From the NCBI GenBank assembly GCA_029881435.1, contig JAOUMR010000021.1:1-38127 (forward strand): DNA of 38,127 nt, written 5' to 3'. Within the stretch, counting starts at the first letter, position 1; every line of letters begins with the position of its first letter. The translations under genes and the position numbers were made by a program. The notes below the pieces were generated by a model. The model saw nothing but the letters and a program-made list of their open reading frames with translations. It was not told the DNA's origin and did no database searches. Below, piece after piece: positions 1-38,127 of the stretch. Source of the DNA: Nitrospira sp. (GTDB lineage: Bacteria > Nitrospirota > Nitrospiria > Nitrospirales > Nitrospiraceae).

Positions 1-79
1 GAAACAGCCCGGCTTGCTGAGTATCCTGACCACGCATCGTGAACCTCCCGTGGGGTGCTGGTGAAAGAGTTTGGCCTAT

Positions 80-910
80 CTACCCCGAGGGAACAGAGAA
101 CACAAGAGTTTTTCCGCAGCCTGCTAGGTCGGCTGCCGCCTGCTGCAATTTGAGTTCCGCTGTCTTGCGATCGGTAATGTCGACGATCGCGGCCAAGACC
201 TGCCGGCCTTGCGGGGTCTGGATCGGGTTGAGGCCGATCTCCAAGGGGAACTCCGAGGCGTCTTTGCGGCGGCCGAAGAGCTCACGGCCTGCGCCCATCG
301 AGCGGGTCGAGGGCGAGTGAAAGAAGGCGGTGCGCTGCTCGGGGTGCCGGGCTTTGAAACGTTCGGGAATCAATACTTCCACGGGTTGGCCCAGGAGCTC
401 CTGGCGGCTGTAGCCGAACAGGTGCTCGATTTGGGTATTGACCATGGTAATGACACCGGCCTGGTTGGCGAGGAGCATGCCGTTGGGGGCGGATTCGACG
501 ACCTGGATTTGCGTTTTTGCGAGAAGGGCTTCATTGGCTTCAACCAAGCGGACCCTCTTGAGGTGCTGTATGAATAGCTGAATCAGCATGGCGGCGGCGA
601 AGAACACGACGACGCTGAAGCTTCGATTGATGACGGCGAAGGGCACAACCCCGCCAGAAACGGAGGTGTGATATCCAATAAGGGTCAAACCGCTAGACAG
701 GAGTGCGACTCCCCATGCAACCTGGGGTTTGCGAGTTCCTACTGTGAGGGCCAGTGGAAACAGGTAGAGCATGGGGGTGGCGATGCCCAGAGGGGTGAGA
801 AAATCTATCCCGAAAATGGTGACACAGAGGAGACCGATGGTCCAGGGGAGCCATCGCAGGGTAGATCCATCCGGCTCCAGCGTTGTCTGGTGCACCCGCT
901 GCTCAGTCAT
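80..910 (-). CDS. Membrane-anchored PAS sensor, truncated before its kinase domain
   Basis: This 276-aa protein begins with four to five hydrophobic segments (about residues 20-120), a membrane sensing module. A PAS domain follows at about 130-255 with the typical '[14 protein letters not shown]' start, '[13 protein letters not shown]' core and 'IVDITDRK' end. The text '[11 protein letters not shown]' is where family members normally continue into 'RSNxELEQFAYVASHDLQEP', the HisKA helix. Here the frame instead enters a short repeat and stops after '[13 protein letters not shown]'. The protein therefore has a sensor but no His-box or ATPase, so it cannot be a kinase alone. Its ATG overlaps the stop of the preceding receiver stub (ATGA), which implies translational coupling in an operon with the upstream hybrid kinase. 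The truncation is probably a decay event. A regulatory role for the bare sensor is possible but unsupported. Confidence 0.7.
106..127. repeat. Short dispersed-type repeat at the end of a truncated gene
   Basis: The stretch reads, on the minus strand, as AGCAGGCTGCGGAAAAACTC. It begins exactly where the coding frame of the upstream PAS sensor stops looking like a PAS/histidine kinase. From memory, close variants of this string recur between genes in Nitrospira-like and other environmental genomes. Only one copy was noticed in this window, so repeat status is inference. It supplies the last ~13 residues of the truncated sensor. Confidence 0.35.
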
Positions 911-1005
911 CCCACAACCATGATCAGCGTGACGAGACGTGCCGTATCCGGTTCATTCTCGACGAGCAGCAGGGCCGGCTGGTTTCCTGAGGGGTGGTCG
1001 CTCAT
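907..1005 (-). pseudogene. Receiver-domain stub (response regulator remnant)
   Basis: A 32-codon ORF starts 15 nt after the stop of the hybrid kinase, preceded by AGGA. It contains '[19 protein letters not shown]', which matches beta1-alpha1 of a CheY-like receiver (usual form [13 protein letters not shown]). The acidic-pocket Asp is Asn here, and the phospho-acceptor Asp, Thr/Ser and Lys regions are missing altogether. The TGA stop overlaps the ATG of the next gene. The likely ancestral order was hybrid kinase, response regulator, membrane kinase, with the latter two now truncated. It cannot be phosphorylated and may persist only as a coupling ORF. Confidence 0.55.
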
Positions 1006-1020
1006 TGATGAATCCTGGCG

Positions 1021-4000
1021 CTAGGCCGCTTTGTCCGCTGAGGCGTTTCCATAATGAGTGATCGTCGTGAGGAGCGTCTTCTTCTTGATCGGTTTCGTCA
1101 CATGGGCCGTGCAGCCAGCGGCCAGACTCTTGTCTACTTCTTCCTTGAACGCATTGGCCGTCAGCGCCACGATCGGTGTCGGCCTGCGCTGCTGCTCCCG
1201 TTCCCATTGGCGGATGGCCGCCGTCGCCTCGAGACCGTCCATGACCGGCATCTGCATGTCCATCAACACCAAATCGTAGGCGCCGGTCTGGAACTTCTGC
1301 AGAGCCACGGTCCCGTTCTCCGCCATGTCCAATTGATAGGGGGTGTCTTTCAGAAAGAGGGCGATCACATCGCGATTGTCTTCCAAGTCCTCCACCAGCA
1401 GAATGCGACAGGACAGCAGGGAGGTGGACTCCTGATGCGCCGCCGATAGTTGTCGGTCTGGCACAACTGGCGTCTGATTCAGCGCGATGGCCAGCGACTC
1501 CAGCAGCCGCTTGCGGCTGACAGGCTTGTAGGCGCAGCTGGCAATACCCAGTTCGCGCGCGCTCTCTGAGGAATGTCCCCGCATGTCCGAGACGTACATG
1601 ACCAGGGGCAAGGAGGCGTAGTCTTTCCGTTCGCGAACGGCCCGTGCGAGGTCCAGTCCATCCATGTTGGGCATGTGATAGTCCAAGATTGCAAGATCAA
1701 AGGGCCTTCCATCCCGTTGGGCTTGGTCCAAAGCCCTCAAAGCTGATGGGCCGTCGTCGGCCTCGACTAATGCGGGTCCGAACTGCTTGAGATGTTCCCG
1801 GACGATCATTCGATTGGTCTCGCTGTCATCCACGATGAGGAGGCGGCGGTTACGAAGATCAGGAGCGGGTGACGGTGAAGCGGTGCGCGGGATAAAGGCT
1901 TTCGGAAGGGGGACGACGAACGAGAAGGTGCTGCCGAGGCCCTCGGTGCTGTCGACTTCGATATGGCCCCCCATGAGTTCCACCAGGCGTTTGGAAATAC
2001 TCAGACCCAGTCCGGTGCCGCCGTATTTCCGCGTCGTGGATGAGTCGACCTGTGTGAAGCTTTCGAAAATCGACTCGACTTTGTCTGCCGGAATCCCAAT
2101 CCCTGTGTCGGAGATCGAGCAACGGAGCGTTCCTGGATCGGGCTGGTTCGGCTCGACACGGAGGACCACTTCGCCTCGTTCCGTAAACTTGATAGCGTTG
2201 CCGACGAGGTTGACCAGCACCTGACGCAGGCGCGTGGGGTCGCCCGATACCCAGGTCGGGACGTCCGGATGCACAAAGGTCGCGATTTCAAGCTGCTTGG
2301 CGTGGGCGCGGATGGCCATCATTTCGCCGATCGTATCGATGAGATCGTGGATGTCGAAGGTGAGAGATTCAAGGCCCAATTGGCCTGCTTCGATCTTGGA
2401 GATGTCCAAAATGTCGTTGATCAAATCAAGCAGGCTCGTCGCGGCACGGCTGAATCGCCCGACATACTCCTGCTGTTCCTTTGAGAGTGGTGTTTCGTGG
2501 AGCAAGTCTGCCATGGCGACGATTGCGTTCATAGGTGTACGGATCTCATGGCTCATCGAGGCGAGGAACTCGCTTTTGGCCTTCGTGGCCGCCAGGGATT
2601 TCTTATGCGCCTCCCTCAGTTCTTGATTGCGGGCTTCCATGTCCCGTGCCGCCTGCTCCAGCTTCGACTCGGCGGCTTTCCGCTCGGTGATGTCCCGGAG
2701 TAGGCCGGTATAGAATCGGCGATCGCCCAGCCGCATCTCGCTGATGGCAAGTTCGAGGGGAAAGACCGACCCGTCTTTGTGCCGGCCCACCACCTCGCTG
2801 CCGGTTCCAATGACTTTGGCCTGTCCAGTCCGGTGATAGTTCGCCAGATAGCCGTCGTGTTCACTCCGATAGGGCTCCGGCATCAGAATCTTGACGTTTT
2901 GCTCGATGACCTCGTTGGCATGGTAGCCGAACAATCGTTCCGCGGCTGGATTGAAACTCGCGATCGTGCCCCGCTCGTCGATGGTAATGATGCCATCGGC
3001 CGCATGGTCGACGATGGCCCGAAGGCGCGCTTCCTGCTCCCGAATGGCCGCCTCGGCCTGCTTGCGGGCGGTGATGTCGTAATTGATCCCGATCATCCGG
3101 GCCGCATTGCCCGCTTCGTCCTTAAGGACAATAGCGGAGGCTTTGATATGGCGGACGACTTCGTCCGGCAGAACCACTCGAAATTCTGTGTCGAATTGAC
3201 CTCGTCCCTCAATGCCCGCTTGCAGCGCGGCCTCGGCCTGTGGTTTATCGTCAGGATGGAGCCGGGTGGTCCAGGCTTCATAGGCGCCGGGAAAGTCGCC
3301 ATCCGTATATCCATAGAGTTCGTACATCCGCTTGTCCCAGACCAACTTGTTTTCAGGGATGTAATAGTCCCACACGCCGATGCCACCCGATTTCGTGGCC
3401 AAGTCTAACCGGTGAATGGTGTCGGTGGTGATCTGTTCCATCGTCTTTTGCTCGGTGATGTCCTGAACCGTTCCCGCCACACGTGTTGGGCGGCCCTCCG
3501 AATCACTGGCTACCGTACCGCGACAGAGGACATAGCGAGACTCTCCGCTCGGGCGAAGGATGCGGCAGATCACCTTGTACGAGCGTTTCTGTTCGATCGC
3601 GTCTTCAACGATCTTGAACACTCTGGCTCGATCGTCGGGGTGGATGGCCCCACGGAAGGTGTCGTCCGTGGGCGTGATCGCGCCAGGAGCATAGCCGAAG
3701 ATGCGACACTGTTCGTCCGACCAGGATGAGATCCCCGTCACCATGTCCCACTCCCAGCTTCCGACATGGGCGAGCGCTTGGGCCTGGTCCAGCCTCTTCT
3801 TATGAGCTTCGAGCTGTCGCTGTGTCGTCACGCGTTCAGTCATATTGCGACAGGTGCAGATCAGCCAGCGATCAGACTCCTGTCTGTCGTCTGACAAGAC
3901 GAGCGAGATTTCAGCGTCGACCGGGTGTCCTGACTTGCTGAGGCCCTGGACCTCGCCGGCCCAATGACCAATATGTAGGAGTATCGGGAAATAGTATTGT

Positions 4001-4719
4001 TCAATCTGGGTGATGGTCTCTGGTGCGTAGAGGGTCTTCCATGATCGGCCGATCAACTCCTCCGGCTGGTATCCGTAGATGGCGGCATGGATCTGATTCA
4101 TATAGGTGTAACAGCCGTCCTGGTTCAAGAACGCGATCCCTTCCGACCCGTGCTCGATCGCACGGATGATGTTCGCGTTCGTCCGCTCACTCTCTTCGAG
4201 CCTCGCGTGGCTGTGTTCGAGTTCGCTCTGATGCCGTATCAGCTCCAGCCGACTGACCACTTGTCGGCCCAACAGTCGGAGCGCGTCCATTTGTTCATCG
4301 GTCAACTGTTTAGGCGTCTTGTCGATCACACAGAGAGTGCCCATGGCATAGCCGGTCGGAGTCACGAGGGGCATCCCGGCATAGAAGCGAATGTTCGGGT
4401 CCGTTGCGACGAGGGGATTGTCGGCAAACCGTTCGTCTTGGCTGGCATCCGGGACGACGAACAGATCGTTGCCATGGATCGCGTGGGCACAGAAGGCGAT
4501 GTCGCGGGAGGTTTCCTGAGCCTCGATACCCACCTTCGCCTTGAACCATTGACGATGGGCATCGACGAGGCTGACCAAGGCGATCGGGGTTCCGCAGATC
4601 TGGGCGGCAAGCTGGGTCAGGTTGTCAAAGCCTTCTTCCGCCGGCGTGTCGAGAATCTCGTATTGTTGTAATGCAGCGAGGCGAGCGGCTTCGTTCTCTG
4701 GCAAGGGCGCACTCTGCAT
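1021..4719 (-). CDS. Hybrid sensor histidine kinase (GAF, four PAS, HisKA, HATPase, two receivers)
   Basis: Large soluble-looking kinase of about 1232 aa with no clear membrane segment. In order it has a GAF domain (about 5-155), four PAS/PAC repeats (about 180-700, each ending in a 'DITERK'-type motif), a dimerisation helix with the phospho-acceptor His724 in 'SMSHEIRTP', an HATPase domain (about 770-950, 'GNAIKFT', 'DTGIGI', 'GGTGLGLSI') and two receivers with acceptor Asp1013 ('[12 protein letters not shown]') and Asp1154 ('[12 protein letters not shown]'), each with its conserved Lys. This is a BarA/RpfC-like phosphorelay architecture. No HPt domain is present, so the output partner is elsewhere. 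The start chosen is the ATG preceded by GGGAGAGAG. An in-frame ATG 57 nt upstream lacks such a site. The signal is unknown. Confidence 0.93.
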
Positions 4720-5077
4720 GTCTCTCTCCCTGGTATCGGTGGAGCTTCTTTGCGCGAACCTCTTGGCGGTCGGCAACCGACTCGCGCCGATAGTGCGTGG
4801 TTGGACTCACACTTGCGGCGCGTATCTGAGTGGCGGATGTGTGGTCTTGCTCCGCTGCCGGCTGTTCTGCCGTATTCGTACTATGGGTAGAATCTTTTCG
4901 GAAGCAAAATATTTTTTTTGGCGTGAGGGACAGGGTATAGATTGGATGGGCAAGACGAGACGCTTGAGCGGTCAGATGCCTTGTGGTGCGCACGATCAGC
5001 GTCTTGCTTGAGTTTTCAGAAGACGCATTGTAAGGTCTTGCTGACCTCAGACTCACGTTTACAGGACTCTATAACCG
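4720..5077. other. Divergent intergenic region between the hybrid kinase and PBP1A genes
   Basis: About 358 bp separate the two divergent starts and must hold both promoters. It contains an AT-rich patch with eight consecutive T near 4911-4918 and no convincing ORF on either strand. No sigma-70 match good enough to name was found. Confidence 0.5.
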
Positions 5078-7492
5078 ATGCCGAGAGATGATCGATTTGT
5101 CGAAATGATCCAGAAACTGCCGCGCAGAGGGCTGCGCCGGTGGCAGGTCGTGCTGATCGGGCTGGTGGCGGTCAGCATTATCGGTGCCACGACTGCCGTA
5201 GGGGTCGTGTGGCATTTTGCGAATGATCTCCCATCACTCGACCTGCTTCAGAACTACCAACCCAGCTTGGTCACCACGGTCTACTCGGATGATGGTCAAT
5301 CCATCGGGCAGTTTTTCATCGAACGCCGCATTTTGACCCCGATCTCAGAAATCCCCAAGACGTTGACCCAAGCGGTGATCGCCACGGAGGACGCGCGGTT
5401 TTTTGAGCATCCCGGATTGGACTACATTGGGATGTTGCGAGCCGCGTGGACCAATATTCGGCACGGCGGGAGAAAGGTGGAGGGCGCCAGCACGATCACG
5501 CAACAGTTGGCGCGGTCGCTGTTTCTGTCGTCCGAACGTTCCTATGAGCGAAAAATTCGCGAGCTCGTCTTGGCCTACAAGATGGAAGCCGTCTCGGGGA
5601 AAGAACAAATTCTCGAAACCTATTTGAACCAAATCTATTTTGGGCAAGGGGCCTACGGAGTCGGTTCAGCGGCCCGCTCCTATTTTGATAAAGACATCAG
5701 AGAGCTGACCCTGGCTGAATCCGCATTCTTGGCGGGGCTGCCGAAATCCCCCAGCCGGTTTTCTCCATTCACGGCCTACGAGTTGGCGAAGAAGCGGCAA
5801 GAACATGTGCTCAGTCGCATGGAGGAAGTTGGATTTATCACGGCGGCGGAGCGGGAAGCGGCTGCTCAGGACACGCTGAATTTCCACCGGCCTGGGAGCG
5901 AGCATCTCGCTCCGTACTTCGTCGAATATGTCCGTCAATTGCTGGTGGCGAAATACGGGGAGTCGATGGTGTACAAGGGCGGTCTCCAGATCTACACGAC
6001 CTTGAACATCGAGATGCAGCGGGCGGCAGAAGCCGCGTTCTTGAACGGCATCCGTGAGCTGGACAAACGCGAAGGGTGGCGAGGGCCGCACCGCACCGTC
6101 GACTTAGCCACGTTCAAACTTTCGGACATGACCTCGACGGGTCAGCCGTTAAAGCCGGGAAGTGTGGAAGAAGGGGTCGTGCTCAAGGTTGCCAAAGATC
6201 ACTATGTGGTTCAGGTCGGATCATTCGCTGCGAAGCTGGCGTTTGACGACATGGCGTGGGCCAAGCGGATGCTGAAAGGGTTTGATCCCGCAGTGGACTT
6301 CGTGGTCAACCCGAATCTGAAACAGATTCTGAAGCCGGGAGATGTCATCGAAGTTGGGATCAAGAAGATGACGAAAGATGGGATCCACCTCACCCTGGAG
6401 CAGACGCCGATTGTCGAAGGGGGCTTGATAGCGATCGACCCGAAGGTCGGTGCGATACGGGCCATGGTGGGCGGGTATGATTTTTCTCGCAGCGAGTATA
6501 ATCGCGCCGTCCAAGCCCATCGGCAGCCCGGATCCGCATTTAAGCCCCTTATCTATGCCACTGCGATGAGCCAGGGGTTAAGCCCGGCCACGCAGATTCT
6601 CGACGCTCCGGTGGTGTATGAGCAAGAAGAGGAAGACAAGATTTGGAAGCCTGAAAACTATGGGCGGAGATTTCACGGCATGGTGAGCCTTCGCGATGCG
6701 CTGGCGCAGTCGCACAATCTGGCGACGGTTCGGTTGTTGGACAAGGTCGGGGTGAAGAATGTGATCGAGTTTTCTCGATTGGTCGGGGTCACGAGTCCGC
6801 TCCCTTCTGACCTGTCTCTGGGGCTCGGCTCCTCGTCGATTGGGTTGATGGAATTGACCTCGGTGTACGGCGTGTTTCTCAATCAGGGGAGTCGAACGGA
6901 GCCCTTTGCCATCAAATCGGTCAGCGATAGTTCCGGGAAGACGCTCGAGGCGGTCGAGCCTGAACCTCGTGAGGTGATCACGAAAGAAACCGCCTATCTG
7001 ATCACCAACATGATGGAAGAGGTTGTGCAGAAGGGAACCGGACAAGCTGCGAAGGTTTTGGAACGCCCCATTGCGGGGAAGACCGGCACGACCAACGACT
7101 ACATCAACGCCTGGTTTATTGGGGGGACACCGAACTTGGTGACCGGCGTGTATGTCGGGTTTGATGACCGCCGTTCCCTCGGTCCAAGTGAGACCGGCGC
7201 TCGCGCGGCCTTGCCGATCTGGATGGCCTTTGTGAAAGAAGCGCTCAAACAGCTTCCCGTCGTGCCGTTCGAAATTCCGGACGGTGTTATGTTTGTGAAG
7301 GTGGATGCCTCGTCGGGCCTTCTGGAGTCGGAACAGGGAGCAGATGGAGAAAGTGAAAAGGGAACGGTGGAGATTTTCTCAAAAGGAAGTGAGCCCACCC
7401 AATCCGTCCAACGGCGAGTGGACCCCACCGATTTCTACAAGATGGATCAAATTCCCGAGAGGCAACCGACGGAAGAGCGCGATGTGGAATAG
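5078..7492 (+). CDS. mrcA: Penicillin-binding protein 1A, bifunctional transglycosylase/transpeptidase
   Basis: This class A PBP polymerises and cross-links peptidoglycan from lipid II at the outer face of the inner membrane. Residues 21-46 form the single N-terminal anchor ('WQVVLIGLVAVSIIGATTA'). The GT51 domain (about 60-240) has catalytic Glu104 in 'ATEDARFFEHPG', 'GASTITQQLARSLFL', and the YLNQIYFG and SPSRFSP motifs. The transpeptidase domain has Ser486-x-x-Lys489 in 'QPGSAFKPL', Ser545-His-Asn and Lys668-Thr-Gly. Between them is an OB-like linker typical of PBP1A. The length of 804 aa is normal and all catalytic motifs are intact. It stands alone, transcribed away from the hybrid kinase, and ends 6 nt from the convergent iscX gene. 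Confidence 0.96.
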   Translation: MPRDDRFVEMIQKLPRRGLRRWQVVLIGLVAVSIIGATTAVGVVWHFANDLPSLDLLQNYQPSLVTTVYSDDGQSIGQFFIERRILTPISEIPKTLTQAVIATEDARFFEHPGLDYIGMLRAAWTNIRHGGRKVEGASTITQQLARSLFLSSERSYERKIRELVLAYKMEAVSGKEQILETYLNQIYFGQGAYGVGSAARSYFDKDIRELTLAESAFLAGLPKSPSRFSPFTAYELAKKRQEHVLSRMEEVGFITAAEREAAAQDTLNFHRPGSEHLAPYFVEYVRQLLVAKYGESMVYKGGLQIYTTLNIEMQRAAEAAFLNGIRELDKREGWRGPHRTVDLATFKLSDMTSTGQPLKPGSVEEGVVLKVAKDHYVVQVGSFAAKLAFDDMAWAKRMLKGFDPAVDFVVNPNLKQILKPGDVIEVGIKKMTKDGIHLTLEQTPIVEGGLIAIDPKVGAIRAMVGGYDFSRSEYNRAVQAHRQPGSAFKPLIYATAMSQGLSPATQILDAPVVYEQEEEDKIWKPENYGRRFHGMVSLRDALAQSHNLATVRLLDKVGVKNVIEFSRLVGVTSPLPSDLSLGLGSSSIGLMELTSVYGVFLNQGSRTEPFAIKSVSDSSGKTLEAVEPEPREVITKETAYLITNMMEEVVQKGTGQAAKVLERPIAGKTGTTNDYINAWFIGGTPNLVTGVYVGFDDRRSLGPSETGARAALPIWMAFVKEALKQLPVVPFEIPDGVMFVKVDASSGLLESEQGADGESEKGTVEIFSKGSEPTQSVQRRVDPTDFYKMDQIPERQPTEERDVE

Positions 7493-7498
7493 CCCTGG

Positions 7499-7711
7499 CT
7501 ACGATTTCGAGTCCTGATACTCTTCATGCCACGCCATTTGAATCGTTTCTAAGATTTTCTCGTTCGACTTCTTCGGGTCGTCCGTAAAGTCCGCTAGCGC
7601 CACGATCCAAGCATGCATGTCGGTGAACCGTACGGTCAGCGGATCCGTTTCAGGGTGTTCTTCGACCAAGCGTATCGCAATATCTTCGGTGTCTTGCCAC
7701 TTCAGCTCCAT
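7499..7711 (-). CDS. iscX: IscX, Fe-S assembly adaptor
   Basis: A 70-aa acidic protein of the IscX/YfhJ family. It has the family hallmarks 'LKWQDTEDIAIRLVEEHP', 'TDPLTVRFTDMHAWIVAL' and 'DFTDDPKKSNEKILETIQMAW'. IscX binds iron and the IscS desulfurase on the face also used by frataxin and modulates the rate of cluster assembly. It is the last gene of the isc operon, about 60 nt after hscA, the place it occupies in Proteobacteria. Length and motifs are complete. Confidence 0.93.
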   Translation of the reverse strand: MELKWQDTEDIAIRLVEEHPETDPLTVRFTDMHAWIVALADFTDDPKKSNEKILETIQMAWHEEYQDSKS

Positions 7712-7771
7712 GATGCCCTCATAGTCGTATCGGTCGTGATGTGTGTGGTGGTGCCGGAAGGGATCTCCGTC

Positions 7772-9589
7772 TTACACGTCGGATACGTTCTTTCCGTGCA
7801 GACTTTTTTTGAGCGAATCGTCCAGCATTGCCACGTTCAAGTGCGTCGCGGCCTGTTCAAGCTCTGCCATGCGCGCACGGATGACGCGAGCATCGGCCCC
7901 GTCTTTTGCGGCGGACAGTTGCGTGAGCGACGTCCGAATGCCATCGACCTCCGCGGTGGGTACGAGGTGTCCTGCTTCGGCCAGAGATTTCTCAGTCGTC
8001 TTTATCAACGCGTCGGCGTCCAATCGAGCTTCGATCAGCTTCCGAGCGCCGACGTCTTCTGCCGCAAACTTGAATGAGTCCTCGATCATCCGCTCCACTT
8101 CCGTATCGGACAATCCATAAGAGGGTTTGACCTCGATCGACTGGCTTTGCCCGGTCCGCATATCCTTTGCGGTCACGTTCAAGATGCCGTTCGCGTCGAT
8201 CAAGAAGGTCACCTCGATGCGGGGCACCCCTGCCGGAAGCGGCGGCACTTTGAGGCGGAATCGCGCCAGGCTCCGGTTGTCTTTGACGAGTTCGCGCTCG
8301 CCCTGCAGGATGTGGATGTCTACTCCGGTTTGGCCGTCGACATAGGTGGTGAACATTTCCTTCGCGCTTGCTGGAATGGTCGTATTCCGGCGAATCAGGC
8401 TGCTCATGACCCCGCCCATCGTTTCAATGCCGAGAGACAGGGGCGTCACGTCCAGCAGCAACATGTCCGTCGTTCCGCCGCTCAGGATATCGGCTTGCAC
8501 GGCCGCTCCGAGCGCGACGACTTCGTCCGGATTCAAATGGCAATGCGGAACCTTCCCGAACAGCGCTTCGACGCGTTGCCGGACCAATGGCATGCGGGTG
8601 GAGCCACCCACTAACACCACCTCGTCGATATCGTTTGGGGTGAGGCCGGCGTCTTTTAAGGCAATGCGACAGGGCGCTAAGGTACGTTCGATGATCCCCA
8701 CTACGAGAGACTCGAGCTGATCACGTGTCAGCTCTCTGGTAAAGCATCCCCTGTTCTCCGGGAGCTCGATGGTGATCTCGGTTTTGAGCTCATCAGAAAG
8801 GCGTATCTTGGCCCGCTCGGCTTCTAACCGGACCGCCTGCATATGATCGGGGTAACTGCCGATATCAATCCCACGCTGGTCTCGTATTTCTGCCGCAAAA
8901 AGATCGACCAGCACCCGATCGAGATCGTCTCCGCCAAGGTGAGTGTCGCCGTTAGTCGCCAGTACTTCAAAGATGCCGCCTTTCAACTTCAGGATCGAGA
9001 TATCGAATGTCCCACCACCGAAGTCATAGACGGCGATCGTCCCTTGCGTTTTTTCCTGAAGCCCGTACGCGAGCGAGGCGGCGGTCGGTTCATTGATGAT
9101 CCGGAGGACTTCCAACCCCGCGATGAGGCCCGCATCCTTTGTGGCCTGTCGCTGACTGTCATTGAAGTAGGCCGGAACGGTGATGACAGCTTTCGTAATA
9201 CTTTCGCTGAGGTGAGCTTCCGCGCGTCGCTTCAATTCTTTGAGAATCATGGCGGAGATCTGCGGCGGCGAATAGTTCTTTGGACCCAAACGGATTCGGA
9301 TCACCCCTCCGGTTTCACTGAGATGGTATGGGAAATAGGCCAACTCGCTTTGGACATCCGCCAGCCCTTTTCCCATGAACCGTTTGACCGAATAGACGGT
9401 GCGCTCCGGGTTCCGCGTCAAATGCTCCCTAGCGGAATCTCCGACGATCAAACCATTGTCCGTCAAGGCGACAACCGACGGCACCATCGTCCGACCGTGG
9501 CGGTCCGGCACGACACAGGGCTGGCCGTCCTTCATATAGGCAATCAGTGAATTAGTCGTGCCGAGGTCGATGCCGACTATACGTGCCAT
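7772..9589 (-). CDS. hscA: HscA, Hsp70-type chaperone for Fe-S cluster transfer
   Basis: 605-aa DnaK homologue specialised for Fe-S biogenesis. The nucleotide-binding domain starts with 'VGIDLGTTNSLIAY', followed by 'VYDFGGGTFDISIL' and 'VVLVGGSTRMPLVR'. The substrate-binding domain ('LLLDVTPLSLGIETMGG') and a short helical lid follow without the acidic EEVD-like tail of DnaK. HscA, stimulated by HscB, recognises the LPPVK peptide of IscU, which is present in the IscU encoded here, and promotes release of the [2Fe-2S] cluster. It lies immediately downstream of hscB. Identity as HscA rather than DnaK rests on operon position, length and the GIETMGGVM region. Confidence 0.95.
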   Translation of the reverse strand: MARIVGIDLGTTNSLIAYMKDGQPCVVPDRHGRTMVPSVVALTDNGLIVGDSAREHLTRNPERTVYSVKRFMGKGLADVQSELAYFPYHLSETGGVIRIRLGPKNYSPPQISAMILKELKRRAEAHLSESITKAVITVPAYFNDSQRQATKDAGLIAGLEVLRIINEPTAASLAYGLQEKTQGTIAVYDFGGGTFDISILKLKGGIFEVLATNGDTHLGGDDLDRVLVDLFAAEIRDQRGIDIGSYPDHMQAVRLEAERAKIRLSDELKTEITIELPENRGCFTRELTRDQLESLVVGIIERTLAPCRIALKDAGLTPNDIDEVVLVGGSTRMPLVRQRVEALFGKVPHCHLNPDEVVALGAAVQADILSGGTTDMLLLDVTPLSLGIETMGGVMSSLIRRNTTIPASAKEMFTTYVDGQTGVDIHILQGERELVKDNRSLARFRLKVPPLPAGVPRIEVTFLIDANGILNVTAKDMRTGQSQSIEVKPSYGLSDTEVERMIEDSFKFAAEDVGARKLIEARLDADALIKTTEKSLAEAGHLVPTAEVDGIRTSLTQLSAAKDGADARVIRARMAELEQAATHLNVAMLDDSLKKSLHGKNVSDV

Positions 9590-9614
9590 GACAAAGATGC
9601 TGAAGTGTATGTCA

Positions 9615-10337
9615 TTAGGCGATCGTGGCTGCCAGATCGCTTACGATGTTGTTGATGTAGGTCCGGTTTGACAGTAAATCGCGCATGTGTTTTAAGACTC
9701 GATCCCGCTCTGCCCTTGCCTGGCTCGTGGCTTCTTCTCTGTCCTGTAGCTGATCCCAGTCCGTAAAAAGCTGCCGAAGTTGCGACTCCATGTCTTCACG
9801 GCGACCTTCCAATGTCTGTTGCTCGGTCTGAAGCGTGGCGCGAAGCCGATGACCTTGCTCCGAATCGCGATCCGAGGCTCTGTACTCCTCCAAGGTCTCT
9901 TGTAGTTCCAGGATTTCCTCGAAGAGGTCGGCGGGAGGAGACGTTCGGATATCCTTGACTGAACCGGCTTCGAGGGCCAGGAGGTATTCCGCTCGTTGTA
10001 TAGGATCACGAAGCGTCCGGTACGCTGTATTGAGCACGGCGGCGTTGCTGAGGCTGATCGTTTGTTCCGTCGGACTCTTGGTTTGATAAAAATCAGGATG
10101 AAAGGCACGGCTCAATTCATAGAATTTGGCTTCCAGCTTTTTGGGGTCTAACGTGAGTCGCCGTGGGACTCCGAGGCAGGTGAAGTAGTCGGCGTCTTTC
10201 GAAACCGGCTGGACTTTCACGCATCGCTCGCAGAAGTATTCCCCCGACATCTCGGATTGACAATGCCAGCACATGCTTCTGGCCATCTGCAGCTGGCGGC
10301 GGGTCTCCGAATGGGGAGAGGATTGATCGTTAGCCAT
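9615..10337 (-). CDS. hscB: HscB, J-domain co-chaperone with N-terminal tetracysteine
   Basis: 240-aa type III J-protein that delivers IscU to HscA and stimulates its ATPase. The J domain (about 50-118) has the His79-Pro80-Asp81 motif in 'SRAFHPDFYQ'. The C-terminal three-helix domain (about 130-235) binds IscU. It differs from the ~170-aa enterobacterial HscB by an extra N-terminal segment with four cysteines as two CxxC pairs (Cys23/26 and Cys36/39), separated by nine residues, the pattern of a small zinc-binding or rubredoxin-like knuckle. Human HSCB has a similar N-terminal tetracysteine. The gene sits between iscA and hscA. Confidence 0.92.
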   Translation of the reverse strand: MANDQSSPHSETRRQLQMARSMCWHCQSEMSGEYFCERCVKVQPVSKDADYFTCLGVPRRLTLDPKKLEAKFYELSRAFHPDFYQTKSPTEQTISLSNAAVLNTAYRTLRDPIQRAEYLLALEAGSVKDIRTSPPADLFEEILELQETLEEYRASDRDSEQGHRLRATLQTEQQTLEGRREDMESQLRQLFTDWDQLQDREEATSQARAERDRVLKHMRDLLSNRTYINNIVSDLAATIA

Positions 10338-10394
10338 AAAGAAACAACCGGCATGACGCGCGCCATGCTTCGTCGGGATCTCCTGTGTTTTGAA

Positions 10395-10751
10395 TCAGGC
10401 GGAGAACGATTCTCCGCAGCCGCAGGTCTTGTTGGCGTTTGGGTTGATGAACTTGAAGTTTCCGCCCATCAGGTCCTTTTGATAATCCAATTGCGTGCCT
10501 TGGAGATAGATCGCGCTCTTGGCGTCGACGATCACTTTCACACCGTCAATCTCATGGATCTGATCGTACTGTCCGATCTTGTCATCGAAATTAATCGTAT
10601 AGCTCAAGCCGGAACAGCCTCCTCCCTTCACCCCAAGGCGCAGTCCGCCTTCTTCAATCCCTTGTACATTGATCAACCGCTTGACTTCCTTCAACGCCGA
10701 GTCGGTCAGCGAGATGATCGGAGCCTGCGTCTCTACGTTGGTTGTGTCCAT
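10395..10751 (-). CDS. iscA: IscA, A-type Fe-S carrier
   Basis: 118-aa A-type carrier (HesB/IscA family) that accepts clusters from IscU and passes them, often as [4Fe-4S], to target apoproteins. The three ligand cysteines are present: Cys46 in 'KGGGCSGLSY' and Cys110/Cys112 in 'TCGCGESF' near the C terminus. It has a slightly longer acidic N-terminal leader ('MDTTNVETQ') than E. coli IscA. ErpA is an alternative name for the family, but the position between iscU and hscB supports iscA. It lies 21 nt after iscU. Confidence 0.94.
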   Translation of the reverse strand: MDTTNVETQAPIISLTDSALKEVKRLINVQGIEEGGLRLGVKGGGCSGLSYTINFDDKIGQYDQIHEIDGVKVIVDAKSAIYLQGTQLDYQKDLMGGNFKFINPNANKTCGCGESFSA

Positions 10752-10772
10752 GGGAAACTCCCTTCGTAAACG

Positions 10773-11171
10773 TTACTTGGTATCGATCGACTGAGTGTCA
10801 GCCTTCTTCTGATAGTCGGTCAAGGCCGCTTTGATGGCATCTTCCGCGAGGACGGAACAGTGAATTTTTACCGGTGGAAGATTCAATTCTTGAACGATGT
10901 CCGTATTCTTGATCTTCTGGGCTTCCTCGATCGTCTTTCCCTTCAGCCATTCGGTGGCCAAACTGGAGCTGGCGATTGCCGAGCCGCAGCCGAACGTCTT
11001 GAACTTGGCATCGACGATCGTATCGTTCTGCACCTTGATCTGTAGCTTCATGACGTCGCCGCACTCCGGGGCTCCCACCATGCCGGTGCCCACGTCGGCA
11101 TCGTCCTTCTTAAAGCTCCCTATGTTGCGGGGGTTGGAGAAATGATCGACGACTTTATCGCTGTATGCCAT
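10773..11171 (-). CDS. iscU: IscU, Fe-S cluster scaffold
   Basis: 132-aa scaffold on which [2Fe-2S] clusters are built from IscS-derived sulfur. It keeps the conserved ligands Cys37 with Asp39 ('PECGDVMKL'), Cys62 ('KFKTFGCGSAIASSS') and Cys105 with His104 ('KIHCSVLAEDAIKAA'). The LPPVK loop recognised by HscA is at residues 98-102. The Asp-containing 'ECGD' form is the normal IscU type. It lies directly downstream of iscS in the operon. Confidence 0.96.
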   Translation of the reverse strand: MAYSDKVVDHFSNPRNIGSFKKDDADVGTGMVGAPECGDVMKLQIKVQNDTIVDAKFKTFGCGSAIASSSLATEWLKGKTIEEAQKIKNTDIVQELNLPPVKIHCSVLAEDAIKAALTDYQKKADTQSIDTK

Positions 11172-11220
11172 AGTGCCCTCCGAAATTTACAGTTTTAAAT
11201 TCGTAATGTATCAACCTCAG

Positions 11221-12438
11221 CTAATGCGCGGCCCATTGAACGGACTTCAGGTCCACGCCCTCTTTCGCCATCTCATAGAGCGGGGACATTTCTCGTAACC
11301 TGGTGACTACCTCAATAACCTTCTTGATCGTATAGTCAATCTCTTCATCGGTATTGAAACGGCCCAAGCCGAAGCGGATCGAAGAGTGAGCGAGCTCCGT
11401 CCCGACGCCGAGTGCGCGCAACACATAGGAAGGTTCCAGTGTGGCCGACGTGCAGGCCGAACCGGACGACAGCGCGATGTCTTTCATGCCCATGAGCAGC
11501 GACTCGCCTTCGACGTAGGCAAACGAAATGTTGAGGTTGCCCGGCAGACGGTTCGTCGGATGGCCATTGAGATAACTTTCTTCGAGCGCCGCCATGATGT
11601 CGGCCTGCAGGTGGTCGCGCATCTTGCTCAACTTCGCGGCTTCCGATGTCATCTCCTGCTCGCAGATTTCACAGGCCTTTCCAAATCCCACGATCAACGG
11701 GACCGGTAAGGTGCCGGACCGCATGCCACGTTCATGCCCTCCTCCGTCCATCTGGGCCGCGATTCGAACGCGAGGGTTCCTCTTTCTCACGTAAAGTGCA
11801 CCGACTCCCTTGGGACCGTAGATCTTGTGCGATGTGAAAGACATGAGATCAATGCCCATGGCTTGTACATCGACGGGAATCTTGCCGACGCCCTGCGTGG
11901 CATCGCAGTGAAACAGGATCCCCTTCGCTTTCGCGATCTTGCCGATTTCCTGGACGGGATTGATCGTGCCGATCTCGTTGTTGGCCAGCATGACCGAGAT
12001 CAGGATCGTCTTATCGGTGATCGCATTCTGCACGTCCTGCGGATTCACCATGCCGAATTTATCAACCGGCAAATAGGTCACGGTCGCCAGCCCTTTGGCT
12101 TCAAGGGACTTGGCCGTATCGAGCACGGCCCGATGTTCCGTGGACGATGTGATGATGTGGGTGCCTTTCTCTTTGTACATCTCTATGACGCCCTTCAGCG
12201 CCAAGTTATCCGATTCAGTGGCACCGCTGGTGAAGACGATTTCTTTTCCGTCGGCGTTAATCAGCTTCGCAATCTGTTTCCGGGCTTGTTCCACGGCTTC
12301 TTCCGCGGCCCACCCGAAGGCGTGGTTGCGGCTGGCAGAATTGCCGAATTTCTCGACGAAATACGGCAGCATGGCTTCCAGGACTCGTGGATCCATGGGA
12401 GTGGTGGAATGGTTGTCGAGGAAAATGGGAAGCTTCAT
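11221..12438 (-). CDS. iscS: IscS, cysteine desulfurase
   Basis: 405-aa PLP enzyme that removes sulfur from L-cysteine as a persulfide and passes it to IscU. It also commonly serves tRNA thiolation. PLP is bound by Lys205 in '[20 protein letters not shown]'. The persulfide-forming Cys329 lies in the flexible loop '[21 protein letters not shown]', the long-loop (group I, IscS/Nfs1) type. N-terminal '[13 protein letters not shown]' and '[15 protein letters not shown]' complete the fold. The length matches E. coli IscS. Its ATG overlaps the iscR stop (ATGA), so translation is coupled to the regulator. Confidence 0.97.
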
Positions 12439-12908
12439 CGTTCAACTCCTTGTGCCGAGGGAGACTGAATCGTAATAAGGGGTGTGCCGCCCAGCATGTC
12501 TTCCAACGTCATGTTGTTCAGTAACTGGGCGATACTGTCTTGGACTTTCAACAGCGGTGTGCGAATGTTACAGTGATCACGTTGCATGCAAAATTCTCCC
12601 TCTTTTTCGTGAGAGCAGTCGGTGATCCCGAGCGGGCCTTCGATGCTTTCAAGGATCTGCGCGATGGTGATCTGTCCAGCGCTCCGTGCGAGGAGATAGC
12701 CTCCCTTGGGGCCGTTGTGGCTTTCGATCAGGCCGTTCTTTGAGAGCACCTGGAGGACCTTCGCCAACAATTCCAACGGAATGTTGTATTCCTCGGCGAT
12801 CTCTTTTGTATTGACCACACGGCCAGGAGTGATATCGCCGAACTGGACCGACGCGATATGCTGTAAGGCCATGAGTGCGTAATCAGCTTTTTTAGAAATC
12901 TTCAACAT
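12435..12908 (-). CDS. iscR: IscR-like Rrf2 family repressor
   Basis: 157-aa Rrf2 winged-helix regulator with the recognition region '[18 protein letters not shown] ... [13 protein letters not shown]' and the wing '[17 protein letters not shown]'. Three cysteines for a cluster are present: Cys98, Cys107 and Cys113, with spacing x8 and x5, where E. coli IscR has x5 and x5. The fourth E. coli ligand (His, three residues after the last Cys) is Arg116 here, so ligation must differ; His100 and His112 are candidates. It is the first gene of the isc operon. By analogy it should repress the operon when cluster-loaded, acting at the palindrome just upstream. A cluster-binding role is inferred. Confidence 0.93.
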
Positions 12909-12927
12909 TGCTATTGCCGAGCTTTAT

Positions 12928-12954
12928 GATCGGAGACTATAATGATCTCCGATC
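12928..12954 (-). promoter_or_regulatory. Perfect 9-9-9 palindrome upstream of iscR, probable Rrf2/IscR operator with overlapping -10
   Basis: GATCGGAGA and TCTCCGATC form perfect 9-bp arms around a 9-nt centre, ending 20 nt before the iscR ATG. On the iscR strand, TATAGT straddles the centre and downstream arm (12935-12940) and is a plausible -10 box, so a bound dimer would block the promoter. The sequence is not the E. coli type 1 IscR consensus, although the size and symmetry fit an Rrf2 dimer. Farther upstream, TCCGA and TCGGA recur around 12949-12967 as a weaker half-site pair. It lies between iscR and the divergent ferredoxin gene and could control both. Confidence 0.65.
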
Positions 12955-13042
12955 AATATGGTCGGACTAAGACTAGCACGCAGATTTCGCTGATGTCAAG
13001 GCAGGATGAGCGTTAGGCAATGGCGTAGAAAGGAATCGGTAC

Positions 13043-13459
13043 ATGGGCGGAACTAACCCTTATATTGAGAAAACGGACTATGAGCTCCCAAAAGTTTCCT
13101 ATACCCTCACATTTATCCAGCCGAACGGAGACGCGACCACCGTTACCGTCGATCCTGAAAAGCTTCCCCATGGAGACACCGGCCTCCCCGGCAGCATTCT
13201 GGACATAGCGATGGGGCACGGAGTGGATCTGGAGCATGTGTGTGGTGGGGTGTGCGCCTGTTCAACCTGCCACGTCTTGGTGAAGCAGGGGCTGGAATCT
13301 TGTAATGAAGGCACGGACGATGAATACGATCAGTTGGACGAGGCGCCCATGACGACACTGCAGTCCCGGTTAGGTTGCCAATGTGTGCCCAACGGAACGA
13401 AGGATGTCGTCGTTGCGATCCCCGCCGTCAACAAGAATCTCGTTCGAGAGGCGCACTAA
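13043..13459 (+). CDS. fdx: Adrenodoxin-type [2Fe-2S] ferredoxin of the ISC system
   Basis: 138-aa ferredoxin that supplies electrons for cluster assembly on IscU. The ligands follow the adrenodoxin pattern C-x5-C-x2-C ... C: Cys67, Cys73, Cys76 ('CGGVCACSTCHV') and Cys112 ('SRLGCQCVPNG'). Extra cysteines occur at 71, 87 and 114. The acidic helix 'TDDEYDQLDEAP' is the usual partner-binding patch. An N-terminal leader of about 18 residues precedes the fold. AAAGGA lies 10 nt before the ATG. In Proteobacteria fdx lies inside the isc operon; here it is divergent from iscR and shares the upstream region holding the palindrome. Confidence 0.93.
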   Translation: MGGTNPYIEKTDYELPKVSYTLTFIQPNGDATTVTVDPEKLPHGDTGLPGSILDIAMGHGVDLEHVCGGVCACSTCHVLVKQGLESCNEGTDDEYDQLDEAPMTTLQSRLGCQCVPNGTKDVVVAIPAVNKNLVREAH

Positions 13460-13549
13460 TCCTGCAACATTCGTCGCGGTGTCATTCGTCAAACGGTATT
13501 TGGTTACACGCGAGAAGTATCTGATGAGGAATGGTTTTGGAATGGCTAT

Positions 13550-14254
13550 TTAGTCGTACGTCTCGACCTTCACTTCCTTCCGGTCGTAACCCTGTTCCAT
13601 AAAATATGCACGGAGCGGACGGACAAAGGCTTTCGTTCCGCAAAGCAAGGGCACAACTTTTGGCTGCCTCATGACCATTGGCGTGAGTATCGTCAGCGTT
13701 TTCTCCACGGCTTCAGCCTCGCCGTTCTGAGCGACCAAGGGAAGGTAGCGGAACGAGGGCTGCTGCATGGCCATGGTGAGCCATTCCTGATGAAATAAGC
13801 TCTCGTCTTCGCTCGGGGCCACCGCAATCAGGCGGACCGGAGTGTGAATTTTTGACACAAGCATCTGCTTGAGGAAGCATCGCATCGGCACAAGGCCGGT
13901 ATAGCGCCCAATGAGCACTAATTCCCGATCGAGGGTTTGAGGGAGGATGAATTTTCCGTACGGGCCTGAGAGGGCGATTTCATCCCCCGACTTCAATTGG
14001 TAGAGATAATTGGAGCCAAGCCCGCCGGGAACACGGTCGAAGACCAGGGTCAGCTCAGCATAGGGCGATGAGGGGTCGGCCATGGAGTACGCACGATTGA
14101 GCGGCGGCTTCGGTCCTACCGGCAGTTTAAGGGAGACCCACTGTCCAGGCTGAAAGGAAATTCTTGTAGTCTTGGGTTTGACCACCAGTTGGCGGACGTG
14201 AGGCGTGAGGTCGGTCACCGAAAGCACTGTGGCAGGTTGCGTCAGTTCCGCCAT
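13550..14254 (-). CDS. FNR-type FAD/NAD(P)H oxidoreductase, probable ferredoxin reductase
   Basis: 234-aa single-domain-pair flavoprotein of the ferredoxin-NADP reductase superfamily. The N-terminal beta barrel binds FAD with 'LNRAYSMADPS' (RxYS motif) and 'PGGLGSNYLYQLKSGDEIALSGPYGKF'. The C-terminal half is the NAD(P) domain, and it ends in 'VKVETYD' rather than an aromatic-capped FNR tail. The nucleotide-binding start is 'VLIGRYTGLVPMRCFL', whereas the usual form is GxGTGxAPxxS, so key glycines are substituted and the electron donor may be unusual. It converges with fdx, 90 nt apart. Reduction of that ferredoxin is the natural guess, but it is inference. It has no ferredoxin domain of its own. 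Confidence 0.72.
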   Translation of the reverse strand: MAELTQPATVLSVTDLTPHVRQLVVKPKTTRISFQPGQWVSLKLPVGPKPPLNRAYSMADPSSPYAELTLVFDRVPGGLGSNYLYQLKSGDEIALSGPYGKFILPQTLDRELVLIGRYTGLVPMRCFLKQMLVSKIHTPVRLIAVAPSEDESLFHQEWLTMAMQQPSFRYLPLVAQNGEAEAVEKTLTILTPMVMRQPKVVPLLCGTKAFVRPLRAYFMEQGYDRKEVKVETYD

Positions 14255-14382
14255 AAAGATCTCTGATCATCGTCATAGCAGAAGGCGTCGGGAGATGGAA
14301 GGACCGGCGCGATGTACAAGGATTTTCGCAGCATGGTATAGATGTCGCAAACGAATACATCTCGTAAAGGAACAACGCCGTT

Positions 14383-15798
14383 ATGAACCAGGTCCGTGTC
14401 CGATTCGCTCCCAGTCCGACAGGATTTCTTCACATCGGAGGAGTGCGTACAGCTCTCTTCAACTGGCTCTTTGCGCGCCAGCAACAGGGCGTTTTCCTCC
14501 TTCGCATCGAGGATACCGACCAGAGTCGCTCGACGGATGAATCGATTCAGGCCATCATCGATGGGATGAAATGGGTCGGCCTCGATTGGGATGAGGGGCC
14601 GTTTCGCCAAACCGACAGAATGGATCTGTATCGAAGCCACGCGAAGAAATTGTTGGAGACGGGGCATGCCTACTGGTGTGTGTGCAAGGCGGAGGAATTG
14701 GAGGCGCGGCGAAAAGAAGCAGAAGCCAAGGGGGTATCGCCTCGGTATGATGGTCGCTGTCGCAATCTGGGAATATCACGTCCAGCTGGAGATGCCGCGC
14801 TGCGGTTCAAGGCCCCGCGAGAGGGGCAGACGGTTGTCGATGACTTGATTAAAGGAAAGATTGAGTTCGACAACACCATATTGGATGACGTGATTGTCCT
14901 TCGATCAAACGGCTATCCAACCTACAATTTTTCCGTCGTGGTTGACGACGCCTTGATGCGCATTACCCACGTCGTGCGAGGAGACGACCATCTGACGAAC
15001 ACGCCACGGCAGATTCCGATCTTCGAGGCGCTGGGATTTGCCGTTCCACGCTTCGGACATTTACCGATGATCTTGGGATCAGATAAAACACGGCTCTCCA
15101 AGCGCCACGGAGCCACCTCAATCATGGCCTACAAAGACATGGGGTATCTTCCTGATGCCATGGTCAACTATCTGGTCCGACTCGGCTGGTCGCACGGGGA
15201 CCAAGAGCTGTTTACCCGGCAGGAGCTGATTGAAAAGTTTGCATGGGATCATGTGCAAACGTCGGCGGCCGTCTTCAATCCGGACAAACTCTTGTGGATG
15301 AACGCCGAATACATCAAAACCAGCCCTCCGCACCATGTTGCGCAAGCGCTCGTGCCGTTGTTGGAGCAGGCGGGGTTACAGGAAGCGGTCGAATCCGTTT
15401 CGGGGGAATCGCTTGCACAGCTCGTGGTGTTGGTGAAGGAACGGGCGAAGACCTTGGTCGATATGGTGCACTGGGTCAGGCCCTATTTCGGGGAATCGGT
15501 TTTATTTGATCGCGAAGCGGCCAAGAAATTTCTCACGCCGACCATCGCCCCGCTGCTACAGAAGCTGCTCTCTCGCTTCGAGGCAGTTCCAAGCTTTTCG
15601 AAACAGGGGTGGGAAGAGATCTTCAAGAAGCTTGTCGAGGACGAGGGTGTGAAGATGGGTGCGGTAGCCCAACCGGTTCGCGTTGCCTTGACCGGACGGA
15701 CGGCAAGCCCAGGACTCTTCGAGGTGATGGAGGTCCTTGGTCGAGAGCGGACCTTATTTCGGCTCCGCAAAGGGATCGAGCGCGCCTCTACCGGGTGA
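14383..15798 (+). CDS. gltX: Glutamyl-tRNA synthetase
   Basis: 471-aa class I synthetase that attaches glutamate to tRNA-Glu. The Rossmann domain begins 'VRFAPSPTGFLHIGGVRTAL' with the HIGH signature. The KMSKS loop is 'KTRLSKRHGATSI'. The insertion domain has 'CVCKAEELEARRKEAEAKG' and 'YDGRCR', a possible zinc-site remnant. The C-terminal helical anticodon-binding domain is complete. A separate GlnS is encoded at 25.5-27.2 kb, so this enzyme need not misacylate tRNA-Gln, although two tRNA-Gln genes follow it on the same strand and may be co-transcribed. The start ATG follows AAAGGAACAACGCCGTT. Confidence 0.97.
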   Translation: MNQVRVRFAPSPTGFLHIGGVRTALFNWLFARQQQGVFLLRIEDTDQSRSTDESIQAIIDGMKWVGLDWDEGPFRQTDRMDLYRSHAKKLLETGHAYWCVCKAEELEARRKEAEAKGVSPRYDGRCRNLGISRPAGDAALRFKAPREGQTVVDDLIKGKIEFDNTILDDVIVLRSNGYPTYNFSVVVDDALMRITHVVRGDDHLTNTPRQIPIFEALGFAVPRFGHLPMILGSDKTRLSKRHGATSIMAYKDMGYLPDAMVNYLVRLGWSHGDQELFTRQELIEKFAWDHVQTSAAVFNPDKLLWMNAEYIKTSPPHHVAQALVPLLEQAGLQEAVESVSGESLAQLVVLVKERAKTLVDMVHWVRPYFGESVLFDREAAKKFLTPTIAPLLQKLLSRFEAVPSFSKQGWEEIFKKLVEDEGVKMGAVAQPVRVALTGRTASPGLFEVMEVLGRERTLFRLRKGIERASTG

Positions 15799-15868
15799 AG
15801 AGTTTCTCTTGCCAAACCCGCGTCGATCTTGACGGAATTACGATTGATATATTACTGTGAACGCCGGT

Positions 15869-15942
15869 TGGGGGATCGTCTAGCGGTAGGACGTCAGTCT
15901 CTGGATCTGACTACCTAGGTTCGATTCCTAGTCCCCCAGCCA
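15869..15942 (+). tRNA. tRNA-Gln (anticodon CUG)
   Basis: A 74-nt cloverleaf with acceptor TGGGGGA/TCCCCCA, discriminator G and encoded CCA. The T arm is CTAGG-TTCGATT-CCTAG. The anticodon loop CTCTGGA gives anticodon CUG. The lowest pair of the anticodon stem (TCAGT/TCTGA) is a U-U mismatch. It shares acceptor, D arm and T arm with the next gene and differs essentially in the anticodon arm, as expected for a duplicated isoacceptor. Confidence 0.92.
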
Positions 15943-15991
15943 AAAATTCTCTCTTCTCGTTTCCGCACTATGAAGTGCCACCGTACCGCGC

Positions 15992-16065
15992 TGGGGGATC
16001 GTCTAGCGGTAGGACGCCGGCCTTTGGAGCCGGCTACCTAGGTTCGATTCCTAGTCCCCCAGCCA
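15992..16065 (+). tRNA. tRNA-Gln (anticodon UUG)
   Basis: 74-nt tRNA with encoded CCA, the same acceptor and T arm as the upstream copy, and a perfect anticodon stem CCGGC/GCCGG around loop CTTTGGA (anticodon UUG). It lies 49 nt after the CUG isoacceptor. The accessory type I R-M cluster begins just downstream, so this tRNA pair may mark an insertion site. Confidence 0.94.
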
Positions 16066-16075
16066 TTTTCCCATG

Positions 16076-16110
16076 AAGCGGAAGATATGCTGCCTAACAG
16101 TATTCCGCTT
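16076..16110 (+). terminator. Inverted repeat after the tRNA-Gln pair, possible terminator
   Basis: AAGCGGAA (16076-16083) and TTCCGCTT (16103-16110) are perfect 8-bp arms around a 19-nt loop, ten bases after the second tRNA. No T tract follows, so a factor-independent terminator is uncertain. It could equally be a recombination scar at the start of the accessory cluster. Confidence 0.3.
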
Positions 16111-16250
16111 GTTCGACGCCAGCCCAATCGGCAAGTAACGCCTCACGTCTTACAACTCTCTGACAGGTGATTTCCTATAGGGAAAGGGGTATTCTTCAGC
16201 CGCAGGCGAAGAGATCAGAGTATTTCATTGCGTTCACCATCATCACGCAA

Positions 16251-18650
16251 ATGAGCCAACCCGAAGCCTTCTCCCGCATTCTCATCGACAAAGCGTTAGA
16301 GTTAAGCGGATGGGATTTGCTGAATCCCCAGCAGATCCAGTTTGAACAGCATACGGAGACCGGGCGAGCGGATTATCTGCTTAAAGATAGCTTCGGTCGC
16401 GTGCTCTGTGTGTTGGAAGCGAAGCGCGAAGGCCTTGATCCGTACGACGCCAAAGAGCAGGCTCGCGGTTACGCTGAACAACTCAATGCCCCGCTTATCA
16501 TTCTGTCCAACGGCCGTGAACATTGGTTTTGGAACTATGAGCGAGCCGTTCAGCGCGACGCCTACCGCATCGAGCGGCTTCCCTCGCGTGACGATCTAGA
16601 ACGAGCCCGGCTCAAGAACCTTCAGCCGCCGCGTCCCCTCGGAAGCGAAGTCATCACACCCGAGTATCTCCGCCAGCTCAAACACGACCTAACGCTGAGA
16701 CGATACCAGATTCGGGCGATGGACGAAGTCGCCCGGCTGTTCGATACCCAAGGACTGCGGAAGTTTCTCCTCGAAATGGCCACGGGAACCGGCAAGACGC
16801 TGCTCTGCGCCGCGCTCATTCGCCGCTTTCTGATGAGCCGAAACGCCGAGCGCGTCCTGTTCATCGTGGACCGTATCGAACTCGCGAGGCAGACCATCGA
16901 AGACTTTGCCATCGTCTTACCGGAGTTCAAACCGGTGATCTACAAGACCGCTCGCCGGACTGGTGAGCTGCTTGGGTCGTCCGTCGTGATCGCGACCATT
17001 CAATCGCTGCTGACCGACCGCCGCTATCGGGATGAGTTCACACCGTTCTATTTCGACCTCGTCATCAACGATGAAGCCCATCGGTCGATCTATGGCGATG
17101 CCCGCGAAGTCGTCCAATTTTTCCAGGCCACACGTATCGGTCTCACGGCGACGCCCAAGGCCTATCTCAAGAATGTAGATATTGAGAAGTTGGCCGAGGA
17201 GAACCCCAAGGCGCTGGAGGCCCGTCAGTTGCGCGACACCTACCATTACTTCGGCTGCAAGCCAGGCTTCCCGACATTCCGGTACGACATCATCGATGCC
17301 GTGAAGGACCCGGAAGGTCCGTTCCTCTGTCTGCCCAAGATTTTCGATTTCCGCTCGGATATCACGACCAAGGCGCTGGCGGAATCGGGTTGGGCGGTCG
17401 TCATCAATGAGCAGGAGGAAAGCTTCAAGATTCAGGATCTGGAAAAGAAGATCTTTACGCCAACCCGCAACCGCCTCATGTGCGAAGCCTTTCTGAAGGA
17501 AGCGCAGAAAGATCCGGCAGGGGCCATCGGCAAGTCCATTGTGTTTGCTGTGAACCAGACACATGCCACCAATCTCACGAAAATATTCAACGAGCTACAG
17601 CCCGGCATCGCACTGACGATTACCTCGCGAATCCCCGAGGCATCGGTGCTGGCGAAAGAGTTTCGTGACGGCAAACGGTCCGAGCGCATCGCGGTCTCCG
17701 TGGACATGCTCTCGACCGGCTACAATTGCCGCGACGCACTGAACATCGGTCTCTTTCGTCCGGTGTTTTCGCCGACGGAATATATTCAGATCAAAGGCCG
17801 GGGAACTCGACGCTATACCTTCATGATCGGCCACACCGCTTATGAGAAGTCCTGTTTCTACCTCCTCGACTTCTGCGCCGTCGCCGAATACTTCGAGGAC
17901 CAATACGATTACTCGGTCCCGCTGAAGGTGCCGCGTGAAAAGAAATCCTCCGTCGCAACGGACTCGTATACCCAGGGCGATGGCCCTCACAGCGTTGCTG
18001 CAGAAGGCCAATCAGAGCCTCCGGCACGGGAAAAACCATCGCGCGTCATCCCGATCTGGGAGGGGATCGATACCCTCGTGAGCCAGGAGGTTCGTATTGT
18101 CGGCCCCAATGGCGAGAAGGTCGATATTATGACGTTTCGTGGCGGCTACGAGCGGGACATCAAGGAATTCGTTGCGCAGACACCCATACTTAAAGCAGCC
18201 GTGGAAGCCGAGGACGACGACGCCATCGAAACCATTCTCAACGAGCGGTTCTACCATCGCCCGGAGATGTATTATTCGCCGGACAAGCTTATTGTCTCCT
18301 ATGGCGTGCCGGCGACCACACCGGCCTTTGTTTATCATGCGCTCGGGCGCAAGCCGCTCCCCACGCGCGACGCCATCGTGACCGACACGGTCGATTCCAT
18401 TGCCGCCCGCTTCAACCTCCGGTACAGCGAGCAGAAGTGGGTAGTCGCCACCGCACAATTGCTGGCCGAAGATTCTACAGCGCTGCATCGATTCATGAGT
18501 GGGGATATGACGTTGTTTACCGCCAGCCAGTTTAATCAGCTTGGCGGCGTCTCTGCGCTAGCCCGCTTTGAAGATCGTGAACAAGTGTTCGAAGCCTTGC
18601 GCCAGTCCACGCTTGTCAGGCAATCATTGATCGCAATATCACCCTCATAA
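16251..18650 (+). CDS. hsdR: Type I restriction enzyme R subunit (EcoEI-like)
   Basis: About 799-aa motor and nuclease subunit of a type I R-M system, which cleaves DNA lacking the self methylation after ATP-driven translocation. The N-terminal nuclease has the PD-(D/E)xK pattern 'GRADYLLKDSFGRVLCVLEAKR'. Helicase motifs are Walker A 'MATGTGKTLLC' (Lys182), 'NDEAHRS' (Asp274-His277), 'GLTATPKAY' and 'YIQIKGRGTRR'. The C-terminal part fits the EcoEI-type HsdR tail. The ATG of 'MSQPEAFSR' is preferred from the homology start. A GTG at 16167 would add 28 residues of non-homologous sequence. Neither start has a strong Shine-Dalgarno. It is first in the hsdR-M-S order. Confidence 0.93.
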   Translation: MSQPEAFSRILIDKALELSGWDLLNPQQIQFEQHTETGRADYLLKDSFGRVLCVLEAKREGLDPYDAKEQARGYAEQLNAPLIILSNGREHWFWNYERAVQRDAYRIERLPSRDDLERARLKNLQPPRPLGSEVITPEYLRQLKHDLTLRRYQIRAMDEVARLFDTQGLRKFLLEMATGTGKTLLCAALIRRFLMSRNAERVLFIVDRIELARQTIEDFAIVLPEFKPVIYKTARRTGELLGSSVVIATIQSLLTDRRYRDEFTPFYFDLVINDEAHRSIYGDAREVVQFFQATRIGLTATPKAYLKNVDIEKLAEENPKALEARQLRDTYHYFGCKPGFPTFRYDIIDAVKDPEGPFLCLPKIFDFRSDITTKALAESGWAVVINEQEESFKIQDLEKKIFTPTRNRLMCEAFLKEAQKDPAGAIGKSIVFAVNQTHATNLTKIFNELQPGIALTITSRIPEASVLAKEFRDGKRSERIAVSVDMLSTGYNCRDALNIGLFRPVFSPTEYIQIKGRGTRRYTFMIGHTAYEKSCFYLLDFCAVAEYFEDQYDYSVPLKVPREKKSSVATDSYTQGDGPHSVAAEGQSEPPAREKPSRVIPIWEGIDTLVSQEVRIVGPNGEKVDIMTFRGGYERDIKEFVAQTPILKAAVEAEDDDAIETILNERFYHRPEMYYSPDKLIVSYGVPATTPAFVYHALGRKPLPTRDAIVTDTVDSIAARFNLRYSEQKWVVATAQLLAEDSTALHRFMSGDMTLFTASQFNQLGGVSALARFEDREQVFEALRQSTLVRQSLIAISPS

Positions 18651-18669
18651 TCATGTGTTAGGACCATCC

Positions 18670-20196
18670 ATGCGCACGCCTCCTGTACAGTCCGATTCCG
18701 TCGCCGCCCAGGCCCTCGCCACGCCGTCGAATTTCTTTTCTTCCGGCCTCCGGCAAAAGGTCGATCAGCTCATGAACATCCTCTGGGCCGGGGGCGTGAA
18801 CAATCCGATGGATTCCATCGAGCAGATTTCCTATCTGCTATTCCTGCGTCTGCTGACAGAGAAGGACAATGCCCTCGCCAGCCTCGACAAGAAATATGTC
18901 TGCATCTTCTCCGGCAAGTGGGCCAAATATGCCTGGGGTAACTTCGTCACGCTGACCGGCGATCAGATGTTCAACGCCGTCCGCGACGCCATCGAAAAAC
19001 TGCACGAGCTGCCCGGTCTGACCGACACGGGCAAGCTGCTGTTTAGCCGCGCCACGCTCAAGATTTACGACCGCCCGACCCTCCGCGCCGTCGTGCAAGC
19101 CATCCATAGCATGGACCTGTCCGCCCATGACGGCCACGACCTGAAGGGCGACATGTATGAGTATCTTTTGAGTAAGCTGTCGGCCTCCGGCACCAACGGC
19201 CAATTCCGCACCCCGCGCCACATCATTGACCTGATCGTGGCGCTTGTGAATCCGCAACCGAACCATCGGATTTGCGACCCGGCCTGTGGCACCGCGGGCT
19301 TCCTCATCTCTGCCTTCACCCACATTTTGCGGCAACACACGAAACCGGCTGACCTGAAGCAGGGGCTGGTGGACGGCGGGCTTCTCAAAACGGCGCAATG
19401 GAAGTTTCTCGAAGAGCAGGCCTTCACCGGCTTCGACAACGACGCCAATATGGTGAAGATCGCTATTTTGAACCTCTATCTTCACCAGTTGGAAAAAGCG
19501 CGCGTCTCCATGCTGAACCCGCTCACCACCGGCTTCGGTGGCGCCTATCCGGGCCAGCAGTTCGACATCATCCTCGCCAACCCGCCGTTTGCCGGAAAGG
19601 TGCAGGATGAAAGCATCCTGGCCGACCTCAACTACAAGTTGAACACTCGCGCGACAGAACTGCTGTTTCTCAAATGGTTCATCGATCATCTTGCGCCTGG
19701 GGGACGGGCTGGCGTCATCGTGCCCAACGGCGTGCTCTTCGGCTCGACGAATGCCGCCACCAGCCTGCGCGAATTGCTCCTGACCGAGTGCGACCTGCAA
19801 GCGGTGATCAATCTGCCGAGCGGTGTGTTCAAGCCCTATTCCGGCGTCGGCACCGCCGCGCTGATTTTTGAGAAGGGCAAGAAGACAGAGAGTGTCTGGT
19901 ACTACGACCTCACCGCCGACAGCTACAGCCTCGACGACAAGCGCACGCCGATTGAGGCCAATGACATTCCCGACGCGCTGGCCAAATGGCCGAACCGCGA
20001 GGAAGGCCAGAACAGCTACCGGGTAGCAATTGAGAAGATTCGGGAGAATGACTGGAGCCTCGCAGCAGGACGTTACAAGCCCGTGACAGCGGAACCGGTG
20101 CATCACGACGACCCCCGGCGCATCGTCGCCGAAGTGCTGACTCTTGAAGCGCGCATCACAGAGAAGCTTACCCGTTTGCAGGGTATGGTAGAGTAG
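18670..20196 (+). CDS. hsdM: Type I modification methyltransferase subunit
   Basis: 508-aa N6-adenine methyltransferase subunit that with HsdS methylates and recognises the target site. The N-terminal helical domain ('LRQKVDQLMNILWAGG', 'QISYLLFLRLLTEKD') is followed by the catalytic Rossmann domain with the SAM motif 'DPACGTAGFLISAF' (Asp203) and the catalytic Asn304-Pro-Pro-Phe307. The chosen ATG has TTAGGA 7 nt upstream. A GTG at 18655 is a weaker alternative. It starts 19 nt after hsdR. Unusually, hsdS does not follow directly: two toxin-antitoxin-type genes lie between them. Confidence 0.96.
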   Translation: MRTPPVQSDSVAAQALATPSNFFSSGLRQKVDQLMNILWAGGVNNPMDSIEQISYLLFLRLLTEKDNALASLDKKYVCIFSGKWAKYAWGNFVTLTGDQMFNAVRDAIEKLHELPGLTDTGKLLFSRATLKIYDRPTLRAVVQAIHSMDLSAHDGHDLKGDMYEYLLSKLSASGTNGQFRTPRHIIDLIVALVNPQPNHRICDPACGTAGFLISAFTHILRQHTKPADLKQGLVDGGLLKTAQWKFLEEQAFTGFDNDANMVKIAILNLYLHQLEKARVSMLNPLTTGFGGAYPGQQFDIILANPPFAGKVQDESILADLNYKLNTRATELLFLKWFIDHLAPGGRAGVIVPNGVLFGSTNAATSLRELLLTECDLQAVINLPSGVFKPYSGVGTAALIFEKGKKTESVWYYDLTADSYSLDDKRTPIEANDIPDALAKWPNREEGQNSYRVAIEKIRENDWSLAAGRYKPVTAEPVHHDDPRRIVAEVLTLEARITEKLTRLQGMVE

Positions 20197-20204
20197 GAGG
20201 GCCG

Positions 20205-20429
20205 ATGGATTACAAACACATCATCACAATCGAATCGGGCAAGCGCGGCGGACGTCCTTGTATACGTCGGATGCGCATCGCCGTTGCCGATGTGCTCGGC
20301 TGGCTGGCGGCAGGCATGACGCATGAACAAATCCTGAGCGATTACCCCGAACTCACTGAGGAAGACATTCGTGCCTGCCTGGCCTACGCCGCCGACCGTG
20401 AACGTCGGCTGGTAACCGCCGCCCAATGA
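20205..20429 (+). CDS. DUF433 antitoxin-like protein
   Basis: 74-aa DUF433 protein. The family signature runs 'ITIESGKRGGRPCIRRMRIAVADVLGWLAAGMTHEQILSDYPELTEEDIRACLAYAA', with the 'GGRPxIRxxRI' segment and a helix-turn-helix-like second half. DUF433 proteins are the usual partners, probably antitoxins and autoregulators, of DUF5615 PIN-like proteins. It starts 8 nt after hsdM behind TAGGAGG and overlaps the next gene by ATGA, so the pair is translated with hsdM. Confidence 0.88.
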   Translation: MDYKHIITIESGKRGGRPCIRRMRIAVADVLGWLAAGMTHEQILSDYPELTEEDIRACLAYAADRERRLVTAAQ

Positions 20430-20758
20430 AGCTGTCGTTCGACCAGAACCTCAGCTTCAAACTCTGTCAACGACTGGCCGACCTCTTTCCAGGATCGAGT
20501 CAGGTTCAGCTGCTCGGTCTGGCGGAAGCCGACGATCAGGCGCTGTGGCACTATGCCCAAGCCAATGGCTTCGCGCTGGTTTCGCAGGACTCGGACTTTG
20601 CCGATATGGCAGCGTTGTTTGGGCCCCCGCCCCGAGTCATCTGGTTGCGCTGCGGCAATCAGCCTACTGCGCATATCGAAACACTGTTCCGGACCCACGC
20701 CCAGGTCATCGCCTCGTTCGAGCACGACCCTGATGTCGTCTGTCTGGAGATCTACTGA
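20426..20758 (+). CDS. DUF5615 PIN-like protein, putative toxin
   Basis: 110-aa DUF5615 (Mut7-C/PIN-like) protein. The putative acidic active-site positions are 'KLSFDQNLS' (Asp6), 'GLAEADDQALW' and 'ALVSQDSDFADM', the usual D...D...DxDF layout of the family. It is presumed to be an RNase toxin restrained by the DUF433 partner, with which it overlaps by 4 nt. It sits between hsdM and hsdS. Such pairs frequently nest in type I operons, where they could stabilise the locus. Toxicity is inferred from family context only. Confidence 0.85.
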   Translation: MKLSFDQNLSFKLCQRLADLFPGSSQVQLLGLAEADDQALWHYAQANGFALVSQDSDFADMAALFGPPPRVIWLRCGNQPTAHIETLFRTHAQVIASFEHDPDVVCLEIY

Positions 20759-20762
20759 GGCC

Positions 20763-20864
20763 ATGAACCGCCGGGTATCTACCACACTCGGCGACGTGCT
20801 CATGAATTCCCTCGCCCCTCTGAGGGGAGAGGGTGAGGGGTGGAAACCGAGCGGCAAGAAATGA
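20763..20864 (+). CDS. Possible 33-aa leader ORF ahead of hsdS
   Basis: A short ORF begins 5 nt after the DUF5615 stop and ends with TGA overlapping the ATG chosen for hsdS. Its second half is translated from the GC-rich hairpin repeat at 20809-20840 ('SLAPLRGEGEGW'). It probably arose by chance from the repeat, but the stop-start overlap could carry ribosomes through the hairpin to hsdS. There is no homology that I recognise. Confidence 0.25.
   Translation: MNRRVSTTLGDVLMNSLAPLRGEGEGWKPSGKK
20809..20840. repeat. GC-rich REP-like hairpin between DUF5615 and hsdS
   Basis: CCCTCGCCCCTC, a short TGA loop and GGGGAGAGGGTGAGGGG form a nearly perfect stem. This string (GAGGGGAGAGGGTGAGGGG) is known to recur as an intergenic repeat in many environmental genomes. 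It lies inside the R-M operon, just before the start of hsdS, and may attenuate or stabilise the transcript. Confidence 0.55.
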
Positions 20865-22033
20865 CACGCTGGCCGATAGTTCCGCTTGGAGATTTTGTCG
20901 CTAAGAAGAGCAGCTCGGTTAACCCGGCTATGTTTCCTGGTGAGGTTTTCGACCTCTATAGCATTCCGGCATTTGACGCTGGGCAACCGGATGTGTGTGC
21001 AGGCAGCGAAATCGGCTCTGCAAAGCAGGTTGTTCAGCCAAACGACGTGTTGCTCTCAAGGATCGTTCCCCACATCCGCCGCGCATGGGTGGTCGGAGAA
21101 AGCCAAGATAGACGATTGATTGCGTCAGGTGAATGGATTGTCTTTCGCAGCCCACAAATCCGTCCAGGCTATTTGCGATATTTTCTGATCGGAGATTCCT
21201 TTCATACACAGTTTATGCAAACTGTGTCTGGGGTGGGCGGCTCTTTGCTAAGGGCCAAGGCGACAGAGGTTGCAAAAATCAAGATTCCGGTTCCTCCGCT
21301 GGCGGAGCAGGAGCGAATTGTGAAGCTGCTGGACGAAGGGGACGAGTTGCGGAGGCTGCGCGCCCAAGCCGACCGCCGCACCGCCGACCTCATTCCTTCC
21401 CTCTTCCATGAAATGTTCGGAGAAAATGCGAAGAAACCACACGTTCGTGTAAAGTTGGAACAAATCGCCAAAGTTGTCTCTGGGGTTGCAAAGGGCCGGA
21501 AGTTCAACGGACGGCTGCCTGTCGAAGTTCCTTACCTTCGTGTGGCAAACGTACAGGCAGGACATCTTGACCTGTCAGAAATCAAAACGATTCAGGCGTT
21601 GCCAGAAGAAGTTGAAGAACTTGCGCTGCGGAAGGGCGACGTACTGCTCACAGAAGGCGGCGACTTCGACAAGTTGGGACGTGGGGCAATGCTGGAAGAA
21701 GAACTCCCAAACTGCATCCACCAAAATCATGTCTTTCGTGTGCGTGTTGAGCAGTCGAAGCTCGATCCGGTCTATTTTGCCAAGTTCCTTCTGACTGGTG
21801 AAGCTCGCGGATACTTCCTCGGCTGCGCCAAGAGGACGACGAACCTAGCAAGTATCAACATGACACAATTACGCGCCCTGCCAGTCCTGCTTCCTCCGCT
21901 CCCACAGCAAAAGGAGTTCGCCGCCCGCGTGTCCGATATCCGAGCGATGCAAGCCGAGCAAGCAGCCTCCTGCCGTCGCTTGGATGATCTCTTTCACTCC
22001 ATGCTCCACCGCGCGTTCCAGGGAGAGTTATGA
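20861..22033 (+). CDS. hsdS: Type I specificity subunit
   Basis: 390-aa specificity subunit with two target-recognition domains that set the bipartite DNA site. TRD1 spans about 1-140, ending in 'KIKIPVPPLAEQERIVKLL'. A coiled-coil spacer follows ('GDELRRLRAQADRRTADL'). TRD2 spans about 170-345, ending in 'LPVLLPPLPQQKEFAARV', and a second coiled coil comes after that. Both PLxxQ hinge motifs are conserved. The ATG start gives the usual 'TRWPIVPLGDF' opening. A GTG at 20840 in the same frame is possible. The stop overlaps the next gene's ATG (ATGA). The target sequence cannot be predicted from this. Confidence 0.92.
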   Translation: MTRWPIVPLGDFVAKKSSSVNPAMFPGEVFDLYSIPAFDAGQPDVCAGSEIGSAKQVVQPNDVLLSRIVPHIRRAWVVGESQDRRLIASGEWIVFRSPQIRPGYLRYFLIGDSFHTQFMQTVSGVGGSLLRAKATEVAKIKIPVPPLAEQERIVKLLDEGDELRRLRAQADRRTADLIPSLFHEMFGENAKKPHVRVKLEQIAKVVSGVAKGRKFNGRLPVEVPYLRVANVQAGHLDLSEIKTIQALPEEVEELALRKGDVLLTEGGDFDKLGRGAMLEEELPNCIHQNHVFRVRVEQSKLDPVYFAKFLLTGEARGYFLGCAKRTTNLASINMTQLRALPVLLPPLPQQKEFAARVSDIRAMQAEQAASCRRLDDLFHSMLHRAFQGEL

Positions 22034-22590
22034 CGAGCGAGAAGAAGTCCACCGGGTGGTCGGCCATTCGCCGGCGTCTGAACGCGCAGTCGAAGACGTC
22101 ACTGCTGGCGCTGGTCAAAGACCTCTACGACGCATCATCCAGCAATCGCGATTTCCTGCATGCCCGTGTGCAGGCCGAGGCAGGCGACGGAACGGCCGTG
22201 GAACGGTACCGGCGCACGATCATCGAGCAATTTTACCCCTCACGAGGATTCGGAAAGCTCAAACTGGTTGAGGCGCGCAAAGCCATCCGCGATTACCGCA
22301 GGGCCACGGGCAACCTGGCAGGCACGATTGACCTGATGCTGACTTACGTGGAGAACGGCACGCAGTTCACGCGAGAGTTCGGCGACATCAACGAGGCGTA
22401 CTACAACAGTCTCGAATCCGTCTTGCATGAGATGACGCAGCTCTTGCGAAAGGAAGATCCGTCGTTGTATCCAGAGTTCCGGGAGCGGATTCAGCGACTG
22501 GGGGATCACGCTGACTACATCGGGTGGGGGTATGGAGATTATCTTCGGGACCAAGTCGGATTGCTCGAAACGGAGCTGGCAGGGGAATGA
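22030..22590 (+). CDS. Small helical protein coupled to hsdS (DUF6155-like)
   Basis: 186-aa soluble, mostly alpha-helical protein with no membrane segment and no catalytic motif that I recognise. The N-terminal 'SKTSLLALVKDLYDASSSNRDFLHARV' resembles the start of DUF6155-type proteins, a family of unknown function; this assignment is tentative. Conserved-looking aromatic stretches occur late ('DYIGWGYGDYLRDQV'). Its ATG overlaps the hsdS stop and its stop overlaps the following HTH gene's ATG, so the three are translated together. A role as accessory or regulatory factor of the R-M operon is inference. Confidence 0.7.
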   Translation: MTSEKKSTGWSAIRRRLNAQSKTSLLALVKDLYDASSSNRDFLHARVQAEAGDGTAVERYRRTIIEQFYPSRGFGKLKLVEARKAIRDYRRATGNLAGTIDLMLTYVENGTQFTREFGDINEAYYNSLESVLHEMTQLLRKEDPSLYPEFRERIQRLGDHADYIGWGYGDYLRDQVGLLETELAGE

Positions 22591-22859
22591 AACCGCCCTA
22601 CACAGAACGGCAGGGGCAGTTTCTGGCTTATCTCTATCAGTACAGTCTACTGAACGGCTGCGCGCCGTCCGAGGCGGACATGCAACAGTTCTTCCAGGTG
22701 ACCCCGCCGACCGTGCATCAGATGGTGCTCACGCTGGAGCGGCGTGGCTTCATTCGACGTGTTCCCGGCCAGGCGCGCAGCATCACCCTGACCGTTCCGC
22801 CCGAGTCCTTGCCCTCTTTACGGCGCCCCCAAGACCGCGCCTCCAAGCAAGAAATCTGA
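22587..22859 (+). CDS. LexA-like winged-helix DNA-binding protein
   Basis: 90-aa protein whose residues about 5-65 look like the LexA N-terminal DNA-binding domain: 'YTERQGQFLAYLYQYSLLNGCAPSEADMQQFF' followed by recognition helix and wing 'VTPPTVHQMVLTLERRGFIRRVPGQARSITL'. There is no S24 peptidase domain, so it cannot self-cleave. It is coupled by a 4-nt overlap to the upstream gene in the hsd operon. It may bind DNA as a local regulator. Confidence 0.75.
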   Translation: MKPPYTERQGQFLAYLYQYSLLNGCAPSEADMQQFFQVTPPTVHQMVLTLERRGFIRRVPGQARSITLTVPPESLPSLRRPQDRASKQEI

Positions 22860-22874
22860 TGTCGTCATTCTGAC

Positions 22875-23432
22875 ATGCGAACGAACGTCCCTGAAAAGCT
22901 GCTGAAAATCATAGACGAGATTGACGAGCAAGGCCAGGCAAGCCTGACACGATTGACGGTGTTGAAGAAGTGGCTTGAGCGTCCGAAGCGGCTGTCCGCC
23001 TTGGCCCTCTGGGTCGCCGCGAGGGCCGTTTCCCGCAAAGGTAAAACGAGTGGAGCGGCTGGGATATTGTTCCTGGAAGCGCGCACCTTACTGGCCGGTT
23101 TGGATGAGATAACACCGAAGCTAAACCGCCAGGCGGCGCAGCGGCTGCACGATCGTCTGCGGGACTTTCAACATGAATACAAGAACCAGCAATGGGGGCT
23201 GGTGCGCATCGTTCACAATTGGAACCTATTACTGATAGAGGAAGCGTTGAGCCTGTACCTCCGGCACGGTCAGTCGCCGTCGCACGGCTACAAACTGGCG
23301 GCAGACTATTGTCGACACTACGACCCCCGATACGGCGAGAGCTTGAATGGCCCCAGCAGGACAAAGCTTAAAGAAATCGTCCGGTTCATGTTCACTGTCG
23401 AAGCTCTGGAGGATGACCGGACATCAATTTGA
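22875..23432 (+). CDS. Hypothetical protein at the end of the hsd operon
   Basis: 185-aa basic, helical protein that I do not recognise. The N-terminal half is Lys/Arg rich ('LTRLTVLKKWLERPKRLSAL') with a small Ala/Gly-rich segment ('LWVAARAVSRKGKTSGAAGILFLEA'). Later it has 'LHDRLRDFQHEYKNQQWGLVRIVHNWNLL' split over two helices. It lies 15 nt after the LexA-like gene on the same strand, and no promoter is seen between them, so it is probably co-transcribed. Codon use looks like its neighbours. Confidence 0.65.
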   Translation: MRTNVPEKLLKIIDEIDEQGQASLTRLTVLKKWLERPKRLSALALWVAARAVSRKGKTSGAAGILFLEARTLLAGLDEITPKLNRQAAQRLHDRLRDFQHEYKNQQWGLVRIVHNWNLLLIEEALSLYLRHGQSPSHGYKLAADYCRHYDPRYGESLNGPSRTKLKEIVRFMFTVEALEDDRTSI

Positions 23433-23534
23433 TAAAACGCCGATGACAGAAACTCTCCACAGTCCTGTCTTTCTTGCCGGTCAAGTGGCGTGTGGAAGTT
23501 CAGAAAACAGGCTACGGAATAGCCTGCCGAGTAG

Positions 23535-24578
23535 CTACTTCAAAGACGCCATGTCGATCACAAATCGGAACTTTACATCGCCTCGGAGTACCCGTTCATA
23601 GGCTTCATTAACTTGCTGGATCGAGATCAGTTCGATCTCCGACTCGATCTGGTGCTGTGCGCAGAAGTCGAGCATTTTCTGGGTTTCTTTGATCCCGCCG
23701 ATGAGAGAGCCGGCAAGGCGCCGTCGTTTGAAAATGAGCGAAAAGGCCTGGACTGGGGTTGGGGTTTCTGGCGCACCGACCAAGATCATGGTGCCGTCGG
23801 TCTTGAGCAGGTTCAAATAGGCGTTGTAATCGTGTGGAGCCGAGACCGTGTCGAGGATGTAGTGAAAGTACCCTTGGAGCTTCGTAAAAGTTTGAGGATC
23901 CGACGTCACGACAAAGTTCGCAGCCCCTAACCGCTTCGCGTCTTCTCGTTTACCCTCGGACGTACTTAAGACCGTCACTTCCGTTCCCATCGCATTGGCG
24001 ATCTTCACCGCCATATGGCCGAGCCCACCGAGGCCGACAACCGCCAGTTTGTGGTAGCGACCGACGCCCCATTGGCGCAGGGGCGAGTAGGTCGTAATGC
24101 CCGCACAGAGCAACGGCGCGGCGCCAGCGAATGAGAGCGCGTCGGGGATCCGAAGGACATAGTGTTCATCGACGAGGATGTGGGTTGAGTAGCCCCCTTG
24201 AGTGATCTGGCCTGCTTTATCCTGCCCACTGTAGGTCCAGACTGTGCCACCATCGCAATACTGTTCCAGCCCCTCGCGGCAAGCCGTGCACGTTCGACAA
24301 GAATCCACAAAGCAGCCGACGCCGGCACGATCACCAACCTTGAAGGCCGTGACCGCTGGGCCGACTTGCGCGACGGTTCCGACGATCTCATGCCCAGGCA
24401 CCATTGGAAACAGGGAAATGCCCCATTCATCACGGGCTTGGTGGATATCTGAGTGGCAGATACCGCAATGCGAGATCGCGATCAAGACGTCGTGCGGACC
24501 GACCTCGCGTCGTTCGAAGGAGAAGGGCTGTAAACTCTCCTTGGCGGCCATCGCCGCGTAGCCTTTGGTCGGGAGCAT
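23535..24578 (-). CDS. Zinc-dependent NAD(P) alcohol dehydrogenase (YahK/CAD-like)
   Basis: 347-aa medium-chain dehydrogenase of the cinnamyl-alcohol dehydrogenase/YahK group, which reduces aldehydes or oxidises alcohols in the cytosol. Catalytic zinc ligands are in 'HCGICHSDIHQARDEWG' and 'VPGHEIVGTV'. The structural zinc uses four cysteines in 'DSCRTCTACREGLEQYC'. The cofactor site is 'VGLGGLGHMAVKIANAMG' followed by 'VLSTSEGK', a Ser after beta2 that suggests NADPH. The start is set by AAGGAG 7 nt before the ATG. A longer ORF upstream adds only unconserved sequence. It is transcribed convergently with the hsd operon. Confidence 0.92.
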   Translation of the reverse strand: MLPTKGYAAMAAKESLQPFSFERREVGPHDVLIAISHCGICHSDIHQARDEWGISLFPMVPGHEIVGTVAQVGPAVTAFKVGDRAGVGCFVDSCRTCTACREGLEQYCDGGTVWTYSGQDKAGQITQGGYSTHILVDEHYVLRIPDALSFAGAAPLLCAGITTYSPLRQWGVGRYHKLAVVGLGGLGHMAVKIANAMGTEVTVLSTSEGKREDAKRLGAANFVVTSDPQTFTKLQGYFHYILDTVSAPHDYNAYLNLLKTDGTMILVGAPETPTPVQAFSLIFKRRRLAGSLIGGIKETQKMLDFCAQHQIESEIELISIQQVNEAYERVLRGDVKFRFVIDMASLK

Positions 24579-24751
24579 GGAGGGTCTCCTTCTGTAGAGC
24601 GGATGGAAGTTAGACATTAGCAAGTTCAATCCGACTTGCCAACAGCAAATGCATAAGTGTCTGTCAACGACAATACGGATCGCTCACGGGACGATGTAGT
24701 TGCGATTCAACCAGGAAGGAGGAGCGATGGCGGTATCGTTTCAGGAGTCGC

Positions 24752-24976
24752 TCAGTTGGTCGATGAACCGCTAGCCTTACCGTTCCCTTCGCTCTTCCGC
24801 GCATCCTGAGCGAGAGACTCCTGAATGCCTGTTTCGTTTGTGAGCGGCGGCCCTGGAATACGGTAGCGCTCTGTGGCCCACGTTCCCAAATCCGTGACCT
24901 GACAACGCTCGCAACAGAATGGGCGCCAGGGGTTTCTCTTCCACGTCGTGGGTCGATGGCAAAGGGGACAGGTCAT
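24752..24976 (-). CDS. yacG: YacG-type zinc protein (DNA gyrase inhibitor family)
   Basis: 74-aa protein with the YacG zinc knuckle: Cys3-x2-Cys6 ('CPLCHRPTTWK') and Cys21-x3-Cys25 ('FCCERCQVTDLGTWA'), followed by the conserved 'ERYRIPG' segment and an acidic, unstructured tail. E. coli YacG binds GyrB and inhibits gyrase. The same role here is inferred from family. It lies downstream of the PilZ gene on the same strand. Confidence 0.88.
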   Translation of the reverse strand: MTCPLCHRPTTWKRNPWRPFCCERCQVTDLGTWATERYRIPGPPLTNETGIQESLAQDARKSEGNGKASGSSTN

Positions 24977-25027
24977 GGATCTAGTGTAGCGTGGTGGCCG
25001 GATAAAGAAAAGTCGTGGCGAGGTCGG

Positions 25028-25363
25028 TCAGTCTTGAGGGACCGATTGCGGTCTGGCGAGATGGAGTAACCGCTGTAATCGGCTTCGATCCAAGTCCGTG
25101 AGGCGTAAGAACTCAACACCGAACTCGCCGTGTTTCACCCATCGAACGGCGGCGGAATGGACCGTAATCGGGACGGCCAAGTCGGTCGCATGGATCAGCA
25201 GCTGGACTCCTGTTCCGGGTGACATTGAAATCGTGCTGGTGACTGCGCAGCCACCAGCAGAAATGTCAAACATCGTGCCTTGGCGAATCTCGGTCTGCTC
25301 GGTTGTGGAAAAGAGGACCCGCAGTTCAATAGGAATTCTTGGATGTTCTCGACATTCGATCAT
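25028..25363 (-). CDS. PilZ domain protein
   Basis: 111-aa single PilZ domain, a c-di-GMP receptor fold. The binding motifs are visible: 'REHPRIPIELRVLF' (RxxxR) and 'DISAGGCAV' (D/NxSxxG), followed by the beta-barrel strands 'VHSAAVRWVKHGEFGVEFLRL'. The start is set by GGAGG 5 nt before the ATG; an in-frame GTG four codons earlier overlaps that site. The output partner is unknown. It may be co-transcribed with yacG, 51 nt downstream. Confidence 0.88.
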   Translation of the reverse strand: MIECREHPRIPIELRVLFSTTEQTEIRQGTMFDISAGGCAVTSTISMSPGTGVQLLIHATDLAVPITVHSAAVRWVKHGEFGVEFLRLTDLDRSRLQRLLHLARPQSVPQD

Positions 25364-25520
25364 GGTGACCTCCACACGTGAGCGAAACGTCTTATCGTAT
25401 TTCTCCGACAGCCACTAAGATCTTCTGGAGGGATAGTATAGATCGGTAGGGTCTCCATGGCACGCATTGAGGAAAAATCTGCGTGCCGAGAGGCTGCTGA
25501 TCACTCAGGCGTAACGATTG

Positions 25521-27224
25521 TTAGCGGCGGGGTGTTGGTTGGGTTTTCTCAACCCTGGCCCACGCATCTTTGAGTGACACGGTTCGGTTGAAGAGGAGGG
25601 ACTCGGGTAATGAATCGAGATCGACACAAAAGTACCCTTGCCGCTCGAATTGAAAGCGGGAGCCGGGCGCGGCTGAACCAAGGCTTGGCTCAACCAAGCA
25701 CCCGCTGAGGGTTTCAAGAGACTGAGGATTGAGCGAATAAGTCCAGTTCCGATCGGTCTGGTCCTTGGCCTCGTCAGGAAGAAGGAGCGGATAGTAGAGG
25801 CGGACGGTGGCCTTGAGTGCATGTAAGGCCGATACCCAGTGGATGGTGGCCTTCACTTTGCGTTGTTCGTGTGCCGAGCCGCTTCGTGTCTTAGGGTCGT
25901 ACGTACAGTGTAGTTCGGTGACCGCCCCAGTGTGAGGATCCTTCGTCACGCTCACACATTGAATGATGTATCCATAGCGGAGCCGGACTTCCCGGCCAGG
26001 CGCGAGGCGATAAAACTGTTTCGGTGGATCCTCTCGGAAATCGTCTTGGTCGATATAGAGCGTTCGTGAGAATGGAACCTTCCGAGTTCCAGCGGCAACA
26101 TCCTCCGGGTTATTCACGGCGTCGAGTTCTTCAACCACGCCCTCCGGATAGTTGTCGATCACGACTTTCAACGGTCGGAGAACCGCCATCACGCGCGGCG
26201 ATCGTTTGTTCAAGTCCTCTCGGATAAAATGTTCAAGCAACTGCATCTCGACGATGGCGTCGCGCTTGGCGACCCCGATGTGGTCGCAAAAGGCACGAAT
26301 CGCTTCCGGCGTCACACCTCGGCGACGAAGGCCTTTGAGGGTGGGAAGGCGAGGGTCATCCCAGCCGGCCACCAGTTTCTTGGTGACCAATTCAAGCAGC
26401 TTGCGCTTGCTCATCACCGTGGAGGTGAGGTTGAGTCTCGCGAATTCGATCTGTTGGGGACGATGCGGAGCCTCGGACTCCGCGACGACCCAATCGTACA
26501 ACGGTCGGTGGTCTTCAAATTCAAGGGTGCAGAGGGAATGGGTGATCCCCTCGATGGCATCGGAGAGCGGATGGGCGAAATCATACGAAGGATAGATGCA
26601 CCATGTGGTGCCCGTCCGATAATGAATCGCGTGCCGAATTCGATAGAGGATGGGGTCGCGCAGATTAATGTTCGGCGATCCCATATCGATGGCGGCACGT
26701 AAGACGTGAGTACCATCGGTAAACTCTCCGGCGCGCATGCGTGCAAAGAGATCCAGGTTCTCTTCCACGGACCGCGTTCGAAAGGGACTGTTGCGACCAG
26801 GCTCCGTCAGTGTGCCGCGGTACTCACGAATGTGGTCGGATGAGAGGCTGTCGACATAGGCCTTGCCTTTCTGAATCAAGACAATGGCGAACGCGTAGAG
26901 CTGCTCAAAGTAGTCCGAGGCATAGAAACTCTTCCCGTTCCAATCGAATCCCAGCCACTGGACGTCTTCCTGAATGGCCTGGACATACTCCGGGTCCTCG
27001 GTAGTGGGATTCGTATCGTCGAACCGCAGATGACAGATTCCCACCGGTGTCTCGTTCGCCATTCCAAAATTCAGGACAATGGATTTGGCGTGCCCGATGT
27101 GGAGGTACCCGTTGGGTTCGGGGGGAAATCGCGTGACGACCCGACCACCGTGTTTGCCGGATGCGCGATCGGCGGAGACGATGTCTCGAACAAAATTCGA
27201 TGCGGTTGTGGACTCAGAAGCCAT
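25521..27224 (-). CDS. glnS: Glutaminyl-tRNA synthetase
   Basis: 567-aa class I synthetase charging tRNA-Gln directly with glutamine. HIGH motif in '[21 protein letters not shown]', KMSKS motif in '[13 protein letters not shown]', and the two beta-barrel anticodon-binding domains at the C-terminal half ('[21 protein letters not shown]', '[12 protein letters not shown]'). The length is normal. Its presence means that the two tRNA-Gln genes at 15.9 kb have a dedicated synthetase and the amidotransferase route is not required. Confidence 0.97.
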
Positions 27225-27332
27225 CAGGTCGTGTTCTGTAACGATCTACGTTCGGTCATTCGGTCATATGGACAGGCCAATTACACGAGAGAGTTCTACC
27301 ATAGACTGGATGATGGGAGAAATGGGGAACGC

Positions 27333-27758
27333 TTAGGCGGAGGGTTCAGCGGCGGAAGGGTCCGGTGGCGGCATGACACTGAAATCCTTCTGTGCGATGA
27401 GATGGCCTTCCATGCGCAGCCGAAATTCATATCGACCTGGCGCAGGAAAGATGAGTAGGGGAACGTTGATCCCGAAGTCCGAAATCTGCAGCCGATCGCC
27501 GATGTTAATGTTCGGAAGAGTAGCCCGGCAAACCAGTTGTTCGGAGTTGAGATAGATCAAGTCGATATCAAAATGATAGGGGCCTTCCGCGTCGGTCAAG
27601 CAGAAGTAGAGCCCCATTTGCTGATGCTGAAAAGGGAATGAGGGGGCCTGTAGATGGGTAAAAATTCCGATCAAACTTTTCTTTTTCGTCAAACTGTCTT
27701 CAATGACCTGGTCGCAGACGAGGAAGGCTTGCACGGTAGGTTTTGGAATTTCTGTCAT
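27333..27758 (-). CDS. DUF6941 family protein
   Basis: 141-aa protein with the DUF6941 pattern: 'VQAFLVCDQVIEDSLTKKKSLIGIFTHL' at the N terminus, then 'LYFCLTDAEGPYHFDIDLIYL', 'RLQISDFGINVPLLIFPAPGRYEFRL' and a Pro-rich tail. The fold appears to be a beta sandwich, soluble and without catalytic motif. Function is unknown. It is upstream of glnS on the same strand. Confidence 0.75.
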   Translation of the reverse strand: MTEIPKPTVQAFLVCDQVIEDSLTKKKSLIGIFTHLQAPSFPFQHQQMGLYFCLTDAEGPYHFDIDLIYLNSEQLVCRATLPNINIGDRLQISDFGINVPLLIFPAPGRYEFRLRMEGHLIAQKDFSVMPPPDPSAAEPSA

Positions 27759-27915
27759 GGCGCTATGCTAGGGATATGGAATGTCGATGGCCACACGAAT
27801 TCGAGCCCGCTGGGTCGCGGCAGAACGACGTACCTGAGTGCCCACCGCCGGCGCGGAATCGATAGAGGGGGCTGAGGCGTTGGGCTCGAGACATGTTGAT
27901 AGAGGGTGAACCCGT

Positions 27916-28449
27916 TCACCCGAGGATGGCCGGCCCACCACGGCTCTCGACGATGTCTCCAAACAGGGTTTTCCCGGAGCCGATCCGACAGTAGTGGGGG
28001 GTAATTTCCACTTCCACGCCCCTATGCGAGTAAAACTTCCCGAATAAGAGAGCGACTTTGTGCTCCGATGTCATAGCTGCGCTGAGCACGATGCCACCGG
28101 ACTGCAGATCTGTTAGACGAACCGATGGACTCTCGACCGCCGAAAGGCTCTGCCCGAAGTGAACCTCGACGGCGAATCGCTCCTTCTCGTTCAACGTGAG
28201 GGTATTCCGGCGTAGATGGGCGATGCGAGTACCGTGTGCGTCGTATAGATCAAGGGTGATGAGAAACAGTCCGTGCGCACGGTTGGTTTCGATGACGACT
28301 TGCTCTTTTTCATGAATCGTAACGACGCCGTTGGTACTTCGGAAGGTGTTGGATCCGATACACAGCTCGAGTCCCGGTCTGGTGAGCGCTCCACCTGTTG
28401 CGGCGTGACCCAATGGACCGGTCTTGTGAAGCACCGCCGGTTCATCCAT
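27916..28449 (-). CDS. Hypothetical protein, beta-rich
   Basis: 177-aa protein that I do not recognise. It is predicted beta-rich with short alternating hydrophobic strands ('GVVTIHEKEQVVIETNRAHGLFLITL', later 'GGIVLSAAMTSEHKVALLFG') and no signal peptide or membrane segment. The motif 'LRRNTLTLNEKERFAVE' stands out. It is a single gene between the DUF6941 gene and tRNA-Glu. The even composition and uninterrupted frame support coding. Confidence 0.6.
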   Translation of the reverse strand: MDEPAVLHKTGPLGHAATGGALTRPGLELCIGSNTFRSTNGVVTIHEKEQVVIETNRAHGLFLITLDLYDAHGTRIAHLRRNTLTLNEKERFAVEVHFGQSLSAVESPSVRLTDLQSGGIVLSAAMTSEHKVALLFGKFYSHRGVEVEITPHYCRIGSGKTLFGDIVESRGGPAILG

Positions 28450-28712
28450 TCAACATCCTCGATCCTCAGTGCCCATCGGGTCGTTCGGAGTTGGTACAGT
28501 GCAGAGGCAGCTTCGAGTAAAATTTTTTTGAAAGCTATGCTTTCTGGTCATTCCTGTCAAGACTCGCCATGGCAGAGATAGACAAGTATTTTGGCCCCCT
28601 GCAAACGGCTCAGCCGGAACTCGCCGATGTGCCCTCATCCAGCGGGGGTAGGGCTTCGTTGCAAACAGAAAACCGCTTATGCTACGGTCCAGCTCTCGGA
28701 CAGTTACTGGAT

Positions 28713-28790
28713 GGTCCCATCGTCTAGCCTGGCCTAGGACGGAGCCCTCTCAAGGCTTAAACACGGGTTCGAATCCCGTTGGGACCACCA
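28713..28790 (+). tRNA. tRNA-Glu (anticodon CUC), integration target
   Basis: 78-nt tRNA with acceptor GGTCCCA/TGGGACC, discriminator A, encoded CCA, T arm ACGGG-TTCGAAT-CCCGT and anticodon loop CTCTCAA (anticodon CUC). The D arm GTCTAGCCTGGCCTAGGAC is typical of tRNA-Glu. The integrase gene on the opposite strand ends inside this gene, so its 3' half is the probable attachment core. Confidence 0.93.
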
Positions 28791-29981
28791 CACTTTCCCT
28801 TGATCCTGTCGCGAGTTAGCAACTTTCACTTGAGCGGTTGCCTCTTCCGTCAGAATTCCATAGGACAATCCATAGGACAACAGGGCGGTGTGAAGCTGAG
28901 AAACGGCGGCTCGGAGTTGCTGATTCCAGCCATATCCGCCGTGCGAATACGCAGCGGTCATGGACTGTCCCCCAAGTTGATCGTGTCCCATTCCTCGCAG
29001 CCGATGCCCCAACAGCGCCGCTCGCACTTCCAGCGGAACGCCGAGATTCTGAAGCCACGTGGCGAACGTGTGGCGCAAGTCATGGAAGTGGAGATCAACC
29101 ACCTTCGCTTCCTTTGCCAAACGCTTCCAGAAGATGCTGAACGCGGCTGGAGTCCATCGTCTGAAGATTCTCCCGTCCACATGGGGGATCGCCCCGTGTA
29201 GGGCCGCGTAGGCGGCAGGATTGAGGGGAATTTCGCGGGGTGTCTGCTTCAGTTTGCTTCTTGCCGGCGGCAGGATTAACCACCACCCGTCATCCCGCTT
29301 TCGCAACCAGGTTCGATCGATCTCGAGAATTTTGGCTTCTCGGAGTCCAGTGTTGAGGGCAACCGTCACGATCCGCCACAGTTCCGCCGGGTCATACTGG
29401 TTTGCATTCATGACCTTGAGTCGGCGTTCATCGGCCTTACCCTTGATCGACTTTAGCTCTTCAATCGTGGCCACACGTTCGCGAGTTTGGGCATCGGGTA
29501 GCTCCACGCGCTTTAACCGGTTCTTGTCGAGCTTATCGAAGTCGACGGCGAGGTTCAGAATCCGCATGAGCACATTCCACTCTCGCCGAATCGTCCAAGG
29601 TGCGGCTTTCGCTCTAAGACGAGCTGTGACATAGGCCAGGCCATCTTCAGCCGTGAGAGAGTCCAGCTGTCGTTCGCCGAAACGGGGGAGCAGGTGGGTC
29701 TCGATGATTGATTCAGGCCGGGCAAGGTCAAACCGCTTCTTCACGCGCATGGTCTGCCAGTAGAGGGGAAGAAAGCCTTTGAACGTGATCGAAGCTGGAC
29801 TCGGAGTATCAGCTCTCTCACCTTGCTGGATCTTGGCGATCATAACGATGGCTGCTTCATCCGCGTGCGCTTTGGTGAGGTTGTAGCCGAGGAGTGGTCG
29901 GTACCGGACACCCCTCCATCGGAAATACAGATCGAAGGCCAGGCCCTTCTTCGTCGGTCTCTTGTTGATCACATACGCCAT
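28734..29981 (-). CDS. Tyrosine-recombinase integrase of a tRNA-Glu element
   Basis: 415-aa phage-type integrase with an N-terminal arm-binding part, a core-binding SAM-like domain (about 65-160) and a catalytic domain. Catalytic motifs: Arg in 'NTGLREAKILEID', 'HDLRHTFATWLQNLG' and the nucleophile region 'LLGHRLRGMGHDQLGGQSMTAAYSHGG'. This last stretch is longer than the common 'LLGHSSIxMTxRYAH', though the final Tyr-Ser-His is present. The start ATG is preceded by GAGAG; the frame is open for 33 codons upstream but overlaps the HTH gene. The last residues ('SQRDSNPCLSLERAPS') are read from within tRNA-Glu, a common sign that integration fixed the junction there. Confidence 0.9.
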   Translation of the reverse strand: MAYVINKRPTKKGLAFDLYFRWRGVRYRPLLGYNLTKAHADEAAIVMIAKIQQGERADTPSPASITFKGFLPLYWQTMRVKKRFDLARPESIIETHLLPRFGERQLDSLTAEDGLAYVTARLRAKAAPWTIRREWNVLMRILNLAVDFDKLDKNRLKRVELPDAQTRERVATIEELKSIKGKADERRLKVMNANQYDPAELWRIVTVALNTGLREAKILEIDRTWLRKRDDGWWLILPPARSKLKQTPREIPLNPAAYAALHGAIPHVDGRIFRRWTPAAFSIFWKRLAKEAKVVDLHFHDLRHTFATWLQNLGVPLEVRAALLGHRLRGMGHDQLGGQSMTAAYSHGGYGWNQQLRAAVSQLHTALLSYGLSYGILTEEATAQVKVANSRQDQGKVWWSQRDSNPCLSLERAPS

Positions 29982-29988
29982 GTGTCTC

Positions 29989-30300
29989 TCAGCGATAGAG
30001 TGGGTTGCGATGGTAGACACCCGCGTTTCGAATGTCCAGAGCGTCGCTCGTAGAGATCTTAGGAATACTGACAGGGCCAATGTTCGCGTGTAAGGCGGAC
30101 TGACTCGGGGAAATCGCAGGTGCCGCTACGGATTCAAATTCAACACGCCCAGCTTTCAGCCACAGCTCAAGCTCATCCTGATCGAACAACAGCGCCCGCG
30201 AGCCAGGACGCCGATAACGAGGAATATCCTTCCGTTGGTACAGAGAAGACCTCGACATCCGAAGAAACTGCGCGGCTTCTTGAAGATTTAACGGTCTCAT
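29989..30300 (-). CDS. Excisionase-like helix-turn-helix protein (MerR/AlpA type)
   Basis: 103-aa protein whose first 55 residues match the short HTH_17/AlpA domain: 'LNLQEAAQFLRMSRSSLYQRKDIPRYRRPGSRALLFDQDELELWL'. Such proteins act as excisionases or regulators next to tyrosine integrases. The C-terminal 45 residues are low-complexity and unrecognised. It ends 7 nt before the integrase start and is co-directional, so the two form an int-xis type operon. Confidence 0.8.
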   Translation of the reverse strand: MRPLNLQEAAQFLRMSRSSLYQRKDIPRYRRPGSRALLFDQDELELWLKAGRVEFESVAAPAISPSQSALHANIGPVSIPKISTSDALDIRNAGVYHRNPLYR

Positions 30301-31004
30301 TCACACTCTCTGACACTCGAAAAACCAGAATTCCAATCTATTGGTCACCGGTCACCATGATCTCTTCTCTATCCGAGAAGTGTCGCAATGCCCGGCAATT
30401 TACGAGAGCACTTCTGTACGATCATACCTTGTGCCTCTGACAAGCGACGCCAAACGCGCGTGACACGGTCGCACTTATGCGAGGGTTCAGAATCTATGAC
30501 CATACCGAAAAAGTAGGGGAGGCCGGGCGAAGGACGTCGGCAGCCATGCCTCAGAGGCACCGCGTCCGGAGACGCCGTGCCTTCTGGAGTTAGGCACCGT
30601 CGTGTCTAGCGACGCGACCGTGCAGAGACCACAGTCGTCGCCCATCAAGGTGTGTGGCACGCCCGATGGCACCCGCGCCACCGAGGACGGTGTCACGCGT
30701 GCAGTCGCGCGTAGCCACAGACTCGGACGGTCTGTTGCGCCCCCGCTTGGGTGAGGGACGCAACCATATCTGTGAAAAAGGCAGATGGTGGCGAGGCGAT
30801 GTGGCTGTTGGTCCCAAGTGTGGTCGTTCTCATCGTGAGCGCGCTCACCACGAATAGAGAGGCAACATGAACACGACAAGAGAGGACGGGTCGTTGGTCG
30901 GGGAGATCAGAAGGTAATCTGCACGTGGATCTCTGCGCAACGCAGCGAGATAGTGCGTCGGATCCGGTCAGAAAGGGGAGTGTAATCTGTGACGGCCCGA
31001 GACC
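30301..31004. other. About 700 bp without a convincing gene, between excisionase and HigA-like genes
   Basis: ORFs on both strands (for example about 130 codons on minus at 30487-30879) have Cys/His/Arg-rich translations with no recognisable fold and look like chance frames in GC-rich DNA. The central part (30540-30770) is rich in short self-complementary segments. The excisionase promoter should lie at the left end. A replication or transfer origin, or a structured RNA, cannot be excluded. Confidence 0.4.
30376..30415. promoter_or_regulatory. Inverted repeat upstream of the excisionase gene
   Basis: AGAAGTG (30376-30382) and CACTTCT (30409-30415) are perfect 7-bp arms 26 nt apart, about 76 nt upstream of the excisionase-like start. 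Nearby, GGTCACC is directly repeated at 30342-30355. Either could be an operator for the HTH protein. Evidence is symmetry only. Confidence 0.25.
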
Positions 31005-31364
31005 CTAGCCATGCACCACTTTCTTTTCTTTGTGCGAGGGCCGGCTGCTGTCAAGATCGGTGAAGCCGGATACGATGACAGGCCGTTGATTGGGGAACTC
31101 CGCAATCAGAGACAGTCTCCCACCCATTCCTTCAATGAAGTCTCTGAGCGTCGAGAGGAGGAGGTCGGTTCGTTTTTCGAGGCGCGAGACCCCGTGTTGC
31201 CCGATCCCCAAAATTTCGCCGATCTCTTGTTGCGTCAACCGGTGGGCTTCCCGGAGCTCGCGTAACGACCGTTCTTCGGCAATCAGTTGAGCAGCCCGCG
31301 CGTGGATCTTTTCTTGGCGTCGTGTCCCCAGTTTCTTGATCTTCTCATGCAGTGTGCTTGCCAT
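31005..31364 (-). CDS. XRE-type antitoxin (HigA-like)
   Basis: 119-aa protein with a Cro/CI helix-turn-helix at about 33-85 ('LRELREAHRLTQQEIGEILGIGQHGVSRLEKRTDLLLSTL') and a C-terminal 'GGRLSLIAEFPNQRPVIV' segment typical of antitoxins paired with Gp49/HigB-like toxins. The N terminus is a basic helix. It follows the toxin gene, with the two frames overlapping by 20 nt, so it is translated from the same message and should neutralise the toxin and repress the shared promoter. Confidence 0.85.
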   Translation of the reverse strand: MASTLHEKIKKLGTRRQEKIHARAAQLIAEERSLRELREAHRLTQQEIGEILGIGQHGVSRLEKRTDLLLSTLRDFIEGMGGRLSLIAEFPNQRPVIVSGFTDLDSSRPSHKEKKVVHG

Positions 31365-31737
31365 GGCGGTCCCCCTTTCCGTCGTGCTTTTTCAACTTCG
31401 CGAGGTGCGCGTCCAACCGACGATCGGCTGTCCGGATGAGCGCACGATAAAAGCGCTTTTCGCTGCCACCTGATTTATCCCCGCAGACCAGCAGGATGCC
31501 TCTTCGCGCAGGGTCAAACGCAAACGCCACGCGCCAGACCCCACCCTTAGCGTCAAAGCGGAGTTCCTTCATGTTCGCATGCCGAGAGCCCTTCAATGTA
31601 TCAGCCCGAGGCCTCCCGAGTTGAGGGCCGAACTGTTCGAGTAATTTCGCATGCGCGAACAACTCATCTTGGACGGCTTCGGGCAACGCGTCAAACTCGG
31701 GCTCGAACTCTTCGTGGAACCGGACTTCCCATGCCAC
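31345..31737 (-). CDS. RelE/HigB-family (Gp49-like) toxin
   Basis: 130-aa RelE/ParE-superfamily toxin: 'VRFHEEFEPEFDALPEAVQDELFAHAKLLEQFGP', 'SRHANMKELRFDAKGGVWRVAFAFDP' and 'LVCGDKSGGSEKRFYRALIRTADRRL'. The order toxin then antitoxin is the HigBA arrangement. Such toxins cut mRNA on the ribosome. It uses a GTG start, 6 nt from the regulatory palindrome. The C terminus is Lys/His rich and overlaps the antitoxin start. Confidence 0.87.
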   Translation of the reverse strand: MAWEVRFHEEFEPEFDALPEAVQDELFAHAKLLEQFGPQLGRPRADTLKGSRHANMKELRFDAKGGVWRVAFAFDPARRGILLVCGDKSGGSEKRFYRALIRTADRRLDAHLAKLKKHDGKGDRHGKHTA

Positions 31738-31743
31738 GATCGA

Positions 31744-31772
31744 AGTATGCCTTACAAGGCATATGCTGTCAA
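31744..31772 (-). promoter_or_regulatory. Sigma-70 promoter with palindromic operator for the HigBA-like pair
   Basis: On the minus strand, TTGACA (31772-31767), a 17-nt spacer and CATACT (31749-31744) make a near-consensus promoter ending just upstream of the toxin GTG. A perfect palindrome, TATGCCTT-AC-AAGGCATA (31746-31763), fills the spacer and overlaps the -10, the expected site for repression by the XRE antitoxin. Confidence 0.75.
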
Positions 31773-31796
31773 GTGCATGTTGGGGAGGGCTGTAGC

Positions 31797-32021
31797 CTAT
31801 GAAATGGTGCTCGGCGGATCAATGACTTTGATGGGATGCACCACTTCACCTACAGAGAGGGAAGAGGGTCGTCGACTGGTAATCGCCAGGATGAGGAGAT
31901 CAGGACGGGCCTGATGATGGGCCGGAGTGCTGACCACGACCGCAGGGCGGCGTTTGACGGCGGACTGATCCGTACACGGGAAGGGGACTCAAACCACATC
32001 CCCGAAGTCATAACCGGTCAT
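31797..32021 (-). pseudogene. MazF/PemK-type toxin with in-frame TGA and altered C terminus
   Basis: The frame starts at an ATG overlapping the end of the antitoxin gene and reads 'MTGYDFGDVV', a TGA at codon 11, then 'VPFPCTDQSAVKRRPAVVVS' and 'LLILAITSRRPSSLSVGEVV'. This is clearly the MazF/PemK fold ('GDVVWVPFPFTDQS', 'KRRPAVVVS'), with the usual Trp/Leu after GDVV replaced by stop (31989-31991). After 'GEVV' the expected 'xxDWxxAGLLKPSVIKP' section is missing, and the frame ends 15 codons later. The toxin is therefore dead, whereas the antitoxin is intact. TGA recoding is unlikely, as other genes use TGA as stop. Confidence 0.8.
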
Positions 32022-32214
32022 AGTCGGCGTCAGCGGGGTTGTCCCAGACTCGCGCGAAGGCGGCGGTGGCGAGGTGGCTGGAGGCCTGAATCAGCTTACG
32101 CTCTTTGGCCTGACGGTGGGAGAGAAAATCTACGAAGGCCTCCACCTCGGCTAACCGTTGGGGAGGCAGATGCCGAAGCTTCTGAAGAATCGTCTGTTCA
32201 TAGTCCGTCGTCAT
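32008..32214 (-). CDS. Antitoxin of a MazF-type pair
   Basis: 68-aa antitoxin-like protein: 'DYEQTILQKLRHLPPQRLAEVEAFVDFLSHRQ' is the short helical pattern of DUF2281/VapB-like antitoxins, and the tail 'AFARVWDNPADADYDRL' is typical of partners of MazF/PemK toxins. The stop lies 14 nt inside the toxin frame, as in intact pairs. With the toxin broken it is an orphan. It may still repress its own promoter or cross-protect. Confidence 0.78.
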   Translation of the reverse strand: MTTDYEQTILQKLRHLPPQRLAEVEAFVDFLSHRQAKERKLIQASSHLATAAFARVWDNPADADYDRL

Positions 32215-32368
32215 CCGCGTCGCTCCAACGAGGCATCAGCGTACCCGTCTCTGTCCCAAACATCAATTCTTCCTCCGTGGCGCGCGGGCCCCGCCGAGTC
32301 AGTTGTCTGGTGATCCTGTGAGTTCTCCGTCTTTCCCATATTTATTCCATTTTTAAGAGGTTGAGGAT

Positions 32369-32536
32369 ATGGCTCTTGCCCGCAGTTGTCTTACATTCTG
32401 GGTTTATTGTATCGTTGTGCCCATGTTCGTTGACCCTTCGATCACCGCCCCAGGACTCTCCTCCGATGACCAGAATCAGACACCGGTTGGTGAGGGGGGC
32501 GGGGCGTCTCGACTTGGGCTGGCACAGGTGAGCTGA
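32369..32536 (+). CDS. Possible 55-aa ORF coupled to mobC
   Basis: An ORF with GAGGAT next to its ATG encodes a hydrophobic N-terminal segment ('TFWVYCIVVPMFV') and a Gly/Ser-rich tail. Its TGA overlaps the mobC ATG as TGATG. The overlap and ribosome site favour translation. I recognise no family. The region could alternatively be the transfer origin that commonly lies upstream of mobC. Confidence 0.35.
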   Translation: MALARSCLTFWVYCIVVPMFVDPSITAPGLSSDDQNQTPVGEGGGASRLGLAQVS

Positions 32537-33087
32537 TGGGGCAGACGGCCAAACGGACGACCACAGTCACGGTGGATCTGGGTGAACTGAAAGCGCCCTG
32601 GCAGGTCTGGTGTCAGGCCCACGGCATTACGCCGAGCCATGCTCTGCGGAACGCCCTTCGGCAGGCCATGGACCGGAGGGCCACGCGGGCTCCTGTGCCT
32701 CGGCTGCGCGTCACGCTGAAGCCTGAACGAGCCACTGCCCGCATGGAAGTGAACCTCACGCCCTCAGAGCTCGCTGCCCTGAAGCGGATGGCCGGGCACG
32801 AAGGCTATGTGCCGACGAAATGGGTGGTGGCGATGGTGCGCACGAAATTGACCGGGCAGCCGCAGGTCGGCCAGCCGGAATTGGAGACCTTGGCCCGGTC
32901 GAATCAGCAACTCCTTGCTCTGGGCAGGAACCTCAACCAGATTGCAAAAGTCCTGAATAGCGCTCCTCAGAATCGGACAGCCTTTCGGGTCGAAGTCATC
33001 ACCGAACTTTCTCGCGTGATCCAGGCCCATACGAAGAAGGTGTCCGATCTCTTACGCGGGACGGTAGAGCGCTGGCACATCCAATGA
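32536..33087 (+). CDS. mobC: MobC-like relaxosome accessory protein
   Basis: 183-aa mobilisation protein. The C-terminal half has the MobC hallmark 'NQQLLALGRNLNQIAKVLN' followed by helices 'VITELSRVIQAHTKKVSDLL'. The N-terminal half contains ribbon-helix-helix-like text ('MEVNLTPSELAALKRMAGHEGYVPTKWVVAMV'). MobC melts DNA at oriT so that the relaxase can nick. Its stop overlaps the relaxase start (ATGA). With the relaxase truncated, mobilisation would need a relaxase supplied in trans. Confidence 0.82.
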   Translation: MGQTAKRTTTVTVDLGELKAPWQVWCQAHGITPSHALRNALRQAMDRRATRAPVPRLRVTLKPERATARMEVNLTPSELAALKRMAGHEGYVPTKWVVAMVRTKLTGQPQVGQPELETLARSNQQLLALGRNLNQIAKVLNSAPQNRTAFRVEVITELSRVIQAHTKKVSDLLRGTVERWHIQ

Positions 33088-33287
33088 GTGCAGCACACAC
33101 GAGTATCGATGGGTGGCTCGATGAGTGGGGAAGGCGGCTCTTCAATGTCCCAGCGGCGAGCCCATCGCGGCAGTCTTCCAGCACCAGGCACCTTCGTCTT
33201 GGTTTACCCGTGAAGGTGAGTACCGGCGGACGACTCAGCACGGCACAGGCTCGCGCCATCTATGTGCGGCCAATGACCTACTGCTGA
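33084..33287 (+). pseudogene. N-terminal relaxase fragment
   Basis: 67 codons coupled to mobC by ATGA. 'SIDGWLDEWGRRLFN' and 'GGRLSTAQARA' resemble the leader of MobA/VirD2-type relaxases that follow mobC in related elements. After 'AQARA' the expected relaxase core (catalytic Tyr and the three-His metal motif) is absent, and the frame ends within 11 codons where a DUF72 fragment begins. The identity rests mainly on position and the leader motif. Confidence 0.5.
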
Positions 33288-33801
33288 ACCCCATACCGCC
33301 CCCGTTCTCTTCGAGTTCCAACGGCACGGCATATCCAGCGAGGAGTTCTGCTCGCGGCTCGATACCTTCTTCAGTCAACTTCCCAAGGAATTTCGCTATG
33401 CGGTCGAAATTCGTAACGCGGGCTTGTTGGGTCCTGACTATCGAAAGGTCCTAGAGCATCACGGCGTCGCGCATGTCTACAATCATTGGTCCTACATGCC
33501 TTCGTTACGTGAACAGCATCAGCGAATGGATGAACACTTCACAGCGCCCTTCACGGTTCTGCGACTCCTGACGCCGCTCAAGATGTCGTACGAAGCTGCA
33601 AAGAAACGAGCAGAACCGTACACGACAATCGTTGAAGAACTTCCAGAGATGCGGCGAGACACCGTGGACCTGGTGAAACAATTGGTAGGAGAGAAGCGGC
33701 ATGCGTATGTCCTGGTAAACAACCGCAGCGAAGGGAATGCGCCCCTGACGATTCAAGCCTTACGGAATGCGCTGCAGGTCGCGGAGTCATACGGGCGGTG
33801 A
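33277..33801 (+). pseudogene. DUF72 C-terminal fragment, copy A
   Basis: The readable frame from 33277 gives 'PVLFEFQRHGISSEEFCSRL', 'KEFRYAVEIRNAGLLGPDY', 'GVAHVYNHWSYMPSL' and 'RSEGNAPLTIQALRNAL', the second half of a DUF72 (YecE-like TIM-barrel) protein. The N-terminal half, with its start codon, is missing; the fragment directly abuts the relaxase stub. No start codon with a ribosome site lies near the left end. A recombination junction between about 33235 and 33290 is inferred. Confidence 0.8.
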
Positions 33802-34256
33802 ATGCTCCAATTGTGGCTTGTGGGACAAGCGATCATTGGGCAAGCACGGAAGTCCACGACTCTATCGCATCAATGCACCGGCGTGGAGGTCCACACCGAT
33901 AGATTGTCTCAGTCCCCCGCAGTCTCCCAACCACTGGGTCTGCGTGACCGGCAGCACAGTATCCATCAGGCGTTGGCCTGAGATCGGCCGGGTCCACTTT
34001 GACGTGGACCGCATGCGCCAACCGCTCGATCCCATGGCCCAGGGATCTTCATGTGGTTTTTCGGGTGGATGTAGCGAATCGGCCATTCCCTCCAGCATGT
34101 TCCAAGCCTTGTGATAGGCTTGAATAACATGCCGATAAATTTAATCTGTCCTTCTATATCTTTATATTTATCCGCCAATTCTATTGGCATAACTCTGCGC
34201 ATTGATCCATGTCGGTGGTTCGAGGTCGAGTCGGACACAGAGAGGAGCCAACAACA
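33802..34256. other. About 450 bp without a recognised gene
   Basis: Frames on both strands reach 60-147 codons, but their translations match nothing that I know. The left two thirds is GC-rich like the DUF72 fragment. The last 130 nt turn AT-rich (near 34130-34190), which probably includes the promoter of the helical-repeat gene. Confidence 0.4.
34103..34122. terminator. Small hairpin upstream of the helical-repeat gene
   Basis: CAAGCCT-TGTGAT-AGGCTTG is a perfect 7-bp stem with a 6-nt loop. It is followed by AATAAC, not a T run, so termination is doubtful. It marks the boundary between GC-rich and AT-rich sequence. Confidence 0.25.
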
Positions 34257-34733
34257 ATGTCTGACCAGGCACTCACAGATGAAACTCTCAAGGACCGTGC
34301 TATCAGGCAAGCTCTTGCAGGTAATGTAACCGGGGCGAGACAGACCATCGAAAGGATGGTTGATAGGAGATATCTGAGAGACGTCTGGTGGGCGATTCTG
34401 TGCATGCAAAAAGATCGCGGGGATGTAGAGGGGGTCAAGGACACGATCGTCTCATGCCCTGATCAATCGTTATTAGTTTGTCACGAATATCGTGAACTGC
34501 CTCTCGCCTTTGCCCGGGCAGGTCATGTTGCTGGGGCAATCGAGATAGCAAAAGCGATGGAGTCTTCGGGAATGTTACCCCTATTGATGATTCCATTAAT
34601 TCTGATGAACAACGGGGATTTTGTTGGAGCGAGGGGAGCGGTGTCTCATATTGATGAGGAAGCATGTAGAATCATGATGATGAACTTCGTGGATCAATGC
34701 CAACGGAAGGGCACCAGTCCAGAGGAGTCCTAG
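34257..34733 (+). CDS. Helical-repeat (TPR-like) protein
   Basis: 158-aa soluble protein built from paired helices with recurring 'A..G....A' spacing: 'AIRQALAGNVTGARQTIERM', 'ELPLAFARAGHVAGAIEIAKAM' and 'MNNGDFVGARGAVSHIDEE'. This pattern fits TPR or PPR-like repeats used for protein binding. No enzyme motif is present. AGGAG lies 9 nt before the chosen ATG. An in-frame start at 34209 is less likely. The next gene, a 2OG-Fe(II) oxygenase, follows on the same strand. Confidence 0.72.
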   Translation: MSDQALTDETLKDRAIRQALAGNVTGARQTIERMVDRRYLRDVWWAILCMQKDRGDVEGVKDTIVSCPDQSLLVCHEYRELPLAFARAGHVAGAIEIAKAMESSGMLPLLMIPLILMNNGDFVGARGAVSHIDEEACRIMMMNFVDQCQRKGTSPEES

Positions 34734-34798
34734 CGCTGGAAAGTGGCTCAGAAGCCATTTCCGAGCAGGTCGTGCGAGGAAAGGAAAGTGACCCAAGC

Positions 34799-35380
34799 AT
34801 GTTGTCCCTGATCAAGGAAGATGTGGATCCAGGGAAGGTGTTACTGATCCACGACTTCCTGTCAGGCGAAGCTTGCGCAGCGCTGATCCAGCGTAGCGAA
34901 GCTCTCCTCTATGAGCCGGGAACTGTCGCCGGTGAGATCATCGAGCATGTCCGGAACAACGAGCGTGTCGTGGTCGATGACGTGGCTCTCGCCTCAGACC
35001 TGTTCCGGCGAGCCGAACCATTCTTGCCTGCTATACAAGGTCATACACTTGTGGGGTTCAATGAACGGTGGCGCTTTTACCGTTATGGTCCTGGGCAGAC
35101 ATTCAACCCTCATCGCGATGGGGCCTATACGAGGATGAACAGCTATGAGCAAAGTCAGGTGACGTTTATGATCTATCTCAACGATGGGATGACGGGTGGG
35201 GAAACACGATTCTTCGCGGACATGGAGCACGTCGTCCAGCACCGTCCCTACCTTAGCGTACAACCGAGGGAAGGGATGGCACTCGTGTTCTTACATTCCA
35301 TCTGGCACGAGGGGGCTATGGTTCACAGTGGGCAAAAATATGTGCTGCGCACCGATGTCATGTATAAGTCGGATCTATAG
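34799..35380 (+). CDS. 2OG-Fe(II) oxygenase, prolyl 4-hydroxylase type
   Basis: 193-aa double-stranded beta-helix dioxygenase. The Fe(II) ligands are His105 and Asp107 in 'FNPHRDGAY' and the distal His170 in 'SIWHEGAMV'. The 2-oxoglutarate Arg follows in 'GQKYVLRTDVMY'. The N-terminal 'KVLLIHDFLSGEACAALIQRSEAL' is the usual P4H opening. The substrate is unknown and could be a protein or a small molecule. An upstream in-frame ATG at 34697 would overlap the previous gene by 37 nt; the chosen ATG has AAAGGAAAG 9-12 nt upstream. Confidence 0.9.
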   Translation: MLSLIKEDVDPGKVLLIHDFLSGEACAALIQRSEALLYEPGTVAGEIIEHVRNNERVVVDDVALASDLFRRAEPFLPAIQGHTLVGFNERWRFYRYGPGQTFNPHRDGAYTRMNSYEQSQVTFMIYLNDGMTGGETRFFADMEHVVQHRPYLSVQPREGMALVFLHSIWHEGAMVHSGQKYVLRTDVMYKSDL

Positions 35381-35453
35381 CTAGGATCAGACGTTCAGGC
35401 GTGGGACTGTTCACCAACGCCACCCCCGATTTCCCGCTTCACTCCCCCCTCTC

Positions 35454-35580
35454 CTAGGCATCTTTTCTGGCATGATCAGGGACTACGGCTTGCAGGACCA
35501 ACAGACACAGGTAGAACGCCATCAGGCTCAGCAGGTAGTAGGCGGCCGCCAGCCCCTTGTTGGATGTGGCTAATAGGCGA
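35454..35580 (-). pseudogene. C-terminal fragment of a membrane protein
   Basis: The minus frame ends in 'GLAAAYYLLSLMAFYLCLLV' followed by a short charged tail ('VPDHARKDA'), one transmembrane helix in good coding style. Upstream (from about 35583) the same frame runs antisense through a DUF72 fragment and makes no sense. It is the tail of a gene whose front was lost at the junction. The parent family is not recognised. Confidence 0.4.
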
Positions 35581-35582
35581 GG

Positions 35583-35842
35583 GAACGTTTCACCGCACCA
35601 CTCCCGGTGCTGCGACTCCTGACACCGCTCAAGATGTCCTATGAAGCAGCGAAGAAACGAGCGGAGCCATACACCAAGATTGTGGAAGAGCTTCCAGAGA
35701 TGCGGCGGGATACCGTGGAGTTGGTGACGAAAGCGGTCGCAGAGAAGCGAAAGGCGTATGTCTTGGTTAATGACCGCAGCGAAGGCAATGCCCCTTTGAC
35801 GATTCAAGCTTGCGGGATGTCCTGCAGACCGAGGAGACGTGA
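35583..35842 (+). pseudogene. DUF72 C-terminal fragment, copy B, frameshifted
   Basis: 'VLRLLTPLKMSYEAAKKRAEPYTKIVEELPEMRRD' split over two stretches and 'RSEGNAPLTIQA' repeat the end of copy A with many third-position differences. The homology begins abruptly at about 35583. Near 35810 one T appears to be missing: restoring it gives 'QALRDVLQTEET' and a stop at 35840-35842, the proper family ending. It is therefore both 5' truncated and frameshifted. Confidence 0.8.
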
Positions 35843-35869
35843 GCGTTGCCTCTTTCGGTCGCTTTCTTT

Positions 35870-36310
35870 CTATCGTTTTCCTTTGCCACTCTTCCGCGAC
35901 GTCCAGATGACGACTCCGGCCTTCCGCGCAGCGCCTTCCAGCGGTCCATCCGCGGTCGCAAGCGCCAGCCCTGTCCGAACCGCGACATCCAGATAGGCCG
36001 CATCATAGGCTGACAGCCCATGTTCCCGTCCCAGCGGGATGACCGTCTCCAGAATCCCGCCAACCGGCACCGACATTTCAGAGATTGATAAATTTCCCAA
36101 TAATGCCACAAACCGCACGATGTCCGCTTTCCCGATACGCTTGCGCCGCTCGGCCACGAGCACGGCATTGGCGACCTCAAGTACCCACACGGATGGTACG
36201 ACGACCGTCTGCCCTTCCAGTGCATCCAGCACATCGTCCGCATACTCGCTGTGCTCGTCGGGAAAGCACCAGGCTAGCGCGACCGATGCATCGACCACAA
36301 TGCCTTTCAA
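35870..36310 (-). CDS. vapC: VapC-family PIN-domain toxin
   Basis: 146-aa PIN ribonuclease. Acidic positions: Asp7 in 'GIVVDASVALAW', Glu in 'VWVLEVANAVLVAERR', Asp in 'GLSAYDAAYLDVAVRTG' and Asp in 'LATADGPLEGAARKAGV'. Such toxins cleave tRNA or rRNA in a metal-dependent way and are held inactive by the antitoxin encoded upstream. It uses a TTG start, and the antitoxin TGA overlaps it (TTGA), so translation depends on coupling. All catalytic acids are present. Confidence 0.92.
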   Translation of the reverse strand: MKGIVVDASVALAWCFPDEHSEYADDVLDALEGQTVVVPSVWVLEVANAVLVAERRKRIGKADIVRFVALLGNLSISEMSVPVGGILETVIPLGREHGLSAYDAAYLDVAVRTGLALATADGPLEGAARKAGVVIWTSRKSGKGKR

Positions 36311-36552
36311 AACCGCCTGCCTTCCTCAATCATCTCCCGCACGGTCATGGAATCCGCTTTGACCCGCCCCCGCAGCTCATGCATCCCTTCCACAATCTCC
36401 TGATGGCTCAGTCGCTGTGCCTCCCGCCCGACAGGCACCAGCATCGCGGCCGGGACACCATGCTTGGTAATGGTGATGGTCTCGCCTTTGCTGACCCGGT
36501 CCAGTAGCGCCGACAGGTGGGTTTTGGCTTCAAATGCCCCGATCGTCTCCAT
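36307..36552 (-). CDS. Phd/YefM-family antitoxin
   Basis: 81-aa antitoxin with the Phd/YefM DNA-binding N terminus 'METIGAFEAKTHLSALLDRV' and 'GETITITKHGVPAAMLVPV', followed by a toxin-wrapping helix 'HELRGRVKADSMTVREMIEEG'. GGAGGAAGG precedes the chosen ATG. An in-frame ATG 15 nt upstream lies inside that ribosome site. It is the first gene of the pair and should repress the promoter carrying the tandem repeat. Confidence 0.92.
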   Translation of the reverse strand: METIGAFEAKTHLSALLDRVSKGETITITKHGVPAAMLVPVGREAQRLSHQEIVEGMHELRGRVKADSMTVREMIEEGRRF

Positions 36553-36566
36553 CCTTCCTCCTCTCA

Positions 36567-36588
36567 TAGACTAGTTTAGACTAGTTTA
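36567..36588 (-). promoter_or_regulatory. Tandem 10-bp operator upstream of phd-vapC
   Basis: TAGACTAGTT is repeated twice without a gap (36567-36586), each unit containing the palindrome ACTAGT. The 10-bp period places two antitoxin dimers on the same DNA face. It lies 15 nt from the antitoxin ATG, where the promoter must be. Confidence 0.65.
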
Positions 36589-36951
36589 ATTTTACCCGAT
36601 CCGCCTTCCCCTGTCAATCTCCGCTTACTGCGTAGCCTCCGTCTTGCTCGCCCTCGGTGTTCGCTGAGAGACCAACTTATGCGGCCCACATTGAAAGAGT
36701 TCTTACAAAGCCGTGCTGGCTGCAAAAGAATGGTCTCAATTTCTTTCAAAGCGATCGACACTTGGAACGCCGCTTTGCATGTCCGAGTGCTGACACGCTC
36801 CAAGATTACAGAATCCGTTCACTGCGTGCTCCAAGCATCTAACCACCAAGACTCCCTTCTGATCCATTTGACCCTTCGCCAGTGGTTCTCGTGTATCAGA
36901 AACAACTCTGCTACATTAGAAGCTGTCGTTAGTGCAAGTAAGGGGTCCTTT
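36587..36951. other. About 365 bp between the phd operator and a truncated DUF433 gene
   Basis: The plus frame of the DUF433 gene is open back to 36679, but that part has no family match and the homology starts at 36952. No other gene is supported. The promoters of the two divergent genes are expected here. Confidence 0.4.
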
Positions 36952-37098
36952 ATGACCACGAAAACATTAGATCAGCACATTGAAACGAGGCCTGATATTG
37001 CCGGGGGAAAACCCCGTATCGCAGGCCATCGTATTACCGTGTGCGATATTGTCATGTGGCATGAGCGGTTGGGGAAAAGTGTCGATGAAATCGCCGTA
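36952..37098 (+). pseudogene. Truncated DUF433 antitoxin-like gene
   Basis: 'TLDQHIETRPDIAGGKPRIAG' minus its last residue, then 'HRITVCDIVMWHERLGKSVDEIA', is the first two thirds of a DUF433 protein. AAGGGGT precedes the ATG. After 'DEIA' the frame crosses into the 3' region of the opposing serine hydrolase gene and continues for 27 meaningless codons to 37179. The C-terminal helix and any DUF5615 partner are missing. Confidence 0.75.
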
Positions 37099-38127
37099 GC
37101 GAATGGCAGTGGCAATAGGACGCGGGCCGAGGTCCCAAACGGCATGGGAGCCGATGAAGCGCGCCACCGTGGTCACTGAGGTCGCAAAGCCACCCGCTGC
37201 GGGCGCGACTTCAAGCGCGAACGAACCGCCATATGCACCGGGCGCCCACACACCGGAGGTGTCGAGCATCGAGGGACCTGCATTGGAGCTGTCGTATCCA
37301 GGAGCTTCACCGGGGAAACGCTGTCCGACGGCCGTCCGAGCGACGACGAGGTCGCTGACGCCGAATGGAGCGAGCAGCCGCTGTCGGATGTATGCGTCGA
37401 TCGGTTGTCCCACAGTTCGTTCGATGACGGCGCCGAGCACGAAGAACGCAACGTTGGAATACCCATCACCAATCATGCTGCCGGGATCGATTACCAAAGG
37501 CATACCGTAGGCATACCGAACGACGTCGTCTGGCGTGGGCGGACCGAGGCGGCCCGCGACTAGGGCAACGTCGCGCATGGTCGCATCCCTGTCGGTTCCA
37601 TCAGGGCGACGACCAAAGAGATCGCGGTGCATCCCTGTTGTACGGGTCGTAGCGTGGCGCAACGTGATCCGTGCGACCCGTGAATCCACCGAGACGTCAC
37701 TGGGCAGGGGAGTACTGACGCCGAGGAAGCCGAACATCGGTGTATCCAAGCCCATAACATTATCGTCATGCAGCGCTTGGGCTGCCGCTGAGGTAAACAG
37801 TTTGGACACGCTGGCCTGTCGAAACAAAGCCGTGGGTTGCGTCACCGGGAACCAAGGTTCCGCCCAGGTGTACCCGCGGGACACCAGCACCACGCCGCCT
37901 CTGGCAATGGCCAGTGCCGCAGACCGCACCCCGAAGCGGCGCATCGTGTCGGCCATGGCAGCGTCCAGTTCCGCGGCCAACGTGTGGGGACCTTGTGCGT
38001 CGACCGTCACTTGCCACCCACACAGCCGCGTAGCAAGCATCGCTTGGGTCACCGGAGACATTGATCCATGTCATTCGCAGTCCTTGCGCCAGCAACTCGT
38101 TGAACCGCTGCTGATGCGTGGCGGTAT
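36967..38127 (-). pseudogene. Serine hydrolase (beta-lactamase class C fold) with tandem-repeat domain, frameshifted and truncated
   Basis: The main frame (38061-36967) shows the PBP4*/class C fold: SxxK in 'QASVSKLFTSAA', Tyr-x-Asn in 'GDGYSNVAFFVLGAVIERTVG' and the later 'GAYGGSFALEVAPAAGGFATS'. At the window edge a different frame (from 38125) gives 'RFNELLAQGLRMTWINVSGD' and 'YAAVWVASDGRRT', a bacterial tandem repeat domain (BTRD1) as found N-terminal to such hydrolases. Joining the two needs a one-base change near 38005-38012. The 3' end is also lost: after 'VWDLGPRPIATA' (about 37100) the frame runs into the DUF433 gene in antisense. It continues past the right edge. Confidence 0.7.

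Follow-up and report, generated by a model that had tools for sequence, protein, structure and literature searches.

The window (the whole 38,127-nucleotide stretch of Nitrospira DNA analysed here) contains an isc cluster in the gene order iscR-iscS-iscU-iscA-hscB-hscA, together with a divergent ferredoxin gene, fdx. Models for IscS, IscU and HscA score above their cut-offs, while the iscA-like product passes a subfamily cut-off only and the HscB-like product falls below. For fdx the best NCBIfam model is fdx_isc, at 82.2 of 132.1 bits and hence below its cut-off. The hscB-like J-protein (9615-10337, minus strand) carries an N-terminal CWHC...CERC segment; only its DnaJ domain is above the Pfam cut-off, the HscB models being below theirs. 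Elsewhere in the window, two adjoining plus-strand genes at 16167-20196 resemble subunits R and M of type I restriction systems (EcoAI-like and HsdM/MAD2-like), with every model score under its cut-off. The features around the iscR-fdx interval, with promoters and operator units as predicted, are as follows.

11221-12438, minus strand: iscS, the next gene after iscR, with one model above cut-off
12435-12908, minus strand: iscR-like Rrf2 regulator, 157 aa
12914-12919, plus strand: -35 element of the predicted fdx promoter, TTGCCG
12919-12931, minus strand: candidate operator unit 3, GATC-ATAAA-GCTC, matching GAYY-N5-RRTC at 7/8 in the window
12927-12955, no strand: inverted repeat with perfect 10-bp arms and a 9-bp spacer
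12935-12947, minus strand: candidate operator unit 2, GATC-ATTAT-AGTC, 8/8, the palindrome centre, containing the fdx -10 element
12938-12943, plus strand: -10 element of the predicted fdx promoter, TATAAT, within unit 2
12951-12963, minus strand: candidate operator unit 1, GACC-ATATT-GATC, 8/8 match to GAYY-N5-RRTC
12970-12978, minus strand: extended -10 element of the predicted iscR promoter, TGCTAGTCT, its TG 15 nt before unit 1
12994-12999, minus strand: -35 element of the predicted iscR promoter, TTGACA
13043-13459, plus strand: divergent [2Fe-2S] ferredoxin of the ISC type (fdx)

The first-pass annotation had described a perfect 27-bp palindrome, GATCGGAGA-N9-TCTCCGATC, at 12928-12954. 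Its arms are indeed perfect and lie between the iscR-like gene, with the isc operon, and divergent fdx; they extend one base further on each side, to 10 bp, but the 9-bp centre is only partly symmetrical, so that the description holds for the arms and not for the whole. The repeat is single-copy in its own 3.72-Mb genome in a search allowing up to 3 mismatches. Five perfect 9-nt inverted repeats with spacers of up to 20 are present in the window, two of them being the 12928-12954 site, and ten Markov-randomised windows held from 1 to 20 such repeats each. Since a 9-nt inverted repeat is not rare in such a window, the case rests on conservation and comparison, and it is on conservation, not on the repeat alone, that we rejected a chance repeat.

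We compared the DNA upstream of the iscR-like gene in 35 genomes of the genus, including the present one. Conservation of the palindrome in close relatives, which had been anticipated, is borne out in that the exact arms are kept in 22 of the 35 genomes and a 25-nt core in 31. A three-unit array with 16-bp pitch, however, is present in all 35; every unit matches at 8/8 in 31 genomes, and the third unit matches at 7/8 in the other four. The inverted repeat is therefore better read as the centre of three GAYY-N5-RRTC units at 16-bp pitch. Its components are unit 2, the GGA/TCC linkers on either side and the adjoining half of each outer unit; it seems symmetrical because unit 2 is itself palindromic and is flanked by GGA...TCC and by those halves of units 1 and 3.

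The array reaches well beyond the genus. In a survey of 148 genomes, an ortholog of the regulator was found at E 1e-20 or better in 77, of which 42 still lacked DNA in the comparison; 29 of these were added, and the remaining 13 (G066 and twelve of family f16) stand outside the count by genus, as do loci L160-L165 (<40% identity) and loci with <150 bp upstream. The count takes one representative for each of 34 genera, with an identity of 40% or more and no less than 150 bp of upstream DNA; representatives were the lowest locus identifiers and were not picked by score, and L122 comes from the same genome as L033. Upstream of the orthologous iscR-like gene, 31 of the 34 genera carry a pair of units that scores 15/16 or higher at a pitch of exactly 16. 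At other spacings between 13 and 40 such a pair is found in 0-3 genera, apart from spacing 32, two pitches, at which it occurs in 13. First-order Markov sequences gave a mean of 0.022 genera and a maximum of 1 over 500 rounds. Representatives g7, g19 and g39 reach 14/16 only, although another g39 locus, L152, reaches 15/16. Moreover, no array is seen at the six loci (L160-L165) whose regulator is <40% identical, and the five regulators read among these six have a different recognition helix. The array thus accompanies one Rrf2 clade through the phylum, in agreement with the earlier proposal of a regulatory site for the encoded Rrf2 protein that is common to isc and fdx.

A separate search for the array with A/T-restricted spacers found it in 46 of 198 phylum genomes, at some places other than iscR, and in the reversed control it was absent among the matches listed. 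G210 and G226, two further genera found by the pattern alone, are iscR loci too. Among the other exact arrays, G138:C188 is a second contig with iscR, G179:C10 lies inside a coding frame, and G069:C14 is an intergenic stretch with no recognised Fe-S gene. In addition, a scan of public contigs gave at least 80 loci titled Nitrospira, Nitrospirae or Nitrospiraceae, two of them 'Nitrosospira'. The regulator genes of those two (L188 and L237, titled 'uncultured Nitrosospira') are 92% and 77% identical to the Nitrospira one, and the titles look wrong. Of the suggestion that the operator is lineage-specific, what stands is the fdx promoter inside the array; the array itself is spread through the phylum.

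These comparisons bear on the possibility that the site is one long operator, a palindrome of about 27-29 bp centred on unit 2 that one dimer would occupy. In its favour, 31 of the 35 genomes of the genus share an unchanged 25-nt core, which is better conserved than the outer spacers; that core also holds the fdx -10 element, however, which accounts for the extra conservation. At the two outermost positions of the right arm the genomes differ (TC in 24, CT in 4, TT in 3, TA in 2, CC in 1 and CA in 1 of 35), mostly among pyrimidines, as GAYY predicts. In other families, moreover, the pitch is still 16 bp although the linkers read TCC, GCC or TGC and the long palindrome is lost. The conserved feature is consequently the pitch and not arm identity, and we consider a single palindromic unit, as first suggested, to be unlikely.

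The array occupies a defined place relative to two predicted promoters. The predicted iscR promoter consists, on the minus strand, of TTGACA (12999-12994), TG (12978-12977) and TAGTCT (12975-12970), and unit 1 runs leftward from 12963, its first minus-strand base being the predicted +1 of iscR. The -10 element in the window, TAGTCT, is poor, and a promoter consensus scan listed nothing on this strand. TTGAC-N15/16-TGnTA is found in 30 of the 34 representatives; of these 30, 29 also have a unit matching at 7/8 or better whose start lies 15-16 nt past the TG, at about +1. On the plus strand, TTGCCG-N18-TATAAT matches the promoter consensus at 10/12, the scan giving one weaker site besides. The -10 box overlapped by the repeat had been assigned to iscR, but TATAAT at 12938-12943 points toward fdx, the iscR promoter lying further upstream; as a result, the two promoters face each other across the array. 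Because TTGCCG-N18-TATAAT is present in 61 of the 63 family loci (62 genomes) and both elements are absent in the other two (L136 and L137), co-control of isc and fdx is well supported as a prediction from these loci, and the sharing of the predicted site by isc and fdx, put forward in the first-pass annotation, agrees with the conservation of fdx promoter elements inside the array. Sequence comparison thus shows that the array exists, that it has this pitch, that it accompanies the regulator clade and that its place relative to both predicted promoters is fixed.

The arrangement of fdx differs among families. Among the loci of the family listed, the gene is divergent in all but L006, where the contig stops before it would be reached, and 12 of 12 loci in family f3 have it divergent too. 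Nine loci of families f2 and f4 showed no divergent fdx; in two of the nine, fdx is on the same strand, further upstream. In several loci of family f3 (L037-L048), the array lies directly upstream of the -35 element, with one weaker unit near +1, and the position of the array relative to the promoter seems to shift between families.

Given that the array lies downstream of the predicted iscR +1, an RNA hairpin in the iscR leader, acting as an attenuator or as a stability or translation element, also has to be considered. The leader in the window folds at -21.9 kcal/mol (z -4.9), and iscR seems, by eye, to lack a clear ribosome-binding site in its own genus. Leaders of three other genera, however, give z values of -1.9, -0.2 and -1.9, and in the 63 family loci the inner pairs barely vary whereas the outer ones break instead of compensating, with A opposite C at +/-12 in 24 of the 63. 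The leader also shows no terminator-like site and no Rfam family over its gathering score. We therefore disfavour an RNA element, which we regard as very unlikely. Ahead of the iscR ATG, the window carries at 12909-12920 a conserved GGCAATAG, which is the reverse of the fdx -35 element; in L136 and L137, which have no fdx promoter, GGAGG stands before iscR instead.

The regulator passes the Rrf2 superfamily models (TIGR00738, 107.1 of 73.3 bits; PF02082, 117.7 of 30) and falls below the IscR equivalog cut-offs (TIGR02010, 68.3 of 207.55 bits; NF008110, 57.9 of 275). Its nearest equivalog, suf_reg_Xantho (TIGR02944), gives 88.4 of 110.65, also below cut-off. Residues D9, C98, C107 and C113 and the helix residues P44, E46, A49 and K50 are invariant in 20 aligned orthologs. 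Ser40, Glu43, Gln44 and His107 of E. coli IscR align with Glu46, Ala49, Lys50 and Arg116; the three cysteines are present, and the arginine at the position of the His107 ligand is likewise invariant in the 20 orthologs. We read the protein as RisR-like rather than as IscR proper. That the site is bound by either of the other two Rrf2 proteins encoded in the genome is very unlikely. Three Rrf2 genes do lie above the family cut-off, but the 3.2 and 3.5 kb surrounding the other two genes contain no pair of units at pitch 16 that scores 15/16 or better, and the array is associated with the isc-linked ortholog clade and that clade's own recognition helix.

We also asked where else the motif occurs, a search upstream of Fe-S genes having been suggested as a check; the outcome was positive in family f2, a sister family, and exact arrays were confined to the isc site in the present genome. 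Seven of the eight f2 genomes (all but G038) have a second exact two-unit array away from iscR, at 1501-1529 of L070-L076 (601-629 in L073). In 7 of 7 loci it is flanked by a GDSL-lipase-like gene and an ApbC/Mrp homolog in the same direction, and a small CxxC protein comes first in six of the seven. The one f2 ApbC protein scored reaches 352.3 bits against a curated cut-off of 348. This second array predicts a second regulated operon in that family, that of the ApbC Fe-S carrier. The genome of the window has no second exact array, and two exact units occur together only at the isc site. With one mismatch allowed, 24 places were found against 4 in the reversed control; two of these are the isc array, and the other 22 have mostly G+C-rich spacers and look coding, as judged from the spacers only. 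The extended unit TCCGAYY-N5-RRTCGGA has one exact place, in the isc array; allowing up to 2 mismatches raises this to 247, compared with 96 for the control. No array is present in the stretches around the two best ApbC homologs of this genome. In G101, a 99% complete genome of the same genus, the regulator and iscS both went undetected at the thresholds used, and the isc cluster is either absent from the assembly or truly lost. The only array match in G101 is G+C-rich and, with iscS missing too, is uninformative on co-loss.

We propose, with a probability of roughly 0.85, that the site is an autoregulatory operator array through which a cluster-bearing Rrf2 protein would silence both the iscR-isc operon and divergent fdx. 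The adjacent Rrf2 protein, with its Fe-S cluster, would bind as dimers to up to three units placed 16 bp apart. Unit 1 begins at the predicted iscR-isc +1, so that a bound array would block that promoter, and units 2 and 3 cover the predicted fdx -10 and -35 elements, so that the same array would block fdx. When cluster supply falls, the protein would let go, and the isc operon and fdx would both be expressed. We infer binding by this regulator, repression as opposed to activation, the cluster as the signal, and simultaneous or cooperative filling of the units. In Leptospirillum, a member of the same phylum, iscS mRNA is reported to rise in oxidative stress and iron starvation (PMC9628965), which by analogy fits an array of holo-repressor that is relieved when clusters are short. 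The Leptospirillum iscR primer given in that source matches locus L155 at 18 of 20 letters, and family f16 is therefore probably that of Leptospirillum.

The geometry of the array bears on how it may be loaded. Type-1 sites of 25 bp set at a 16-bp pitch overlap by 9 bp, perhaps implying that the units do not fill at once. Moreover, 16 bp is about 1.5 helical turns and places neighbouring units on opposite faces, whereas 32 bp, about three turns, returns to the same face. At slightly less than even odds, we tentatively suggest a phylum-wide architecture in which dimers would sit side by side at 16 bp on alternating helix faces with overlapping footprints, loading either cooperatively or in two exclusive registers. 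In the exclusive case, one register would comprise units 1 and 3, which share a face at a distance of three turns and have TCC...GG flanks, and the other register unit 2. The divergent Nitrospira promoters could then fire within the array, toward and through each other, and the isc:fdx ratio could be set by which units fill first. If the pitch does reflect cooperative or exclusive loading, it would be a new read-out mode for an Rrf2 repressor. More generally, GAYY-N5-RRTC at pitch 16 offers a concrete operator code for Fe-S homeostasis in nitrite oxidisers, tied to a regulator clade with its own recognition helix and predicting ApbC as a second target in one family. The code probably extends to Leptospirillum relatives, for which PMC9628965 states that repression versus activation of isc by IscR remains to be determined.

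The array had been said to differ from both classes of E. coli IscR site. This holds in that the exact type-1 core, GACT-N5-AGTC, is rare, being present in 4 of the 34 representatives (null mean 0.1, maximum 2/34), and in that the type-2 consensus shows no enrichment among them (17.29 against 17.25 randomised). It does not hold for type-1 similarity as a whole, which is raised over the 34 representatives (18.44 of 25 for the full consensus against 15.42 randomised). Raised type-1 and unraised type-2 scores suggest that the array units are the same class of site as type-1. In the window itself the units match 5, 6 and 4 of the 8 letters of the strict core, and 17, 16 and 16 of the 25-bp consensus, values reached at other places in the window as well; the figure for E. 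coli PiscR is 24. An ATAYCC left flank is present in other families.

The autoregulated isc promoters of E. coli and Pseudomonas aeruginosa also have more than one relaxed GAYY-N5-RRTC unit, E. coli PiscR having GACTAAATCAGTC at 8/8 and GACCAATTTACTC at 7/8; autoregulation is predicted for the present locus. The pitch in those organisms is 25 bp compared to 16 bp here, the P. aeruginosa IscR sites being at -67 to -43 and -42 to -18 (PMC6599224). In E. coli, fdx is the last gene of iscRSUA-hscBA-fdx (PMC9628965), whereas it is divergent here. Over 146 aa, E. coli IscR and the present regulator share 25% identity, and the His ligand of the former corresponds to Arg in ours.

A second relative is NsrR. 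The operator of NsrR differs from the array described here, and the protein is described as an NO sensor with targets other than those predicted for the present regulator. In NsrR from Streptomyces coelicolor, three Cys residues and Asp8 of the other monomer are reported to bind a [4Fe-4S] cluster (PMC5411485, also for its role as NO sensor). Because Asp8 aligns with the invariant Asp9 of our regulator, a [4Fe-4S] cluster is likelier here than a [2Fe-2S] cluster.

Myxococcus xanthus RisR is the system that is closest in several respects. RisR belongs to Rrf2 group IS6, which includes Nitrospirae, and has three Cys and a [4Fe-4S] cluster; its footprint lies on GAC-N7-GTC, and the holo protein acts as a repressor (PMC9973013). 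The regulator described here shares the three Cys and the isc linkage. The exact GAC-N7-GTC core, which RisR recognises at isc and suf promoters, is present in 24 of the 34 representative upstream regions (null mean 1.3, maximum 6). The window array contains neither the exact RisR core nor the exact type-1 core, its units differing from the former at 1, 1 and 2 of 6 letters. In M. xanthus, as reported in PMC9973013, RisR covers a single palindrome with a footprint of about 30 bp at each promoter, in contrast to the 16-bp array here. Among the open-access matches listed, as judged by title and the start of the abstract, none concerned IscR operators in Nitrospira or 16-bp Rrf2 arrays. As far as these comparisons indicate, the operator unit appears to be of a known kind, whereas the arrangement of units at 16 bp, their placement at +1 and the presence of a divergent promoter within the array appear to be undescribed features.
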